From Acidobacteriota bacterium (GTDB lineage Bacteria > Acidobacteriota > Terriglobia > Terriglobales > Acidobacteriaceae): DNA of 64,000 nucleotides. Positions 1-64,000 of this stretch are shown here, one piece after another (positions within the stretch are counted from its first letter, which is position 1; every line of letters starts with the position of its first letter). The notes beneath the pieces were generated by a model. The model did no database searches. It had not been told where the DNA came from and saw only the letters and a program-made list of their open reading frames with translations. The stretch is taken from the NCBI GenBank assembly GCA_003225055.1, contig QIAU01000148.1, forward strand, positions 1-64,000, read 5' to 3'. The position numbers and the translations under genes were made by a program.

Positions 1-37
1 AAGAGGAGTGGCATCCGGGGATGGAGCGAGGGGGTAG

Positions 38-2242
38 ATGGCTACCGCAAAAGTCGAGCCCAAAACTGCCCGTACGACTGCAGACGACGGCAAGACCTAT
101 GAAGGTCTTACCCGCGCCCAACTCATCCAGGCTTATCGGACCATGTACCTCTCCCGCCGGCTGGACGACCGGGAGATCCTTCTTAAGCGCCAACAGAAGA
201 TTTTCTTTCAAATTTCCGGCGCCGGCCACGAAGCCATCGGCATAGCCGCGGCCTTCTCCCTTAAGCCTGCTTACGACTGGTTCTATCCCTATTATCGCGA
301 CCGCGCCTTGTGCCTCGGCTTGGGTGCGACCCCGCTCGAGATGCTCCTGCAGGCCGTGGGCGCAGCCGATGACCCCGCCTCCGGCGGCCGGCAGATGCCG
401 TCCCACTGGAGCTATAACCGGTTGAACATCGTGACGCAGTCATCGCCCACCGGGACCCAGATTCTGCAAGCGGTGGGTTGCGCCGAAGCCGGCCTGTACC
501 TTGCCCGTCATCCTCAGGCCGCGCCGAAGGCAACCGGAGACTATCGCCAATTCAAGGACGTGACCTTCCAGGGGGATGAGATCACCTACGTCTCCTTGGG
601 CGATGGCACTACCAGCGAAGGCGAGTTCTGGGAGTCGCTGAATACCGCCGCCAACCGCAAGCTGCCGGTCCTGTTCGTCGTCGAGGATAACGAGTACGCG
701 ATCTCGGTTCCGGTTGAGGTCCAAACCGCAGGCGGCAACATTTCGCGGCTGGTCGCCGGCTTTCCCAATTTTCATTTCGAAGAAGTGGACGGCACCGACC
801 CGGTCGCCAGCTATGCCGCCATGACCCGAGCCGTAGCTTACTGCCGTGCCCGCAAAGGTGCAGGGTTTGTACACGCTCACGTGATCCGCCCGTATTCGCA
901 CTCGCTTTCCGATGACGAGCGGCTCTATCGTCCGGAAATGGAGCGCCAGCGCGATGCCGCCCACGATCCCATCTCGCGCATGCAGATGTTCCTGATTCGG
1001 GAAGGCATCCTGGACGAGAAGGCAATCAATCATCTGGAGAACGAGGTAGAACAGGAAGTCCAGGAGGCTACCGATCGCGCACTCGAGGCTGCGCCTGCGG
1101 CGCCAGAGTCGGTGACGCGCTTCGTATATTCGCCCGACCTTGATCCCACTTCTTCCGCGTTCGAGTCTCAGCTCGCCGTTGCGCAGGGGAACACAACCGA
1201 CAACAAGAAACCGGCCAAAACCATGGCCGACCTGATCAACGCCTGCCTGAAAGACGAGATGCGCCGCGATGAGCGCATTGTGATTTTCGGCGAGGACGTG
1301 GCCGACTGCAGCCGTGAACAATATCTCGAGCAGAAGCTGGTCAAAGGCAAAGGCGGCGTCTTCAAGCTGACGTCCGGGCTGCAATCGGAGTTCGGCTCCG
1401 ACCGCGTTTTCAACTCGCCGCTTGCCGAAGCCAATATCGTGGGACGGGCGGTGGGTCTGGCGACGCGCGGGCTCAAGCCGGTAGTCGAGATCCAGTTCTT
1501 CGACTATATCTGGCCCGCCATGATGCAACTCCGCGACGAACTCCCGCTGATCCGTTGGCGCTCCAACAATGGATTTTCAGCTCCAGCCGTGATCCGCGTT
1601 GCGATCGGGGGCTATTTGACGGGCGGCGCCATTTACCACTCGCAGTGCGGTGAGAGCATCTTTACGCACATCCCCGGTTTGCGGGTGATTTTCCCGTCAA
1701 ACGCTCTGGATGCTGCCGGGCTGCTGCGCACCGCGATCCGCTGCGACGATCCGGTATTGTTCCTGGAACACAAGCGCCTCTACCGCGAAACCTACGGACG
1801 TGCTCCTTATCCGGGACCGGACTACATGGTCCCGTTCGGCAAAGCCAAGATCGTACAGCCCGGCACAGACCTGACCCTCATCACCTACGGAGCCGTCGTG
1901 CCTCGCGCCTTGCAGGCGGCTCAGAAGTTGAAACAAGAGCGGCACATCGGCGTGGAACTGATTGATCTGCGCAGCCTCAATCCGTATGACTGGGAGACCA
2001 TCACCAACTCGGTGCAAAGGACCAGCCGAGTCGTCGTCGCGTACGAGGATTCTTTGAGCTGGGGGTACGGCGCAGAGATCGCCGCCCGCGTCGCCGACGA
2101 GCTGTTCCAGCACCTGGACGCGCCGGTTCGCCGGGTCGCTGCCAAAGATACTTTTGTCGCGTACCAGCCTCTGCTGGAAAATGTGATTCTCCCGCAAGCC
2201 GCCGACCTCTACCGCGCTATGAGCGAAGTGGCGGAATACTAG
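38..2242 (+). CDS. Fused alpha/beta E1 of a 2-oxoacid dehydrogenase
   Basis: A thiamine-diphosphate-dependent E1 that decarboxylates a 2-oxoacid (branched-chain, pyruvate or acetoin type) and hands the acyl group to an E2 lipoyl domain. Residues about 25-370 are the alpha half, with the ThDP/Mg motif starting GDGTTSEGE at 188 and ending near EDN at about 217. The beta half starts near 396 ([13 protein letters not shown]) and includes FGEDVAD and the C-terminal transketolase domain. The length of 734 aa equals one alpha plus one beta subunit. The ATG lies 4 bases after GAGGGGG. No E2 or E3 gene follows, so the substrate cannot be fixed from context. The family call is firm; the exact substrate is open. 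Confidence 0.92.
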
Positions 2243-2410
2243 TACCTGGTACCGAGTACCGAGCACCGAATACCGAAGCCACGACTTGGGTAGCGCCAAG
2301 GGCAGGGCACGGAGTTCGGTCGTGCCATCCAAGCTTTTCAAAGAATGTTCGGGCTTTAGCCCTCAGGTCGGTTGCCGCGCCGCCGCGCGCTGAGCACTGG
2401 GTAGTCCGTA
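2243..2410. repeat. Short repeats in the E1/doxX gap
   Basis: The gap between convergent genes opens with a run of near-identical 8-mers of the form GTACCGA/GCACCGA/ATACCGA (about 2246-2275). It closes with a partly inverted version (CCGTACTAGGTACC near 2406-2419). Such runs look like decayed intergenic repeat units; no gene is visible. Confidence 0.45.
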
Positions 2411-2815
2411 CTAGGTACCTCTGCCGCCACGAATGTGGTCCAGCGCAATCGGTCCCGCTCCGAAGAAGATCAGCGAAAGTGCAATTCCAGCCACAGCCAG
2501 CGGGAACTCGTAGCCTCCCTGTCCTACCAGTCCGTTTTTGAAGTGCACTTTCGCGATGGCCACCAGCATGTCGATGAGGACGGCCGCTGCCGCGATACGG
2601 GTGATCAAGCCCAGCACCAGGAGAATTCCGCCGCCGAACTCCGCCGCCGCTGCAAGATAGGCCATCCAGCCCGGAATCCCCAGGCCACTGACCATGTGCA
2701 CAAATCTTTGCATTCCGCCGAATACTTTGCCGTATCCGTGAGCGATCATGATTGCGCCCAGTACGAACCGCAAAACCAGCAACGCCAACGGCTGCAGCCG
2801 CTCTAGATAGCGCAA
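2411..2815 (-). CDS. DoxX family membrane protein
   Basis: A small integral membrane protein of 134 aa with four hydrophobic segments (about residues 10-28, 48-68, 72-92 and 105-124), as in the DoxX/DoxD-like family. Near the N-terminus it has LVLRFVLGAIMIAHGYGKVFGG, typical of the family's first helix followed by the HGxxK stretch. Members are linked to thiosulfate:quinone oxidoreductase or to redox and stress functions, but the precise role of stand-alone copies is usually unknown. It is convergent with the E1 gene and has no operon partner here. Confidence 0.85.
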   Translation of the reverse strand: MRYLERLQPLALLVLRFVLGAIMIAHGYGKVFGGMQRFVHMVSGLGIPGWMAYLAAAAEFGGGILLVLGLITRIAAAAVLIDMLVAIAKVHFKNGLVGQGGYEFPLAVAGIALSLIFFGAGPIALDHIRGGRGT

Positions 2816-2886
2816 GTGGTCCTCCGATGAAGGACAACAGATTACTGCAGCGTCTGTGGAGAATTGAAGTGAGAAATCAGAGGGCT

Positions 2887-2976
2887 GGAATTTTCCGATT
2901 TTCGAATTGACCGATTAACCAACTGCTGGCGCCAGCCGTTTGAATTCTTCAATTCGAAGATCCGTCAATTTGTAAA
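2887..2976. repeat. AATT-rich intergenic repeat
   Basis: An AT-rich stretch made of related words (GATTTTCGAATTGACC, TTCTTCAATTCGAAGATC, GTCAATTTG). A similar composition recurs at 35256-35335. It probably belongs to a short dispersed intergenic repeat; it has no coding potential. Confidence 0.4.
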
Positions 2977-2978
2977 TC

Positions 2979-3680
2979 TCATTCGATCCCGTACTCGATC
3001 CTGATCCCCCGCCGCTCGATCTCCTCCGGGAACATGTCCGCCGGCAGGTCGCGCTGCCCGAGGATCCCGCCGTGTTTGGCACTGGCACCGGACGCGAGCA
3101 TTTGCACGACGATGGATGCCGGGAAAGCCCTGGTGCGCATCCTAGCGCTTATGTCGGTCTTAGGATCGTAGCGGTCTACCAGGGAGAAGGTGGCCACCTG
3201 GCCTTTCAGCCGGCCGCCGAGCAAGCCGCGGACTCCCGGTGCCCGCACCGACTCATGCGCCTCCAGACCCATGATGCAAACAGGCGGGCCCTTGCCGGCG
3301 AAGTTGCCTTTCAAGATCTTGGGGAATCACCTGGGGCGTGGAGTGATCTGGAATCCACTCACTCGCCTCTTCTCGCTCGAGAACCTTTCCAAACCCTGCA
3401 ACCCGCAGAGCAAGTCGTAGTGCCCCGGATAACCTAGCTATAGCTAGAGTCTTTTCAAAACACTCTCCGACCGTACCCTCAAAACCTTCCGGCAGCGTCG
3501 AGGTCCCGCCTGAGGTGCGAAAGACAGGTGGAAATCCTCCGGTTCCGTCAGCACCAGCTTTCCCTTGCCCAGGAGGCGGGCCGGTTCGACGTACTCGTTA
3601 ATGGACGCTGCTTCACCTGACCAGGAGTTACAGTCAAGCACCCATGCGGGCTCGAGCGGTGTCCCAGCCTCAATGACAAT
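2979..3680 (-). pseudogene. Saccharopine dehydrogenase-like remnant
   Basis: Three reading-frame pieces together resemble the C-terminal half of saccharopine dehydrogenase-like oxidoreductases. An upstream piece (about 3444-3680) carries INEYVEPARLL. A middle piece in another frame reads YPGHYDLLCGLQGLERF (about 3365-3432). The last piece (to 2979) carries GLEAHESV, MRTRAFPASIVVQMLASG and ends EEIERRGIRIEYGIE. The shift between the last two pieces falls in a CCCC run near 3322-3326. The NAD-binding N-terminal half is absent; the next gene (tetR) starts just beyond. I see two or more frameshifts plus truncation, so this is almost certainly not functional. The family assignment is from motif memory. 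Confidence 0.7.
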
Positions 3681-3734
3681 GTGGTTGTAAGCTACGGCAA
3701 CTTGGGATATTTTCTAGCTGACTGGAGGTCATTA

Positions 3735-4394
3735 ATGAGTGCAGGTGCAACCGCCGCCCGCCCGCAACCGCTTCGGCCGCGCACCGAAGCCAAGCGGGCC
3801 CGCATTGTCGAAGTGGCCATGCTCCATTTCGCGCGGCAAGGTTACGAGGCCGCGCGCGTCAGCGACATTGCCGAGGAGCTGGGCATCGCCAAGGGTTCCA
3901 TCTTCCAGCATTTCGGGAGCAAAGACGGCCTCTTCTTCGAGGCCTACAAGAAGGCCACACGTGCTTTCTCGCCTTACCTGAATGTGCCACCCGATATCCG
4001 CGCCCGCGGCTTCTTCGCAATCTTGCGCTACTGGCTGGTCCGCACCGAGCACATGGTGCGCGAGGATTGGATCCCTTATCGGGTTTACCTGATGGGAAAT
4101 TATGGAACCGATCTCGCACTCAGACGCGACATCAACCGCTTTCTGATTGCGGAAGACCCATACGGCCGGGTCGCTTTTGTACGCTTCGGCCTGGAACGCG
4201 GCGAATTACGCCAGGACTTGGATGTCGAGGTAATCGTCTCCATTATTGACTGGATGGTGGAACGTTTTCAGGACGCGCTGCTCACCGAAGAACTCGATCC
4301 CGGTTTGTTCCGTCGCCCCGGCGACGTGGCCGAAAAGAAAGAAGCACGCATCAACCAGTTTCTGGCCATCCTGCGCCGTGCCATCGGGAAGTAA
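3735..4394 (+). CDS. TetR/AcrR family transcriptional regulator
   Basis: A 219-aa one-component repressor. The N-terminal HTH (about residues 20-66) reads ARIVEVAMLHFARQGYEAAR, then SDIAEELGIAKGSIFQHFGSK, a textbook TetR DNA-binding domain. The rest is the helical ligand-binding and dimer domain. The ATG at 3735 is preferred over the longer frame because GGAGG sits at 3724-3728. It ends 13 nt before the Rieske oxygenase gene in the same direction, so the two probably form an operon and the regulator may respond to the oxygenase substrate (inference). Confidence 0.92.
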   Translation: MSAGATAARPQPLRPRTEAKRARIVEVAMLHFARQGYEAARVSDIAEELGIAKGSIFQHFGSKDGLFFEAYKKATRAFSPYLNVPPDIRARGFFAILRYWLVRTEHMVREDWIPYRVYLMGNYGTDLALRRDINRFLIAEDPYGRVAFVRFGLERGELRQDLDVEVIVSIIDWMVERFQDALLTEELDPGLFRRPGDVAEKKEARINQFLAILRRAIGK

Positions 4395-4407
4395 TGTCGA
4401 GAAGACC

Positions 4408-5541
4408 ATGACAAAAGCGACTTCCGTCGACCGCATCCTCTCCCTCTACAACGACCGTGCACCGTTGGCCGAGGCTTCGACCATCCCCGCACCCTGGTAC
4501 GTCGATCCGCGCATCGCTGAGCTAGAAGCGCAAACGGTCTTCAGCAAAACCTGGCAGCTGATCGGCCGCACCGACCAGGTGGAAAAGCCCGGCCAGTTTG
4601 TCACCGCGACCATCGCCGGCGAGCCTGTCGTCGCCGTGCGCGGGAGCGACGGGGTTCTGCGGGCCTTCTACAATGTCTGCCGGCATCACGCTGCCGCCGT
4701 GGTCAGTGACCCCTGTGGACAAGCGCAGATTCTGCGTTGTCCGTATCACGGCTGGAACTACGGCCTGGACGGCTCGCTCAAGGGCATGCCGGAATTCGAC
4801 GGCGTGAAGAATTTCGACCGCGCTGTCAACGGCCTCGTTCCCGTGCCAGTCAGCACTTGGGAGAAGTTCGTCTTTGTCAGTCTCGACCCCAGGTCCGAGT
4901 CGCTGGCCGAATTTCTGGGCGGATTGGTGAAGCGGGTTGCGCCCCTCGGAGTCAGCCGCCTCCACTATTTCACAGCGCGTTCCTACGAGATCGCCTGCAA
5001 CTGGAAGGTATTCGTCGACAACTATCTCGACGGCGGCTATCACGTGCCCCATCTGCACAAGGGACTCAACAGCGTTCTCGACTACAAGCACTACACCATC
5101 GAGAACGAAGGCCGCTATTGCCTGCAATCCAGCCCCATGGTGGCGAGCACGGAAGACGCCGATGCCGCTGCCACCCGCAAAGGAGATCGTGCCTACTATT
5201 TCTGGCAATATCCCAATCTCATGATCGACTGCTACGAAGGTTACATGGATACAATCCTTGCCCTCCCGCTTGACGTCGATCACTGCCGAGTGATCTTTGA
5301 CTGGTATTTCGCGGATGTCAGCGAGGCTGCTCGCGCCTACAACGAGCAATCGGTAGCGGTCTCGGATCGCGTGCAGGGGGAGGACCTGGATATTTGCGAG
5401 GCCGTGCAACGCGGCCTGAAATCACGGGCGTACGGCGCCGGGCGCCTGTCGGTGCGGCGCGAGGCCGGCGAACACCTTTTCCATCGCTTGCTGGCGGCTG
5501 ACCTGAAGAGTTTGACCAGGTCCGCGGTTGCGGCGGACTAG
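4408..5541 (+). CDS. Rieske ring-hydroxylating oxygenase, alpha subunit type
   Basis: A 377-aa oxygenase of the aromatic-ring-hydroxylating/choline monooxygenase group. The Rieske [2Fe-2S] site is complete: C91-x-H93 and C111-x2-H114 (CRH...CPYH). The mononuclear iron site is visible as D204-N-Y-L-D-G-G-Y-H212 with H217. Such enzymes insert oxygen into aromatic rings or demethylate/oxidise quaternary amines, using a separate reductase, which is not encoded nearby. The start at ATG 4408 is the first Met that leaves the tetR stop upstream. The conserved YHVPHLHKGL and the size fit glycine-betaine/choline-type members, but the substrate is unproven. Confidence 0.9.
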   Translation: MTKATSVDRILSLYNDRAPLAEASTIPAPWYVDPRIAELEAQTVFSKTWQLIGRTDQVEKPGQFVTATIAGEPVVAVRGSDGVLRAFYNVCRHHAAAVVSDPCGQAQILRCPYHGWNYGLDGSLKGMPEFDGVKNFDRAVNGLVPVPVSTWEKFVFVSLDPRSESLAEFLGGLVKRVAPLGVSRLHYFTARSYEIACNWKVFVDNYLDGGYHVPHLHKGLNSVLDYKHYTIENEGRYCLQSSPMVASTEDADAAATRKGDRAYYFWQYPNLMIDCYEGYMDTILALPLDVDHCRVIFDWYFADVSEAARAYNEQSVAVSDRVQGEDLDICEAVQRGLKSRAYGAGRLSVRREAGEHLFHRLLAADLKSLTRSAVAAD

Positions 5542-5784
5542 GACAGGGGGCAGGGACAGACGCCGATATCTTGTCCAGCTCTAGCTGCCAGGTCTGTTGT
5601 GGTCGCAGGGTTTGCTGCTCCAAGAACGTGCGCCGAGCGATTCGAATTGCTTCCCGCTCCCCTGCACCTGGCGCCGGAGACTGAGGCCGATCCCTGATCC
5701 CTGACCCTCCCCTTTCCTGCCGGTCCTGCACTTCCGTAATCTCCCTACGCATTACTAACACGTACGATACTGCGCTAGAACAGC

Positions 5785-6279
5785 ATGACAACCCTCCCCC
5801 ACACCTCTTTCGCCCGTCGTCCCGCCCGCTTGCGACCTGCCGACCTCACTCCTGCCGTGCTGCGCTTTCAAGATGGAGCCTGCGCCACGGGAGAATTGCA
5901 GGTGGTCTCGCTGACGGGCGGATTGCTGGCTTTGTCTCCGCCACTTCACCAGGGCTCGGTGGTGAAGCTGATGTTCATTACCTCGAATGGGCCCGTGACG
6001 GGATCGGCGGAAATGCTGAGTCCTGTCACCCGCAGCCAGCAGCCCTTCCGCTTCCTGACGCTTCAGGGAGAGGCTCAGCGCCGCCTGCAGAGCGCTATTC
6101 AGGCGTCGCTGTATCCAAGAGGCCCGCAAGAAGAGTGGATCGAGAAGTATCGCGCCGCCATCAGCCAGGTCGAGCCTCCGCGAAGACGGTTCAGCCGGTT
6201 TATGTTGGGCACCCTCGCTCTGGGATTGCTCGGCTTGGCCAGCACGCTTTACGTCCTGCACACCCATTTGCTCAAATGA
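5785..6279 (+). CDS. PilZ-like protein with C-terminal membrane anchor
   Basis: 164 aa. Residues about 11-108 resemble a PilZ beta-barrel: an RRPAR segment at the start and a VVSLTGGLL segment where the canonical (D/N)xSxxG would be. The D/N is replaced, so c-di-GMP binding is uncertain. Residues about 139-160 form one hydrophobic helix near the C-terminus. It overlaps the next PilZ gene by four bases (ATGA). It is a paralogue of the protein at 29658-30050, sharing STGGLL/LTGGLL, AEMLSP and QPFRF. It may be a membrane-tethered c-di-GMP or pilus regulator (inference). Confidence 0.72.
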   Translation: MTTLPHTSFARRPARLRPADLTPAVLRFQDGACATGELQVVSLTGGLLALSPPLHQGSVVKLMFITSNGPVTGSAEMLSPVTRSQQPFRFLTLQGEAQRRLQSAIQASLYPRGPQEEWIEKYRAAISQVEPPRRRFSRFMLGTLALGLLGLASTLYVLHTHLLK

Positions 6280-6929
6280 CGCCCTCCCAAAATACGCGGC
6301 GCTGGCAGCGGCATGAAGCCGATCTTCCGGTGAGTGTCGTCATCTGCGATGGCGATTCCCGCACCCGCGTGGCAGGGCGCGGCACCGAAATCAGCGAAGG
6401 CGGCATGGCCGTGTTTGCTGGCGTGGATCTGAAGCCTTACGACCTGATGGAAATCGAGTTCGAAGCCCCCTCCCAGGCGCGCGTCATCGCGGTTATTCGC
6501 AATCGCTCCGGGTATTGCTTCGGATTGGAGTTTCTGACACCCCTGTCTCCGGACCAGGAAAACAATAGCGGGCCAGCTGCCGGTGAAAAGAAAAAGTTGG
6601 CTGCTGCCGTTAGCTCTTTGGTGGTGAGCGAGTTTGAGAAAATAAGAGCAGAGAAGGGACAAGCCGCAGCCTACGCCTTTCTCGCCGAGTCGCTCGAAGC
6701 CTCCGGTTGCAGCAATTGGGGACAGCAAGCCGCAGAGCAGGCCTTGGCCCTTTTTCTGCGAACCAAGGATTCTTATCTGAAAGAGAAGGAACACAAGATC
6801 GCGCGCTTGCGCACCGAGGTTGAGGCCCTGCGCCGCGTGGCGCCTCTGCTGGCTGACGCCGAAGACCCAGCCGATCCGAGAGTCCGCGAAATCGTGAAAC
6901 TCCTGCCCGACCTGACCGGTCGCGAGTGA
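6276..6929 (+). CDS. PilZ domain protein with helical C-terminal region
   Basis: 217 aa starting at the ATG that overlaps the previous stop. The N-terminal PilZ domain (residues about 5-95) has RRWQRHEADLPV followed by TEISEGGMAV. This keeps the S and G of (D/N)xSxxG but has Glu in the first position. Residues about 110-215 are helical and charged, with a likely coiled coil around KEKEHKIARLRTEVEALRR. It is translationally coupled to the upstream PilZ gene, so the pair probably works together. Its output partner is unknown. Confidence 0.8.
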   Translation: MTPSQNTRRWQRHEADLPVSVVICDGDSRTRVAGRGTEISEGGMAVFAGVDLKPYDLMEIEFEAPSQARVIAVIRNRSGYCFGLEFLTPLSPDQENNSGPAAGEKKKLAAAVSSLVVSEFEKIRAEKGQAAAYAFLAESLEASGCSNWGQQAAEQALALFLRTKDSYLKEKEHKIARLRTEVEALRRVAPLLADAEDPADPRVREIVKLLPDLTGRE

Positions 6930-7059
6930 GCCGTACTTCCCCAAAAACATGGCTTCATCCTGGGCGGACAGCAGCTTGGCGAAGAGTCTGGCCAATACGT
7001 CAAGCCAAGCCTCAGCCCGGCGAGGGATCTCGCCTGTAGTGCCGAAACTTCCAACCGCT

Positions 7060-7106
7060 CGAGGGGAGATCCTTCGCCGGCTACGCTCGCCTCGGGATGA
7101 CGCCAG
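7060..7106. repeat. Copy of the dispersed CATCC/GGATG repeat
   Basis: GAGATCCTTCGCCGGCTACGCTCGCC followed by TCGGGATGACG matches the right half of a dispersed intergenic element also found around 22701-22808 and 60208-60346. It sits 5' of the decayed aldo/keto reductase. Confidence 0.5.
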
Positions 7107-7179
7107 ACAAGTACCATCTACCAGCGCTGCTTCGAACCTAACCGGGTGTGAGTATCATCGAATCTTTATTCCGATTGGC

Positions 7180-7585
7180 CCTAATGATTCCCTTCTGCCG
7201 TGCCGAAGGCATTGCCATCGTGCCCCTGGAGTCCACTGGCGCGCGGTTTTGTCGCGGGGAACCGTCGTCGCCAGGATTACGGCGAGACCAGCCGCGCCAA
7301 GACCGATGACTACGCGCACCAGCTTTATTACCAGGATTCGGACTTTCAAACCGTCGATCGCATAACCGAAGTCGCGCGGCAACAAGGTGTGTCGAATGCG
7401 CAGATTGCGCTGGCGTGGCTCCTCGGCCAGCCCGGAGTCACGGCTCCGATCATTTGTCGCCAGCAAGCCCGGACAATTGGAAGATCTGGTCAAGGCGGTG
7501 AACCTAAAACTGAGCCAAGAGGAGTTGAAGAGCTTATCTGAACCGTATCGGCCCCATGTTGTTCTGGGGCATCACCGGAAGGTCT
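7180..7585 (+). pseudogene. Aldo/keto reductase remnant
   Basis: The C-terminal part of an aldo/keto reductase broken over three frames. MIPFCRAEGIAIVP (from 7183) shifts near 7221-7226 into WSPLARGFVAGNRRRQDYGE, which continues through ARQQGVSNAQIALAWLLGQP and VTAPI. It shifts again near 7455 into ASKPGQLEDLVKAVNLKL, SQEELKSLSEPYRPHVVLGHH. The N-terminal half with the catalytic Tyr/Lys is missing. The order and identity of these motifs are characteristic of the family; two frameshifts plus truncation make it a pseudogene. Confidence 0.8.
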
Positions 7586-7589
7586 CAGG

Positions 7590-8098
7590 CAGCGGGTCGC
7601 TTAGCTTCCTCTATTTTCCGCCGAAGACGCGGCTGGCCGCCTCCGGGAGACGGGCAAGGAGACGGGGGGTAAGCTCGTCTCTACCCTAACGACGGGAAAG
7701 ACTTGACTTGGGGCAGTCCACAAGCCCAAGAGCCTACAAAGCGTGGCAAGCGTTCCGCCCCAGGTGGGCGAGACCCAGATCGCCCGGCATCAGTAAGGCC
7801 GGGTGATGCCAATCGATTCCGTGGATTCCCCATCATCAGGTCGGCTCGCCCTGTTTCGGGGCGGCTACCGTCTGCTTTCCGCTCCCCCAATTGGAACCCT
7901 TGGCCGACAGGGGAGTCGCCCCAGTTTGGTTACGACGGGAGGAAGAATTTGTTAAAACGTCAGTGAATGAAGAGGTTGTAAGAATCCCACGCAAGTTACT
8001 GTGCCTGTTCGGAATAGCACCTTGGTACCGTCTCTAGTACCTTGGTTACCGGATTCCCCTTAAAGCGCAACTCGTCTGCATAAATACCGCTTCTAATT
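7590..8098. other. Intergenic stretch without recognisable gene
   Basis: About 500 bases between the aldo/keto reductase remnant and the structured leader. Reading frames here lack recognisable protein features. A near-direct repeat (ACCTTGGTACCG / ACCTTGGTTACCG) lies around 8020-8052. The promoter of the HTH-pilM operon probably lies in or just after this region, but I could not place it with confidence. Confidence 0.5.
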
Positions 8099-8366
8099 GG
8101 GTCCACTTCGGAGGGGACCACAATAGGTAGCACCAACCCGCATTTACCCTCGGGTGACTTTCCAGAAAAACCCTAAAAAACCCAGTAAAACGCGGAAATA
8201 CACTCCCCGTCAGGAGCCTTCGGGCTTGAGATATGCTTTCGACACAAACAACTCCCCAACGGAGTCATATGGCCGAAGTTTTAAAGCTGATTTCTCCAAT
8301 CCGCGGCATGGCAGCCGGTCTAAACACGGCGCCCTACGTGGTTTTTCTGTGGAAGGGGCGCTAACT
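8099..8366 (+). promoter_or_regulatory. Structured 5' leader of the HTH-pilMNOPQ operon
   Basis: Several nested helices can be drawn. (1) GGTCC 8100-8104 with GGACC 8115-8119, closed by CT(TCGG)AG. (2) An imperfect long hairpin: CTTCGG 8218-8223 with CCGAAG 8273-8278, ATATG 8231-8235 with CATAT 8266-8270, and ACTCC 8251-8255 with GGAGT 8261-8265. (3) GCGCCC 8329-8334 with GGGCGC 8356-8361, which would bury the GGAAGGGG ribosome binding site (8351-8358) of the HTH gene. This is the layout of a leader that controls translation. No known riboswitch consensus was recognised; the c-di-GMP GEMM-I core words are absent. Confidence 0.45.
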
Positions 8367-8603
8367 ATGGTCGACGCACGCGAAGTGATGAACATCCGCC
8401 AGGCGTCGCAGTACCTGGGGGTGAGTCCGGACACGCTGTACAAGTACGTGAACGAACAAAAAATTCCCGCCTTTAAGCTGGGCAACCGCTGGCGCTTCAA
8501 GAAGTCGAAGCTGGACCAGTGGATGGAAGAGCAAAGTGCCGGTGTGGAAGCGCGGGGCCAGAAGAAACCGAAAGCTGCGGCGCGGGCCGCAAGCACAACC
8601 TAG
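8367..8603 (+). CDS. Excisionase/MerR-type helix-turn-helix protein
   Basis: 78 aa. Residues about 8-55 form an HTH_17 (excisionase-family) domain: NIRQASQYLGVSPDTLYKYV, then KIPAFKLGNRWRFKKSKLDQWM. The tail is Ala/Lys-rich. The ATG at 8367 is chosen because GGAAGGGG ends 8 bases upstream; the open frame extends further 5' into the structured leader but has no protein-like features there. It ends 11 nt before pilM and heads the pilMNOPQ operon, so it may be an operon-specific regulator or a DNA-binding accessory (inference). Confidence 0.85.
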   Translation: MVDAREVMNIRQASQYLGVSPDTLYKYVNEQKIPAFKLGNRWRFKKSKLDQWMEEQSAGVEARGQKKPKAAARAASTT

Positions 8604-8614
8604 AAGGCGGGCAC

Positions 8615-9670
8615 ATGTTTGGATTCGGATCGAAATCGATAGTTGGCCTGGATGTGGGCTCCTCCAGCATCAAGGCGGTGGAGCTGAAGCGCACCCGGGC
8701 GGGCATTGAGGTCGCACACCTGGGGCTGGAACCCCTGGCGTCCGATATCGTTGTGGACTCGATGATCGTGGACTCGGGCACCGTCTCCAGCGCCATCTCG
8801 AAGCTGTTCGCGGAGAACCAGATCAAAACCAAAGCCGTGGCGACGGCCGTCAGCGGCCACTCGGTGATTGTGAAGCGCATCCCGCTGCCTTCGATGAGCG
8901 ACCAGGAATTGTCGGAAGCGATTCCCAAGGAAGCGGCGCAGCACATTCCCTTTGATCTGGCGGACGTGAACCTGGATTACCAGATTCTTTCCGAAGACGC
9001 CAGCAGCCCGACCATGGATGTCCTGCTCGTGGCCGTCAAGAAAGACAAGATTTTGAATTACACCAACGTACTCTCGATGGCGGGCAAGACGCCGGCTATT
9101 GTGGACATCGACTCCCTCGCCCTGCAGAACTGCTACGAATACAACTACGAGCCCGCCCCCGGGCAAGTCGTAGCGCTGCTCAATCTGGGCGCCAGCGTGA
9201 TGAACATCAACATCGTAAAAGGCACGACCCCGTTGTTCCCGCGAGACGTCAGCGTCGGCGGGCACCAGTACACCGACTCGCTGCAGAAGGAACTCGACTT
9301 GAGTTTTGAGGATGCCGAGGCGCTGAAGCTGGGCAGGAAGGTGGGCACGGTCAGCGAAGACGCCAAGACGCCTATCCTGCAGCAGGTGACCGAAATCATC
9401 GTGCTGGAAATTCAGAAGACTTTCGACTTCTTCCGCGCCAGTGCAGCGGGAGAGCACATCGAGAAGATTTATCTGGCCGGAGGTTCCTCCAAGGTTCCGG
9501 GATTGGTAGAGGCGCTGCGCCAGGAGTTTTCCCTGCCGGTAGAGATCTTCAATCCGTTCCAGAAGATCATGCCGCCCGCAGATGGAATGTCGGCGGATTT
9601 GATCGAGCAGAACGCCGGCCAAATGGCCGTCGCCGTGGGCTTGGCCCTGAGGAGCTTTGACGATCTATGA
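8615..9670 (+). CDS. pilM: Type IV pilus assembly protein PilM
   Basis: A cytoplasmic actin/FtsA-like ATPase of 351 aa that binds the N-terminus of PilN and anchors the pilus alignment complex. The first nucleotide-binding motif is visible as VGLDVGSSSIKAVELKR (about residues 9-25), a second phosphate motif as ALLNLGASVMNINIV (about 188-202) and an adenosine motif as IYLAGGSSKVPGL (about 284-296). The start ATG 8615 gives the canonical MFGFGSKS beginning. It overlaps pilN by four bases, as expected for co-translated partners. Confidence 0.96.
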   Translation: MFGFGSKSIVGLDVGSSSIKAVELKRTRAGIEVAHLGLEPLASDIVVDSMIVDSGTVSSAISKLFAENQIKTKAVATAVSGHSVIVKRIPLPSMSDQELSEAIPKEAAQHIPFDLADVNLDYQILSEDASSPTMDVLLVAVKKDKILNYTNVLSMAGKTPAIVDIDSLALQNCYEYNYEPAPGQVVALLNLGASVMNINIVKGTTPLFPRDVSVGGHQYTDSLQKELDLSFEDAEALKLGRKVGTVSEDAKTPILQQVTEIIVLEIQKTFDFFRASAAGEHIEKIYLAGGSSKVPGLVEALRQEFSLPVEIFNPFQKIMPPADGMSADLIEQNAGQMAVAVGLALRSFDDL

Positions 9671-10251
9671 TTCGAATCAACCTGCTGGGTTCACCCAAAC
9701 CGAAAAACAAGCGCGGCTCTCCGGCCGTCGTCGAAATGAACATCGGCGGCGGGGTCAGCCCGGCGATTAAAGTGGCGGCCGTACTGTTCGTTGCGGCTGT
9801 GCTCAATGCCGGCTACTGGTACCGCCTGGACAGCCAGAAGCAGAAGATCGCCAAGCAGATGGCCGTCGCCACCCGCCAGAACCAGGAGCTGTCTCAGGTC
9901 AAGGCCCGCTACCTGGAGCGGCAGCGCCAGGCGGAGAACTATAAGCGCCGCGTGGACGTGATTGATCAGCTGCGGGCGAACCAGAGCGGCCCGGTCAATC
10001 TTCTGAACATGGTCGGCAGCACGGTCAACAACACCGAGGCGGTGTGGCTTAACACCATGAAAGACGAGGGCAACGCGATCAATATTGAAGGTTTGGCCCT
10101 GAGCCAGGACGCAGTGGCCAACCTGATCACGAATCTGCAAAAGACTGGTTTCTTCCGGAACATCGAGATCAAGGAAACCTATCAAGACGAGTCCGTGAAA
10201 GACATGCAGGCGTTCCTGTTCACCTTGTCCTGCGAGAAAGGCAAGTCCTAG
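9667..10251 (+). CDS. pilN: Type IV pilus assembly protein PilN
   Basis: A bitopic inner-membrane protein of 194 aa. The conserved cytoplasmic N-terminus MIRINLLG is the PilM-binding peptide. A transmembrane helix follows at about residues 35-52, then a coiled coil (about 55-105) and a periplasmic ferredoxin-like domain with WLNTMKDEGNAINIEGLA. It starts inside the pilM stop (ATGA) and is followed after 12 nt by pilO, its heterodimer partner. Confidence 0.95.
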   Translation: MIRINLLGSPKPKNKRGSPAVVEMNIGGGVSPAIKVAAVLFVAAVLNAGYWYRLDSQKQKIAKQMAVATRQNQELSQVKARYLERQRQAENYKRRVDVIDQLRANQSGPVNLLNMVGSTVNNTEAVWLNTMKDEGNAINIEGLALSQDAVANLITNLQKTGFFRNIEIKETYQDESVKDMQAFLFTLSCEKGKS

Positions 10252-10263
10252 AGGCTGGAAACT

Positions 10264-10887
10264 ATGGGGACCTTCACCGATCTGTCAGATATCAAGCAAT
10301 GGGGGATATTGGTTCTAGGCGCCGGGGTGCTCTCCGCGGCTCTGTACTTCACTATGTTCAAGAGCCAGGTGGACGCCAACCAGCAAGCGCAACAGCAATT
10401 GGATGCCAAAATGCGCGAGAACGCGGAGCTGGAAGCCTATCGTCCCAAGCTGGCGGAAATCGATCGGCAGCTCGCCAGCCTGAAACAGCAATTGGAAATT
10501 GAGCGTCGCATCGTGCCGGACGAAAAGGACGCGGACGATTTCATCCGTATGATGACGGCCGAAGCCATGAAAGCCGGCATCGAAGTCCGCCGTTTCACGG
10601 CCAAGCCGATCGCCAACAAGGATTTTTATACCGAGCTTCCCTTCGAACTGGAAGTCGACGGCCCGTATTACTCGATGCTGAATTTCTTCGATCGGGTAGG
10701 CAAGTTGGAGCGGATCGTGAATGTGTCGGGGCTGCTGGTGGCAACGAAGAACAAGCCGCAGGAAGCTAAGGTCAAGCACACCTATAACTACGCGGCCGGC
10801 GAGAGCGTTGTGGCGACCTGTACGGCAACGACTTTCTTCAGTCATGACTTGGTGCCGCCCGCAAGCGCGCCGGCAGCAAGGCGGTAA
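10264..10887 (+). CDS. pilO: Type IV pilus assembly protein PilO
   Basis: A 207-aa inner-membrane protein pairing with PilN. It has a short cytoplasmic N-terminus, one transmembrane helix at about residues 16-35, a coiled coil (about 37-85, rich in Gln/Glu) and a periplasmic domain with YTELPFELEVDGPYYSMLNF, which is characteristic of PilO. ATG 10264 follows a GAGG-containing spacer. It lies between pilN and pilP in the standard order. Confidence 0.95.
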   Translation: MGTFTDLSDIKQWGILVLGAGVLSAALYFTMFKSQVDANQQAQQQLDAKMRENAELEAYRPKLAEIDRQLASLKQQLEIERRIVPDEKDADDFIRMMTAEAMKAGIEVRRFTAKPIANKDFYTELPFELEVDGPYYSMLNFFDRVGKLERIVNVSGLLVATKNKPQEAKVKHTYNYAAGESVVATCTATTFFSHDLVPPASAPAARR

Positions 10888-10896
10888 GGGAAACGT

Positions 10897-11919
10897 ATGA
10901 AGCTGACGACAGGCATTCTTCTGACGACGATGATGATGATGACGGGCGCTGCCTTTGGGCAGAATCCCAACCTCATCCAGAGCACGCAGGACAAACTCAA
11001 CGCGGCCGAGCAGCAGAAGGTGGCGAAAGAGAATGAAGCGCTGGGTACGCCCCAATCGCAGAGCCAGACTTCGGCCAAGCCCGGCGCCAAGCCGTCTCCT
11101 GCGGGCGCGAAGGCAGCTCCTAAGGCCGCCAAGCCCTTGATCAGGGTGGCACCGGCAACAAAGTCTCCGGTTACGGCAGCGAAGCCCGCTACACCGACAA
11201 GCAAGCCCGCTGGCCCGCCGACCAGGACTGTCGTCGTAGCCGCCAAACCGGCCGCACCAGAAACCAAGCCGGCTGCCATGGCGAAACCGGCGGTTCAGGG
11301 GACCAAAGCTGCCGCTAAGCCAGCCACTGCTGCGGACAAGAAGGATAACAAGACTGCGCAAGTTGCTCCCAGCAAGCCGGCGCCGACCAGAATCGCGGTT
11401 CTGCCGGTGGCGCCCTTGCCCCAGCAAGGTGCTCAGAAGACAGCTTCCGCTGCCAAGAAGCCGGCGGCCAAAGCGGCCACACCGTTTGCTCCACATAAGG
11501 CAGCCAAGGAACCGCCTAAACCGGCTCCGGCTGCAACCAGCCAGGCTGCCTCCAAAGAGGGGGCCGCGGCTGAGACGCCCAAGGCGAAAAAGATCATCAC
11601 TGCCGAAGGGCGTCGCGATCCTTTCGTCAGCCCGGTTGTTTCTCGTGCTACCGGTCCGGTTTGCAGCGTGGGGAAACGCTGCCTGGCCATCGATCAGATC
11701 CTGGTGCGCGGGGTGGTCAAGTCTGAGACCGGCATGATCGCGGTGGTGGTCAACTCCATGAATAAGGCATATTTCCTCAAGGAAAATGACCCGGTATTCA
11801 ACGGATATGTCCTGCGCATCACCGGCGATTCGGTGGTCTTCAAAGAGACTTACCAGGATCGTTTGGGCAAGGAACTGACGCGCGAGGTCGTGAAGAAGCT
11901 TACGACGCCGGCTGTCTAA
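10897..11919 (+). CDS. pilP: Type IV pilus assembly protein PilP with long linker
   Basis: 340 aa, about twice the usual PilP length. The N-terminus is a cleavable-type signal (a Met/Thr-rich core ending TGAAFGQ) with no lipobox Cys, although PilP is a lipoprotein in Proteobacteria. Residues about 35-225 are a low-complexity Ala/Pro/Lys linker. The conserved PilP domain is at the C-terminus (about 230-335): EGRRDPFVSPV, CLAIDQILVRGVV, AYFLKENDPVFNGYVLRI. It links PilNO to the secretin PilQ. The long linker could span a thicker periplasm (inference). It starts 9 nt after pilO. Confidence 0.9.
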   Translation: MKLTTGILLTTMMMMTGAAFGQNPNLIQSTQDKLNAAEQQKVAKENEALGTPQSQSQTSAKPGAKPSPAGAKAAPKAAKPLIRVAPATKSPVTAAKPATPTSKPAGPPTRTVVVAAKPAAPETKPAAMAKPAVQGTKAAAKPATAADKKDNKTAQVAPSKPAPTRIAVLPVAPLPQQGAQKTASAAKKPAAKAATPFAPHKAAKEPPKPAPAATSQAASKEGAAAETPKAKKIITAEGRRDPFVSPVVSRATGPVCSVGKRCLAIDQILVRGVVKSETGMIAVVVNSMNKAYFLKENDPVFNGYVLRITGDSVVFKETYQDRLGKELTREVVKKLTTPAV

Positions 11920-12008
11920 GCGGCACGGGTGCGGCCGAAGAACCGCAAGAACGGAATTGAAAGACACGTCGCGAGCCAAAACGGCCCGCGCGTGTGGGGA
12001 GAGGGGAA

Positions 12009-14123
12009 ATGCGAAAGCAACTGCTGGCAATTATGCTACCGCTGCTGATCGTAAGCTGGATGGTGGCGGCTGAGACCGAAAGCACGTCAGGCACAGGTAC
12101 GGTGGCCCAGGCGGCAAGCAAGCGCGCTGCGCTGAAGCACGTAGACGTGGTGCGCGGGGACAACGAGATCAGCATCGAGATCACCGCCGTGGGCGATGTG
12201 ACTCCGAAGCTGAGCACGTTGGACCGGCCCAATCGCGTGATCCTGGACCTGCCCAACACAGTGGCCGTGACCTCCAGGCGTCAGATCGCCGTCGACAGCG
12301 ACGGCGTCAAGATGGTGCGCGTGGGGATGGATGGCCAAGTGCCGCCGACCACCCGGGTTGTCGTCGATGTGGAACAGGCCATTAAGTGTGACCTGGTGCC
12401 GGACGGCGACAAGCTGGTGCTCAAGCTGCACACCAACGAATTCGTGGCCAAGGCAGCCCCCGCTCACAAAGCGGCCAAGCCGGCGGCGCCTCGACTGGTG
12501 ACGGTCAGCCAGCCGGTTCCGACCGTGAGCGCGCCCAAGCCGGCAGAGGAAAAGAAGCTGGTGACAAGCGTTCCGGCGACTACCCGATCGGCGAACGACT
12601 TTGTTTTCGTCGAGCCGTCGTATCAGCCCAAGCCCAGCGCCGCTGAGGCGAAAAAGCCGGTTGTAATCGAACCCTCGGTCCGGGCCGGGGAAGCCGCTGC
12701 CAAGTTTGGTGACAAACCCGCCGCCGAACTGTTGCCCAAGCCCAGCGCTTCTCTCGAAGCCCCGGGACAGGCCGCGAACGCTCCCCAGCCGGCCGTCAAC
12801 ATGGCTGCCGAGCAGAAGTCGCAGATAGGACAGCACAACTTGAACGGTCCCAAGTACACGGGCGAGCCGATTTCGGTCAACCTGAAGGATGTGGATCTGA
12901 AAGACTTCTTCCGCCTGATTCATGAAATCAGCGGACTCAACGTGGTCCTCGATCCCAATGTAAAAGGCACGCTGACCATCGTGCTCGATGACGTGCCATG
13001 GGATCAGGCCCTCGATATCGTTCTGAAGAACAACGATCTTTCTCGCCAGCTCGAAGGCAACGTTCTGCGTATCGCTACGGTCGAGACGCTGAAGAAGGAA
13101 GCAGAGGGTCGCCGGGCGCAGGTCGAAGCCGAAGCTCTGGCGGTGGAAAAAGTCTCGGTGACGCGCTTCCTGAGCTATGCGCACGCCAAGGACGTGGTGC
13201 CTACGGTAAAGAATTTCCTGAGCCAGCGCGGTGACGTGATCGCCGATGAGCGCACCAATGCTCTGATCATCCAGGACATTCCCAACGTAATGCCGCCGAT
13301 CGATCGGCTTCTGCAGCAGTTAGACCGCAAGACGCAGGAGGTCGAGATCGAGGCGCGCGTAGTTGCGGCGACCCGCAGCTTTGCCCGCGATATCGGTACC
13401 CAGCTCGGTCTGGGTTGGGGCAACTCGGCCACGACCGTGGGTGGCGCCGGCGCCGTAGGAACTTCTCCGGTTGGAGTCTTTGGCCTCCAGCCACAATACA
13501 CGATCGTTGGTACGCAAGCGCCAGGCGGAAGCACCTTGACACAAATTCCGCTGTTTTCGAACCTGGGGGTAACCAGCCCGTCCAGCGGATTCAGCTTCCT
13601 GAACTTCAGCCGCAAGTACCAGATCGACGCGATCCTCACCATGGCCGAATCGCGTGGCTTGTTGAAGATCCTGTCGCGTCCGCGCGTGGTAACGCAGAAC
13701 AACATCCAGGCGCTGGTACGGCAGGGCGTACGCGTCCCCATCGTGACCCAGGCTCAGTTGGGCGGACCGCCCACCGTGACTTATGTAGACGCGTTCCTGC
13801 GGCTGACGGTTACTCCGCAGATCACGTCGGAGAACACGATCTTCCTGAACGTCGACGTGGAGAATACGACGCCTGACTTCGGACGCACCGTGCAGGGTAA
13901 CCCGACTCTGATCACGCAGCAGGCCACCACCCAGGTCCTCGTGACCGACGGTGGCACGGTGGTGATTGGCGGGGTTATCCAGACTCAGAACAGCGTGAAC
14001 GTTTCGCAGGTGCCTCTGCTGGGCAACATCCCGGCCCTGGGCAACCTGTTTAAGCGGCGCAGCGTCAGCACCTCGAACCAGGAGCTGATCTTCTTCATCA
14101 CGCCACGCATCATTCAGACATAG
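12009..14123 (+). CDS. pilQ: Type IV pilus secretin PilQ
   Basis: The outer-membrane secretin channel for the pilus, 704 aa. In order it has a signal peptide (residues 1-20), one AMIN peptidoglycan-binding domain (about 35-130, with LDRPNRVILDLPNTV), a Pro/Ala/Lys linker, a secretin-TonB N-domain (about 283-350, VNLKDVDLKDFFRLI), an N1/KH-like domain and the secretin barrel (about 440-704, with GGTVVIGGV and VPLLGNIPALGNLFKRR). ATG 12009 is preferred to an upstream GTG because it begins MRKQLLAIMLP, a signal peptide. It is the last gene of the operon. Confidence 0.96.
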   Translation: MRKQLLAIMLPLLIVSWMVAAETESTSGTGTVAQAASKRAALKHVDVVRGDNEISIEITAVGDVTPKLSTLDRPNRVILDLPNTVAVTSRRQIAVDSDGVKMVRVGMDGQVPPTTRVVVDVEQAIKCDLVPDGDKLVLKLHTNEFVAKAAPAHKAAKPAAPRLVTVSQPVPTVSAPKPAEEKKLVTSVPATTRSANDFVFVEPSYQPKPSAAEAKKPVVIEPSVRAGEAAAKFGDKPAAELLPKPSASLEAPGQAANAPQPAVNMAAEQKSQIGQHNLNGPKYTGEPISVNLKDVDLKDFFRLIHEISGLNVVLDPNVKGTLTIVLDDVPWDQALDIVLKNNDLSRQLEGNVLRIATVETLKKEAEGRRAQVEAEALAVEKVSVTRFLSYAHAKDVVPTVKNFLSQRGDVIADERTNALIIQDIPNVMPPIDRLLQQLDRKTQEVEIEARVVAATRSFARDIGTQLGLGWGNSATTVGGAGAVGTSPVGVFGLQPQYTIVGTQAPGGSTLTQIPLFSNLGVTSPSSGFSFLNFSRKYQIDAILTMAESRGLLKILSRPRVVTQNNIQALVRQGVRVPIVTQAQLGGPPTVTYVDAFLRLTVTPQITSENTIFLNVDVENTTPDFGRTVQGNPTLITQQATTQVLVTDGGTVVIGGVIQTQNSVNVSQVPLLGNIPALGNLFKRRSVSTSNQELIFFITPRIIQT

Positions 14124-14150
14124 CCCGTTTAACGAGTTGCAGTAAGACCG

Positions 14151-14202
14151 CCGCCGGAACGTCCTGAAGAAGCTCTGAGGGATCCGGCGGTTCGTCTTTT
14201 TT
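14151..14202 (+). terminator. Rho-independent terminator after pilQ
   Basis: CCGCCGGA (14151-14158) pairs with TCCGGCGG (14183-14190) and is followed by TTCGTCTTTTTT. The loop is long (24 nt) but the position right after pilQ fits operon termination. Confidence 0.6.
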
Positions 14203-14224
14203 GACCAACCGCCGTGCGGTCGTC

Positions 14225-14345
14225 CACTTCATGCCGTCATCCTGAGGGCCGCTAGAGCTAGACCAGGGCCCGGCAAGCCGGCCCGGAGCGACACCGAGCA
14301 CCGTGAGCTGGAGTCGAAGGGATCGGGCGTACAGAACTTGGACGG
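14225..14345. repeat. Intergenic repeat fragment with GTCATCCTGAG
   Basis: CCGTCATCCTGAGGGCCGCTAGAG begins a stretch resembling the left arm of the dispersed element seen at 22701-22808. The rest (GGAGTCGAAGGGATCGGGCG) also resembles the arms. It lies between the pilQ terminator and the 3' end of the minus-strand PstS-like gene. Confidence 0.45.
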
Positions 14346-14366
14346 CGGAACCGGTCGGCCCACGGC

Positions 14367-14876
14367 CTACTTACCCGAGCGCTGCACGCGAAGCTTGTAT
14401 TCCTTGTCATCGGGCAGGCGCCCGTCGATTCGAACCACCTTGACGGAGGAATCGGCGTCGGCGGCGCGCACGTATCCAATCGCGCCGGGCACGTTAAAGA
14501 CGAATTTGCGCACCTCGACCGGAGTCGCCAGGGTCTTGGGCGAGACAAACACCTCGCCCGTGAACAGGCCGTGTATAAAGTGGTTGCTCAAATCATTCTC
14601 ATTCATGTGGTAGATGTCGCGCAGCATGGTCTTCCGTTCCGGTCCAGGATCCATCATAACCAGCGTGATGCGCCGGCCGTTTGTCCAGTGGCTCTTTTCA
14701 CCCAAAAAGACTTTGCGCAGTTCAGCAGAAGAAAGGTTTTCCACCGGGTTTGATTGATTGACGATGATGGCCAGGCCCTCCTCCGATGCCGTTTGTCCCT
14801 GAGCTAGGCTGGGCAAAACCTCAAACAGCGAGACGGCCGCCACGAACAGGAACAGGACGCGCGCTCGACGGTGCAT
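14367..14876 (-). CDS. Small PstS-like periplasmic binding protein
   Basis: 169 aa with a signal peptide (about 1-27, ending SLAQGQ). The mature part begins AIIVNQSNPVENLSSAELRKVFLGE, typical of the PBP-like domain of phosphate-binding (PstS-type) proteins. NNH-like contacts and VRKFVFNVPGAIGYV also match. It is much shorter than true PstS (about 300 aa) and no pstCAB genes are present, so transport is unlikely. Such stand-alone PBP-like proteins usually sit beside porins, and here it ends the minus-strand pair with the porin-like gene 14 nt upstream, consistent with an operon. Confidence 0.78.
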   Translation of the reverse strand: MHRRARVLFLFVAAVSLFEVLPSLAQGQTASEEGLAIIVNQSNPVENLSSAELRKVFLGEKSHWTNGRRITLVMMDPGPERKTMLRDIYHMNENDLSNHFIHGLFTGEVFVSPKTLATPVEVRKFVFNVPGAIGYVRAADADSSVKVVRIDGRLPDDKEYKLRVQRSGK

Positions 14877-14890
14877 CTTCGTACCTTCTC

Positions 14891-16192
14891 TCAGAAAGTA
14901 AAGCCGAGCTGGAGAGCTAGCCCGCTAATTGCTTGCTGATTCCGCAATAGCGTGTAGTCGTACTGCAACTTTACGGCGACCGACTCGCTGGCATCGTAGC
15001 GCAGGCCGGCCGAGGGCCCGTGTCGCAGGCCGACTGGCGCGTTGTAAACCGGCCCGAAAATCGGCTCGTGGTCCGGGGCGTTCACGTACTGATAACGAAA
15101 GTACGGCCGATAGGAGCCGAAACGTTTTGAAACTTGGCTATAGAAACCGGGGGTCTGAAAAACACGGGACAGTCCCTCGGGTGCATGGCGGATCACCAGT
15201 GCCTCGTTGAGCCACTCGAAGTTGGGCCGCACAATTACCCCGTAGGCGTCAAGGATGGTCTCGCCGATTCTGCTCTGGTTGAGGGGCGTCAGGACATCGC
15301 GATAGCCGGAAAATCCCACCTGCAACCCGCGAATTTTTTCCGGGCGCACGAACAGCGCCAGGTTGAATGCCTTGAGATTGTTCTCATCGACCAGGTTTTG
15401 CACGGCTTCGGCGCGGGCAGAACTTGAAGCGCGCCCATTGCCGACTTCCGCCACGTAGTGCAATCCCAGAGAACCTGACGGTATCAACCCTGTCGCTGAT
15501 ACCCCGACGTTGTGGATCGGCAAGATCCCGCCCTTATCTTCGAACTCAAATAGAAGAGGCCGGCCGGTGGCGGTCTGCAGCCACGTGCTGTGGTGATAAG
15601 CAGTGTTGTAATACCCGATAGCCGTGTGATACCGCCCCGCAGACAGGTTGAAATAATCATTGGGAGAATACTGCAGGAGCAGGCGCTCCACATCCACGCC
15701 AACCGCGTTGTCCGGCCCGGCCTCAAAGACAATTTCGCTCAGGAACCTGAATTTCTCTGAAACATCGGACGTGACAAACAGGTTCAGCTGTCCCAAGCTG
15801 AAGGAGGTCGTGTCGCCTTTTCGGTTGTCGCCGTGGTAAGTGACGTCGCCGAACCCCCGTATGTGCAGCAGGGTCTTGCTCAGGTCCATTCTCTCCGGCT
15901 CAACCGTCGCAGGCATGGGTTCAGGGGGCGAAGGTGCTTGCGCAGTGGTTTCGGTGGTGGCGGGCCGCTTGGCCCCTTCTAATTGCGCGACTCGGGCTTC
16001 CAATCGATCGATCCGTTCCATCAGCGTTTGTATGGTCTGCTGGTCCGGATGGGGCGGGTCCGCGGCCGGCTGAGCGGACAAAGCACCGGCACTCGCCAGA
16101 ATTACGATGAGCAGAGAAACCATGGGCATTGCAGTTATCCGGAGCTCTGGTGCGAGCAGGATTTTGACGGTTAGGAACTTCCGAAGCTTCAT
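14891..16192 (-). CDS. Porin-like outer-membrane beta-barrel protein
   Basis: 433 aa. A signal peptide (with a rather long basic N-region, ending ALSAQ near residue 40) is followed by a short coiled coil (QTIQTLMERIDRLEARVAQLEG), a Pro/Ala linker, and a barrel of alternating strands rich in Tyr/Phe/Gly ending in LQLGFTF, a C-terminal Phe as recognised by the Bam machinery. The coiled coil suggests a trimer. ATG 16192 has GGAGG at the proper distance. It resembles phosphate-selective or carbohydrate porins, and the paired PBP-like gene hints at anions, but the substrate is unknown. Confidence 0.8.
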   Translation of the reverse strand: MKLRKFLTVKILLAPELRITAMPMVSLLIVILASAGALSAQPAADPPHPDQQTIQTLMERIDRLEARVAQLEGAKRPATTETTAQAPSPPEPMPATVEPERMDLSKTLLHIRGFGDVTYHGDNRKGDTTSFSLGQLNLFVTSDVSEKFRFLSEIVFEAGPDNAVGVDVERLLLQYSPNDYFNLSAGRYHTAIGYYNTAYHHSTWLQTATGRPLLFEFEDKGGILPIHNVGVSATGLIPSGSLGLHYVAEVGNGRASSSARAEAVQNLVDENNLKAFNLALFVRPEKIRGLQVGFSGYRDVLTPLNQSRIGETILDAYGVIVRPNFEWLNEALVIRHAPEGLSRVFQTPGFYSQVSKRFGSYRPYFRYQYVNAPDHEPIFGPVYNAPVGLRHGPSAGLRYDASESVAVKLQYDYTLLRNQQAISGLALQLGFTF

Positions 16193-16503
16193 TGCTTCCT
16201 CCGTAAGAGAGCTCAGCGAGCCGCAATCGTGATCGGCGTTCTAAAACCTCGAAACCATTCGCGGGTAACCAGTCCCGCCGAACACACCTGTGCGACTTGC
16301 ACCTTGCGAGCTAGCATCCGAAAACTTGGGTCCCGACAGCGAAAGAAATGATGGGTGGATTCCACCCCTGGGGAAGGGATTCGAAATCTACGTCACAATC
16401 AACGCAAAAGCCGCCAGCAAAAACACGACGCGGAGGCGAATGATAACCTTGCTGCCGCCATGGAATCAAGGTAATTAGCGAATGCGGCTTGCCTCCGGGG
16501 AGT
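16193..16503. other. Intergenic region between kinase and porin genes
   Basis: About 310 bases 5' of the porin-like gene and 3' of the kinase gene, both on the minus strand. It should hold the porin promoter and the kinase terminator; I see only a short inverted word (GGGTGGATTCCACCC, near 16354-16368) and no gene. Confidence 0.4.
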
Positions 16504-19278
16504 CTACTTAGTCAAATCGCGGATGAGAACCACGTCAGAGTCGGTATGGCTGCGAAGGATGGCAAGGCTCTTACCGTCCGGAGACCAACGGAAGGTAAGA
16601 ATCCGCTCGGAATTGAAAGAGGTAATCTGCCGGCCGGCCGAGCCGCCACTGAGCGGCTGCACCCAGAGATTATCCACCCCGTTCTCGCGGATCGGGTAAG
16701 CCACTGCTTTTCCGTCGGGCGTGAAACTCAACCCTCCGCTCGAAATGCGCTCATCGGCTTCAATCAAGTGCGGCGATTTTCCCGAAGACAGGTCCAGCAG
16801 CGCAATCTTGTATTGCGGATAGGGATCTTCCTTGGTGGGCACAGTAGACAGAACATACGCCAGGAGCTTTCCATCGGGCGAAGAGCTCAGTTCAGTGCCG
16901 GCGGGGAAGGTTTGTGCCACAGCGCTTCCCGGCAGCATTTCAGGGGGCTTGGAGCCATCCACAGGCACTCGCCACAGTTGCTGCGACGCACGGTCCGAGT
17001 AATAGACCCATTTCTCGTCGGGCGAACAAACTGGAGCATGGTCGTTTTTGCCGTCCGTCAATTTCACCGGGTTGCTGCCGTCTATGTTTGCGCGCCAGAT
17101 GTTGGTCGCATTGGTGTCGCCGTGAAAGGCCCAGGAGAACACCAGGTAGTGACTGCCGCACCCGGCCACTTCCACGATGGCCGCGTTCGAATCCCCCATC
17201 AGTTGCGTCGGAGTATTCCGGTCGATACCGACACGCAAGAGCCGCACAAAATCGCTGAACACCAGGTTCCCATCCGCAGACCAGTCGAACCAGTCCACAT
17301 ACTCGCCTTGCGTCAGCAAAGGTTTCGCTTCCGAAGCCTGGCTCCCGGCTCCTGAAATTACATACAGGTTCTGAGTCGTCTTCTCCTGCACAGTGGACAA
17401 GGTCTTTCCGTCGCCCGAAAGCGTCAAGGTCGCATAGCTGTTGGTGTCGCGGGTGATGGGCTGGAACTGTCCTCCGTCTTCGGGGAATAATCCGATCTGC
17501 AAACGCCGCAGGTAATCGGGACCCTTCTGAGCGTAGAGGGCAAGGATTCCGCGCCCGTCCGGCAGCCATTTAAAGTCTTGGGTGGTCTTGTCGTCGAAGG
17601 TGGCAAACCGATCGATTTTGCTTTTCTTGACATCGAAAAGCTCGATGCCGCCAAGCGCCTTGTCAGGACTCTTCAGACTGTAAGTGAGCTGCCTGCCGTC
17701 CGGCGACCAGGCGATCGAGCCCGGAGCATCGGAGGCGGGGGCCGCAACCCGCAACTGTCTTTCTTCGGTGCCCTCCAGATTGGCAGTAATCAGCCGGTAC
17801 TTACCCGGTTCCGGATCGTTGCGGCGCGCGAACGCAATGCGTGTTCCATCGGGAGAGAACGCGATGTCACTGTCAATGCCCCGCACCACGGTGTGGGGTA
17901 CCCCGCCCAGTACCGGCGCCCGGTAGAGATCGAAATTGGTGTTGGTGGCGTCCACCGCCTTGATGAAGTACAGGTAGTTTCCGTCTGGCGAGAACGCGAG
18001 ATTCTTATACGCATTCGGCGACGGCGGGATCACCTGGGTGTCGCTGTTGGTAGGAATATTGCGCAGCCACAAGCTTTGCAGGCCTTTGTCGTTGATAACC
18101 GTCAGCACGTATCGCGCATCCGGGGAGATCGCGGTGAGCGCTGCCTTTCCCGTGGTGGTAACCTGGATGACACTGAAATTTTGGAAATGGCTGGCGCCCG
18201 TACCGCGCAGCAGCGAGTACACGCCGAAACCAGCCGCCGCCAACACCATCAGCGCCACGGCCGCAATTCCAGTCACACCCCATTTGTGCTGCTTCACCAC
18301 GGCTACAACGGCGGAACTGCTTGACGTGTGCGGGGTGGACGGCGCGGCCACCGAAATGGGAATGACAGCCGAACTCCGGGCCACGGCTTGCGCGCTATGG
18401 CTGGAATCTGTCTCCCGCTTCAGGCGCTTCAGGTCAGCGCGCAAGTCCGAGGCGTGCTGGTAGCGCAGCTCGCGGTCCTTCTCCAGGGCTTTGCTGATAA
18501 TCTCTTCCAGCCGGGGCGGCAGATCGGGATTAAGGCGCAACGGCCGCAACGGCGGGCGGTTCAGAATGGCATCGAAGATCGTGGCGGAAGTATCACCGCG
18601 AAACGGCAAAGTGCCGGTGGCCATCTCGTACAGCACTGCCCCGAACGAGAACAGGTCGGTGCGTGCATCCAACTCCTTGCCTTTGGCTTGCTCCGGCGAC
18701 ATGTAGGCTACCGTGCCTACGGCCGAACCCGGGCCGGTCAAGTGCTCCAGACTCATCCCGGCGGTCGCTTCCACTACTACGCCGGCGGCTTGTGCGATCC
18801 TGCTGCCCACCAGGGTCAGCTTGGCAAGACCGAAGTCCAAAATCTTGGCATGTCCGCGCTTGGTAACAAAGATGTTGGCCGGCTTGATATCACGATGCAC
18901 AATGCCTTCGCTGTGGGCCGCGTCCATGGCATCGGCTACATCAATGGCCAGCGACACCAGAGTCTCGTTGTCCATGGGGCTGGTGATCATGTGTTTGAGA
19001 GTCACACCCTCCAGATGCTCCATGGCAATGAACTCTTGCCCGTCGGCTTCGCCGATGTCGTAAATCGTGCAGATGTTCGGATGATTCAGGGCGGAAGCTG
19101 CCTGCGCTTCACGCTTGAAACGCGCCAGCGATTGGGGATCGCGGCAGAATTCTGCCGGCAGAAACTTCAGCGCGACAAAACGGTGGAGACGTACGTCTTC
19201 AGCCTTATAAACCACACCCATCCCGCCACCACCGAGTTTCTCGGTGATTTTGTAATGCGAGACAGTTTGGCCGATCAT
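16504..19278 (-). CDS. Ser/Thr protein kinase with TolB-like beta-propeller
   Basis: 924 aa. The N-terminal Hanks-type kinase domain (about 8-275) is complete: Gly-loop [18 protein letters not shown] lysine, catalytic [17 protein letters not shown] and the [13 protein letters not shown] activation region. One transmembrane helix lies at about 333-357. The outer part (about 365-920) is made of repeated PD40/WD40-like units such as [20 protein letters not shown] and [10 protein letters not shown], forming a TolB-type propeller. This looks like a membrane receptor kinase sensing an envelope ligand, a format abundant in Acidobacteria. The start at [12 protein letters not shown] is chosen because family members begin there; the longer frame adds only 13 residues. 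Confidence 0.93.
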
Positions 19279-19505
19279 TGAGGTGCGATCCAGAACCCCC
19301 CCACCAAGCCGACGCAAACCTAGGTCGGGCCAAATCGCGCGTCGAAATTATGAACCGGCTGCCAGCATTGAGCAAGCAGGAAAAGCGCAGGAAGCGCAGG
19401 AAGAGCGTGGCCAGCCTGGCCCGGCGGATCTCATCCCTTTCTTCTGGCTGGCGACCTGGTTTCGTTGGTTCGTGACGGCTGGCAGATGTTGTTAAACTCC
19501 CCAGG

Positions 19506-20588
19506 ATGGACCACAAAGGCCGTCTGCAACGGCTGCAGCAAGCTCTCCGGCAGCAGCGGTTCGATACTCTCCTGGTCACCCATCCCGCAAACGTGAGTTA
19601 TCTCTGTGGCTTCACCGGCAGTGCCGGGGTGATGGCCCTCTCCCCAAAAGGCGCCACGCTCTTTACCGACGGCCGGTATATCGCTCAGGCTAAAGAACAG
19701 GTCCAGGGAGCGCGCGTCGTCATCGCCCCCAAGCCGCCCCTGGCGGCCGCGGCCGTCCGGCTTGCTAAGAGTCGCGGCAGGAGGACTCATGTCGTCGGGA
19801 TCGAGGCCGAACACATGTCGGTGGCATCGCGCACCCGCTTGTCGGCTGCGCTTCCCCGGTCTTTTCGTTTGAAGCCGGCTCCTGCCCTGGTTGAGCAGAG
19901 CCGCATGATAAAGGATGGGGAGGAGATTGATCTAATCCGCGGTGCGGTCCGGCTTGGCGCCGGGCTCTTCGATACCATCCTGGAAAACATCCGCCTCGGA
20001 ACCAGAGAGTCCGACGTTGCGGCCGAGATGGAGCATGCCGCCCGTCGGGCGGGCGCAGAAGGCATGTCCTTCCCGACCATCATTGCGGCCGGCCAGCGCT
20101 CGGCACTACCCCATGGGCGCGCTTCCACCGAGCCGATTCCCGAAGGATTCGTGGTGTGCGACTTCGGTGTTATACTCCGAGGTTACTGTTCTGACATGAC
20201 CCGCACTCTGTACGTGGGTCGTCCGACCGCGGAGGCACGCCTCTTTTATCAGGCCGTATGGGAGGCACAGCAGGCCGGGATCGAAGCTGTGCGGCCCGGG
20301 GCCCCGGTAGGCCAAGTGGACCGAGCAGCCCGGAATGCACTGAAAAAAGCCGGTCTGGCACGCTATTTTACCCACTCAACCGGGCACGGAGTGGGATTGG
20401 AAATCCACGAAGCTCCTCGGATAGCCGCTGCTCAGCGGGAGGTACTCAGTCCGGGCATGGTCATCACCATCGAACCGGGCGCCTACGTGCCCGGGCGGTG
20501 GGGCGTCCGGATTGAGGACATGGTGGTCGTCACCGACAGCGGTTGCGAAATACTGACGCCTACTACCAAAGAGCTGATTACGATTTGA
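19506..20588 (+). CDS. pepP: Xaa-Pro aminopeptidase (M24B)
   Basis: 360 aa. A creatinase-like N-domain (about 1-130) precedes the pita-bread metallopeptidase fold. All five metal ligands are in place: Asp in CDFGVILRGY, Asp in SDMTRTLYVG, His in STGHGVGLEIHE, Glu in ITIEPGAY and Glu in VRIEDMVVV. It removes N-terminal residues before proline. It precedes accB by 88 nt, a gene order common in several phyla. A -10-like TAAACT ends 7 nt before the ATG and there is no clear SD, so the message may be leaderless. Confidence 0.93.
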   Translation: MDHKGRLQRLQQALRQQRFDTLLVTHPANVSYLCGFTGSAGVMALSPKGATLFTDGRYIAQAKEQVQGARVVIAPKPPLAAAAVRLAKSRGRRTHVVGIEAEHMSVASRTRLSAALPRSFRLKPAPALVEQSRMIKDGEEIDLIRGAVRLGAGLFDTILENIRLGTRESDVAAEMEHAARRAGAEGMSFPTIIAAGQRSALPHGRASTEPIPEGFVVCDFGVILRGYCSDMTRTLYVGRPTAEARLFYQAVWEAQQAGIEAVRPGAPVGQVDRAARNALKKAGLARYFTHSTGHGVGLEIHEAPRIAAAQREVLSPGMVITIEPGAYVPGRWGVRIEDMVVVTDSGCEILTPTTKELITI

Positions 20589-20676
20589 ACTCCTGAACCC
20601 GGGCCACCTCGCGTCATCTGCCCGGCAAGTCTCCCGCGCGCTGGCGAGGGGAAGAGAAAGCGGCCCACCGGAGACC

Positions 20677-21180
20677 ATGAATCAGAAAGAGCTGAAAGAA
20701 CTCATAGAGTTCTTGAAAGAACAGGACATCGCCGAGTTCGAGCTGGAACGCGGGGACGTGAAGGTCCGGATTAAGCGTGCCACGCCGAATACGTCCCTGC
20801 CGCATGACGCGCGCTTTGTAGCGGTTCCAGCAGCTCCGCCTCCTCCCTCGCTGCCCGGACACGCCCCCGTTACGCCGGCAGCACACTCCACCCCCGCTCC
20901 GGCAAAGGAAGCGCCCGGGGAACCTCCCGAAGAGGCTTTGCACATGGTGCGTTCGCCCATTGTTGGGACCTTTTACGAAGCGCCCTCGCCGGGCGCCCCG
21001 CCCTTCGTCAAAATCGGAGATTCAGTGGAAGTCGGCCAGGTGCTCTGCATTGTGGAGGCCATGAAGCTGATGAACGAGATCGAGTCGGACGTGGCGGGCG
21101 AGATCACCAAGAAGCTGGTCACGAACGGGCAGCCAATTGAGTATGGGCAGGAGCTGTTCGTTATTCGGCCGCGGAAGTGA
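20677..21180 (+). CDS. accB: Biotin carboxyl carrier protein of acetyl-CoA carboxylase
   Basis: 167 aa. The N-terminal helix is followed by a Pro/Ala linker (about 50-90) and the C-terminal biotinyl domain (about 90-167). The biotinylation motif EAMKLMNEI has its lysine at residue 130. Biotin on this lysine carries CO2 between AccC and the carboxyltransferase. The ATG is preceded by CGGAGA. accC follows after 104 nt; accA and accD are not in the window. Confidence 0.96.
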   Translation: MNQKELKELIEFLKEQDIAEFELERGDVKVRIKRATPNTSLPHDARFVAVPAAPPPPSLPGHAPVTPAAHSTPAPAKEAPGEPPEEALHMVRSPIVGTFYEAPSPGAPPFVKIGDSVEVGQVLCIVEAMKLMNEIESDVAGEITKKLVTNGQPIEYGQELFVIRPRK

Positions 21181-21284
21181 AAAGCACCGGCCACCCCTTT
21201 GGCCACTTAGCATCTGGCATTTAGCCGTGGCCTCCCTCAGATCGCGACCAAGGTTCGGGGGCCCCATAACGGAACTAGCGACCC

Positions 21285-22649
21285 ATGTTCAAGAAAATAC
21301 TCGTTGCCAACCGTGGGGAAATCGCGCTGCGGGTGATCTGCGCCTGCAAGGAACTGGACATCCGGACGGTGGCCATCTACAGCGAAGCTGATCGCCACTC
21401 GCTGCACGCCCGCTTCGCCGACGAAGCCATCTGCATCGGCCCGCCACAATTGGCGCAAAGTTACCTGAACATCCCGTGTGTTATCAGCGCCGCCGAAATA
21501 GCTAACGTGGACGCGATCCATCCCGGCTATGGCTTGCTCGCGGAGAACGCCAACTTCGCGGAAGTCTGTGAAGCCTGTCACATCAAGTTCATCGGGCCTC
21601 CGCCGGAGGTTACACGCCTCATGGGCGAAAAAGAGAAAGCCCGCGCCGCCATGAAGAAGGCGGGTGTGCCCATCCTGCCCGGCTCAGAGGGCGTGATCGC
21701 CGCGGAAGGCGAAGCCATGGAATGGGCACGACAAGTCGGCTTTCCAGTCATTATTAAAGCGTCGGCAGGTGGCGGCGGCCGGGGCATGCGCATCGTTCGC
21801 AACGAGGAAGAACTGCCGGGTCTGTTCAAAGCTGCATCCTCTGAGGCTGCTGCCTCCTTCGGCAACGGCGACCTCTACCTGGAGAAGTATGTCGAGCGGC
21901 CGCGCCATATTGAGTTCCAGGTACTCGGCGACGCCTACGGAAGCGTCGTCAGCCTGGGAGAGCGCGAGTGCAGCATTCAGCGCCGCCATCAGAAGTTGTT
22001 GGAAGAATCACCCTCCACCCAAATGACACCGGAATCGCGTGCCCAGATCGGAGAGGTCCTCTGTAAGACGCTGTCGGGCATCGGTTATGTCAATGCCGGC
22101 ACGGTCGAATTTCTGATGGATGAAGACGGACGGCTTCATTTCATTGAAATGAACACTCGTATCCAGGTGGAGCATCCGGTCACCGAGATGGTCACTGACG
22201 TAGATTTGGTCAAGAGCCAGATCTTGCTGGCGGCGGGCGAGCGCATGAAAACCGTGCTGCAGGGGCCCATTGTGCACCGGGGCCACGCCATCGAATGCCG
22301 CATTAACGCCGAACATCCCGAGAAGTTCACGCCTTCCGCCGGAAAAATTACCGCCTTCCATCCACCGGGAGGGACTGGCGTGCGTATCGACACCGCCGCC
22401 TATGCCGAGGGGGTCATTCCCCCGTACTACGATTCGCTGATTGCAAAGTTGATCGTCCGCGGACGGGATCGTAACGAGGCGGTCTCCCGTATGTCGCGCG
22501 CGCTGGAGATGTTTATCGTCGAGGGCGTGTACACCAGCATTCCCCTCCATCGCAAGATTCTCGCCGACCCCGACTTCCGCGCCGGAAGGATCAATACGAA
22601 TTTCATTGAGCGATTCCTCAATACCAGCAAGAAAGAGAGCGCCACTTAG
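21285..22649 (+). CDS. accC: Biotin carboxylase subunit of acetyl-CoA carboxylase
   Basis: 454 aa, the usual AccC length. It starts [18 protein letters not shown], has the Gly-rich ATP loop ([13 protein letters not shown]), an ATP-grasp core with [17 protein letters not shown], and the catalytic stretch [16 protein letters not shown]. It carboxylates the biotin of AccB at the expense of ATP, the committed step to malonyl-CoA. The biotin carboxylase C-terminal domain is complete (to about residue 445). Confidence 0.97.
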
Positions 22650-22671
22650 GGTGGCAGGAGTCATCAATTCA

Positions 22672-22812
22672 TGTCCTCATCCTGAAATTCATTCAATGTC
22701 GTCATCCTGAGCGGGCCGCAGGCCAGCGAAGGGTCGCGCGTGCAGTATTCATGATGCTAGGTGGTCGACGCCAGATCCTTGGCAAGCTTCCGACTCGCTC
22801 AGGATGACGCCA
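22672..22812. repeat. Dispersed inverted repeat element
   Basis: A perfect 13-bp inverted repeat, GTCATCCTGAGCG at 22701-22713 and CGCTCAGGATGAC at 22796-22808, encloses about 80 bases. A partial extra left arm (CTCATCCTGAA) lies just before. The same arms recur at 14232, 60208-60346 and 7095. It looks like a REP/MITE-type intergenic element. Confidence 0.75.
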
Positions 22813-22823
22813 TCCGATAGCTC

Positions 22824-23435
22824 ATGATTCTTCCCAGCCTCTACGCCATCGCCGACGCATCCCATTTCCCGGAGACGGCGGCCCTTTGTGCCTTCGCTGA
22901 AGAACTCCTGGGGGGCGGTGTTACTCTGCTCCAATACCGCAACAAGACCGGCCATCCGCCCCAGATACTCGATCAGGCACGCGAGTTGAAGCGGCGGGTC
23001 GGCGACGGCGCCGGGCTGATCATGAACGACCGCGCCGATCTTTGCCGGGCGGCGGGATTCCAAGGTGTGCACGTTGGCCAGGACGACCTTTCCCCCGACG
23101 GCGCACGCATCGTGATCGGCCCGAAACTCTGGCTGGGAGTGTCCACCCACAACCCCGAGCAGCTGGCAGAAGCTGATCGGACCTCGGCAGACTACCTGGC
23201 CATCGGACCGGTGTTCGCGACCTTGAGCAAAAGCAAGCCCGATCCGGTGATTGGTCTCGAAGGTGTGCGCCAGGCGCGTGCCCTGACGCGCAAACCCCTG
23301 GTGGCAATTGGGGGAATCACGCGTGCCAACTGCCGGTCAGTCATCGAAGCCGGAGCTGACTCGGTGGCCGTGCTCGCCGATCTGCTAGGGGATCCCCGCA
23401 AATCAACAGAGGAATTTTTGCGCATCTTGAGGTAA
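22824..23435 (+). CDS. thiE: Thiamine-phosphate synthase
   Basis: A 203-aa TIM-barrel enzyme that joins HMP-PP and HET-P to give thiamine phosphate. Visible family motifs are LLGGGVTLLQYRNK (about 30-43), GLIMNDRADLCRAAGFQGVHVGQDDL with the phosphate-contact residues, WLGVSTHN, DYLAIGPVFAT and LVAIGGITRANC. No TPP riboswitch was recognised upstream; that space is taken by the dispersed repeat. No other thi genes are near. Confidence 0.92.
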   Translation: MILPSLYAIADASHFPETAALCAFAEELLGGGVTLLQYRNKTGHPPQILDQARELKRRVGDGAGLIMNDRADLCRAAGFQGVHVGQDDLSPDGARIVIGPKLWLGVSTHNPEQLAEADRTSADYLAIGPVFATLSKSKPDPVIGLEGVRQARALTRKPLVAIGGITRANCRSVIEAGADSVAVLADLLGDPRKSTEEFLRILR

Positions 23436-23471
23436 AGTCTTTTCGCTCCCAACATAACTGTAAGGAGGCGC

Positions 23472-25046
23472 GTGAGTACGGAGGCCAGGAACGCTGCCGC
23501 AACGGCGACCAAGTGGGAAATCGCCACCCATCAAGACCAAGAGCTCGTCAAAGGTCTCGGCTTAACCAGCGCCGCTACGCTTGTCATGGGGTCGATGATC
23601 GGCTCCGGCATCTTCATTGTTTCCGCCGAAATCGCCCGCGAAGTGAACTCGCCCGCCCTCTTAATTGGTGCCTGGCTGGTCACCGGTTTCATGACGATTG
23701 TGGCCGCTGTTTCCTACGGCGAACTTGCCGCCATGATGCCGCGTGCCGGTGGACAGTACGTTTACCTCCGCGAAGCCCTGGGACCGCTGTGGGGATTCCT
23801 CTACGGCTGGACTTTGTTCCTCGTCATCCAGACCGGTACGATTGCCGCGGTAGGTGTTGCCTTTGGCAAGTTCCTCGGGGTCTTCTTTCCTTCGATTTCC
23901 TCTGCCGCTTGGATCCTGCACTTCTGGAAAGTGCCGCCCATCAAGATTGGCCCCATGGTGCTCGGCAATATGGACGTCGGCCTGAATACGCAGAACCTGG
24001 TTGCTGTCATTGTGGTCATTGTGCTTTCCGTGATCAACATCTTCGGCGTGAAGATTGGGGCCTTCATCCAGAATATCTTCACGATCGCGAAAGTCTCGGC
24101 CCTCGCTGGATTGGTATTGCTGGGATTGTTTGCGGGGCGCAATGCTCAGGCGCTGGCAGCTAATTTCAGCGGACACTTCTGGCAGAACGCCGGGCTCGGT
24201 GCAAAGCATGCTATTCAGGTAGGAATGGGGGGACCGACGGTATGGGTCGGAACTCTCACGATTCTGGCCGTGGCGCAGGTAGGTTCGCTGTTTTCCGCCG
24301 ATGCCTGGAACAACGTTACGTTCACGGCTGGTGAAGTCAGGAATCCCAGCCGCAATCTGCCTCTATCGCTGGCACTGGGCACCGGCGTGGTGATCCTGCT
24401 GTATGTGCTCTGCAACCTGATCTACCTGACTACCCTGCCGCTGGACGGCGGCCCCAATGGGGCAACCATTCTTGAACGGGGCATCAAGTACGCCAGCGAG
24501 GAGCGCGTGGGTACCGCAGTGATGACCCAGATGCTGGGCTCGACCGGGGGAGCGCTGATGGCGGTGGCTATCATGCTCTCCACCTTTGGTTGTGCCAATG
24601 GCCTGATTCTGGCGGGTGCTCGTGTCTACTATGCCATGGCGCGGGACGGCCTGTTCTTCCGCAAGGTCTCGAGGCTGCATCCTAAATATAAGACCCCCGC
24701 AGTCTCCCTGATGGTACAGATGGTGTGGACCTCGGTACTGTGCCTCTCGGGCACCTATGGGCAGCTTCTCGACTACATCATTTTTGCCGTGCTGGTGTTC
24801 TACATTCTGACCATTCTCGGGCTCTTTGTCCTGCGGCGGACCCATGCTCAGGCCGACCGCCCCTACCGGGCCATCGGATATCCGCTCCTGCCTGCGATTT
24901 ATATTGTGATGGCTTTATTCATTGATGTCGTACTATTGCGTTACAAGCCGCAGTACACTTGGCCGGGGTTGATCATCGTGCTGATCGGAATCCCGGTGTA
25001 CTCCATCTGGTCGAGGCGGCCGACTGCGTTTCCATCAAGTAGATAG
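23472..25046 (+). CDS. APC family amino acid permease
   Basis: 524 aa with about 12-14 hydrophobic segments. The first helix carries the APC signature MGSMIGSGIFIVSAEIAR (about residues 37-54), where the G-S-G-I-F loop binds the substrate backbone. It begins with GTG 23472, which has AAGGAGG 3 bases upstream. It resembles LAT/polyamine-type exchangers (L-amino acids, agmatine) but the substrate cannot be read. It is followed after 40 nt by a second APC permease in the same direction. Confidence 0.9.
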   Translation: MSTEARNAAATATKWEIATHQDQELVKGLGLTSAATLVMGSMIGSGIFIVSAEIAREVNSPALLIGAWLVTGFMTIVAAVSYGELAAMMPRAGGQYVYLREALGPLWGFLYGWTLFLVIQTGTIAAVGVAFGKFLGVFFPSISSAAWILHFWKVPPIKIGPMVLGNMDVGLNTQNLVAVIVVIVLSVINIFGVKIGAFIQNIFTIAKVSALAGLVLLGLFAGRNAQALAANFSGHFWQNAGLGAKHAIQVGMGGPTVWVGTLTILAVAQVGSLFSADAWNNVTFTAGEVRNPSRNLPLSLALGTGVVILLYVLCNLIYLTTLPLDGGPNGATILERGIKYASEERVGTAVMTQMLGSTGGALMAVAIMLSTFGCANGLILAGARVYYAMARDGLFFRKVSRLHPKYKTPAVSLMVQMVWTSVLCLSGTYGQLLDYIIFAVLVFYILTILGLFVLRRTHAQADRPYRAIGYPLLPAIYIVMALFIDVVLLRYKPQYTWPGLIIVLIGIPVYSIWSRRPTAFPSSR

Positions 25047-25086
25047 AGACTTGATTCGTTCAACATTGAGCACCTAGGAGAACTGG

Positions 25087-26670
25087 ATGGCTAGTCTTGT
25101 AGCCCAAAAACCGATTGACACTATTCTGGCGGAGGCGCACGAGACGGGTGAACACTGTCTTAAGCGAGCGCTGGGCCCGATCAACCTGATCACGCTGGGA
25201 ATCGGCGCCATCATCGGCACCGGCATTTTTGTGCTGACGGGGGCGGCGGCGGCTTTGTACGCCGGACCGGCCATTGTGCTCTCGTTTGTGCTGGCGGGCA
25301 TTGGCTGTGTTTTTGCCGGACTGTGCTATGCCGAATTCGCTTCCCTGATTCCGATCGCCGGCTCTGCCTACACCTATGGTTATGCCACGCTTGGCGAAAT
25401 CTTTGCCTGGATCATTGGCTGGGACCTGATCCTGGAATACGGCTTCGGCGCGGCTACGGTGGCCTCGGGATGGAGCGGGTACGTCATCAGCTTGTTCCAG
25501 GATTTCCGGCTACGAATTCCTCCTGCTCTGGCGGGTACGCCAGGCCAGCCCTTCGTGCTCTATCACGGCCGATGGGAGAGCCTGGCCCGCATCCGTCGGG
25601 CGCTCGATTTGGCCCACATTGATCCCGGCACCTTGCCTCACCAGATGGGCGTGTTCAACCTGGTTGCGTTCCTCGCCATTGCCGCCGTAACTACCGTGCT
25701 TGTCATTGGCATTAAGGAGTCCGCCAACTTCAATTCCTTTATTGTCATCGTGAAGGTTGCGGTGCTGCTGGTCTTCGTGGGCCTGGGTGTGAATTACCTG
25801 GCGGCGCACAAAGAATTGTCAACCGCCAACTGGCATCCGTTCGTTCCCCCCAACCTGGGCGAATTCGGCAAGTACGGTTGGTCGGGGGTGGCGCGCGCAG
25901 CCGGAGTGATCTTTTTCGCGTACATCGGATTCGATGCCGTTTCGACCGCGGCCCAGGAAGCGCGCAAGCCGGAGCGCGACATGCCGGTTGGCATCCTGGG
26001 ATCGCTGTTAATCTGCACCGTGCTTTACATCCTTGTGTCCGGCGTGCTCACCGGCCTGGTTAAATACGACAGCTTGAACGTGCCGGACCCGATCGCGGTT
26101 GGCATTGACCAGACAGGGGTAAGGTGGGGCAGCCTGCTGGTGAAAATTGGCGCCATCTGCGGTCTCAGCAGCACCATGGTGGTCATGCTACTCGGGCAGT
26201 CGCGCGTGTTCTTCTCGATGTCGCGCGACGGCTTGCTGCCCAAGTGGGCCAGCAAGGTGCACACCCGCTTCCGCACGCCTTATCTGTCATCCATCTTTGT
26301 CGGACTTTTCGTGGCTGCGTTCGCGTCCGTCATTCCGATCTCGATTTTGGGTGAACTGGTGAGCATTGGGACGCTGCTCGCGTTCGTGATCGTGTGCGCG
26401 GGGGTATGGATTTTACGGGTGCGGCGGCCGCAGTTGGCGCGCCCCTTCAGGACGCCCTGGGTGCCGCTCGTCCCCATCATGGGAATTCTGATTTCCGGGC
26501 TCATGATGGTCAGCCTGCCCCGCGACACCTGGCTCCGTCTCATCGTGTGGCTGATCATCGGCATGTTTATCTATTTCTTCTACGGCCGCAAACACAGCAG
26601 AGTGCAGACCGGTACCGTCGAGGTCTCGACTCCTCCGGTCGGCGCCACCTACACCCAGAGCAACAAGTAG
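25087..26670 (+). CDS. APC family amino acid permease, CAT type
   Basis: 527 aa, about 12-13 transmembrane helices. It has the cationic-amino-acid-transporter style start (AHETGEHCLKRALGPINLITLGIG), the substrate loop IGTGIFVLTGAAA and FFAYIGFDAVSTAAQEARKP in the middle. CAT-type members carry arginine/lysine or other amino acids. It probably shares a transcript with the upstream permease. A terminator follows at 26689. Confidence 0.92.
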   Translation: MASLVAQKPIDTILAEAHETGEHCLKRALGPINLITLGIGAIIGTGIFVLTGAAAALYAGPAIVLSFVLAGIGCVFAGLCYAEFASLIPIAGSAYTYGYATLGEIFAWIIGWDLILEYGFGAATVASGWSGYVISLFQDFRLRIPPALAGTPGQPFVLYHGRWESLARIRRALDLAHIDPGTLPHQMGVFNLVAFLAIAAVTTVLVIGIKESANFNSFIVIVKVAVLLVFVGLGVNYLAAHKELSTANWHPFVPPNLGEFGKYGWSGVARAAGVIFFAYIGFDAVSTAAQEARKPERDMPVGILGSLLICTVLYILVSGVLTGLVKYDSLNVPDPIAVGIDQTGVRWGSLLVKIGAICGLSSTMVVMLLGQSRVFFSMSRDGLLPKWASKVHTRFRTPYLSSIFVGLFVAAFASVIPISILGELVSIGTLLAFVIVCAGVWILRVRRPQLARPFRTPWVPLVPIMGILISGLMMVSLPRDTWLRLIVWLIIGMFIYFFYGRKHSRVQTGTVEVSTPPVGATYTQSNK

Positions 26671-26688
26671 AACTAACTTTCTACCTCG

Positions 26689-26725
26689 GGCCTTCCGCAC
26701 CTACGCGGAGGGCCTTATTGTTTTA
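26689..26725 (+). terminator. Rho-independent terminator after permease pair
   Basis: GGCCTTCCGC (26689-26698) pairs with GCGGAGGGCC (26705-26714), with one G-T pair, around a 6-nt loop. It is followed by TTATTGTTTTA. Confidence 0.75.
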
Positions 26726-26727
26726 TA

Positions 26728-26874
26728 GTCAGGTCTCGGGCGCCAGGTGTCAGGTTTCAGTTCGGACTGGAAAGGAAGGTACAAGTATGAGAGTGGCGCA
26801 CGACGAGCGTTTGCCGACACCTGAGACAGACGACCTGACGCCTGATACCTGGGAGCTGCGACCTGAGACCTTGC
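26728..26874. repeat. Intergenic run of CAGGT/ACCTG words
   Basis: Repeated words CAGGTCTCGGG, CAGGTGTCAGGTTTCAG and, on the other side, ACACCTGAGACAG, GACCTGACGCCTGATACCTGG, GACCTGAGACC make a loose inverted arrangement between the terminator and the K+ channel gene. It is probably a decayed dispersed repeat; no gene is seen. Confidence 0.45.
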
Positions 26875-26875
26875 C

Positions 26876-27877
26876 TTGAAAGCCCTGAGAAATCTTCGCC
26901 TCATCGGGCTGGCTCTGGCGGCGGTGATTTTAGTCGGCACCGCCGGTTTTCATCTCATCGAGGGCTGGCCTTGGTTCGACGGCTTTTACATGGTGGTGAC
27001 CACGCTGACCACCATCGGTTATCAGGAAGTTCATCCCCTCTCCCACCCCGGTCGCATTTTCAATGTGTTCGTCATCCTGTCTGGCGTGGCGCTGGTGTTG
27101 GTGGGCATCGGGGCGATCACGCAGGCTTTGCTAGAATTCGAGCTGCAAACTTTCTTCGGCAGGCGGAGAATGCAACGCGAAATCGGCCGGCTCTCCGATC
27201 ACTACATCATCTGCGGCGCCGGACGCGTCGGACGCAGCGCTGCCCGCGAGCTGGCCCGCCGGCCTGTGCCTTTCGTCATCATTGAACAGAGCGAGGCCAA
27301 AGCCCAACTCTACTCCGCCCAGAATTGGCTGATCATCGTCGGCGACGCGACTCAGGAACACACTCTCCGCCAGGCGCAGATCGAGCGCGCCCGCGGACTG
27401 GTTGCAGCGACGACCACCGATGCAACTAACCTTTACATTGTCCTGACTGCGCGCGGACTGAATGCGCGGCTCAAGATCATTGCCCGCGCCAGCGAAGACG
27501 ATGCCGAGAAACACCTGCTCACCGCCGGGGCTGACTCGGTAGTGTCGCCTTACTTGTTTGCTGGGCAACGCATCGCGCAATCGTTCCTTCGCCCGCACGT
27601 TGTGAGTTTCCTCGACACGGCAACCACGCACCTAGGCGTGGACCTTGAGATCGGAGAGGTCTACATCAGTCCCCGGTCCAGGTTTGCCGGAACGACCATT
27701 GAAGGTTCGCGCATCCGGCAGGACCGCGGCGTGATTATTCTTGCCATCAAGCGCGAGCAGGGTATGCATTTCAATCTTGCTCCTGATGACCGCATCGAGC
27801 CCGGCGATTTCCTGATCGCCATGGGCGAACCCAACCAGCTTCGCCAACTCGAGCAGACCGCCGCCGCCCACTCATGA
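26876..27877 (+). CDS. Two-TM potassium channel with RCK (TrkA) domains
   Basis: 333 aa. TM1 (about 7-25), a pore loop with filter TTIGYQEVHP (about 43-52) and TM2 (about 60-83) form a minimal K+ channel. A TrkA_N NAD-binding RCK domain follows (YIICGAGRVGRSAARELARR, about 105-125), then a TrkA_C domain (about 240-330). Nucleotide or ion binding to RCK gates the pore in MthK-type channels. The filter has GYQE where classical channels have GYGD. The start is TTG, the only start after an in-frame stop, with weak SD. It overlaps the next gene by four bases. Confidence 0.86.
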   Translation: MKALRNLRLIGLALAAVILVGTAGFHLIEGWPWFDGFYMVVTTLTTIGYQEVHPLSHPGRIFNVFVILSGVALVLVGIGAITQALLEFELQTFFGRRRMQREIGRLSDHYIICGAGRVGRSAARELARRPVPFVIIEQSEAKAQLYSAQNWLIIVGDATQEHTLRQAQIERARGLVAATTTDATNLYIVLTARGLNARLKIIARASEDDAEKHLLTAGADSVVSPYLFAGQRIAQSFLRPHVVSFLDTATTHLGVDLEIGEVYISPRSRFAGTTIEGSRIRQDRGVIILAIKREQGMHFNLAPDDRIEPGDFLIAMGEPNQLRQLEQTAAAHS

Positions 27878-29445
27878 AAATCGTTTCTGCCGCCGAGATG
27901 CGCGAAATCGATCGCATGACCAGCGAACGTTTCGGCGTGCCGTCGCTGACGTTGATGGAAAACGCCGGCACGGCGGTCGCGGAATTTGTGCTGCAGCAGT
28001 ATCCGGCGGCGCGAAAAATCGGCATCGTTTGCGGTAAAGGGAACAACGGCGGAGACGGCTTCGTGGCGGCGCGCAAGTTGCACGAAGCGCGCAAGCAAAT
28101 CCACTTACTTCTCCTCGCACAACCCTCCCAGCTCGGTGGCGACGCAGCGGAAATGTTCAAGAAGCTGCCTGACGCGCCGGTCGTCGTGCGTTCTGGAGAT
28201 GATCTGAAAGGAGAGCGGGCGCAGGCAGGCTTCACCGCCGATGTTCTCGTCGACGCCATTCTGGGCACCGGTTTTCGTCCGCCGGTCACCGGGCTCTATG
28301 CCGAAGCGATCCGGGAGATCAACAACTGTAGCGCACCCGTCGTTGCCGTAGACATTCCTTCCGGTGCGGACGCCGATGTCATCGGACCTCAGACCGGCGC
28401 AGTAGCTCGGGCGAACGGCATCATAACCTTCACCGCGCCACGTCCTGCACACGTGTTTGGAATGCTGGCCAACGGCCCGACGAGAGTCGCTCCCATCGGT
28501 TCACCGCCCGAGGCCATCGTTTCCTCGCTAAGTATGAACCTGATCACTGCGCCGGATATCGCGCCGCTGCTTGCCCCGCGCCGTCCCGATGCTAACAAAG
28601 GAAGCTTTGGCCACGTACTGGTAATAGGTGGCTCCGTCGGCAAAGCTGGCGCTGCGGCGATGGCTGGCATGTCGGCACTGCGGGTAGGCGCCGGATTATC
28701 GACGGTCGCCACTGCCAAATCTGTTCTGCTCACGGTGGCCGGGTTTCATCCCGAAGTCATGACCGAGCCTCTGGAAGAAACCGATGCCGGGACGATCTCT
28801 CTGCGCGCGCTTGAGTATGGCCGTCTCGATGCGCTGGTTCAGGGAAAGACCGTCTTGGCCGTCGGGCCCGGCATCTCACGAAATTCCGAGACTGCCGAAT
28901 TTGTCCGGGCGGTGCTTGGCAAATACAAAACCGCCATGGTGGTCGATGCCGATGGCTTAAATGCGTTCGAAGGCTGCGCGGAAAAACTGAATGGCAAGGA
29001 CCATGAACTGGTGATCACGCCGCATCCCGGCGAAATGGCGCGCCTGACCGGCCGCACCGCAGTCGAAATTCAAAGAGACCGCCGGGACAGCGCCCGCGCT
29101 TTTGCTCGCGAGCACCAGGTCATCGTGGTTTTGAAAGGCCACCGCACCCTGATCGCTCACCCCGACAGAGGAGTTTGGGTGAACACCACAGGCAATCCCG
29201 GCATGGCCACCGGCGGCACGGGCGACATTCTTACCGGCATGGTGGCAGGCTTGGTCGCACAAAATCCTACTCGCGTTTTCGAGGCGGTTTTGACTGCGGT
29301 TCACCTCCACGGCCTAGCAGGCGACATCGCCTGCCAAAGCAGGGGAGAACATTCGCTGGTCGCAACCGATCTGGTAACCGCTTTGCCCGAAGCGTTCTGG
29401 CGCACGCGCAGAGAGGCGGAGCAAAAACTGGTGCAGATTTGCTGA
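27874..29445 (+). CDS. nnr: Bifunctional NAD(P)HX epimerase/ADP-dependent dehydratase
   Basis: 523 aa that repair hydrated NAD(P)H. The N-terminal YjeF/NnrE epimerase domain (about 1-215) has MREIDRMTSERFGVP and the GKGNNGGDGFVAARKL loop. The C-terminal ribokinase-like NnrD dehydratase (about 235-515) has NKGSFGHVLVIGGS, ITPHPGEMARLTG and NTTGNPGMATGGTGDILTG, which holds the catalytic Asp. It starts in an ATGA overlap with the channel gene; pairing an NAD-binding RCK channel with NADHX repair is a curious but unproven link. Confidence 0.95.
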   Translation: MKIVSAAEMREIDRMTSERFGVPSLTLMENAGTAVAEFVLQQYPAARKIGIVCGKGNNGGDGFVAARKLHEARKQIHLLLLAQPSQLGGDAAEMFKKLPDAPVVVRSGDDLKGERAQAGFTADVLVDAILGTGFRPPVTGLYAEAIREINNCSAPVVAVDIPSGADADVIGPQTGAVARANGIITFTAPRPAHVFGMLANGPTRVAPIGSPPEAIVSSLSMNLITAPDIAPLLAPRRPDANKGSFGHVLVIGGSVGKAGAAAMAGMSALRVGAGLSTVATAKSVLLTVAGFHPEVMTEPLEETDAGTISLRALEYGRLDALVQGKTVLAVGPGISRNSETAEFVRAVLGKYKTAMVVDADGLNAFEGCAEKLNGKDHELVITPHPGEMARLTGRTAVEIQRDRRDSARAFAREHQVIVVLKGHRTLIAHPDRGVWVNTTGNPGMATGGTGDILTGMVAGLVAQNPTRVFEAVLTAVHLHGLAGDIACQSRGEHSLVATDLVTALPEAFWRTRREAEQKLVQIC

Positions 29446-29657
29446 GGTGGCGCCACCGTCCCGGCGGCTGTCGCGCAGGCGTCTTGTCTCGGCTTTGACG
29501 CCCTACTCATTAGTACATTATCTAACTGCATAACAGCCGCATCTGCTTGAACCGCTTGCTGATCTTGTCTCTAAATCAACATCGCTTCTGAAATCCGTAC
29601 AAGGCTCTTCCGTAATCTGGCGAGCAACCAGGGCCCCTGCCATAGTTCGATTCGGCT
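29446..29657. other. Intergenic region with possible promoter for PilZ gene
   Basis: It contains a GGTGGCGCCACC palindrome just after the nnr stop. A weak promoter candidate follows: TTGACG at 29495-29500 with TATCTA at 29519-29524 (18-nt spacing). Nothing else recognised. Confidence 0.3.
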
Positions 29658-30050
29658 ATGACCCATTTCCCCCAACCGCACCCCACGCGGCGCGCCCCGC
29701 GGGTACAGCTGGGCGGGTCGGTTGCCGCTGCCATCCAGCTCGACGACGGCGCGCGCGCCAAAGCCAAACTCCAAGCCATTTCCAGCACCGGCGGTCTCTT
29801 GCATCTGGCACGGGCCCTGGAGCAGGGGGACTTCGTCGAAGTTGCCTTCCAGACCAAGTCCGGCCCCGTGCATGGGATGGCCGAAATGCTCAGCCCGACC
29901 CGCAAACTCGTCGAAGGCTATCTGCAGCCCTTTCGCTTCATTGCCTTGGGCGACGATGACCATCGCAAGCTGCGCATCGCCTTGGATTCGGTACTGGATC
30001 GAACTCTGAGCGGCATCCCCTCCAGTTCTTTCCTGCCCAAAACTTTCTAA
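29658..30050 (+). CDS. PilZ-like protein, paralogue of the 5785 gene
   Basis: 130 aa, a single PilZ-type beta-barrel. It begins with TRRAPRVQLGG (an RxxxR-like segment) and has LQAISSTGGLLHLA in place of (D/N)xSxxG, so the c-di-GMP contact is degenerate. AEMLSP and LQPFRFIAL match the protein at 5785-6279, which has the same fold plus a membrane anchor. There is no obvious SD before the ATG. It may bind c-di-GMP weakly or have lost it and act as a structural adaptor (inference). Confidence 0.75.
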   Translation: MTHFPQPHPTRRAPRVQLGGSVAAAIQLDDGARAKAKLQAISSTGGLLHLARALEQGDFVEVAFQTKSGPVHGMAEMLSPTRKLVEGYLQPFRFIALGDDDHRKLRIALDSVLDRTLSGIPSSSFLPKTF

Positions 30051-30520
30051 CCGTCTGCCGAATGCGGGAGGCGCGGTAAGCGGGTCTCCGCCCGCAAGAT
30101 TCGAACTGTAGAGACGGGGCTTGCCGGCTGTCGGCGAGTTGCAAAATCCGCGGGCGCGTCTCTTGACTACGTTCTGCGCAAAGGCTGGCCGCTGCTGACC
30201 CCACTGCCAGCGCCAAGCCCGTCCTCGCTCCTGCCCAAGAAACTCCCTCCTCGGCGTGACCTCTCTGCCGTATCAGCTCGCTCACGGCTTCCGGCTGTGC
30301 CGCCAACACTACAAAAATTAGGAACCAGCATCAGACCCGAGATGCCCGCCGGCTGGATCGCATGATTTGTTTGTTGGAGACGCGGCAAGCCGCGCTTCTG
30401 CCCGCAAAGACCCACGTAGACCCGGCTTGCCCTGCCTCAGCGTGCTCGTCTGAAACAACGCGGCTCCAGCCGCGCCGACTCTCTTCTGTTTTTTTACTTT
30501 TCCAGTTCCTCTCTTTTGAC
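30051..30520. other. Intergenic stretch with no recognised gene
   Basis: About 470 bases. Open frames on both strands are short and look like chance. The sequence has many repeated GC-rich words (GCAAGCCGCG, CGGCTTGCC). It ends at the IS200/IS605-like end. Confidence 0.45.
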
Positions 30521-30745
30521 ATCCTCCTCTCCCTTAAGGGAGGATTCCTACAGAGCTTCGCTGGTTTTGCGAAGTCTCTTGGGTGGGTTCCTGCTTCACC
30601 GAGATGCCTTACAGCGCATTCTCTCCACAGGCTAACCAGGCATGCCCTGCCTCTAATGAGGACCTTAAGGCAATCCGCTCCGAAATTCAAGCTCGCTTAC
30701 CTCGGCTCGCTTACCTCGGCCTGAAGTTTGAGGCTTGCGCTCGCA
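30516..30745 (+). mobile_element. IS200/IS605-like left-end remnant
   Basis: TTGAC followed by ATCCTCCTCTCC, the palindrome CTCCCTTAAGGGAG (30529-30542) and GATTCCTAC resembles the left end of IS200/IS605 elements inserted 3' of a TTGAC-type target. The hairpin would be the transposase-recognised one. GGGTTCCTGCTTCACCGAGATG and CAGGCTAACCAGGCATGCCCTGCC further right also resemble noncoding ends of such elements. No tnpA or tnpB remains. Identification is from memory of the end motif, so moderate to low confidence. Confidence 0.4.
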
Positions 30746-30800
30746 ACCGGTCACTCGCGTCCACGCCAGTACGGGGGCATTCTTTCAACAGGGAATTTCC

Positions 30801-31250
30801 ATGCCCATTCGCTGGACCTCGTCGGCGACTCTTCTCGAGTACCCGCTGGTCTCGATCGCGCTTGGTCCCGATCCATCCAAGAGCGAGCTTCGTGGTCATG
30901 CGCGAGCAATCATCGCCATTGGAGATATTGCTACCGGGGTGATCGCACCAGGTGGAGTCGCTCGCGCAGCGGTGGCCCTCGGAGGACTCGCTATCGGCGG
31001 AATCGTGCTCGGCGGTTGCGGGATTGGCATCCTCGCGCTCGCGGGGCTTGCCTTGGGATGTCTCGCGATGGGCGGACTAGCCATCGGTTATGCTGCGATC
31101 GGAGGTCTCGCCGTCGGCTACTACGCCATGGGCGGAGCCGCCTTCGGCCAGTTCGTCATCGGTCCCCTACACCAGGACCCCCAGGCAGTCGAATACTTTT
31201 CCAAACTTTGGCCCGGCCTGCCTATTCCGCCTGGACGAAAGCTGAGATAG
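30801..31250 (+). CDS. Gly/Ala/Ile-rich hydrophobic repeat protein of unknown function
   Basis: 149 aa from the ATG at 30801 (weak CAGGGA upstream); a longer frame starts at 30735. After a short polar start, residues about 35-125 are an almost uncharged tandem repeat of 6-8-residue units such as AIGGLAVG, ALGGLAIGG and LALGCLAMGG. Two such units often form a GxAxGGxAxG period. It could form a membrane hairpin stack or a beta-helix-like solenoid. The C-terminus (EYFSKLWPGLPIPPG) is polar. I do not recognise a function. Confidence 0.7.
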   Translation: MPIRWTSSATLLEYPLVSIALGPDPSKSELRGHARAIIAIGDIATGVIAPGGVARAAVALGGLAIGGIVLGGCGIGILALAGLALGCLAMGGLAIGYAAIGGLAVGYYAMGGAAFGQFVIGPLHQDPQAVEYFSKLWPGLPIPPGRKLR

Positions 31251-31362
31251 CGCATGCGCTGACGTGCCGGCGATTTGCTGAGTATGGCCGCTGGTCGGAG
31301 TACATCCTTAAGCACACCCGCTATCTTGACGGCGTGCCAAAACCCCGCCAAGCTGTGTGTCC

Positions 31363-32904
31363 ATGATTCGCGCAGAAGAGCCCTTTGTTCGGCCTGCGAA
31401 GCCACGCTGGCTGCCACCGGAGATGAGCACTCCGCCCAGGCTTCCGGATGTCGGAGCGAAGCATCCCCCGGAGCTGTTCTGTGCTTTGCTCGTCAATCCT
31501 TTCTATCCCAAAGACCCGAGGGCGAGTTTTGGCAAACACGTCCTCACACCCACTCTGGCACTGACCAGCTTCGCCGCCACAACGCCGGATCGTTGGCGAA
31601 TCCGGTACTGGGACGAAAATCTGCTGGCTGGGCCGCCACCCTTCGATCCCGTTCCTCAGGTTGTCGGCATCACGGTTCACCTGACCTTTGCAGCGCGCGC
31701 TTATGAACTGGCGAATTGGTACCGCCACCGGGGCGCGAAGGTCGTTCTCGGAGGTCTGCACGTTCTGTCTTGTCCCGAGGAGTGCGCGCCTCATGCGGAT
31801 GCCTTGGCGCTGGGCGACGGCGTTCAACTCTGGCCGCGCATCCTCAACGACATCGAGCGCGGATGCCTGCAGCCACGTTACCACGCAGGATATGAGAACA
31901 ACTATTCCGACGATCCGCCGCCCCGCCGATCAATCCTGCCGCGGCACAGCTTCCTGACCACAACCAGCCTGATTGCCACTCGCGGTTGTCATAATCGCTG
32001 CGGGTTTTGCTATCTCGCTACCGACGGTCTGCGGATGCCGTATCGCATGCGCCATCCCAAGCTGGTGGTGGATGAGTTCGCGGCCGATAACCAGCCCTAC
32101 GGCGTGTTTATTGACAACAACTTGGGCTCCCGCCGGGACTACCTGCGCGCGCTCTGTCATGCCCTTCGGCCGCTCAACAAGATTTGGAGTGCGGCCCTGT
32201 CAATCGATGTCACCGACGATCCGGATCTCATTCGCGAGATGGCGCTGGCTGGCTGTACTGGAGTCTTCGTTGGCCTCGAGTCGCTTTCCGACGACAATCT
32301 CGCCGATGCCCGAAAGAAGACTCCGAAAACGTCAGACTACGCCCGCCGTGTCGGTCTCCTGCACGATTACGGAATTCAGGTAAACGGGTCGTTTGTTCTG
32401 GGCTTCGACCACGATCGTAAGGATGTCTTTGCCCGCACCGCGGAGTGGGTCGAAGAAAACCGTCTTGAATGCGCGACCTTCCATATTCTTACGCCGTACC
32501 CGGCAACGCCGTTGTTCCAGCAAATGGAGGCAGAGAACCGTCTACTGCACCGCGATTGGAGTCTTTACGACACCGCCCACGCGGTTTTCCGGCCGCGGCA
32601 TATGACTCCGGAAGAACTGGAACAAGGCTATGCCTGGATTTACCAGCGCCTCTTTTCTCACCCGTCCATCTGGCGCCGCCGTCCCGCGGACTGGCGCGCA
32701 GTGCCCCTGTATCTCGCCATGTCTTATCTCTACAAGCGGTCCAATCGGTTTTGGCACCTGCTGATCAAGCATAATCTTGTGCACTCCGTGTGGTCACCGC
32801 TGGTCGAACTCACCCGCCTTCGACACGTTCGCTACCGAGCGCATCTTCTGCGGCGGAATGAAGCCTGTTCAATGACTGGATCAGTCCTGTCCGCCGGTGT
32901 CTAG
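31363..32904 (+). CDS. B12-binding-type radical SAM protein
   Basis: 513 aa from ATG 31363 (GTG at 31357 is an alternative). Residues about 40-185 resemble a cobalamin-binding Rossmann domain, with VVLGGLHVLSCPEECAPHAD. The [4Fe-4S]-SAM motif is RGCHNRCGFCY, with C209, C213 and C216. The radical SAM TIM barrel follows, including GVFVGLESLSDDNL and NGSFVLGFDHD, and a C-terminal DUF4070-like helical region. Such enzymes act in methylation or in tailoring of lipids, cofactors or peptides; the substrate is unknown. There is no biosynthetic cluster next to it. Confidence 0.88.
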   Translation: MIRAEEPFVRPAKPRWLPPEMSTPPRLPDVGAKHPPELFCALLVNPFYPKDPRASFGKHVLTPTLALTSFAATTPDRWRIRYWDENLLAGPPPFDPVPQVVGITVHLTFAARAYELANWYRHRGAKVVLGGLHVLSCPEECAPHADALALGDGVQLWPRILNDIERGCLQPRYHAGYENNYSDDPPPRRSILPRHSFLTTTSLIATRGCHNRCGFCYLATDGLRMPYRMRHPKLVVDEFAADNQPYGVFIDNNLGSRRDYLRALCHALRPLNKIWSAALSIDVTDDPDLIREMALAGCTGVFVGLESLSDDNLADARKKTPKTSDYARRVGLLHDYGIQVNGSFVLGFDHDRKDVFARTAEWVEENRLECATFHILTPYPATPLFQQMEAENRLLHRDWSLYDTAHAVFRPRHMTPEELEQGYAWIYQRLFSHPSIWRRRPADWRAVPLYLAMSYLYKRSNRFWHLLIKHNLVHSVWSPLVELTRLRHVRYRAHLLRRNEACSMTGSVLSAGV

Positions 32905-32956
32905 CACCGAGCCGGCGGGAGTCGATCCGCCCTGCCGCTCGCTATACTGGTTTCGG

Positions 32957-33394
32957 ATGACCATGGGCACCCGCGAAGTCATCACCCACTCCCCAGAAGA
33001 GACCATTACCTTCGGGCGCACCCTGGCCGAGACGCTCGCCCCGCCTAAACTCGTGCTCCTACGAGGCGAGTTGGGAGCAGGCAAGACCACGCTTGTGAAA
33101 GGCATTGCAGAGGGGTTTCACGCCGCCCGCGAGGAAGACGTCACCAGTCCCACCTTCACTCTGGTCCACGAATACCGAGGCCCGCAGGTGACGGTCTACC
33201 ACATCGATCTTTACAGAGTTGATACAGCTCGCGAATTGGAGACTCTTGGCCTCGATGACCTTCTCGCCCACGAGAGCCTTCTCCTGATAGAGTGGGGAGA
33301 GAAGTTCCCCCGCTTGCAATTAGAGCGGGACGTGGAAATCGCCCTCGAGCGAATGGGAGAAAGCCAGCGTCGGATCCTGATCACCGGCCGCTAA
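32957..33394 (+). CDS. tsaE: tRNA threonylcarbamoyladenosine biosynthesis ATPase TsaE
   Basis: 145 aa. Walker A is GELGAGKTTLVKG (about residues 38-50), followed by TSPTFTLVHEY, a hallmark of TsaE, and LIEWGEKFP, the Walker B-like segment. It helps TsaD/TsaB make t6A37 of tRNA. The start at ATG 32957 is chosen because a -10-like TATACT (32943-32948) ends 8 nt before and no SD is present, suggesting a leaderless message; the second ATG (32963) is possible. Confidence 0.94.
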   Translation: MTMGTREVITHSPEETITFGRTLAETLAPPKLVLLRGELGAGKTTLVKGIAEGFHAAREEDVTSPTFTLVHEYRGPQVTVYHIDLYRVDTARELETLGLDDLLAHESLLLIEWGEKFPRLQLERDVEIALERMGESQRRILITGR

Positions 33395-33430
33395 CTGCTT
33401 GGGTATCCTCAAAGTGGAGTTCCGCACAAG

Positions 33431-34339
33431 GTGAGAGTCATTTCTTTTTTTCTAAGCCTGCTGTTGTCAAGCGTGCTTTGTGTCGCGCAATCCGGAAGCG
33501 AGCCTTCCTCTGATTCGGCGAAGGAAGGGCCGAACTCGCCTTCTCCCGGCCAACTTCCTGCCCAAGCTCAGCCCGATTCTTCTCCGCTGCCGGATTCGCC
33601 CGCGGCCCAGAAGGCACAAACGTCCGCGCAGGTATCGGCGGATAAGACCAAATCGGATCCACGAGACAAGCGCAGGGAAGAAACAACCGGAACCTCGGAC
33701 GATCGGCTCTTCTGGACTCTGCCCAATTTTCTAAGTGTGTCCGGCAAGGATGTTCCGCCGCTGACGACGGGCCAGAAATTCAAAGTGGTGGCCCGGGGAA
33801 CTTTCGATCCGGTGGAATATTTTTACATTGCTTTTCTTTCGGGAATCAGCCAGGCGCAAGACAGTGAACCCGGCTTCGGACAGGGGGCTGCCGGTTACGG
33901 TAAACGCTATGGAGCCGCCTTCGCTGACAACGCCATCGAGAATTTCATGACCGGCGCTGTTCTACCATCCCTGCTGAAGCAGGATCCTCGTTATTACGAA
34001 TTGGGGAAGGGCGGATTCCCTCACCGAGCCGGGTACGCCATAGGCCGGATTTGCCTGACTCGTTCCGATTCCGCTCACACCCAGTTCAACCTCTCGGAAG
34101 TCGTGGGTAGCGCCCTTTCCGCCGGAATCTCCAACTATACCTATCACCCGAAGGCAGATCGCAGCCTCCGAAACGCCTTGAGCGTTTGGGGTACCCAGGT
34201 GGGATGGGACACGCTCACCTTCGGTGTCAAAGAATTCTGGCCCGACGTCCGCCGCAAGTGGAACAAAAAGAAGCAGAAGGTAGGATCGATCGCGGCGCCA
34301 CCCGCTAAAGGCGATCCGGCGAAGACTCCGAATCGCTAG
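33431..34339 (+). CDS. Secreted acidobacterial protein of unknown function
   Basis: 302 aa starting with GTG, with a signal peptide (residues 1-19, ending LCVAQ). A low-complexity Pro/Ser/Asp segment (20-90) is followed by a conserved domain (about 95-280) with LFWTLPNFLSV, FDPVEYFYIAFLSGISQA, GAAGYGKRYGAAFAD and LPSLLKQDPRYYELG. This architecture is common in Acidobacteria but I know no function. Hydrophobic patches suggest it could sit in or against the outer membrane. It begins 36 nt after tsaE. Confidence 0.75.
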   Translation: MRVISFFLSLLLSSVLCVAQSGSEPSSDSAKEGPNSPSPGQLPAQAQPDSSPLPDSPAAQKAQTSAQVSADKTKSDPRDKRREETTGTSDDRLFWTLPNFLSVSGKDVPPLTTGQKFKVVARGTFDPVEYFYIAFLSGISQAQDSEPGFGQGAAGYGKRYGAAFADNAIENFMTGAVLPSLLKQDPRYYELGKGGFPHRAGYAIGRICLTRSDSAHTQFNLSEVVGSALSAGISNYTYHPKADRSLRNALSVWGTQVGWDTLTFGVKEFWPDVRRKWNKKKQKVGSIAAPPAKGDPAKTPNR

Positions 34340-34413
34340 CGCGATTCAGCTGGAGCTCTCATAGTTGATGGTTGACAACCGGGAACTCGGAAACTGACCA
34401 CCAAGAACTGTCC

Positions 34414-35184
34414 CTAAAACCCCATGATGTTGTACCCGCAATCCACGTGAACGGTTTCCCCGGTAATTCCCGAGCTGGCGTCGGAGGCGAGAAACACTCC
34501 GGTTGCCCCAACCTCGTTGACATCCACATTCCGTTGCAGCGGGGAGCGCTCGGCATGGGATTTCTGCATATCTCCGAAACCGGCGATGCCGCGCGCAGCC
34601 AGTGTCTTGATCGGTCCCGCAGAAATCGCGTTGACCCGAATTTTGCGCTTACCCAGCTCGTAAGCCAGGTAGCGCACCGTGCATTCCAAGGCAGCCTTGG
34701 CTACGCCCATGACGTTGTAGTGGGGCACAACTTTTTCCGCACCGTAGTAGGTCATCGTGATGATGCTTCCCCCATCCTCCATCAACGCAGCCGCGCCGCG
34801 CGCAACCGCAATCAAGGAATAAACGCTGACGTCGTGCGCGATGCGAAACCCTTCCCGAGTGGTGTTGACGAAATCTCTTTTCAGTTCGTCAGCCGGAGCG
34901 AAGGCCACGCTGTGCACCAGGACGTGCAGCTTGCCATAGCGTTGCTTTAACTCAGCGAAGAGACGATCAATCTCCTCGTCCTTGGACACATCACACATGA
35001 AGTCCTGCGCGCCGGGCAGGGAAAGAATCAGGTCCTTGGCCTCCTGTTCCAGACGCTCGTTCTGATAAGTGATCACCAGCTCGGCGCCGGCAGCATGCAA
35101 TCCCTGCGCAATCGTCCAGGCGATGCTGCGCTTATTAGCGACTCCGAAGACAACGGCAACGCGGCCTTCGAGATTCGATGACAT
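34414..35184 (-). CDS. fabI: Enoyl-ACP reductase (NADH) FabI
   Basis: A 256-aa SDR-type enzyme reducing trans-2-enoyl-ACP in fatty-acid elongation. Motifs: GVANKRSIAWTIAQGL (the FabI-specific cofactor loop), MCDVSKDEEI, LVHSVAFAP, and the active site YYGAEKVVPHYNVMGVAKAALE, with the Y-x6-K spacing of FabI. The C-terminal substrate loop (SGITGETVHVDCGYNIMG) is complete. SD GGAGA precedes the ATG. It is the target of triclosan in other bacteria. Confidence 0.97.
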   Translation of the reverse strand: MSSNLEGRVAVVFGVANKRSIAWTIAQGLHAAGAELVITYQNERLEQEAKDLILSLPGAQDFMCDVSKDEEIDRLFAELKQRYGKLHVLVHSVAFAPADELKRDFVNTTREGFRIAHDVSVYSLIAVARGAAALMEDGGSIITMTYYGAEKVVPHYNVMGVAKAALECTVRYLAYELGKRKIRVNAISAGPIKTLAARGIAGFGDMQKSHAERSPLQRNVDVNEVGATGVFLASDASSGITGETVHVDCGYNIMGF

Positions 35185-35255
35185 GTATGTCTCCTGAGGA
35201 AATTAGAACGGAAAGAATACCAGCGAGTGCGTGCGCTTGACCACCGACGATGGAT

Positions 35256-35336
35256 TTACGAATTTTCGCATTGTGGGATTGGGGATGGAGCCGGATTTTT
35301 TCAATTCGTCAATTCAAAAAGCGGTCAATTCGACTA
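35256..35336. repeat. AATT-rich intergenic repeat
   Basis: ACGAATTTTCGCATTG, TTTTTTCAATTCGTCAATTC and GCGGTCAATTCGAC resemble the words at 2887-2976. It lies between MFS and fabI genes, upstream of fabI. Confidence 0.4.
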
Positions 35337-35341
35337 TCGGT

Positions 35342-36595
35342 TCACTCTGCCTCGCTCGCCGCCACGGCTGCTCGACCTGCCATCGACCAGCTTGCGCTGA
35401 CCAATGCCAGCGTATACACCAGGCCTATCATGGCGTAGCCGGTGCCCAGGCCTATGTTGTGGGCCGCTGCTCCTACAACCAATCCCAACACCACCTGCAA
35501 GGCGGTGCCGAAGAAATAGAAGATATTCTGCACGCGTCCCATGAAGTGGTCGGGCACCTGTTCCATGAGGCTGGTGTTCATGGCGACGCCGCTGACGCCC
35601 CGCGCTGAACCCATCACGCCATAGATCAGGACCGCGATGGCCAAAGCCAGCGAAAATGGCGCCACAAACATCGAGAGCGCCAGCACTGCCATGGAAAGAG
35701 CAATCGAACGGCGCGATCCCAGACTGGCGATCACTTCGGGCGCATACAGCGCGCTGAGAAACGCTCCCACTCCCCATCCGCCATTGAGCCATCCAAAACC
35801 GGTAGCGCCGGCGTGGAAGACCCGTTCACTCAAGGACGGCGTGACCACAATTCCAGTCAGCATTGCCCCCAGAAACAACGCCCAGCAGGCGCCCAATAAT
35901 GCGACCGGCCGGTTATCGCGCAGAAACTGTATCCCTTCCTTCATTTCCCGCCAGAAGCGTTCCAGTTGCGTTTCCGCAGCGATGATATCGGCGCGCAACT
36001 CGGCTGGGCGCGGCACCACGTGACGGCCCTTGCGAACCGCAAAATAGCACAGGAACGAAACCACATAGGTGGAGAAGTCGATGAGGAGCACGCCGCCCAG
36101 TCCGATGTGCTCGTAGACGAATCCGACGATCGCGCCCGCGATCAACCACCCACCCTGCACCCCGGCCAAAAGAAACGTGTTGGCTTGCACAAATTGTGCG
36201 TCCGGCGTCAGTTCGCGGATCAGCGCCGTGATCGTCGGCCAGAACATCCAGAAGCCTGCTGCCACCAGCGTGTTCATCAGGTAAAGTTCCCAGACCTGCG
36301 CCTTGCCGCGGAAAGCGAGAATAGCCACAACCAGGATCACGATGGCACGCGCCGCGTCCAGCATCATCACCAGACGCCGCCGGTCTTCACGGTCAATGAT
36401 GACCCCGGTGAAGGGAAGCATCAGCATGGCGGGAATGGTCTGCAAAACGGCGAGCGTGCCCAGGGCCATTTCGGAATGCGTGGCCTGAAGGATGAACCAG
36501 GCCACCGCGGCCGAGTTCATCCCGCTGCCCAGCATCGAGATGACATTCGCGCCAAACACGTAGCGCAGCGCCCGCTTTTGCAAAATGGCCCGCAT
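35342..36595 (-). CDS. MFS transporter, enterobactin-exporter/DHA3-like
   Basis: 417 aa with about 12 transmembrane helices. The loop after TM2 has IIDREDRRRLVMMLD, matching the DxxxRR motif of MFS exporters, and the second half has WGVGAFLSALYAPEVIASLG. It begins LRYVFGANVISMLGSGMNSAAVAWFIL, typical of the DHA3-type group. Likely exports a small molecule; the substrate is unknown. It lies 157 nt upstream of fabI on the same strand, with a repeat between. Confidence 0.9.
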   Translation of the reverse strand: MRAILQKRALRYVFGANVISMLGSGMNSAAVAWFILQATHSEMALGTLAVLQTIPAMLMLPFTGVIIDREDRRRLVMMLDAARAIVILVVAILAFRGKAQVWELYLMNTLVAAGFWMFWPTITALIRELTPDAQFVQANTFLLAGVQGGWLIAGAIVGFVYEHIGLGGVLLIDFSTYVVSFLCYFAVRKGRHVVPRPAELRADIIAAETQLERFWREMKEGIQFLRDNRPVALLGACWALFLGAMLTGIVVTPSLSERVFHAGATGFGWLNGGWGVGAFLSALYAPEVIASLGSRRSIALSMAVLALSMFVAPFSLALAIAVLIYGVMGSARGVSGVAMNTSLMEQVPDHFMGRVQNIFYFFGTALQVVLGLVVGAAAHNIGLGTGYAMIGLVYTLALVSASWSMAGRAAVAASEAE

Positions 36596-36856
36596 TCGTT
36601 CACTTTAAATGAAAAATAAAATGCCCGCCAACTCGCATGGCAACTGCCCATCACTCCATTTGGACTTGTCATCCCCGAGGTACATGCGGCGGCTGTACCG
36701 GATACCGTTGATGCACCCGGCTGTGTGCATTTCTTTGCGCGCCCGTTGCCAGCCGGTTCCCGGCATCGATCCTTCGCCCGCGCGTCGCGCGCGAGGGCGC
36801 GACAGGGTTCCCTGAGGACGACAACGAAGCCGACTCGCGAGTTATACTGCCCGTGC

Positions 36857-37513
36857 ATGCGCCTCGACCTGAAGCGCCTATTCCAGAAAAAACAAAAGCA
36901 AGAGCACAAGATCCTGCGCCAGATTCAGCGCACCGGCGACGTGCTGCAGTCCGAATACCATCGTGCCACGCCCGAGTGCCCGCATCCGGAGCGCTGGAGC
37001 ATGTACGACTCGATGACCGCCGAGGTCGAAGTGCTGGAATTCCTGCGCACGGTCGTAACTACCCTCAAACCCGAACTGGTGGTCGAGACCGGCACCTTCA
37101 GCGGCATCAGCACGCTTTCCATGGCCGAAGGCCTGAAACAAAACGCACGCGGAAAGGTCATCACCTGTGAATTCGATCCTCTCGTCTTCGCCGACGCTAA
37201 GAAACGTATTGAATCTTCTGGCCTCGCCCAGTGGATCGAATGCCGCAACCAGTCGAGCCTGGAAATGAAAGTAGACGGTCGAATCGACCTGTTTTTCAGC
37301 GACAGCGACATGCCGGTGCGCGAGCAGGAAGTTCGCCGCTTCCTGCCCCAGATCAACCCCTACGGCCTAATCCTCATGCACGACGCCAGTTCCCATCTGA
37401 AGCAGGTACGCGAAGCTGCCCTGAAGCTGGAGGCCGAAGGGCTGATCTCAGTCGTCCTCTTGCCCACTCCCCGGGGTCTGGTAATCGCGCAAAAGCGGGA
37501 AGGACGTAAGTAG
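36857..37513 (+). CDS. Class I SAM-dependent methyltransferase
   Basis: 218 aa. After a basic N-terminus (RLDLKRLFQKKQKQEHK) there is the SAM-binding loop VVETGTFSGISTLSMAEG (about residues 75-92) and GKVITCEFDPLVFADAKKR, as in the Methyltransf_24/O-methyltransferase group. FFSDSDMPVREQEVRRFLPQ and GLILMHDASSH follow. The substrate is unknown. The start ATG 36857 has no SD; a -10-like TATACT (36843-36848) ends 8 nt before, so translation may be leaderless. Confidence 0.85.
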   Translation: MRLDLKRLFQKKQKQEHKILRQIQRTGDVLQSEYHRATPECPHPERWSMYDSMTAEVEVLEFLRTVVTTLKPELVVETGTFSGISTLSMAEGLKQNARGKVITCEFDPLVFADAKKRIESSGLAQWIECRNQSSLEMKVDGRIDLFFSDSDMPVREQEVRRFLPQINPYGLILMHDASSHLKQVREAALKLEAEGLISVVLLPTPRGLVIAQKREGRK

Positions 37514-37596
37514 GCAGGCGTTTCTCGCCCTTGCCCGTTGCCCGTTTCGGCGATACGATTCGCCCGTCAAGTACCTTGCCATCGCGGAGGTGACTC

Positions 37597-38736
37597 ATGC
37601 GTCGCAACTACCATTTCGCCGCCCTCATTCTCATTGTCATTCCGCTGTTTTCTCAGGCACAGCTCGACAAGATCGTGATTCCCGCGGGAACTCCGGAAGA
37701 CGTCGCCCTGTCGTCGATTTCCCGTGAGCAGGACGCGCCGAAGAAGCTGGCCATGTACCTGGACTTCGTGCAGCAGTTCTCCTCCAATCCGGCCGCCGTC
37801 GCGTATGGAAACTGGCAACTCGCCCAGGCATACCAGACTGCGGGCGACCTTGACAAGGCCATCGATTTTGGCAACAAGGCATTGGCCGCCTCGCCGCACA
37901 ATCTCGATATCCTGGTCTCACAAGCCAACATCGCTCAACAGATGAAGAGCAATGCCAAGCTGGTCGACTACGCCGTCCGAGGCGGAGAGGCTTACAACTC
38001 GATCGCCAACCAGACCAAGCCGGACACCATGAGTGACCAGGATTTTCGGAACCAGGTGGAGGGCGAGAAGAACTCAGCGAGGGGCGCCTATGATTTTCTC
38101 GAAGCGGCGGCTTTCAACGCGATCGCCGACGAGAAGGACCCCAAGGCCCGCATGGCGTACGTCGAGCGCTTCACCGCGGCCTTTCCTGACTCTCGTTTTC
38201 AAGACCAGGTGGCGCAATACGCCATGTACACGCTCGGCCCGGGGCAACTCAACGATCCAGCCCGCCTGGTTGCATACGGAGACAAAGCGCTCGCGGCGCA
38301 CCCGAACAACACTGCCACGCTGCTTCTGCTGGCTAATCACTACGTCGAAGACACCAAGCCCGCCAGCATCAGCAAAGCCGCCAGTTACGCCGAAAAAGTG
38401 ATAGCGCTTTCCAAGGCCGATGCGCCGGACGCCGACCAGCCGCGCAAGCTTTCGGCGGCCGTGGCCCATTCGACGTTGGGTTACGCATTGATGAAGCAGG
38501 ACCGGACGGCAGCCGCCATTGCGCATTTGAAGGCAGCGTCCGAGTTGCTGAAGGGTCACGACGACGTAGCCTATGCGACGGCGCTTTATCGCCTCGGCTG
38601 GGGCTACGCCAAGCTGAACAAGCTGACCGAAGCACGCGAAGTGCTGACGGAAGCGGTAAAGATTTCCGGCCCCATTCAGCAGCCGGCACAAGATCTGCTG
38701 GCCAAAGTAAACGCGGCCCGGGCAAAAGGGAAATAG
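37597..38736 (+). CDS. Secreted tetratricopeptide-repeat protein
   Basis: 379 aa with a signal peptide (residues 1-21, ending LFSQAQ). The rest is helical with TPR-like repeats, for example YGNWQLAQAYQTAGDLDKAIDFGNKAL (about 69-95) and LYRLGWGYAKLNKLTEAREVLTEAVK. GGAGG lies 9 bases upstream of the ATG. It is likely a periplasmic scaffold; partners are unknown. Confidence 0.85.
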   Translation: MRRNYHFAALILIVIPLFSQAQLDKIVIPAGTPEDVALSSISREQDAPKKLAMYLDFVQQFSSNPAAVAYGNWQLAQAYQTAGDLDKAIDFGNKALAASPHNLDILVSQANIAQQMKSNAKLVDYAVRGGEAYNSIANQTKPDTMSDQDFRNQVEGEKNSARGAYDFLEAAAFNAIADEKDPKARMAYVERFTAAFPDSRFQDQVAQYAMYTLGPGQLNDPARLVAYGDKALAAHPNNTATLLLLANHYVEDTKPASISKAASYAEKVIALSKADAPDADQPRKLSAAVAHSTLGYALMKQDRTAAAIAHLKAASELLKGHDDVAYATALYRLGWGYAKLNKLTEAREVLTEAVKISGPIQQPAQDLLAKVNAARAKGK

Positions 38737-38867
38737 TGGTGTTGTCGGGCGGGGATTTTGTCAGTTGTTGGTATCAGGGTACGGCCCTTAAGCCGTACCG
38801 ACGGAATGCCCACGCATGTACTCAGCGGCTTCGGCCGCTGAAGAGCTTCTAGCCACACGGAACTTCC

Positions 38868-39899
38868 ATGAGAGTCCTGGTCATCGGCGGCACCGGTTTC
38901 ATCGGCCCCAATGTGGTGCGCATCCTGACGGCCCAGGGGAACGAGATTGCCGTCGTCCACCGCGGCAAGAGTAACCCCTCGTTGCCGCCTGAAGTTCGTC
39001 AGATTCTTGCCGACCGTGCCCACCTCCGAGACAAGCGGCCCGAGATCGAGAGCTTCGGCCCTGAAGTTGTCATTGACCTGATCATCAGCTCGGGAGCGCA
39101 GGCAGAAGCCTTGATGCGAATGTGCCACGGCCTGACACGGCGAGTGCTGATGATCAGTAGCATGGATGTCTATCGCGCCTGTGGCGTGCTGCACGGAATC
39201 GACGCGGGTCCGCTTGAGCCGTTGCCCTTGACCGAGAATTCCGCGCTGCGCAGGACTCGGCATCCGTACCCTCCCGACCGCTTGAAGGCGGTGCGAGCTA
39301 TCTTTCCATGGATGGATGACGACTACGACAAGATTCCCGCGGAACGCGCTGTGATGAGCGACCCGGAGCTGCCGGGAACTGTCCTGCGGCTGCCCATGGT
39401 TTATGGGCCGGGTGATCCGCTGCATCGTTTCTATCCCATAGTGAAGAGAATTCTCGATGGCCGCCGAACCATCCTCTTTTCTGAGCCGCTGGCCGTCTGG
39501 CGCTCGCCGCGTGCATACGTCGAGAATGTTGCCGCTGCCATTGCGCTTGCCGCGGAACGAGACCAAGCCGCAGGGCGAATTTATAACGTCGCCGAATGGC
39601 CAGCCTTCTCAGAGTTGGAATGGGCAAAGAAAATCGCCGCCCAGATGCGCTGGCAGGGAGAATTCGTCGTCATCCCGCCGGAGCGAGCCCCCAAGCATCT
39701 CCTGCCGCCCCCCGGAAACATTGCCCAGCACTGGGTAGCAAGTTCAGAACGTATTCGTGGCGAGCTCGCGTATCGTGAGCCTGTTCCACTGGAGGAAGCC
39801 ATTCGCCGATCTGCGGAATGGGAAGCGGCGAATCCGCCTGTTGGCGCTACCTTTTACCAGTTTGACTATGCTGCGGAAGACGCGGCGCTCGCCGCCTGA
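38868..39899 (+). CDS. NAD-dependent epimerase/dehydratase family protein
   Basis: 343 aa, an extended SDR. The cofactor loop is VIGGTGFIGPNVVRIL at the N-terminus. The serine SSMDVYRA stands where the catalytic Ser/Thr-x-Tyr region normally is, but the usual YxxxK is unclear; HPYPPDRLKA may replace it. RLPMVYGPGDPLHRFYPI is a typical late motif. Substrate (nucleotide sugar or other) is unknown and it could be a non-catalytic binder. It stands alone. Confidence 0.85.
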   Translation: MRVLVIGGTGFIGPNVVRILTAQGNEIAVVHRGKSNPSLPPEVRQILADRAHLRDKRPEIESFGPEVVIDLIISSGAQAEALMRMCHGLTRRVLMISSMDVYRACGVLHGIDAGPLEPLPLTENSALRRTRHPYPPDRLKAVRAIFPWMDDDYDKIPAERAVMSDPELPGTVLRLPMVYGPGDPLHRFYPIVKRILDGRRTILFSEPLAVWRSPRAYVENVAAAIALAAERDQAAGRIYNVAEWPAFSELEWAKKIAAQMRWQGEFVVIPPERAPKHLLPPPGNIAQHWVASSERIRGELAYREPVPLEEAIRRSAEWEAANPPVGATFYQFDYAAEDAALAA

Positions 39900-39903
39900 A
39901 AAC

Positions 39904-40638
39904 TCAGTGTTGAACGAGATCATCGGAGAGCAGATGGGCTTTCATGGCGAGGTTGTGCCCACGTTGCAGATCGCCCACCTTAAGCGCGGCGTGAGCCTGC
40001 GTAATGAAAGCTCGAATTTGCTCCACCATAGCCCGCTCGTTTGCGGTTAGGGAGCGTCCTCGGGTGCGCTTGAGGTTTTCTTCGGTGGACGCCAATAGCT
40101 GGTTAATACTCTGCCGCGAGCGCGACGCCTCGTCCCGCGACATGCCGGGAGCCAGCTGGCCGCTAGGCTCGGGCGCGCCGCCATTGCGCACCACAACCTT
40201 CCTTGGTTCCGAGTTTGCCGGAGGCGGGTCCTTTTTCGTCGTCGCCGCCTTCGTGCCCCTGCCTTTTCGCGCCGGCGGTTTTCGAGATGGCTCCACTTCC
40301 GGCGCTGGTTTTTCTGGCACGGCTTGGGGCGGTTGCGCGGGAGCCGGGTTAGCGGGAGCCGGCGGCGGCGTGGGCTGCTGCGGTTGTTCCTGGGGTGGTT
40401 GTGCCTGCGGTTGCGTTTCTCCGGGTTCCGGAGGCTTGCCCTCAGGGGGCGGTGGCTGCTGCTCGGGCTTCTCCTGAGGCTGCCTGTCCTTCGGCGATGG
40501 CTCCTGCTGTTTCGGAGCTGTCTGCCCTGAGTTGGGGTCAGGCGTCTGCTGTGACGTTGGCGTCTGCGGGAAATACGAATGAGTTGGCGAAGACGGGCCC
40601 AGCAAAGCCCATAGTCCGAGGATAAAGGCCAGAATCAT
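39904..40638 (-). CDS. Pro/Gln-rich envelope protein with helical C-terminus
   Basis: 244 aa from ATG 40638, which begins MILAFILGLWALLG, a signal or anchor helix. Residues about 20-150 are low-complexity Pro/Gln/Glu/Lys; the C-terminal 80 residues are helical and conserved-looking (ASRSRQSINQLLASTEENL, ERAMVEQIRAFITQAHAALK). A possible longer frame starts with TTG at 40725 and is less likely. It lies just downstream of the histidine kinase gene in the same direction, so it may be part of that signalling operon. Function unknown. Confidence 0.65.
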   Translation of the reverse strand: MILAFILGLWALLGPSSPTHSYFPQTPTSQQTPDPNSGQTAPKQQEPSPKDRQPQEKPEQQPPPPEGKPPEPGETQPQAQPPQEQPQQPTPPPAPANPAPAQPPQAVPEKPAPEVEPSRKPPARKGRGTKAATTKKDPPPANSEPRKVVVRNGGAPEPSGQLAPGMSRDEASRSRQSINQLLASTEENLKRTRGRSLTANERAMVEQIRAFITQAHAALKVGDLQRGHNLAMKAHLLSDDLVQH

Positions 40639-40726
40639 ATTGTCCCAGCGCCGGCGGCCGGTGCGAAAAGCGAGGGGTGCTTCGAGAATTCTAAATCCGT
40701 ACGCTGTTTCTTGTCCCAGGCGCAAA

Positions 40727-42601
40727 TCACCCCTGGGCAGTAACTTCTTTCTCCTTCAGAGTCTCGCCAGGCAATTCTGTCAGCGGCAGCCGCAGACGGA
40801 AGGTTGTGCCTTGTCCTTCCGCCGATTCGAAGTCGACCGACCCGTAATGCCACTGCATGATCTGGTAGGTCTGTGCCAGGCCAATGCCGCTGCCGCCCTT
40901 TTTGGTCGTGAAGTACAGCTCGAAGATCTTCTCCTGAATCTCTTTGGGAATGCCGTTGCCCTGGTCTCGCACCTCGATGACGGCATTGCCGTTGTCCCGG
41001 CGGGCGGCAATCCTCAAGGCGCCTCCGCGGGGCATCGCCTGTTCTCCGTTGATTACGACGTTCAACAGCGCCTGTTTCATAAAATCAATATCAACTTTAA
41101 CCGGCAGAGGCACGGGGGGAAGTTCGCGCACAATGCGCACACCGTGTACTTCCGCATCCGGCAGCGCCAGCAAACCTACTTCGTCGATCAGTTGCCGCAG
41201 GTCGACCTCCTCGATGTGGAGTTCGCGCTGGCGCGTGAAGTCGACCAAGGTCTGGACCACCCGATCCAGGCGGTGAATTTCGCTTTCGATGATGTCCATG
41301 TGACGGCGCGTATCCGGATCGGCCTGCTTTAATTTGTTTTGCAGGAGCTGCAAGTGCAACACGATGGCGTTGATCGGATTTTTCACTTCGTGCGCCACGC
41401 CGCGCGTGATGCGTCCGCTGGCCGACAAACGCCGCGAGGTTTCGATTTCATCCTCGATGCGTCGCACCGATTCGTTGTCCCGCATGGTGAGTAAGGCGCC
41501 GATATGCGTTCCGCCCTGCTGAATGAAGTCCAGCGAAACCTGCACCGACTTTCCCTCCGGTGCCTTAACCTCGCGCTGCGGGATCGGACGCTGCCGCTCG
41601 AACGCATCCAGCACGACCGTCCCCAGCGCGGAAGAATCTGAAAATATTTCGTTGACGGTGTGACCCAGCATCTCCGCGCGAGGCCGGCCCAGAAAACGTT
41701 CTGCCGAGGCGCTGACCAGCACTACCCGGAACTCTTCGGTAAACAGCATCAAGCCGTCCTGCAGGTTGGCCATGATCTGGTCAACGTTGTCCTTGAGGGC
41801 CGAGAATATCTCCTTCGTGTCGCGCATCTGCCGCCCAAGATGAGCGATCTTCAGCGTCACCAGACCATACTCGTCGTGAGTTGCCTCCGGTTCGGCCAAT
41901 ACTTCGGTGGTCTCACCGGCGCTTACACTGTCCAAACTGCGGCTGATCCGCTCCAAGGGACCTAGCGCCAGGTGAGAAAGTCCGGCCGCGAGGATGAGCG
42001 AAGTCAGCAAGGCAAGGGAAGAGTAGACCACGGCCCGCCGCAGGTGAGGCGTTACCTCGCTCTTCAGAAAGACAGTCGAAACGCCCACCCGAACCGTGCC
42101 GAAAGGTCTTTCGTCCAACTCCAGCGGCATGCGAATCTCGAAAACTGCCGCCGGGCTGTAAACGATCGCCAGTTGCCGGCGGAAGCTGGTGTCGCGCACA
42201 AAGGCAAAATCCGGCCGCTCCGGCATGTGTTTTCCGATCAGGTCGGTATTGGTATGCAACAGGGCCTTGTTGTTGATGTCAACGATGGCCGCGTCGTAGA
42301 TGATCGGCCAGTTTCCGACCACCGACTCCAGCATGTCGTTGAGATTCACATCCTCGGAGAGATATTCCGCGATGCCCGCGCGCAACGCTGCCGGATCGTT
42401 GGTGTCAATCCGCGTGCTGCTCAGATCGGGCTGAGCGTTGTAGGTGGCGTACGCCAGTTGCTCGCTGAGCAGAGAGGCCGCTTCATAGGCGGAAGTAATT
42501 CGCTGCCGGAGCAGTTCGGAAATGTAAACGTAAGAGAAGGCCACCACCAGCAGGAAAACCATCAAGGTGATGCCCAATACGATTTTGGTTTTGCGGCGCA
42601 T
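40727..42601 (-). CDS. Membrane sensor histidine kinase with HAMP and PAS
   Basis: 624 aa. TM1 (about 7-28), a periplasmic sensor (about 30-190), TM2 (about 192-214), HAMP (about 215-270), PAS (about 285-385, LQDGLMLFTEEFRVVLVSASA), then a HisKA with the phospho-His in GVAHEVKNPINAIV (about residue 402), and HATPase_c with NVVINGEQAM, VRDQGNGIP and GSGIGLAQTYQIM. The order fits NtrB/AtoS-type kinases that drive sigma-54 regulators. The gene for a matching NtrC-type regulator lies 72 nt upstream on the same strand. Confidence 0.94.
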   Translation of the reverse strand: MRRKTKIVLGITLMVFLLVVAFSYVYISELLRQRITSAYEAASLLSEQLAYATYNAQPDLSSTRIDTNDPAALRAGIAEYLSEDVNLNDMLESVVGNWPIIYDAAIVDINNKALLHTNTDLIGKHMPERPDFAFVRDTSFRRQLAIVYSPAAVFEIRMPLELDERPFGTVRVGVSTVFLKSEVTPHLRRAVVYSSLALLTSLILAAGLSHLALGPLERISRSLDSVSAGETTEVLAEPEATHDEYGLVTLKIAHLGRQMRDTKEIFSALKDNVDQIMANLQDGLMLFTEEFRVVLVSASAERFLGRPRAEMLGHTVNEIFSDSSALGTVVLDAFERQRPIPQREVKAPEGKSVQVSLDFIQQGGTHIGALLTMRDNESVRRIEDEIETSRRLSASGRITRGVAHEVKNPINAIVLHLQLLQNKLKQADPDTRRHMDIIESEIHRLDRVVQTLVDFTRQRELHIEEVDLRQLIDEVGLLALPDAEVHGVRIVRELPPVPLPVKVDIDFMKQALLNVVINGEQAMPRGGALRIAARRDNGNAVIEVRDQGNGIPKEIQEKIFELYFTTKKGGSGIGLAQTYQIMQWHYGSVDFESAEGQGTTFRLRLPLTELPGETLKEKEVTAQG

Positions 42602-42673
42602 AAATCAGCAGCGAGACAAACGGCTGATCTTTAAAGAAGTGGCGGCCGAGCCCAACTCACCCGTTTCCCGAAA

Positions 42674-44104
42674 CTATTCCTCCTCTTTCGCGGCGGCGAC
42701 GTCGGCCTGCGCGCTGCCGTACTCCTTCAGCTTATTATGCAAGGTTTTCAGGCTGATGCCGAGTATTTCCGCAGCCCGGGTCTTGTTATTGCTGGTCGCC
42801 TCCAGGGTCTTCAGAATGAGCAGCTTCTCGGCTTGCTCGACGGTCGTGCCCACCCCCAGGCGCACGGCATCGGGATCGCTGGCTGCCGCCCGCACCGTGC
42901 CTTGGCCGAAGCCCGGCGGCAGATGCTTGGTCTCAATCACCGATGCTTCACAGACGATGACGGCCCGTTCCAACGTATTGCGCAGTTCACGTACGTTCCC
43001 GGGCCACGAGTAGTTCTGGAATACGTGCAGCACCGCCTCGCTGATCGTGCCCACTTTGCGTCCATGCTTGGCATTCATTTCGGTTAGCAGGGCCTGCACC
43101 AGCTCGGGCAAATCCTCTTTGTGTTCCCTCAGCGGTGGCATGTGGATGTTGAAGACGTTTAAGCGGTAATAAAGATCATTGCGCAGTTCGCCGCGAGCGA
43201 CCGCTTCGTCCGGCACTTTGTTCGTCGCCGCCAGCACTCGCACATCCACCGTCGTTTCCACCTTGCTGCCCAAACGCCGCAGCTTGCGGTCTTCGAGAAC
43301 GCGCAGCAACTTGGCCTGGGTCGCGACCGGCATTTCTCCGATCTCGTCCAACAACAGGGTGCCGCCCTCGGCCAGCTCGAAACATCCCGTGCGCCGCTCC
43401 AGCGCGCCGGTAAAGGCGCCCTTTTCGTGGCCGAAGATTTCGCTCTCGATCAGAGTTTCAGGGATGGCCGCACAATTAATTGCGATGAAAGGTTTGCTGC
43501 GCCGCGGGCTCAGTTCGTGAATGGTGCGAGCAACCAGTTCCTTGCCGGTTCCGCTGGCGCCCGTGATCAGGACTGATGCCGTACTGGGCGCCACCATCTC
43601 GGTAAGCCGGAAGAGTTCCTGCATCTTCTTGGAGCTTCCCACCAGCGAGCCCAGCGACCCGGCATCGCGCAACTTGCGCCGGGTGACTTCAAGTTCGGCG
43701 CGCGTCCCCAGCAGCGCGGAGGCGTTCTGCAGGATGGCCCGCAGCCGGTTGGTGTCGATGGGCTTCTGAATATAGTCGTAGGCGCCCATGCGCATCGCCT
43801 GGACCGCACTGTCGATCGTGCCTTGTGCCGTCACCATGATCACGGCGACAGCCTGGGCGTGCCCTTCCATCTTCTCGAGCAGCTCCAGCCCGTTCATGCG
43901 TGGCATTTTCATATCGGTAACGACGATGGAAGGCGACCAGGTATTCACCTTCTCCAGACCTTCCATGCCGTCGCGGGCGGTTTCCGTGCGGTAGCCCCAG
44001 GCTGAGATCAGTTCAGCCAGGCCGGTTCGCTCGTTTTCCTCATCCTCAATGATCAGGACTTTCTCGTGGTTCATAGGAGGTTTGACGTCATTATTGTGGC
44101 TCAT
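42674..44104 (-). CDS. NtrC-type sigma-54-dependent response regulator
   Basis: 476 aa from ATG 44104; an internal ATG at 44074 (MNHEKVLIIEDE) is also possible. The receiver domain (about 12-125) has IIEDEENERTGL and the phospho-acceptor Asp in IVVTDMKMPRMNG. The AAA+ domain (about 150-390) has Walker A GASGTGKELVART and the GAFTGA loop that touches sigma-54, plus LLLDEIGEM. A Fis-type HTH ends the protein (TRAAEILGISLKTLHNKL). It should activate a sigma-54 promoter on phosphorylation by the neighbouring kinase. Confidence 0.96.
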   Translation of the reverse strand: MSHNNDVKPPMNHEKVLIIEDEENERTGLAELISAWGYRTETARDGMEGLEKVNTWSPSIVVTDMKMPRMNGLELLEKMEGHAQAVAVIMVTAQGTIDSAVQAMRMGAYDYIQKPIDTNRLRAILQNASALLGTRAELEVTRRKLRDAGSLGSLVGSSKKMQELFRLTEMVAPSTASVLITGASGTGKELVARTIHELSPRRSKPFIAINCAAIPETLIESEIFGHEKGAFTGALERRTGCFELAEGGTLLLDEIGEMPVATQAKLLRVLEDRKLRRLGSKVETTVDVRVLAATNKVPDEAVARGELRNDLYYRLNVFNIHMPPLREHKEDLPELVQALLTEMNAKHGRKVGTISEAVLHVFQNYSWPGNVRELRNTLERAVIVCEASVIETKHLPPGFGQGTVRAAASDPDAVRLGVGTTVEQAEKLLILKTLEATSNNKTRAAEILGISLKTLHNKLKEYGSAQADVAAAKEEE

Positions 44105-44284
44105 GACGAATTCCGGCAAGCTGCGGGTGACTGGCCTCTGCCCCGCTAACTTTGGTGAGACCACAGACGAAAGAATATCAGTATGAGACTGCAAAACACT
44201 GTAGCTCAGAAACGGCTTTCCCACCAGCCCCGTCCATCGCCGTCCCCCTCCACCGCCGAGCTCCTCGAACTTATTTACTATGTT

Positions 44285-44312
44285 TTGTTTTCACAGAGGC
44301 GTGCTGTAGAAT
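44285..44312 (+). promoter_or_regulatory. Possible sigma-70 promoter for the OmpA-like gene
   Basis: TTGTTT at 44285-44290 and TAGAAT at 44307-44312 with 16-nt spacing, about 75 nt before the start. The -35 is weak. Confidence 0.35.
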
Positions 44313-44386
44313 TTTCTCTACTTCGTCAGGCCCCTTTCCATTAATTAATTGTTAAGAAGTCCGCCTCATTCCTCCCGGAGGTCTAC

Positions 44387-46015
44387 ATGTCACTTCGCCG
44401 CTACGGACTTGGTAGCCGGGTGAGAGTAACCGGCTCTCTGTTGGTGTTCGTCGTCGCTCTCATCTCTATCGCGACACATGCGCAGCAGGAAAATCCCCCG
44501 AAGGTCGATATTCTTGCGGGCTATCAATGGTTGAATCCAGGCGGCAATATGCCAACCAATGTTGGCGGAACGGTTCAGTCCACCAAGCTGCCCAGTCTGC
44601 CGCGCGGTTTTGCTTTGGCCTTGGGCGTTAACCCTTATCCGAATGTCGGGCTGGAGTTTGACTTCGGCTACAACTTTCAGAGCGGAGGTCTCAACAACTC
44701 CACGTTTTCCGGGGGACCTCGCTTCACCTGGAGAACGGAAGGGGTCAATTTCTTTGGGCACACCTTGGTTGGACTTAATCGGCTCGAAGTACCGGGCTTT
44801 GGCAATCACAATGGAGTCGGGGGGATCCTGGGCGGCGGCATTGATGTCACGGCAGGCCGCCACCTGAGCATCCGCTTGATCGAGGCCGACTATCAGGTGG
44901 CGCATCAGAATTTTGCCGGTAGAGTGCCGGCGAGTCTTAAGGACCTGGAGCGCCCGAACTACCAGGGAGTGCGTCTGCGCGGCGGTTTGGTTTTCAACCT
45001 TGGCGGCGGCGCTCCCTCCCTCGCACCGTCCGCCAGTTGCTCGGCGCAACCTACGGAGGTCATGGTCGGCGAGCCCGTCACGGTCACCGCCACTCCAAAC
45101 AACTTCAATCCTAAGCACACGGTCAGCTACAACTGGACCAGCACCGGCGGAAAGATCACGGGCAAGGACAACGCCCGAAGTATCGACACCAACGGTCTGG
45201 CCGGCGGCTCCTACACCGCCACGGCGCGGATCACCGATCCCAAGGCGAAGAAGAATAACCAAGCCAGCTGCAATGCCCAGTTCACGGTCAAAGAGCCTCC
45301 CAAGAACCCGCCGACGATGAGCTGTACCGCGAGTCCGACCTCGTTGCCGGCGGGCGCGACGGCCACCATCACCTGCGACTGCAAGAGCCCGGACAACGTT
45401 CCGGTGAGTGTGGCTGGTTGGAACGCAACCGGGGGAACGATCTCGGGCACCGGCAATACTGCCACTTTGAACCCGGCGGGGGCCTCTCCGGGAACGATCA
45501 CGGTGAGCGCAACCTGCACCGACTCGCGCGGCTTAACCGCCTCCGCCAACTCCGAGGTGACGATCGAGGCTCCGCCTCCGCCACCGCCGCAGGCCAGCAA
45601 ACTCAGCGACTGCAGCTATCCGAACAAAACTAGGCCCTGGCGGGTCGACAACACCTGCAAGGCAGTGCTGGACGACGTGGCACAAGCACTGAAAAACCAA
45701 GCTGACGCCAAGCTCGTAGTCGTGGGCTTTGCCGATCCTGATGAGCTCAAAAGGCGCAAGAACCTCGCGGGTGAGCGCGCCGTGGACGTCAAGGCCTATC
45801 TTTCCGGAGGCGAGGCCAAACAGGCTATCGATCCCAGCCGCATCGAGACGCGCACCGGTCCGGGCGGCGGCCAGAAGACCGAGCACTGGATTGTTCCCCC
45901 AGGGGCGAGCTTCACTGAGCCGGAGACCCAACCGGTGGATGAAAGCACAGTGAAACCGATTCCTGATCATCCCGCCGCAGCCGCCAAGAAGAAACCGGCC
46001 AAGAAGGCCGAGTAG
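44387..46015 (+). CDS. Beta-barrel, Ig-like and OmpA-like envelope protein
   Basis: 542 aa. Signal peptide (1-32, ATHAQQ). Residues about 38-210 are an outer-membrane-barrel-like domain (DILAGYQWLNPG, NVGLEFDFGYNF, GVRLRGGLVFNLGG). Two Ig-like modules follow (about 215-305 and 310-395), each starting with a Cys-rich SCSAQPTEV or SCTASPTSL word. A Pro-rich hinge leads to an OmpA-like peptidoglycan-binding domain (about 400-500, LVVVGFADPDELKRRKNLAGERA) and a Lys-rich tail. It thus could join outer membrane and peptidoglycan. SD CGGAGG is good. A terminator follows. Confidence 0.85.
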   Translation: MSLRRYGLGSRVRVTGSLLVFVVALISIATHAQQENPPKVDILAGYQWLNPGGNMPTNVGGTVQSTKLPSLPRGFALALGVNPYPNVGLEFDFGYNFQSGGLNNSTFSGGPRFTWRTEGVNFFGHTLVGLNRLEVPGFGNHNGVGGILGGGIDVTAGRHLSIRLIEADYQVAHQNFAGRVPASLKDLERPNYQGVRLRGGLVFNLGGGAPSLAPSASCSAQPTEVMVGEPVTVTATPNNFNPKHTVSYNWTSTGGKITGKDNARSIDTNGLAGGSYTATARITDPKAKKNNQASCNAQFTVKEPPKNPPTMSCTASPTSLPAGATATITCDCKSPDNVPVSVAGWNATGGTISGTGNTATLNPAGASPGTITVSATCTDSRGLTASANSEVTIEAPPPPPPQASKLSDCSYPNKTRPWRVDNTCKAVLDDVAQALKNQADAKLVVVGFADPDELKRRKNLAGERAVDVKAYLSGGEAKQAIDPSRIETRTGPGGGQKTEHWIVPPGASFTEPETQPVDESTVKPIPDHPAAAAKKKPAKKAE

Positions 46016-46028
46016 GGACCCCAAATCA

Positions 46029-46075
46029 GGGCTGGTCAGGACGCTCCGCCGTCCGACCGGCCCTTTGCCTTCTTT
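46029..46075 (+). terminator. Rho-independent terminator after OmpA-like gene
   Basis: A long stem, GGGC-T-GGTC-A-GGACG (46029-46043) with CGTCC-GACC-G-GCCC (46050-46063), loop CTCCGC, then TTTGCCTTCTTTG. Confidence 0.8.
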
Positions 46076-46175
46076 GCCCTTAAGTAACTTGCTGGCAGGG
46101 TGTTACCCTGTCACTCTGATGCCATCCCTGGACTCCCCGCAGGGTCAACCACACCACAAGGGGCGCATCGGAAGT

Positions 46176-48182
46176 ATGACTCTCCTGTATATGGCACGAT
46201 CTACGCGTAATTGGCTGATGTCGTTGGTCTTAGGGCTATTCTTGACACCCATTCTGCCAGCCGCGCAATGGACGTCTTTAGGGCCGGAAGGTGGTGACGT
46301 CCGCAGCTTGGCGGCTGATCCAGCGAATCCCGACCACATTTTCCTGGGCACCAGCACCGGCGTGCTGTTCGTTTCCCATGACGGCGGTCGCAGCTGGAAT
46401 CGTTTCGCGCATTTGGGGAATGGCGATGATTATGTTCTTGACCACATTGTCTTCGATCCCCAGGGCAGCAAGAGAATCTATGTGTCCGCTTGGAGCTTTC
46501 AAAGCCAGCAAACTGGCGACATCTTCCGCAGCCAGGATGGCGGCAAGAATTGGGAAACCCTTCCCGCCATGCACGGCAAGTCGGTTCGGGCTCTGGCCGT
46601 CTCCCCATCGGATCCTAAGGTTCTGGTAGCCGGCGCGCTCGATGGCGTGTACCGCAGCAATGACGGGGGTAATAGTTGGCAGCGCATTTCGCCTCCCAAC
46701 CATGCCGACATAAAGAACGTCGAGTCCATCGCGGTTGATCCGCAGAATCCCAATATCGTATACGCTGGCACCTGGCACCTCGCCTGGAAGACTCCTGACG
46801 GAGGCACCACCTGGGAGCACATCAAGAAGGGAATGATCGACGACTCCGATGTGTTCTCCATCATCGTCGACAAAAAGAATCCTTCGATTGTTTTCGCCAG
46901 CGCCTGCTCCGGCATTTACAAGAGCGAGAGCGCAGGCGCGTTGTTCAGCAAGATTCAGGGCATTCCGTTCTCGGCGCGCCGCACTCGCGTGCTCAAGCAG
47001 GACCCGAGCAACTCTTTGATTGTCTACGCGGGCACGACGGAAGGATTCTGGAAGTCGATCGATTCGGGCAAGAGCTGGAAGCGCCTGAGCAATACCGACG
47101 TGGTGGTGAATGATGTCATGGTAGACCCGCGCAATTCCGAGCGTGTGCTGCTCGCGACCGATCGCATGGGTGTGCTGGCCAGCGACGATGGCGGCCAGAC
47201 TTTTGTCGCGTCCAGTCAGGGATATTCGCACCGCTACATCAGCGCGATTGTGCCCGACCACAACGATGCAAGAATTGTCTACGTCGGCCTGATCAACGAT
47301 CAGCAATATGGTGGAGTCTTCCTGTCTACCGATGGCGGCGCACACTGGCAGCAGAAGAGCGCCGGACTTGGCGGACGTGACGTATTCAGTCTCAGCCAGG
47401 CCAGCAACGGCACCTTGGTTGCCGGCACCAATCGCGGCATTTTCCTGCTCTCGCCCAACGCCAACGAGTGGCGTCCCAGCAACACGGTTGTGACTGAAAA
47501 AGGCACGCCGCGCATGATTACCGCCAAAGGCAAGCCGCGCAAGGTTATGGCGCACACCGCGGTCCGCAGCATCCTGACCGCCCGCGTCAGCGGTATCGAA
47601 ATCGCGCCTAACCGCTGGCTAGCGGCCACCTCTGCCGGCCTGTTCACCAGTTCCGATCAAGGCAAGATCTGGTCGGGCGGTCCGGTAATGGGCAAGCAGG
47701 ACTTCATTGCCGTGCGCACCAATCACGAACTGGTGGTTGCTGCGACCCGTTCCGACCTGTTCGTATCGACCAATGGCGGCACGGACTGGAGGCAGGCTCC
47801 TACCAGTTCTTTAATCAGCAGCATCTACGCTTTGTCCGTCACTCCCGATGCGCACATTTTCCTGGCCACGCGCGAAGGCGGCTTCCATAGCGCCGATGCG
47901 GGCGCGACCTGGGAGCACATGGCGAATGGTCTTCCGGCCAAAGAGATTGGCTCGATCACTCCCGATGGCAAGCGTCTTTTGGCTACCAGCAATGCTTCGG
48001 GCGTGGTGTTTGAGAGCTACGACAACGGTCGCAACTGGTTCCGCGGCTCTGATTCCGGATATACCATCCGCGCCCTGAGCGTGGTGCGCGGACGCGTCCT
48101 GGCTGCCACTCCGTTTGACGGCGTCGTGGCCCAACCCGACAAAGAAGCGCAAACCGCCTCGGCGGGCGGCGCTTCCCGATAG
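46176..48182 (+). CDS. Secreted BNR/YCF48-type beta-propeller protein
   Basis: 668 aa from ATG 46176. An N-terminal signal peptide (LGLFLTPILPAAQW) leads into many sortilin/BNR-like repeats with S-x-D-x-G-x-x-W motifs such as SHDGGRSWNRF, SQDGGKNWETL, SNDGGNSWQRI and TPDGGTTWEHI. These form one or two beta-propellers, often used for carbohydrate or protein binding or as glycoside-hydrolase-like folds without known activity. Alternative starts exist at 46065 and 46191. A terminator follows. The role is unknown; a paralogue-like protein is at 54432. Confidence 0.85.
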   Translation: MTLLYMARSTRNWLMSLVLGLFLTPILPAAQWTSLGPEGGDVRSLAADPANPDHIFLGTSTGVLFVSHDGGRSWNRFAHLGNGDDYVLDHIVFDPQGSKRIYVSAWSFQSQQTGDIFRSQDGGKNWETLPAMHGKSVRALAVSPSDPKVLVAGALDGVYRSNDGGNSWQRISPPNHADIKNVESIAVDPQNPNIVYAGTWHLAWKTPDGGTTWEHIKKGMIDDSDVFSIIVDKKNPSIVFASACSGIYKSESAGALFSKIQGIPFSARRTRVLKQDPSNSLIVYAGTTEGFWKSIDSGKSWKRLSNTDVVVNDVMVDPRNSERVLLATDRMGVLASDDGGQTFVASSQGYSHRYISAIVPDHNDARIVYVGLINDQQYGGVFLSTDGGAHWQQKSAGLGGRDVFSLSQASNGTLVAGTNRGIFLLSPNANEWRPSNTVVTEKGTPRMITAKGKPRKVMAHTAVRSILTARVSGIEIAPNRWLAATSAGLFTSSDQGKIWSGGPVMGKQDFIAVRTNHELVVAATRSDLFVSTNGGTDWRQAPTSSLISSIYALSVTPDAHIFLATREGGFHSADAGATWEHMANGLPAKEIGSITPDGKRLLATSNASGVVFESYDNGRNWFRGSDSGYTIRALSVVRGRVLAATPFDGVVAQPDKEAQTASAGGASR

Positions 48183-48207
48183 ACCTCCGCCCTTCCCCTC
48201 ACTTCGC

Positions 48208-48244
48208 CTGCGCCAGCGTCCCTTGCTGGCGCAGTTTTTTCTTT
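48208..48244 (+). terminator. Rho-independent terminator after BNR gene
   Basis: A perfect 10-bp stem CTGCGCCAGC (48208-48217) with GCTGGCGCAG (48225-48234), 7-nt loop, then TTTTTTCTTT. Confidence 0.92.
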
Positions 48245-48354
48245 AAGCCGATCCTTGGGCCCGCAATCCCCCAGTAAGCGCTGAAGATTCCCGTAAAAAA
48301 TACACACCTCCAAGCAAGTTTGAGGTCTAAGTGACTGATTGCATTGGGCAAACA

Positions 48355-48371
48355 TTGGCACCTTTCGTGCC
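48355..48371 (+). promoter_or_regulatory. Sigma-54-like -24/-12 promoter (also a palindrome)
   Basis: TTGGCACCTTTCGTGCC has GG at 48357-48358 and GC at 48369-48370 with the exact 10-nt interval of sigma-54 promoters and matches TGGCAC-N5-TTGC except one base. GGCAC/GTGCC is also a perfect inverted repeat, so an operator is an alternative. It lies about 45 nt before the lipoprotein gene. Confidence 0.5.
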
Positions 48372-48412
48372 TTTTGTAAGCTATCCCGTGGGTCGGTGGA
48401 GGAATGGCTGGG

Positions 48413-49120
48413 ATGAAAAGTAATTGGTATAAGGCCGGGGCGGCCGCTGGGGTAGCGTTGGCGCTTGTGCTGACGACTGCTTGCGCCCGACAGCCCAATG
48501 CGGCTGGGGCGGAGGAGACGGCGCAGACGGCCGGCGATCACGAGAAGCTGCCATTTGAGCGCACCTCGCAGAAGAACGGAATCTCACCATCCGAATCCAT
48601 TTTGCCGACTCCCCAGAGTGTGCCGGCCGGAACCCCGATCACCATCCGCCTGCAGTCTGCAGTCTCCAGCGCGACCTCGCACGCGGGAGATCCCTTTGAG
48701 GCGGTGCTCGATGAGCCCATCTTAGTGCAAGGCCAAACCATAGCGCCGCGCGGCGCTACCGTGACCGGCCGCGTGGTGGCGGCAAAATCTTCGGGAAGGC
48801 TGCATGACCCCGGCTATCTCCGCCTGACTCTCGCCAGCATTACCGTGAAGGGCAAAGCACTGCCCGTGCAGACCTCGAGCATCTTCTTGAAAGGCGGTTC
48901 TCACGAAAAGCGTAATTGGGAGATGATTGGCGGAGGCGCCGGTGCTGGTGCCCTGATCGGCGCACTGGCTGGGGGTGGTAAAGGCGCACTCCTCGGCAGC
49001 AGTGTGGGCGCGGCTGGCGGCACTGGCGTAGCCTACGGCACTGGTAAAAAGGATGTTGGCTTCGGAGCCGAACGCCGCCTTACATTTCGCCTGACCGAAC
49101 CGGTCCCGGTCCACGGATAA
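48413..49120 (+). CDS. Lipoprotein with glycine-zipper region
   Basis: 235 aa. The start at ATG 48413 has GGTGGAGG about 10 bases upstream; ATG 48404 is too close. Signal peptide with lipobox LTTAC (Cys about residue 24), so the protein is lipid-anchored. Residues about 65-155 form a beta-rich domain (PITIRLQSAVSSATS, APRGATVTGRVVAAKSSG). A glycine zipper follows (GGGAGAGALIGALAGGGKGALLGSSVG, here quoted only in part by motif: GAGAGALIGALAGGG). Similar proteins sit in the outer membrane as structural lipoproteins. Function unknown. Confidence 0.82.
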   Translation: MKSNWYKAGAAAGVALALVLTTACARQPNAAGAEETAQTAGDHEKLPFERTSQKNGISPSESILPTPQSVPAGTPITIRLQSAVSSATSHAGDPFEAVLDEPILVQGQTIAPRGATVTGRVVAAKSSGRLHDPGYLRLTLASITVKGKALPVQTSSIFLKGGSHEKRNWEMIGGGAGAGALIGALAGGGKGALLGSSVGAAGGTGVAYGTGKKDVGFGAERRLTFRLTEPVPVHG

Positions 49121-49155
49121 GCCTGTTTCCCCCCTCGTCCCCGTCTCAGCCTGAG

Positions 49156-49188
49156 GGCGCTATCATCGGCGCCTTTTTTCCGTTTTTC
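49156..49188 (+). terminator. Rho-independent terminator after lipoprotein gene
   Basis: GGCGC (49156-49160) with GCGCC (49169-49173), 8-nt loop, followed by TTTTTTCCGTTTTT. Confidence 0.75.
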
Positions 49189-49434
49189 TGCGGTTGACCA
49201 TCCCAGGAATATGTGATGCATCGAGGAGCCTGCCGCAACTCAGAGCTAAGTTCCCGGCCTGGGGCAACTCCGGATACCGAACCCTGCCGGACAAGTTGTG
49301 CAACTTATTGCAGCCCTTGCTCTCCCAAGCCATTAAAACTCTTCATCTTCCCGGCGAACCCCACTACAATAAACCCACGCACCGGCGCGGATGGCTTGCT
49401 GGTTGCGGTTTCTAGGTTCTCTGGGAGGCCCGGG
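49189..49434. other. Intergenic region before glycosyltransferase
   Basis: It holds a TACAAT -10-like box at 49365-49370, with only a poor -35 (TTCATC). The frame of the glycosyltransferase is open back to 49213, but the sequence here (Cys/Pro-rich, no pattern) does not look coding. Confidence 0.4.
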
Positions 49435-50553
49435 TTGCACGTTCTGGTTACGGCCGACACGCTGACTGGCGTCTGGACCTACGCGCGTGAACTGGTTACA
49501 GGACTCATCACCGGCGGCATGCGTGTGACTTTGGTCAGTTTTGGCGAGATCCCGTTCCCGCAACAGACTTCCTGGATGCAGAACCTGCATGGCTTGGACT
49601 ACCGACCCACCGCATTTCGTCTGGAGTGGATGCAGGAAGGCGAAGCGGACCTGGAGGATTCCTGTAATTATCTGCAGTCGGTGATTCGAGACGTCAAGCC
49701 CGACATCCTCCACTTCAGCCAGTACAGTTACGGCAGGCTCTCCACCAGTATTCCGCGCGTAGTGGTGGCGCATGGCGACCTGGTAAGTTGGTGGCTCGCC
49801 GTTCACGGACATGAACCCCGAGATACACGCTGGCTCCGCTGGTATCGCAGTACCGTGAGTCGTGGGTTGGCGGAAGCCACCGCCGTAGTCTCGCCCTCGA
49901 ATTGGATGAAAGAGAGCTTGAGAGTCTGCTACGGCGAGCCGCGTCACGACTTGGTGATTCATAACGGTCGCAACCCCATCTACTTCAACCCATACGTCAG
50001 CAAAGATGATTCTGTTTTATCGGTAGGACGTCTGTGGGATGCGGGAAAACAAGTCTCACTGCTGACCCAGCACGCGCACCCGCTTTCGGTATGCATCGTG
50101 GGATCGGACAATCCCACGTACGCGCCGCGCACGCCGATTCGCGCCGACGTCAAGCTGGCTACTGAGCAGGTATCGGTCGCGCTGAAAGGGCCGCAGACCG
50201 AAGCGCAGCTGAGAAATCTCTATAGTCGCGCCGCGATTTATGCCGCCACCTCGCGTTATGAGCCGTTTGGTATGGCTGCGCTCGAAGCTGCTCTCTCGCG
50301 CTGCGCAATTGTCGCCAACGATATTGCCAGCTTCCGCGAAATCTGGGGAGACTGTGCACTTTACTTCAAAGCTAACGATGCCGACAGCCTGGCCGAAGCT
50401 CTCCGCACCCTGAGCGCCGACCGCGATCTCTGCCGCGCCCAAGCCAACCGCGCCTACCAGAGAGCCCGCGAGCGCTTTACTGCCAGGCGCATGCTCGACG
50501 ACTACCTCCAGCTTTACCGCAGCCTGATCGCCGCCAGATCCGCCGCGGCTTAG
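49435..50553 (+). CDS. GT4-type glycosyltransferase
   Basis: 372 aa starting with TTG 49435, which has GGGAGG 6 bases upstream and gives the typical start HVLVTADTLTGVWTYARELV. The C-terminal Rossmann half has SVGRLWDAGKQVSLL and the E-x7-E nucleotide-sugar site EPFGMAALEAALS. It also has the GT4 helix REIWGDCALYF. A retaining transferase acting on polysaccharide or glycolipid is likely; donor and acceptor are unknown. It has no glycan cluster around it. Confidence 0.85.
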   Translation: MHVLVTADTLTGVWTYARELVTGLITGGMRVTLVSFGEIPFPQQTSWMQNLHGLDYRPTAFRLEWMQEGEADLEDSCNYLQSVIRDVKPDILHFSQYSYGRLSTSIPRVVVAHGDLVSWWLAVHGHEPRDTRWLRWYRSTVSRGLAEATAVVSPSNWMKESLRVCYGEPRHDLVIHNGRNPIYFNPYVSKDDSVLSVGRLWDAGKQVSLLTQHAHPLSVCIVGSDNPTYAPRTPIRADVKLATEQVSVALKGPQTEAQLRNLYSRAAIYAATSRYEPFGMAALEAALSRCAIVANDIASFREIWGDCALYFKANDADSLAEALRTLSADRDLCRAQANRAYQRARERFTARRMLDDYLQLYRSLIAARSAAA

Positions 50554-50567
50554 AATCCCTGGACGTC

Positions 50568-50625
50568 TTGTCATTCCGAGTCCAGACTTCAGTGCGGCGG
50601 GGAATCTCGATTGTTTCATCTAACG
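50568..50625. repeat. Intergenic repeat fragment (TTGTCATTCCGAG)
   Basis: CTTGTCATTCCGAGTCCAG...GGGGAATCTCGA resembles another form of the dispersed GTCAT repeats. A second copy, CTTGTCATTGCGAGGCCG...GAGGAATCTGC, is at 50920-50960. Confidence 0.5.
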
Positions 50626-50668
50626 ACGACTGCCCTCGCGTGCTATCTTCTTTATCGAGGAGACAGAC

Positions 50669-50905
50669 ATGGCGCACGTCAAAATCACCGTCAGGAAAAA
50701 CGGACCCTACCGCGTAGAGGCTCCGGAAGGCACGATCGAACTCGTCGATGCCGATGGCAACCCATACGACCTGACCGGCAAACCCGCCTTCTCTCTCTGC
50801 CGCTGCGGCGGATCGGTCAATAAACCTTTTTGCGACGGAACCCACACCAAAATCGGCTTCCAGGCCGCCGAGGCGGCCGTGAGAGCTACGGAAGAAAACA
50901 AGTAA
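50669..50905 (+). CDS. CDGSH iron-sulfur domain protein
   Basis: 78 aa. The CDGSH [2Fe-2S] motif is complete: LCRCGGSVNKPFCDGTHTKIGF (C-x-C-x8-C-D-G-T-H; about residues 44-65, quoted in pieces SLCRCGG and CDGTH). Three Cys and one His bind the cluster. Small stand-alone members act in redox or iron-sulfur handling. ATG preceded by GAGGAGACAGAC. Neighbours give no clue. Confidence 0.93.
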   Translation: MAHVKITVRKNGPYRVEAPEGTIELVDADGNPYDLTGKPAFSLCRCGGSVNKPFCDGTHTKIGFQAAEAAVRATEENK

Positions 50906-50919
50906 CCCAATACTCAATC

Positions 50920-50962
50920 TTGTCATTGCGAGGCCGTTCTGCGCTGAGGAATCTGCTTTTTC
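50920..50962. repeat. Intergenic repeat fragment (TTGTCATTGCGAG)
   Basis: Second local copy of the TTGTCATTnCGAG repeat noted at 50568, between the CDGSH gene and the FAD oxidoreductase gene. Confidence 0.45.
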
Positions 50963-51021
50963 CCGAAAGCCGGCTGGCATCCCTCACCTGCTCCGGTTAA
51001 ACTCGCAAGCCGGAGGATCCC

Positions 51022-52971
51022 GTGGACCCAAAGGATCGAGCCCTAGGGCTCGACCGCAACATCACCCGCCGCGACCTGCTCAACGGAATCGCACTGACCG
51101 TGGGCTCCGCCCTTCTTCCTGCGCATTTATTTCCATTCATTGAAGACGAGAATTCTCTCACTTACTACCCGCCGGCGCTCACCGGACTGCGCGGCAGCCA
51201 CGTGGGCTCCTTCGAAGCCGCCCACAGCCTGCGCGATGGCGATTTCTGGACGCAGGCCGGCCCGCCGATTGATACGCGTGAAGCCTACGACCTGGTAATT
51301 GTCGGTGGAGGCATTAGCGGCCTCGCCGCCGCACATTATTTCCGCCAGACAGCAGGACCGAAGGCCCGCATCCTGATCATTGAGAACCACGACGACTTCG
51401 GGGGCCACGCCAAGCGCAACGAATTCCGCGTAGGGAATCGAAGCCTGCTGGGATACGGCGGCACCTATGCCATCGAGAGCCCCGCGCCCTACAGTCCTGT
51501 AGCCCGGGCACTAGTCGAGGAACTGGGAATTGATGTTCCCGGATTTCAAAAGTACGTCACAAGAAATCTCTACCGCTCGCTGGGCCTGAACCCGAAGATT
51601 TTTTTCGACAAAGAAACATTTGGCGCCGACCGGCTGGTCATCAACCCTGCCCCTCTGGCGGGCAGCGAAACCGACGATCAACCGTCGCCCCAATCGGATC
51701 TCTGGAAGACGTTCATGGAGGAAGCGCCCCTTTCCCAGCCGGCTCGTCAGGATATCTTCCGCCTGCATCACGAGAAAAAGGATTATCTTCCCGGCCTGTC
51801 CTCCCCTGAGAAGAAGGCGCGCCTAGCGCGCATGAGCTATGCGAAATTCCTGACCGAGCTTGCCGGAGTCAGCCAGGAAATCGTCCGCTTGTATCAGGCC
51901 GCACCGCAGCCGCTCTTTGGTGTGGGCATCGACGCCGTCTCGGCTCAGGACGCGTGGGGACTCGGTCTGCCCGGCTTTGATGGCATGAAGCTCGACCCAT
52001 CGCCGGGGAAGGGAATGAACCGCGATGCCATCCGCAACGAAGAAGCCGAAAGATACTTCTTCCATTTTCCCGACGGCAACGCCAGCATCGCTCGCCTGCT
52101 GGTGCGCCAATTGATCCCCGATGCCATTCCCGGCAACTCATCGTCCGACATCGTCACTGCCAAAGCGGACTACGCCAAGTTGGACGAGTCTTCCCGAGCG
52201 GTGCGCATGCGTCTGAACAGCACCGCTGTTCGCGTAAAGCACGTGGGAGAGCCCGCGACAGCCAAGGAAGTTGAGATTGCCTACGCGCGTTACGGCAAAG
52301 CCTACACCGTCCGAGGAAAGAACTGCATTCTCGCCTGCTGGCACGCGGTAATCCCTTACATCTGTGAGCAACTGCCGGAGACCCAGAAAGCAGCCCTCGC
52401 CTCCGCAGCCAAAGTTCCTCTGCTCTACACCAACGTGGTGCTCCGAAACTGGACTTCGTTCCAGAAGCTGGGCGTCAACTCGGTTTATGCTCCGGGCAGC
52501 TATCACACCTTCCTCAACCTCGATAACCCCGTCAGCATCGGCGACTACCGTTGTTCCCGCATGCCGGAAGAGCCCATCGTCGTCCACATGGTGAAAACTC
52601 CCTGCAAGCCGGGCTTGCCCGCCCGCACGCAGCACCGTGTCGGCAGAGGCGAGTTGTTTCGCACCACCTTTGAGACCATGGAGCGCAACATCCGCGACCA
52701 GATCGCCCGCACGCTGGGCTCCGGAGGTTTCGATCCCGCCCGCGACATCGCTGCCATCACGGTGAACCGCTGGCCGCACGGCTACGCCTACGAATACAAC
52801 TCGCTATGGGACAAGTTCTGGCTGGAAGGCGGCGAGACTCCCTGCGAAATCGCGCGCAAACCGTTTGGCCGCCTGGCGATCGCCAATGCCGATGCCGCCG
52901 CGTACGCCTATACCGATGCCGCCATCGACCAGGCCTATCGCGCGGTGCAGGAGATTGTTGGGCGAGCGTGA
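51022..52971 (+). CDS. Tat-exported FAD-dependent oxidoreductase
   Basis: 649 aa beginning with GTG. A twin-arginine signal is visible as ITRRDLLNGIALTVGSALLP (about residues 14-33). The FAD-binding Rossmann motif is DLVIVGGGISGLAAAHYFR (about 91-109), followed by the ENHDDFGGHAKRNEF loop. The format (Tat signal, then NAD(P)-binding-8-like FAD fold) resembles spermidine dehydrogenase SpdH and related periplasmic amine oxidoreductases. Substrate unproven. SD GGAGG is 8 bases before the start. Confidence 0.85.
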   Translation: MDPKDRALGLDRNITRRDLLNGIALTVGSALLPAHLFPFIEDENSLTYYPPALTGLRGSHVGSFEAAHSLRDGDFWTQAGPPIDTREAYDLVIVGGGISGLAAAHYFRQTAGPKARILIIENHDDFGGHAKRNEFRVGNRSLLGYGGTYAIESPAPYSPVARALVEELGIDVPGFQKYVTRNLYRSLGLNPKIFFDKETFGADRLVINPAPLAGSETDDQPSPQSDLWKTFMEEAPLSQPARQDIFRLHHEKKDYLPGLSSPEKKARLARMSYAKFLTELAGVSQEIVRLYQAAPQPLFGVGIDAVSAQDAWGLGLPGFDGMKLDPSPGKGMNRDAIRNEEAERYFFHFPDGNASIARLLVRQLIPDAIPGNSSSDIVTAKADYAKLDESSRAVRMRLNSTAVRVKHVGEPATAKEVEIAYARYGKAYTVRGKNCILACWHAVIPYICEQLPETQKAALASAAKVPLLYTNVVLRNWTSFQKLGVNSVYAPGSYHTFLNLDNPVSIGDYRCSRMPEEPIVVHMVKTPCKPGLPARTQHRVGRGELFRTTFETMERNIRDQIARTLGSGGFDPARDIAAITVNRWPHGYAYEYNSLWDKFWLEGGETPCEIARKPFGRLAIANADAAAYAYTDAAIDQAYRAVQEIVGRA

Positions 52972-53068
52972 AAGAGGCGAGGCAGAGGGGGCCCCACGCT
53001 TCGCGGTTTTCGAAGATTGTGAACCATCGGGAAGCATGGGCCAGCCCGCCTTCATTTTCAGACCCGTG

Positions 53069-53097
53069 TTGGCAAGGCGCAGCAGGCGGCCTACAAT
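53069..53097 (+). promoter_or_regulatory. Sigma-70 promoter of the yjbR-like gene
   Basis: TTGGCA at 53069-53074 and TACAAT at 53092-53097 with a 17-nt spacing, a near-consensus promoter. The ATG at 53113 is 15 nt after the -10, so the 5' leader would be only about 9 nt with no room for an SD. Confidence 0.7.
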
Positions 53098-53112
53098 CTG
53101 GCTCCAGGGCAT

Positions 53113-53481
53113 ATGACCCCAGCAGATTTTCGCCGCATCGCGCTCACTCTTGAAGGCGCCGAGGAGGGCTCCCACATGGGAGCGGCCGATTTTCGGGTTG
53201 GAGGTCGGATCTTTGCCACGCTCGCCGCTCAAAGCCTAGGCTACGGCAACCTGATGCTCAGCCCAGAGGTGCAAGCCGAGTTCGTTTCCGAGTTACCCAA
53301 TGTGTTTATCCCCATCGCAGGCGGCTGGGGCAGGATGGGCGCGACTCACATTCGATTGGCGGCAGCAAACGAGGACCTCCTGGCGGGGGCTCTGCGAACC
53401 GCCTGGAAGATTCGATTGGAGAAAAACGCCAGCGCTAAGAAGGGATCTGCGAAAGGACGTAAGCGGGGAAGGGAAAGGTAA
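53113..53481 (+). CDS. MmcQ/YjbR family protein
   Basis: 122 aa. The CyaY-like YjbR fold is suggested by TPADFRRIALTLEGAEEGSHMG at the start, DFRVGGRIFATL, LMLSPEVQAEFV and GWGRMGATHIRL. A basic tail (KKGSAKGRKRGRER) could bind nucleic acid. The family is called DNA-binding but its role is not well established. It is a short independent unit with its own promoter and probably a near-leaderless transcript. Confidence 0.88.
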   Translation: MTPADFRRIALTLEGAEEGSHMGAADFRVGGRIFATLAAQSLGYGNLMLSPEVQAEFVSELPNVFIPIAGGWGRMGATHIRLAAANEDLLAGALRTAWKIRLEKNASAKKGSAKGRKRGRER

Positions 53482-53639
53482 CTGAACACACTGTCGGGCG
53501 GGAGGAGGCTGGTCCATCTCTAATTTCGACAGCTACACTGCCCCAGGCACCGCTCTTGTGGTCTTATTTCTATGTACCTGCGGAACGGGCTGCAGCCAAT
53601 GGTGCAGGCAAGCGAACCTCTCTCACCGACGGGCACGTC

Positions 53640-54323
53640 ATGAAAAGTATGAAGCCCCGGGAAGGCAGTCAGCAATCGTCGTCGGAAACCAAAGATCTGG
53701 TTGTGTTCGACATTTTGTGCGACTCGAAATGCGCAGAGTGCTTCCAGGAATTGTGGAAGGGTGATTTTCTGTTTATGGAAGGGCAGCGCCCCCTTTGCCT
53801 GAGCTGCGCCGATCTCGATCATTTGGTTTATCTGCCCAGGGGCGATACCGCCCTTACGCGGCGGGCCAGGAAACACAGCGCTCTTTCAGCCGTGGTGGTT
53901 CGTTTCAGCAGGTCTCGTGGCCGTTACGAACGCCAGGGTGTGTTAATTGAAGAGCCTGCCCTTGAGCGAGCGGAAGAGGAATGCCGTGCGGAGCCCGCAG
54001 AGCGCCGTGCCAAGCGCGAGCGGGACAGATTGCTGCGTGCTAAACAGGATCGTGATCTCACCGCATTAATGATAGAAAGAATTATTAAACTGTTTCCCGC
54101 CTGCCCTCCGGAAGAGGCCCGGGCCATCGCCGCACATACCAGTGTCCGTGGCAGTGGGCGGGTGGGGCGCACCTCCGCCGGCCGCGCGCTCCAAGAAGAT
54201 GCATTGACGGCTGCTGTAATTGCCGCCATCCGCCACAAGCACACCCCTTACGACCGGCTCGGATGCGCGGTTACAGCCGCAGGGATGCACGTAACGCCAT
54301 CCGCGAGGCGGTGGATCGTGTGA
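53640..54323 (+). CDS. DUF2293 domain protein with Cys-rich N-terminus
   Basis: 227 aa from ATG 53640; the frame stays open to 53556 but without features. The N-terminal part has four Cys in two pairs (CDSKCAECF and LCLSCADL), like a zinc ribbon. The C-terminal part (about 130-225) matches DUF2293: a basic helix, IIKLFPACPPEEARAIAAHTS, then RGSGRVGRTSAGRALQE and AVIAAIRHKHTPYDRL. DUF2293 has no known function. Nucleic-acid binding is a guess from the charge. Confidence 0.78.
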   Translation: MKSMKPREGSQQSSSETKDLVVFDILCDSKCAECFQELWKGDFLFMEGQRPLCLSCADLDHLVYLPRGDTALTRRARKHSALSAVVVRFSRSRGRYERQGVLIEEPALERAEEECRAEPAERRAKRERDRLLRAKQDRDLTALMIERIIKLFPACPPEEARAIAAHTSVRGSGRVGRTSAGRALQEDALTAAVIAAIRHKHTPYDRLGCAVTAAGMHVTPSARRWIV

Positions 54324-54431
54324 TCGAATCTTGGCGCTGCCCGCCCGGCAGCGGAAGCTAGCGATAAGGCAGAAAGTGCCGGTCGATGAAACGTCATGGT
54401 TGCACTACGCGCCGGGTTCCGAGTAGGATCC

Positions 54432-55517
54432 CTAAAAGCTGATCTTCAAAATCCGCCCGTCTCTTCCCACCAGCCAGCCCGCTTTCGGAGTCGCAAAAGC
54501 CACCGCCCAATAGCCGCTGACGTCGGGCAAAGTGAACCACGTGCTCCCCTCGTCGGGGGTCCAGGCCGCTCCCCCGGTATCGGCCGTGATCACCACCGCG
54601 CGATCTATGTTGTCTCCAGCGCCGCTGCCGGTGCGGCCCACGTAGCTTAAGCCGAAGATGGCGCCCGTCACGGGCGGCTTGTTCGTAAGTTTCCAGCTTT
54701 TGCCGCCATCAGAAGAAACTGAGGTCGCGGCGTTATTCGGATCAGCCGGGTCCAAATCCCCGCCGCCCACGATGCCATGCCAGGGATCGCGGAAATCCAC
54801 GGTAAATGCGCCTGCGGTCGGCGAGCTGACCAGCGGAGTGGCATACGCGTTCCAACTATCGCCTCCATCTCTCGTGGCCAGCACGCGCGCCGTGGTCGAA
54901 CCGCCAGTCGCAATCCACGCGTTCCTGCCACCCTGCGTTGCCACGCACGTGCCGCTCGCCGCAAAGGACGCTTCCCCAGGCAACGCCGGCGGCATGTTGT
55001 TGCTGATGTCCTGCCACGTCATTCCATCCGTGGTACGCAGGTCAGGAAATTTTCCGTTCACCGAGTCGCTGTGCGCGAGGCCGCTCTTCGGCGTCCAGAA
55101 CGCGACACAGTCGTAGAACGCACCGGGAGTCTGGTTCTCAAACTGCATGGTCCACGTCGCTCCACCATCCACCGTCTTGTAAATTCGAAAATCGCCAGGG
55201 TTCGATCCAATCGACGACAGATACGCCACCTTTTCGCTCACGCCCTGCACGTCGCGGAATTGCAGCCTTTCGGCGCCCGGCACCACTCCGGCTTTCCAGG
55301 TTTGTCCCCCGTCGTTGGTGAGGACAAACGTGCCGCCCCGCCCCGATGCCCAGACCACACGCGGGTTCACCGGGCTCACCGCAATCAGCCCCTGCGTCGT
55401 GCCGCTGTTTTGGGGAGTCAGTCCGGGCTGATGAATGTTCGCGCCCGGTTGCACAGCGCTCAGGGTCGCACCTTCGATGATGACAAACAGGAGAAGGGTC
55501 GACGAGGGTTTCAGCAT
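54432..55517 (-). CDS. Secreted BNR/YCF48-type propeller protein
   Basis: 361 aa from ATG 55517, which has GGAGAG upstream and starts a signal peptide (LKPSSTLLLFVIIEGATLSA). Repeats include VLTNDGGQTWKAGVV, KTVDGGATWTM, ATRDGGDSWNAYA, SSDGGKSWKLTN and TPDEGSTWFTLPDV, a single beta-propeller like the photosystem II assembly factor YCF48. Its role outside phototrophs is unknown. It is a smaller relative of the protein at 46176. Confidence 0.85.
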   Translation of the reverse strand: MLKPSSTLLLFVIIEGATLSAVQPGANIHQPGLTPQNSGTTQGLIAVSPVNPRVVWASGRGGTFVLTNDGGQTWKAGVVPGAERLQFRDVQGVSEKVAYLSSIGSNPGDFRIYKTVDGGATWTMQFENQTPGAFYDCVAFWTPKSGLAHSDSVNGKFPDLRTTDGMTWQDISNNMPPALPGEASFAASGTCVATQGGRNAWIATGGSTTARVLATRDGGDSWNAYATPLVSSPTAGAFTVDFRDPWHGIVGGGDLDPADPNNAATSVSSDGGKSWKLTNKPPVTGAIFGLSYVGRTGSGAGDNIDRAVVITADTGGAAWTPDEGSTWFTLPDVSGYWAVAFATPKAGWLVGRDGRILKISF

Positions 55518-55697
55518 GGCAGTCTCTCCGGAAGGGAAATTCGTGGCGAGAGCGGCAGTATAGGACGGGCCGCGAAAGGGTGTCAAACCCCGAGGAGAGT
55601 GGCGAGAGTGGCGGAAAGGCTGAGCAAAAGAAAACTCCCTGAGTCTCTGACGCGGGGAGCCAAGTCACTTGTGGGGAACGGCTCTCCAACCCGTCCG

Positions 55698-55717
55698 GGC
55701 GGGTTCGCAGACCCGCC
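55698..55717. repeat. Perfect hairpin GGCGGGT/ACCCGCC
   Basis: GGCGGGT (55698-55704) with ACCCGCC (55711-55717) lies between the DUF4142 remnant and the BNR gene, set in GGCTCTCCAACCCGTCCG...CTTCCCAC. No T-run follows on either strand, so it is more likely a REP-type palindrome than a terminator. Confidence 0.5.
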
Positions 55718-55740
55718 TTCCCACAAAATTCACAACCCAA

Positions 55741-56309
55741 TTATTGATTGCTCGTACTCTGACTCGGCGAAGGCTTGTCTTTTCTCCCTGCGCGCTTCGT
55801 TCTTCTCCTTGGCAGCGAGGCTCTTCGCCTGCTTCAAATGCTCTTCCAGCGTGGCAGAGTCGTGAAGCTAAGCTCTTGAGGTCGTTATCCTTGGCCGTCT
55901 TGCTCTCATGGCGGAACGCGGCCACATCATGGCTGTGGTCCTTAACCATGTAGTTCGCATATTCCCGGTTGAACTGCTCGCCACTGATTTTGGCGAGCTT
56001 GTCCTTCTCGCCCTTGTCCTTGGCATTCAGGTCGTTGGGCAGAGTGTCACCCTTACTAGCTGCGAACTGCTGGAGTTGATGGTGGGCCTTTCCATGGTCA
56101 TCCACCATTCGCCTCCCAAACTTCTTCACTTCGTCGCTGGACGCCTTCTCGGTTGCCAGCTTGCCCAACTCAACTTCAGCCAAGCCGTCTTCCGCGGCTT
56201 TCTTGACGAAATTCTGGTCGGCAGCGCTCAGTTGTCCCGAGCTCGTCCGGCTCGACGTTTTCTCCAGTGAGTTGGTGTCCTTGCTCCTATTCTGGGCTGC
56301 AGCTCCCAT
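55741..56309 (-). pseudogene. DUF4142 protein gene with a frameshift
   Basis: Residues after GAAAQNRSK follow the DUF4142 (ferritin-like helical) pattern: LSAADQNFVKKAAEDGLAEV, VKKFGRRMVDDHGKAH, NREYANYMVKDHSHDVAAF and LKSLAS. At about 55852-55874 the frame breaks; the expected ending continues in another frame as DSATLEEHLKQAKSLAAKEK and stops at 55741. The signal peptide and start region upstream (AALRAAIAELVSMGAAAQ) also lack a proper ATG. One frameshift could be a sequencing error, but with the lost start it looks decayed. Confidence 0.75.
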
Positions 56310-56572
56310 CGAGACCAGTTCTGCGATCGCCGCGCGCAGCGCGGCATCCCGAATAATTTCCTTCCTGGTGACCTCCTCACATCAATTCTGGTTCCAAGCC
56401 CGGGGCGGTGGGCACTTGTCGTTACGATGAGCGCCTTTTCAGTCAGGATGCCCGCCTTGGCTCTAGCGCAGATGTTGGTGGGGGATCATTATCTGAAAAC
56501 GAACCAAAGATAGGCTCTAGAGGCGGGAGCTCAACCGCTGTAGAAGGCGAGCGCGTTGACCGTATCGGGTGA

Positions 56573-57811
56573 TCAGTGGATGGTTTTTGTCTTGCGCGAC
56601 ATGTAGTCCATGAGCAGGTACTGGCCCAAGGTGTAAGGAGTCGTGAAGTACGCCTTCCCGCGGCACATTTCGCTGACCTTCTGCACGAACTGCACCAGCC
56701 CATATTCGGAGGCCAACATGAAAGTGTTGATCATGATCCCGGCCCGCTTGCATTTGGAGACTTCCTGAAGTGTTTCACTCACTACGAGCGGATCGAGCCC
56801 GAACGCATTCTTATAAATGCGGCCATCCTCCAGAGTCAGCGCCGAAGGCTTGCCGTCGGTGATCATGACGATCTGCTTCATGTCCTTGCGCTGCTTCTGG
56901 AGAATCCGCTGTGCCAGCCGCAACCCTTCTCGCGTGTTGGTGTAGTACGGACCTACCTTTACCCTGGCCAGCTGTGACAACGGAACTTCCTCAGCCGAGT
57001 CATGAAACAGAATCAGCGAAAGCGAATCACCCGGATACTGTGTCCGGATCAGGTGCGACAGGGCCATGGCTACTTTCTTGGCCGGCGTAAACCTGTCCTC
57101 ACCATACAGAATCATGGAATGCGAGCAGTCCAACATCAAGACCGTCGCGCACGACGACTGGTACTCGCACTGATGCACCTGCAGGTCCGAGTACTCGATA
57201 TTTAAGGGAAGCTGCAAACCCTCGCGCTGAATCGCGCTGGAGAGGGTTGCCGTAATATCGAGATTCAGTGTGTCTCCAAACTCATAGATTTTTGCCGCCC
57301 CGCTGGTCTCGATCCCGGTTGCCAGGTCCCGCGTGTCATGTCGCCCGAAGCTGGATTTGCCCAGCGACCCCAGCAAATCGCGAAGGGTCTTGAAACCGAG
57401 GAAATCCAGACTCTTGTCGGTGATCTCGAATTTTGCTTGCTGCTGCGCCTCCCCGATCTGCCCACCCATGCTCGATTGCCGCGCCGGATCGTGCGGCTCA
57501 TCAATGGAGATGTAGTCCTCCCGCTCCATGCGCTCGATCAATTTCTCGACTAGCTCGTCGAGCTTGCCTTCCATCTGCATTTGTTGAAGGCGATCGCGCA
57601 TTTCTTCGTCCAGCAGATCGCCTTCCATCAGTGCCTGCTCGATCATCTTCCGCAATTGGTCCAGCGTCTGCTCGCCTTCAGGCAGCTCATACCACATGTA
57701 GTCCTGGAACCCGCTTCGCAGCAGATAGTCCGAGAGCGCGCTGAGCAGGTCTTCCATGCTCATCTCGCTGGCCGGATCAGGAAGGTATTTGCTGTAGCGA
57801 ACGCGTTTCAT
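56573..57811 (-). CDS. VWA domain protein paired with AAA+ ATPase
   Basis: 412 aa. The N-terminal half is helical and acidic ([37 protein letters not shown]). The C-terminal von Willebrand A domain (about 222-400) has a MIDAS with D-C-S-H-S in [13 protein letters not shown] and [10 protein letters not shown], complete for metal binding. It lies downstream of a MoxR/ChlI-type ATPase on the same strand, the usual pairing in which the VWA protein is a partner or substrate in metal insertion or chaperoning. Its start overlaps the end of the VWFA-related gene by 35 nt. Confidence 0.88.
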
Positions 57812-58526
57812 AAGTTGGCCGGACCTCTATTGCGGGCTCAAGGGGCCCCTCGACCGTGCCTAGATATCCCGTACGGTTGTCGCGAACGGCAAGGCGAACC
57901 TGCCTGTCCTTGCCAGGCTGCGAATCCATGTCCATATCCGCGGGTGATAGACTCTCCGTCAACATCGGCTCCTGCGGCCGGTAGCGCTCCAAGGCTGCGG
58001 TCAGCACCTGAGGATCGCTGGTGAAGTCCTGCACCATCTGCAGGTCGTCAGTCAAGGTGAGCACGGCCATGCGCCGGTTCGATTTGCTCTGCTCCTCGAC
58101 ATACTTGCGCATCTGCAGCCGGCCGTACGCCTGGTCCCGGAACGGCGTGTTCGCCGCGTCCAGCACGAAAGCGGTGATGGGGCCGCCGGGGGAAAGGAGC
58201 TCAGGCCGATTGGAATAGATTCCGAGGCCCAATTGAAGGGGGGCTGCGGCTTTAGCCGCCTCTTGCGGAGTCGTAAACGCAGCAATCTTCTGCCTCTTGC
58301 CGTTTTCCTCGAGAATGAAGTCTTCCGGCTTCAGATCTGTTACCGGCTGGCCTTTCTTATCGGTCACCACCACATCCACCAGCACCATACGTGTATTGGC
58401 GCCGATGGTAGAGGCGGGAATCTCGGTTATTGACTGCCGGGATCGAGCAGGAATTACGGTGAGAGTCAAACCGAGCAGCACTGGACAGGCATTTACACCC
58501 ACCACGTGAGCCCCGATCGACTTCAT
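57777..58526 (-). CDS. VWFA-related acidobacterial protein, internally shortened
   Basis: 249 aa from ATG 58526 with SD GGGAGG. A signal-like N-terminus (VLLGLTLTVIPARS) is followed by the family's opening (VLVDVVVTDKKGQPVTDLKPEDF, quoted by motif VVVTDKKGQPVTDL) and a VWA half with ITAFVLDAANTPFRDQ and LTLTDDLQMVQDF. It then jumps at about residue 205 to the usual C-terminal end (VRLAVRDNRTGYLGTVE), without the second half of the VWA domain. Family members are usually well over 300 aa. This looks like an in-frame internal deletion, with the stop now inside the next gene. Whether it still functions is unclear. Confidence 0.72.
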   Translation of the reverse strand: MKSIGAHVVGVNACPVLLGLTLTVIPARSRQSITEIPASTIGANTRMVLVDVVVTDKKGQPVTDLKPEDFILEENGKRQKIAAFTTPQEAAKAAAPLQLGLGIYSNRPELLSPGGPITAFVLDAANTPFRDQAYGRLQMRKYVEEQSKSNRRMAVLTLTDDLQMVQDFTSDPQVLTAALERYRPQEPMLTESLSPADMDMDSQPGKDRQVRLAVRDNRTGYLGTVEGPLEPAIEVRPTYETRSLQQIPS

Positions 58527-58624
58527 GGTCATCCTCCCACACAGAAAGGCCAGAAAGACACTCTGCGCGTTATGCCCCCGCTTCCAATTGGCTCTGAGCA
58601 CGGGTCTTCGGCTGTAAAGAGGCG

Positions 58625-60112
58625 TCAGTTATATGGCCGTCTCCCCCGAAACGGAGGTTCCTCTCGCTCTAAGGTCTTTTCCGGACGCTTCGGCTGTTTT
58701 TCTCCCGCGGTGAACACCCGCTCTTCACTGCGTCCAATCCGCTTGTGCGCGTACAAGCCTTCCAGCACAAATTCCGCGGCGGACACTTGTACCTCCGGAG
58801 CATCCTTGCCACCGACCTCCAGCGGTCCGAGTTTCTCCATCAACCCTTGGATGCCCTTCAAACCACTCAAGACTTCCTGGGCCGCCGCGCTATCCGACAA
58901 ACCAATTTCTCCGCCCAGATCAAACCACTGCACGACCTGCTGCATGTTCACGCCGGCGAAGTATTCGTCAAAAGTTTTGGCGATGGCGGTGCGGATCAGT
59001 TCTTTGCTGACGTTGTCCGCGCCCTTCATTTCGCCTTCGTATTCGAGTTCCAGCTTGCCGGTGATAGCGGGCATGGCTGCATACACATCGCTGATGCGCG
59101 GCACCGCGGTTTTTTCTTCATTGCGCAAAGCGCGCCGCTCAGCATTGGAAATCACATTTTCCATGCAGCTGATGGGCAAACGCTGGCTCACGCCCGAACG
59201 TTTGTCAACGCGCTTGTCTTCGCGGGCGACGAAGGCAATCCGCTCGATCACTTCCTGTACATACTTCGGCAGGTGCAAGCGATATCCGTTTCGCTGAGTC
59301 CAGGCCTCCTGCGCCGTAATGGAAATTCCTTCTTCCACCGTGGCCGGATAGTGGGTACGAATCTCCGAGCCGATGCGGTCCTTCAGAGGCGTAATGATCT
59401 TGCCGCGCGCCGTGTAATCTTCCGGATTCGCGCTGAACACCAGGGCAACATCCAGCGGCAGGCGGATGGGATAACCCTTAATCTGTACGTCGCCTTCCTG
59501 CATGATGTTGAACAGGCCTACCTGGATCTTGCCCGCCAGATCCGGCAATTCGTTGATGGCGAAGATGCCGCGGTTGGCCCGTGGCAGCAGTCCGTAATGT
59601 ACTGTCAGCTCGCTGCTCAGTTCATGTCCGCCCCGCGCCGCTTTAATCGGATCGATGTCGCCGATCAGGTCAGCAATCGTGACGTCAGGAGTCGCCAGTT
59701 TCTCAACGTACCGCTCTTCCGGTGTCAGATAGGCGATCGCTGTCGCATCGCCGCACTGTTGCACAAGTTCGCGGCAGCGCTTGCAGATCGGCGCATACGG
59801 ATTGTCGTGAATCTCGCAGCCGGCAAGGTACGGCATCTGCTCGTCCAGCAGCGAGGTTAGCGAGCGCAGGAGGCGGCTCTTAGCCTGTCCACGCAATCCC
59901 AGCAGAATGAAGTTATGCCGCGACAGGATCGCATTCACGATCTGTGGCACGACCGAATCCTCATAACCTACGATGCCGGAGAAAATCGGCCCGTCCTGGC
60001 GCAGCTTCTTGGCCAGATTCTCCCGCAGTTCGTCCTTCACGTGCCGCGTTTTGAGAAGTGGTTCGGGAAATGGACTGTGGCGCAACTCGCCGAGCGTCCG
60101 AGGCAGACTCAT
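58625..60112 (-). CDS. MoxR/magnesium-chelatase-I-like AAA+ ATPase
   Basis: 495 aa from ATG 60112 (GTG 60130 is an alternative). The AAA+ core has Walker A GLRGQAKSRLL (about residues 70-80), an atypical GxxGxAKS, Walker B GIFAINELPDL, where NE replaces DE, and sensor VFSANPEDYTARG. A Cys cluster (CEIHDNPYAPICKRC, then C) inside the core may bind zinc. The C-terminal part (about 330-495) is helical and acidic. It is the first gene of the trio AAA+ / VWFA-related / VWA on one strand and most like the ATPase subunit of ChlI/ChlD-type complexes; target unknown. Confidence 0.87.
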   Translation of the reverse strand: MSLPRTLGELRHSPFPEPLLKTRHVKDELRENLAKKLRQDGPIFSGIVGYEDSVVPQIVNAILSRHNFILLGLRGQAKSRLLRSLTSLLDEQMPYLAGCEIHDNPYAPICKRCRELVQQCGDATAIAYLTPEERYVEKLATPDVTIADLIGDIDPIKAARGGHELSSELTVHYGLLPRANRGIFAINELPDLAGKIQVGLFNIMQEGDVQIKGYPIRLPLDVALVFSANPEDYTARGKIITPLKDRIGSEIRTHYPATVEEGISITAQEAWTQRNGYRLHLPKYVQEVIERIAFVAREDKRVDKRSGVSQRLPISCMENVISNAERRALRNEEKTAVPRISDVYAAMPAITGKLELEYEGEMKGADNVSKELIRTAIAKTFDEYFAGVNMQQVVQWFDLGGEIGLSDSAAAQEVLSGLKGIQGLMEKLGPLEVGGKDAPEVQVSAAEFVLEGLYAHKRIGRSEERVFTAGEKQPKRPEKTLEREEPPFRGRRPYN

Positions 60113-60194
60113 GATCGCAAAAACCCCCACGGGAAACCGCCGTTCTGGCTTCGATTATACCCCCACTCGCGTCGAACCTCGTGGCACAATGCGT

Positions 60195-60350
60195 CCCATC
60201 GTCTGGCCTCATCCTGAGCCGACGAAGGTTTGCGAAACGACATTGCGCGCACAACTTAAAGGTCAGTCTTGCGCGCAAGATCCCTCGCCTCGCTGCGCTC
60301 GCTTAGGGCAGGCTCTTTGCAGGCTTCGAGCCCGCTCAGGATGACGCCAT
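60195..60350. repeat. Dispersed inverted repeat element
   Basis: CTCATCCTGAGC at 60209-60219 and GCTCAGGATGACG at 60334-60346 are inverted copies of the arms seen at 22701-22808. The enclosed 115 bases contain further GC-rich arms (CGCAAGATCC, CTCGCTGCGCTCGC). Lies between the AAA+ gene and the Lon-N gene. Confidence 0.65.
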
Positions 60351-60401
60351 TACCTTAGTATGCTTGTGGTTGCGAAGTTGCGAAATTTCAACAGCCCGCT
60401 C

Positions 60402-61010
60402 TCACTGCGCGTGCCCGTTCCCGCCTGCCTTCTGGCGGACCTGCACGGTGCGCTTCAGCTTGGGAAGGATAGCTTCGAAAGCAGTGATGATGGCTTCCAT
60501 CCGCTCGGCCTCCGAGCGCATCTCGAGAAGGGTTTGTTTGAAGTCCAGATCCAAAGGCAAAGACCCGGCCAGATAAAAGGATATCTTCTCTTCTCCTTCC
60601 GGCAGGTTCTGCTCGGCACTCGCCATGGCCATGATCTCCGCGTGCAGCTTCACCGCGTGTTCGATTTGCTGCTGGGTAGCGCGTCCCGGTTCGTCGTCAA
60701 AATAGAAAACCTCCGCCTGCAGGAACGGTCGTTCTTCGGTGATCTCTAGCACTTCAAAGCGTTGGCGCCCTTCGGTAACGATATCCATTTTCCCGTCCGG
60801 GTACTTCTTGGTGACCGCTACGATTTCCGCCGTACACCCGATATCCGCCAAGCCTTCCTCCTCCGTCTTCACGATGCCGAACACCTTTTTCTGTTCCAGG
60901 CACTCATGGATCAGTTCCCTATATCGAGGTTCGAAGATGTGCAGAGGCAGAGGCGTGCCCGGAAACAGCACAACGTCGAGAGGAAACAGGGGTAGGAGCG
61001 GCTTCACCAA
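60402..61010 (-). CDS. Lon N-terminal (LON) domain protein
   Basis: 202 aa. The protein is only the substrate-binding N-domain of Lon, with LPLFPLDVVLFPGTPLPLHIFEPRYREL at the start (motif LFPLDVVLFPG and HIFEPRYREL). It lacks AAA+ and protease parts, as in stand-alone LonN proteins. It may deliver or sense misfolded proteins. Starts with GTG 61010, which has GGAGG upstream. Divergent from the SDR gene. Confidence 0.9.
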   Translation of the reverse strand: MVKPLLPLFPLDVVLFPGTPLPLHIFEPRYRELIHECLEQKKVFGIVKTEEEGLADIGCTAEIVAVTKKYPDGKMDIVTEGRQRFEVLEITEERPFLQAEVFYFDDEPGRATQQQIEHAVKLHAEIMAMASAEQNLPEGEEKISFYLAGSLPLDLDFKQTLLEMRSEAERMEAIITAFEAILPKLKRTVQVRQKAGGNGHAQ

Positions 61011-61057
61011 GCCTCCGGCTCACCAGCGGTGTGAACTCTTCGATTGTACGCCAGAGC

Positions 61058-61087
61058 TTGACTTACAAACCGCCGGGAGACTACAAG
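61058..61087 (+). promoter_or_regulatory. Sigma-70 promoter for a leaderless SDR transcript
   Basis: TTGACT at 61058-61063 and TACAAG at 61082-61087 with 18-nt spacing. The ATG of the SDR gene is 6 nt after the -10, so transcription would begin at or next to the start codon. Confidence 0.6.
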
Positions 61088-61093
61088 CACGGC

Positions 61094-61888
61094 ATGGAAA
61101 TCTCCGGAAAAGTGGTCGTGGTGACGGGCGCCTCGATGGGCATCGGCGAGGCCATCGCTAAAGCTTTTGCCGACCGCGGCGCCAGCGTCGTTTTGCTCTC
61201 CCGCGATGCCAGTCGCGCCGAATCTGCCCGCGGCCGCATCGGACACGCCGAGCGCACCCTCGCTCTCGCCTGCGACGTGCGCAATCGAGAAGAGATCGAG
61301 CGCGTTCTCAGCCTCACACTCCATCACTACGACCGCATCGACGTTTGGATCAACAATGCGGGTCACGGAATGCCGGATTCGGTTGCCGCCATGGACATGG
61401 CCGCTTGCCGCGATATGTTTGAAGCCAACCTCTTCGGCGCCATCGACGCCATGCAGGCCGTGATCCCAGTCATGAAGCAGCAGGGTGCGGGCACGATCAT
61501 CAACATATCGAGCGTTGCCGGACACATTCCGCTCCCTTATCACGCTGCCTACAGCGCCACGAAATTCGCGATGAATGCCATCGGCAAGGCGGCCAATATC
61601 GAACTTCACACTGCAGGCATCCACGTGATGACGGTTTGTCCCGGTTATGTCAGCACGGATTTTCGATCCCACGCCGCTCCGGGGAGAGAAGGGAAAGATC
61701 TTCGTCCCAACCCCCAGCGTGGCATCTCCGCCCCGCGAGTGGCTCGGGCTACTCTTCAGGGGTACATCAGGCAGAAGAGGGAAGTGATCGTCCCCTGGTA
61801 CATGCACGGAGCCGTCAAGATGTACCAGTTGTTTCCCAGTGTGGTGGAGTGGAGAATCAGGAGAATGGCACAGGGAGCCGAGCAATAG
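61094..61888 (+). CDS. Short-chain dehydrogenase/reductase
   Basis: 264 aa. Cofactor loop TGASMGIGEAIAKAFADRG (about 12-30), NNAGHG, and the active site S-Y-K in NISSVAGHIPLPYHAAYSATKFAMN (motifs ISSVAG and YSATK) are all complete. Classical SDR, probably NADP-dependent; substrate unknown. ATG 61094 is chosen as the usual family start; a strong promoter places the -10 immediately before it. Confidence 0.93.
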   Translation: MEISGKVVVVTGASMGIGEAIAKAFADRGASVVLLSRDASRAESARGRIGHAERTLALACDVRNREEIERVLSLTLHHYDRIDVWINNAGHGMPDSVAAMDMAACRDMFEANLFGAIDAMQAVIPVMKQQGAGTIINISSVAGHIPLPYHAAYSATKFAMNAIGKAANIELHTAGIHVMTVCPGYVSTDFRSHAAPGREGKDLRPNPQRGISAPRVARATLQGYIRQKREVIVPWYMHGAVKMYQLFPSVVEWRIRRMAQGAEQ

Positions 61889-62030
61889 GCTGTCCGGCCA
61901 CTTCAAGGATTAGTTTAGGTAGTAGTCTCGGCGAACTCGGCGATGAATTGCCAGAGACGGTGAGTTTCAGGCCATCAGCATTAGAGATTTTTTCCATCAA
62001 CAATAAAAAAAATCATCAATCAACAATTTC

Positions 62031-62339
62031 TCATCCCAGTTCCGTCAGCATGGCTTCCATCTCCGATTGCGCGTGCGCATTCCCAGAACGTTTAGCGCAA
62101 ACGATTCCGTCGCTTAGCATTTTCTTCGCCTCGTCAACCCGGCCGGCCGCAGTCAGTGCCTGGGCTGCCATGAAGTAAGCCGCCGTATAGTCAGGATTTA
62201 CAACCAATAGCTTGCGGAATTCTTCAAGCGCCTCGTCCACTTTGCCGGCCTTGCAATATTCCATCGCCAGCCCATAGCGCGCGAATTCGTCTTGCGGATT
62301 CTGGGCCAGAATCTCACTTAGCATTGCGACTCGATCCAT
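62031..62339 (-). CDS. Small TPR protein
   Basis: 102 aa with two to three TPR-like helix pairs, for example FARYGLAMEYCKAGKVDEALEEFRKLL and YFMAAQALTAAGRVDEAKKMLSDGI (motifs YGLAMEYCKAG and AAQALTAAGRVDEA). Small cytosolic scaffold of unknown partner. The start ATG 62339 follows no strong SD. Confidence 0.82.
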   Translation of the reverse strand: MDRVAMLSEILAQNPQDEFARYGLAMEYCKAGKVDEALEEFRKLLVVNPDYTAAYFMAAQALTAAGRVDEAKKMLSDGIVCAKRSGNAHAQSEMEAMLTELG

Positions 62340-62400
62340 AAGCCAAGCCTCAAATCAGAGATTACTACACGTGCCATCGACAGCTGGTGGGGTAACAATA

Positions 62401-62444
62401 TTGCCCGCGTCTCACCTAGGCAGTTACAATGTCGGTCACCGACA
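62401..62444 (+). promoter_or_regulatory. Promoter with operator-like palindrome
   Basis: TTGCCC at 62401-62406 and TACAAT at 62425-62430 (18-nt spacing), overlapped by the perfect palindrome TGTCGGT-C-ACCGACA (62430-62444) at the expected transcription start. This is a good layout for a repressor site controlling the following gene. Confidence 0.6.
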
Positions 62445-62459
62445 CAAGGAGTTTAGATT

Positions 62460-62888
62460 TTGGCATGCCCTTTTTTCATGCCGACCCGCAAATACGAGGG
62501 CGGCACCTGGCTTCATCCTTCCCGCCTTCCGCTGGGTAGCGGATGGAAAGGTTACTGTACCGCGCCTGGCCACGAGGGCGAGATTCCCAGCCCGGAGCAA
62601 CTGCACGACGCCTGCAATCTGGGTTACGCCAGGACTTGTCCCCGGCATCCCGCTCAATATTTCTGGGACTCCATTCGCTTTACTGTAACCCGCGAATCCG
62701 GCCAGCGCATTCTTCTTTGTTACGTCTGTGAAAGGGATCACCGGCCCGGAGATCACGGGGTTCTTGAATACGATGCCGGCGACGATCGATGGACCGCCTC
62801 GCATCGCGACTTCCGCGTTCAAAAAATGGCGGAGTGCTACCTCGAATCTTACCTGCTCCGCAAGAACGGTTCGGCCGTTGCAGGCTGA
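62460..62888 (+). CDS. Cys-rich protein of unknown function
   Basis: 142 aa beginning with TTG 62460, supported by AAGGAG 8 bases upstream. Cysteines come in clusters: ACPFF at the start, GYCTAPGHEG, LHDACNLGYARTCPRHP and LLCYVCERDH, with His near, so a zinc site or iron-sulfur cluster is plausible. The sequence recalls uncharacterised acidobacterial/planctomycete proteins; I do not recognise a domain. It is followed after 4 nt by a hotdog thioesterase gene. Confidence 0.7.
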   Translation: MACPFFMPTRKYEGGTWLHPSRLPLGSGWKGYCTAPGHEGEIPSPEQLHDACNLGYARTCPRHPAQYFWDSIRFTVTRESGQRILLCYVCERDHRPGDHGVLEYDAGDDRWTASHRDFRVQKMAECYLESYLLRKNGSAVAG

Positions 62889-62892
62889 CACC

Positions 62893-63402
62893 ATGGACGA
62901 TTCCGATCACGCATTTCTGCCCCGGCCCGTTCGCGACTCGCAGTCCGACATGGCCGAAATCGTTCTCCCCAACGACACCAACCCTCTCGGCACGCTTCTG
63001 GGCGGCCGTCTCATGCATTGGATCGATTTGGCCGGCGCGCTTGCCGCCCATCGTCACTCGCGACACTATGTCGTCACTGCCTCCATCGATCACCTCGATT
63101 TCCTTTTCCCCGTGCGTGTCGGCGACCTGGTTATCCTGCGCTCCTCGGTGAATCGTGTTTTTCACACTTCCATGGAAGTTGGAGTCAAGGTGTGGGTGGA
63201 AAACTACATAGCCGACACTTGCCATCACGTCAGCTCGGCTTATTTAACTTTCGTCGCCGTGGACAGGAACGGCAAGCACCTGTCCCTTCCCGCCGTGATT
63301 CCCGAGAGCGACGAGGAAAGGCGCCGCTACGAGGATGCAGGCCGTCGCCGCGAAATCCGCCGTTCCGAGCTGGAGCGCCGGCGCCGCAATCAACTGCGTT
63401 AA
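62893..63402 (+). CDS. Acyl-CoA thioesterase (hotdog fold)
   Basis: 169 aa. The hotdog fold with LPNDTNPLGTLLGGRLMHWID (motifs NDTNPLG and GGRLMHWID) and DHLDFLFPVRVGDLV is typical of YciA/acyl-CoA-hydrolase-type enzymes, with the catalytic Asp in the Asn/Asp-rich N-terminal part. It hydrolyses acyl-CoAs. The basic C-terminus (RRREIRRSELERRRRNQLR) is unusual. It starts 4 nt after the Cys-rich gene and should be cotranscribed under the palindrome-bearing promoter. Confidence 0.92.
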   Translation: MDDSDHAFLPRPVRDSQSDMAEIVLPNDTNPLGTLLGGRLMHWIDLAGALAAHRHSRHYVVTASIDHLDFLFPVRVGDLVILRSSVNRVFHTSMEVGVKVWVENYIADTCHHVSSAYLTFVAVDRNGKHLSLPAVIPESDEERRRYEDAGRRREIRRSELERRRRNQLR

Positions 63403-63504
63403 CGCGTCTTCAGGACGCGAGAGTCACATCCCTGGGCCCGGTTGCGCTTGAATAATTGTTGCTCGGTACTGAGTTCATCATGGACAGTCGGCTGTTAGTT
63501 GACT

Positions 63505-64000
63505 GCCTGCATTTTGCCTTCCCGCAGCTTTATGCTTCCAGCTTCAGCGGCTTCTATCTTCCTCGCATGATGGTGCTGTGGCTGCTGATGCTGCGCGCTA
63601 TCGGCATCGAGTTTCGCGTGCACATCCCCAACCCGGTCTGGGAAAGCTTTTTCGACGCCAATCTTTTCCCTGGCCAGTGCGCTGCTGGCGATTTTCTTTG
63701 GAGCTGCCTTAGGCAACCTGATCCGCGGAGTGCGCTCGGTCCGGACGGCTATTTTTTTGAACCGCTTTGGACCAATTGGCGCGTCGGCCCCAATCCCGGC
63801 ATTCTCGACTGGTGCACCGTCCTGGCTGGTCTGGTAGCTTTGGCCGCGATCGCCGTGCACGGTGCGCTCTATGTGGCAGTGAAAACCGAGGCAGCTCTTG
63901 CCGCCCGCGCGTGTGGCCTCGCCGTGACGGTGTCGCCCGTCCCGTCCCTTCTCACGGTCGCCAGCCTGGCGGCCACGGCGTTGGTCCGCCCCACCGTGAT
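63505..64000 (+). pseudogene. cydB: cydB remnant (cytochrome bd subunit II)
   Basis: Middle part of the cytochrome bd subunit II, with frame breaks. FAFPQLYASSFSGFYLPRMM and VLWLLMLRAIGIEFR match CydB. Near 63660 the frame shifts to ALLAIFFGAALGNLIRGV. Near 63732 it shifts again to LGPDGYFFEPLWTNW and GILDWCTVLAGLVALA, continuing to the window edge. The first 80 or so residues are missing and no cydA precedes. Two shifts and truncation mean a decayed copy, unless the assembly is faulty here. Confidence 0.75.

Follow-up and report, generated by a model that had tools for sequence, protein, structure and literature searches.

The window, that is, the whole stretch of 64,000 nucleotides analysed here, carries an HTH-pilMNOPQ operon in which the first gene encodes a small DNA-binding protein and the following genes encode components of the type IV pilus machinery (Table 1). 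The HTH gene begins with the ATG at 8367, and the ORF in the pilP position is without a Pfam match. Upstream of the operon, a short ORF at 7200–7541 has a translation that by eye resembles a C-terminal segment of an aldo/keto reductase (DRITEVARQQGVSNAQIALAWLLGQPGVTAPI) and is apparently the remnant of a decayed gene. DNA upstream of homologous HTH genes was gathered from relatives, giving 131 distinct upstream regions. The 81 relatives with TATGCT within 420 nt before the HTH gene were designated group A, and the other 50 leaders were treated separately. The genome falls within Acidobacteriota; the named homologous loci belong to Acidobacteriaceae, Candidatus Sulfotelmatobacter, Candidatus Korobacter, and other Terriglobia MAGs, with the window's own genus represented by one further genome. 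A literature search found no paper describing this promoter or leader.

Table 1. Features of the HTH-pilMNOPQ operon and its upstream region, in window coordinates.
Feature	Position	Strand	Basis
Tandem site ACCTTGGTACCGTCTCTAGTACCTTGGTTAC, made of two TAGYACCTTGGT repeats at a distance of 20 bp; probably bound by a regulator	8019..8049	+	Conservation in relatives
Second conserved upstream site, ACCACAATAGGTAG in the window, consensus ACCACAACATATAG	8117..8130	+	Conservation profile, 81 relatives
Upstream promoter element: three A-tract direct repeats (starts ~8165, 8175, 8187), 10–12 bp spacing	8160..8199	+	Conservation profile, alignment
−35 position	8205..8210	+	TTGACC/TTGAGC in relatives; degenerate CCCCGT in the window
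−10 region TTGAGATATGCT	8226..8237	+	Conservation, alignment; exact hexamer register uncertain
Putative transcription start, conserved CAC 8243–8245	8242..8246	+	Position relative to the −10 region
Putative 5' untranslated leader of HTH-pilMNOPQ, ~123 nt	8244..8366	+	Lies 3' of the promoter; excess folding across the family
P1 hairpin, ACUCC 8251–8255 / GGAGU 8261–8265	8251..8265	+	Predicted fold; homologous hairpin supported in relatives
P3, UUUCU.CA 8291–8298 / UG.GGAAG 8348–8355 (part of the SD), weak	8291..8355	+	Predicted fold; compensatory changes in sister genera
P2 hairpin, CCGCG 8301–8305 / CGUGG 8337–8341	8301..8341	+	Predicted fold
Shine-Dalgarno (SD) sequence GGAAGGGG	8351..8358	+	Sequence; CUGUGGAA(A/G)GGG kept in comparison with the same-genus genome
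HTH_17 (MerR-like/excisionase-type) DNA-binding protein, 78 aa, operon gene 1	8367..8603	+	Pfam HTH_17, 1.4e-18; TIGR01764
pilM, pilN, pilO, ORF in pilP position (10897–11919), pilQ secretin	8615..14123	+	Pfam

The most prominent feature upstream of the operon is a conserved block at 8157–8245, which is essentially ungapped across the 81 relatives. It consists, in order, of TTCCAGAAAA, AAAACCC, and AAAACgCGGA, with their A-tracts 10–12 bp apart, followed by TTGACC or TTGAGC and then GGTTGATATATGCTCAGnACAC. The A-tract positions mostly carry 1.4–2 bits of information, with alignment gaps in just 2 of 63 rows, and the bases between the tracts (CCC, CGGA) are conserved too. The spacing of these elements is rigid. 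When 85 leaders were anchored on the A-tract motif, TATGCT lay exactly 71 nt downstream in 67, at 61 or 70 nt in four, and was absent from 14, while 40 of 81 had T[TG]GA[CG] 27 nt ahead of TATGCT, no other distance occurring more than once; the invariance of TATGCT in group A is partly built in because this hexamer defined the group, and the 71-nt distance and the spacing tests are less affected. Among the 50 leaders outside group A, TTGAC was found exactly 25 nt upstream of 23 of 37 TATAA sites (any other distance: one). More distant relatives carry TTGACA-N19-TATAAC at the promoter position, and visual inspection of the DNA upstream of the HTH gene in further families of the class shows CTTGAC after repeats of the AAAACC type. 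The promoter is present in a single copy per genome, and a sequence-only model of it found one strong match in the window's own genome (E 4.6e-16; next 0.25). A generic promoter scan of the region detected no promoter, and a scan of its + strand detected no terminator.

This rigid spacing, together with a lack of excess RNA folding across the promoter region in relatives (z −0.10 ± 0.14), identifies the block as promoter anatomy. A −35 and a −10 element at fixed distance, as in sigma-70-type promoters, are found in relatives, and the window keeps the −10 side only. A sigma-54 promoter was also considered and was rejected on the GG/GC spacing, which by eye differs among relatives. Since the block is read as a promoter, the mRNA would start near 8244, and 8099–8243 is probably promoter and upstream DNA. 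The sequence-only reading had treated all of 8099–8366 as a structured leader that might hide the ribosome binding site; on the present evidence its upstream part, up to ~8243, would not be transcribed leader. The putative start lies upstream of 8330, the limit that the same reading had set for its own proposal. The −35 position of the window is degenerate, so that its promoter probably needs an activator. In distant-group promoters (e.g., L032, L034, and L106), TTGACA and TATAAC are 19 bp apart, which is longer than the usual 17. Promoters that MerR-type proteins activate typically have a spacing of this length, and the operon's first gene codes for a MerR-like HTH protein.

The architecture resembles that of sigma-70-type promoters with phased A-tracts or an UP element in having A-tracts 10–12 bp apart upstream of the −35 and −10 elements, but it differs in the 19-bp spacing of the distant group, the degenerate −35 of the window, and the conserved inter-tract bases. 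Such phasing is typical of curved or UP-type promoters, and the tracts lie directly upstream of the −35 position, as would be expected if they served only as curved DNA or as a site for the alpha subunit of RNA polymerase, with no binding by the HTH protein. This explanation has somewhat less than an even chance of being correct, and the conservation of CCC and CGGA between the tracts argues against it. A plausible binder of the repeats, by analogy, is the HTH_17 protein of the operon itself. Binding by this protein is a reasonable idea because BldC, a MerR-like protein of 68 aa, binds head-to-tail to short direct repeats that are rich in A and T (Schumacher 2018, PMC5859096). Like BldC and Xis, the HTH_17 protein is a small, single wHTH protein. 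Unlike BldC, for which the repeat is AATTXXXX(C), it would recognize an AAAACCC-like repeat, of which one full site per genome was found.

Farther upstream, the tandem site at 8019–8049 is unique in the window and reaches up to 97% identity in the upstream regions of relatives. The best matches in relatives begin at window position 8019, and information content rises at 8041–8049. The site, which is kept in many relatives, lies ~200 bp before the putative transcription start. A degenerate pattern of its half-sites had 7 matches in the genome, compared with 20 for a reversed control, and therefore no regulon can be claimed for it.

The helices on which the sequence-only reading was based can be compared with chance expectation. 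That reading had paired GCGCCC at 8329–8334 with GGGCGC at 8356–8361, covering the SD, and had described a three-helix hairpin at 8218–8278. The letters are as it gave them, including those of the SD, and 8218–8278 does fold as a three-helix hairpin (−15.4 kcal/mol). The SD helix is at chance level; two of the 74 leaders, one being that of the window, have a local 6-bp helix with the SD, and in the sole same-genus genome the pairing has two mismatches. Among shuffled leaders, 27% (for 8244–8346) and 58% (for 8099–8346) could form six or more uninterrupted base pairs with the SD region. Mean SD accessibility in the window matches the null (rank 0.52, or 0.32 under another definition of the SD). 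The pairs of the 8218–8278 hairpin, which overlaps the −10 box of the promoter, are kept at 59.5% in the 81 relatives and 59.9% in shuffles, and the folding energy of 8099–8390 is unremarkable (z −1.57). Homologous leaders gave no covariation for any of these helices. They are chance pairings that are not conserved, and a riboswitch built on them is refuted.

A different fold emerged from the leaders of relatives. As a group, the downstream 110 nt of these leaders fold more strongly than shuffled sequences (z −1.24 ± 0.13, n = 74), compared with z values of −0.10 for the promoter, −0.27 for DNA further upstream, and −0.22 for the start of the coding region. Structure prediction by RNAalifold on all leaders was spoiled by misalignment and was replaced by analysis of subgroups, by covariance models, and by arm-swap tests, in which one arm of a helix is paired with the partner arms of other species. 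The best supported element is P1, a 5' hairpin (arm-swap p 0.0005), which was supported within two subgroups as well. The closing arms of the second hairpin, P2, reached p 0.001 under most of the settings tried, without correction for their number; no signal was obtained with arms at fixed positions, and it appeared once the arms were defined from either end of the segment that separates the anti-SD from the SD. The third helix, P3, pairs UCUCCC with the SD. Its swap test gave p 0.008 overall in one window setting and p 0.59 overall with narrow arms, for which subgroup A1b alone passed (p ~0.03). In an A1b alignment that was not fitted to structure, six pairs showed changes on both sides, compared with 2.9 in shuffles (19/500), and four of the six belong to P3. 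A model-fitted alignment, which leans toward structure, contained double changes in 16 of 23 pairs, compared with 8.2 in shuffles, and the covariance model carries the fold over to subgroups A1a and A1c. Compensatory variants of P3 include UCUCCCA/UGGGAGA (L073), UUCCGCAA/UUGCGGAA (L075), and CUCUCGA/UCGGGAG (L116). A covarying helix that includes the SD is thus present in sister genera, in the ~115-nt leader that follows the conserved promoter. The broader claim that a leader helix touches the ribosome binding site ahead of HTH-pilM consequently holds for sister genera, by way of this UCUCC(C)/SD pairing and helices other than those first named, and is unproven for the window.

The extent to which this fold is retained and hides the SD varies. 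Mean ranks of SD accessibility were 0.62 for A1a, 0.33 for A1b, 0.34 for A2, and 0.32 for the window, and hiding of the SD, as modelled, is not general among relatives. Seven relatives have leaders of only ~31–48 nt that are without these helices. In these lineages (L098, L104, L118, L119, L122, L131, and L027) the promoter is retained while most of the leader has apparently been deleted, and they constitute natural variants for leader function. A separate motif, approximately TTTCCCCCCGAGAAAGCAGAGGA, directly follows TATAAC in L029, L032, L034, L035, L106, and other distant leaders, and CCCC[CT]GAG is found in 21 of the 50 leaders outside group A. As a group, these leaders show no excess folding (z −0.2), and the motif may therefore serve for binding of a protein or an RNA and not form a hairpin.

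In the window itself, the P1, P2, and P3 layout is predicted but weak. The leader (8243–8366) is not more folded than shuffles (z −0.06), and the P3 duplex is worth only −6.0 kcal/mol. Of the five P1 pairs, the same-genus genome has lost one, and P2 there has undergone a compensatory change to CUGCG/CGCAG. The leader covariance model built on relatives did not recognize the window leader, and its application to the whole genome revealed no convincing second site. The failure of the model on the window, the limited occurrence of SD hiding, and the seven short leaders together indicate that the leader fold is lineage-variable. A role confined to stabilizing or insulating the mRNA by a 5'-terminal hairpin, with no regulatory function, is possible but has distinctly less than an even chance. 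The position of P1 a few nucleotides from the putative start and its standing as the best supported helix are consistent with such a role, as is the existence of short-leader lineages, but the covariation of P3 specifically involves the SD.

The pairing of a pyrimidine-rich strand with the SD in sister genera is reminiscent of SD-occluding leaders, including the FourU and ROSE thermometers, and the compensatory changes in P3 are consistent with a leader that opens with heat or upon protein binding. Nevertheless, no Rfam family was matched here, the pairing is strong in some relatives only, the SD is not generally hidden, P3 is weak in the window, and the fold is lost in the seven short-leader relatives. 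In addition, CsrA (PF02599) is absent from the genome, which is 98.7% complete, and the leader does not qualify as CsrA-regulated. An RNA-thermometer-like or protein-regulated leader is accordingly considered unlikely.

Regulation of the operon by a riboswitch or other ligand-sensing RNA spanning 8099–8366 appears highly improbable. Pilus operons are under riboswitch control elsewhere, as in Geobacter metallireducens, where the pilM riboswitch of the GEMM-I/c-di-GMP-I family (RF01051) is a cGAMP-controlled transcriptional ON-switch (PMC9262584), and the leaders of relatives are structured, as a riboswitch would be. Both that element and the leader described here stand in front of pilM-type genes, but the G. 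metallireducens riboswitch has a terminator, whereas here the + strand of the region has none and GEMM-I is not matched. Rfam searches of the window, at gathering and permissive thresholds, and of 20 relatives returned nothing relevant, and GEMM-I had no match in the window, in relatives, or in the whole genome at E ≤ 1. The leader is therefore not the G. metallireducens pilM riboswitch. These searches bear out the earlier report that the GEMM-I core is missing, and they give no support to the cyclic-dinucleotide switch that had been suggested alongside it. By eye, the leader alignments contained no highly conserved loop or junction block of the kind expected of an aptamer, and the conservation profile is low after ~8260. 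Moreover, the upstream half of the proposed RNA is promoter, and seven relatives do with a leader of ~31–48 nt.

The explanation that we consider likely is that HTH-pilMNOPQ has a dedicated, conserved promoter followed by a lineage-variable leader that tunes translation. Under this explanation, 8157–8245 would constitute a sigma-70-type promoter, one per genome, with three A-tract repeats, in phase with the helix, on its upstream side. The A-tracts and the sites at 8117–8130 and 8019–8049 would be the likely control points, acting through transcription initiation. The degenerate −35 would probably call for an activator, and the small HTH_17 protein is a candidate binder of the repeats, as suggested by the BldC and Xis analogy. 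Transcription from ~8244 would yield a leader of ~123 nt. Its counterpart in sister genera forms P1 and then P2 closed by P3, an arrangement that would lower translation, and the window would have the same layout in weak form. A more elaborate scheme is conceivable for part of the Terriglobales. In it, P1, P2, and the SD-pairing P3 would make up a structured leader of an undescribed kind that switches translation of the pilus machine in response to a signal; the BldC-like protein of the operon would bind the single-copy promoter in head-to-tail fashion, and the window would retain a weakened version. We regard this scheme as quite doubtful.

The claim of a riboswitch is thus replaced by a map of the probable control of the genes for the type IV pilus machinery, in a phylum of soil bacteria that has received little study. 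In each genome the map places a single conserved promoter; to this it adds three more conserved stretches of DNA and, as the product of the operon's leading gene, a small DNA-binding protein. As a modest lead, the leaders worth testing for an SD-pairing fold are those of sister genera rather than that of this genome.
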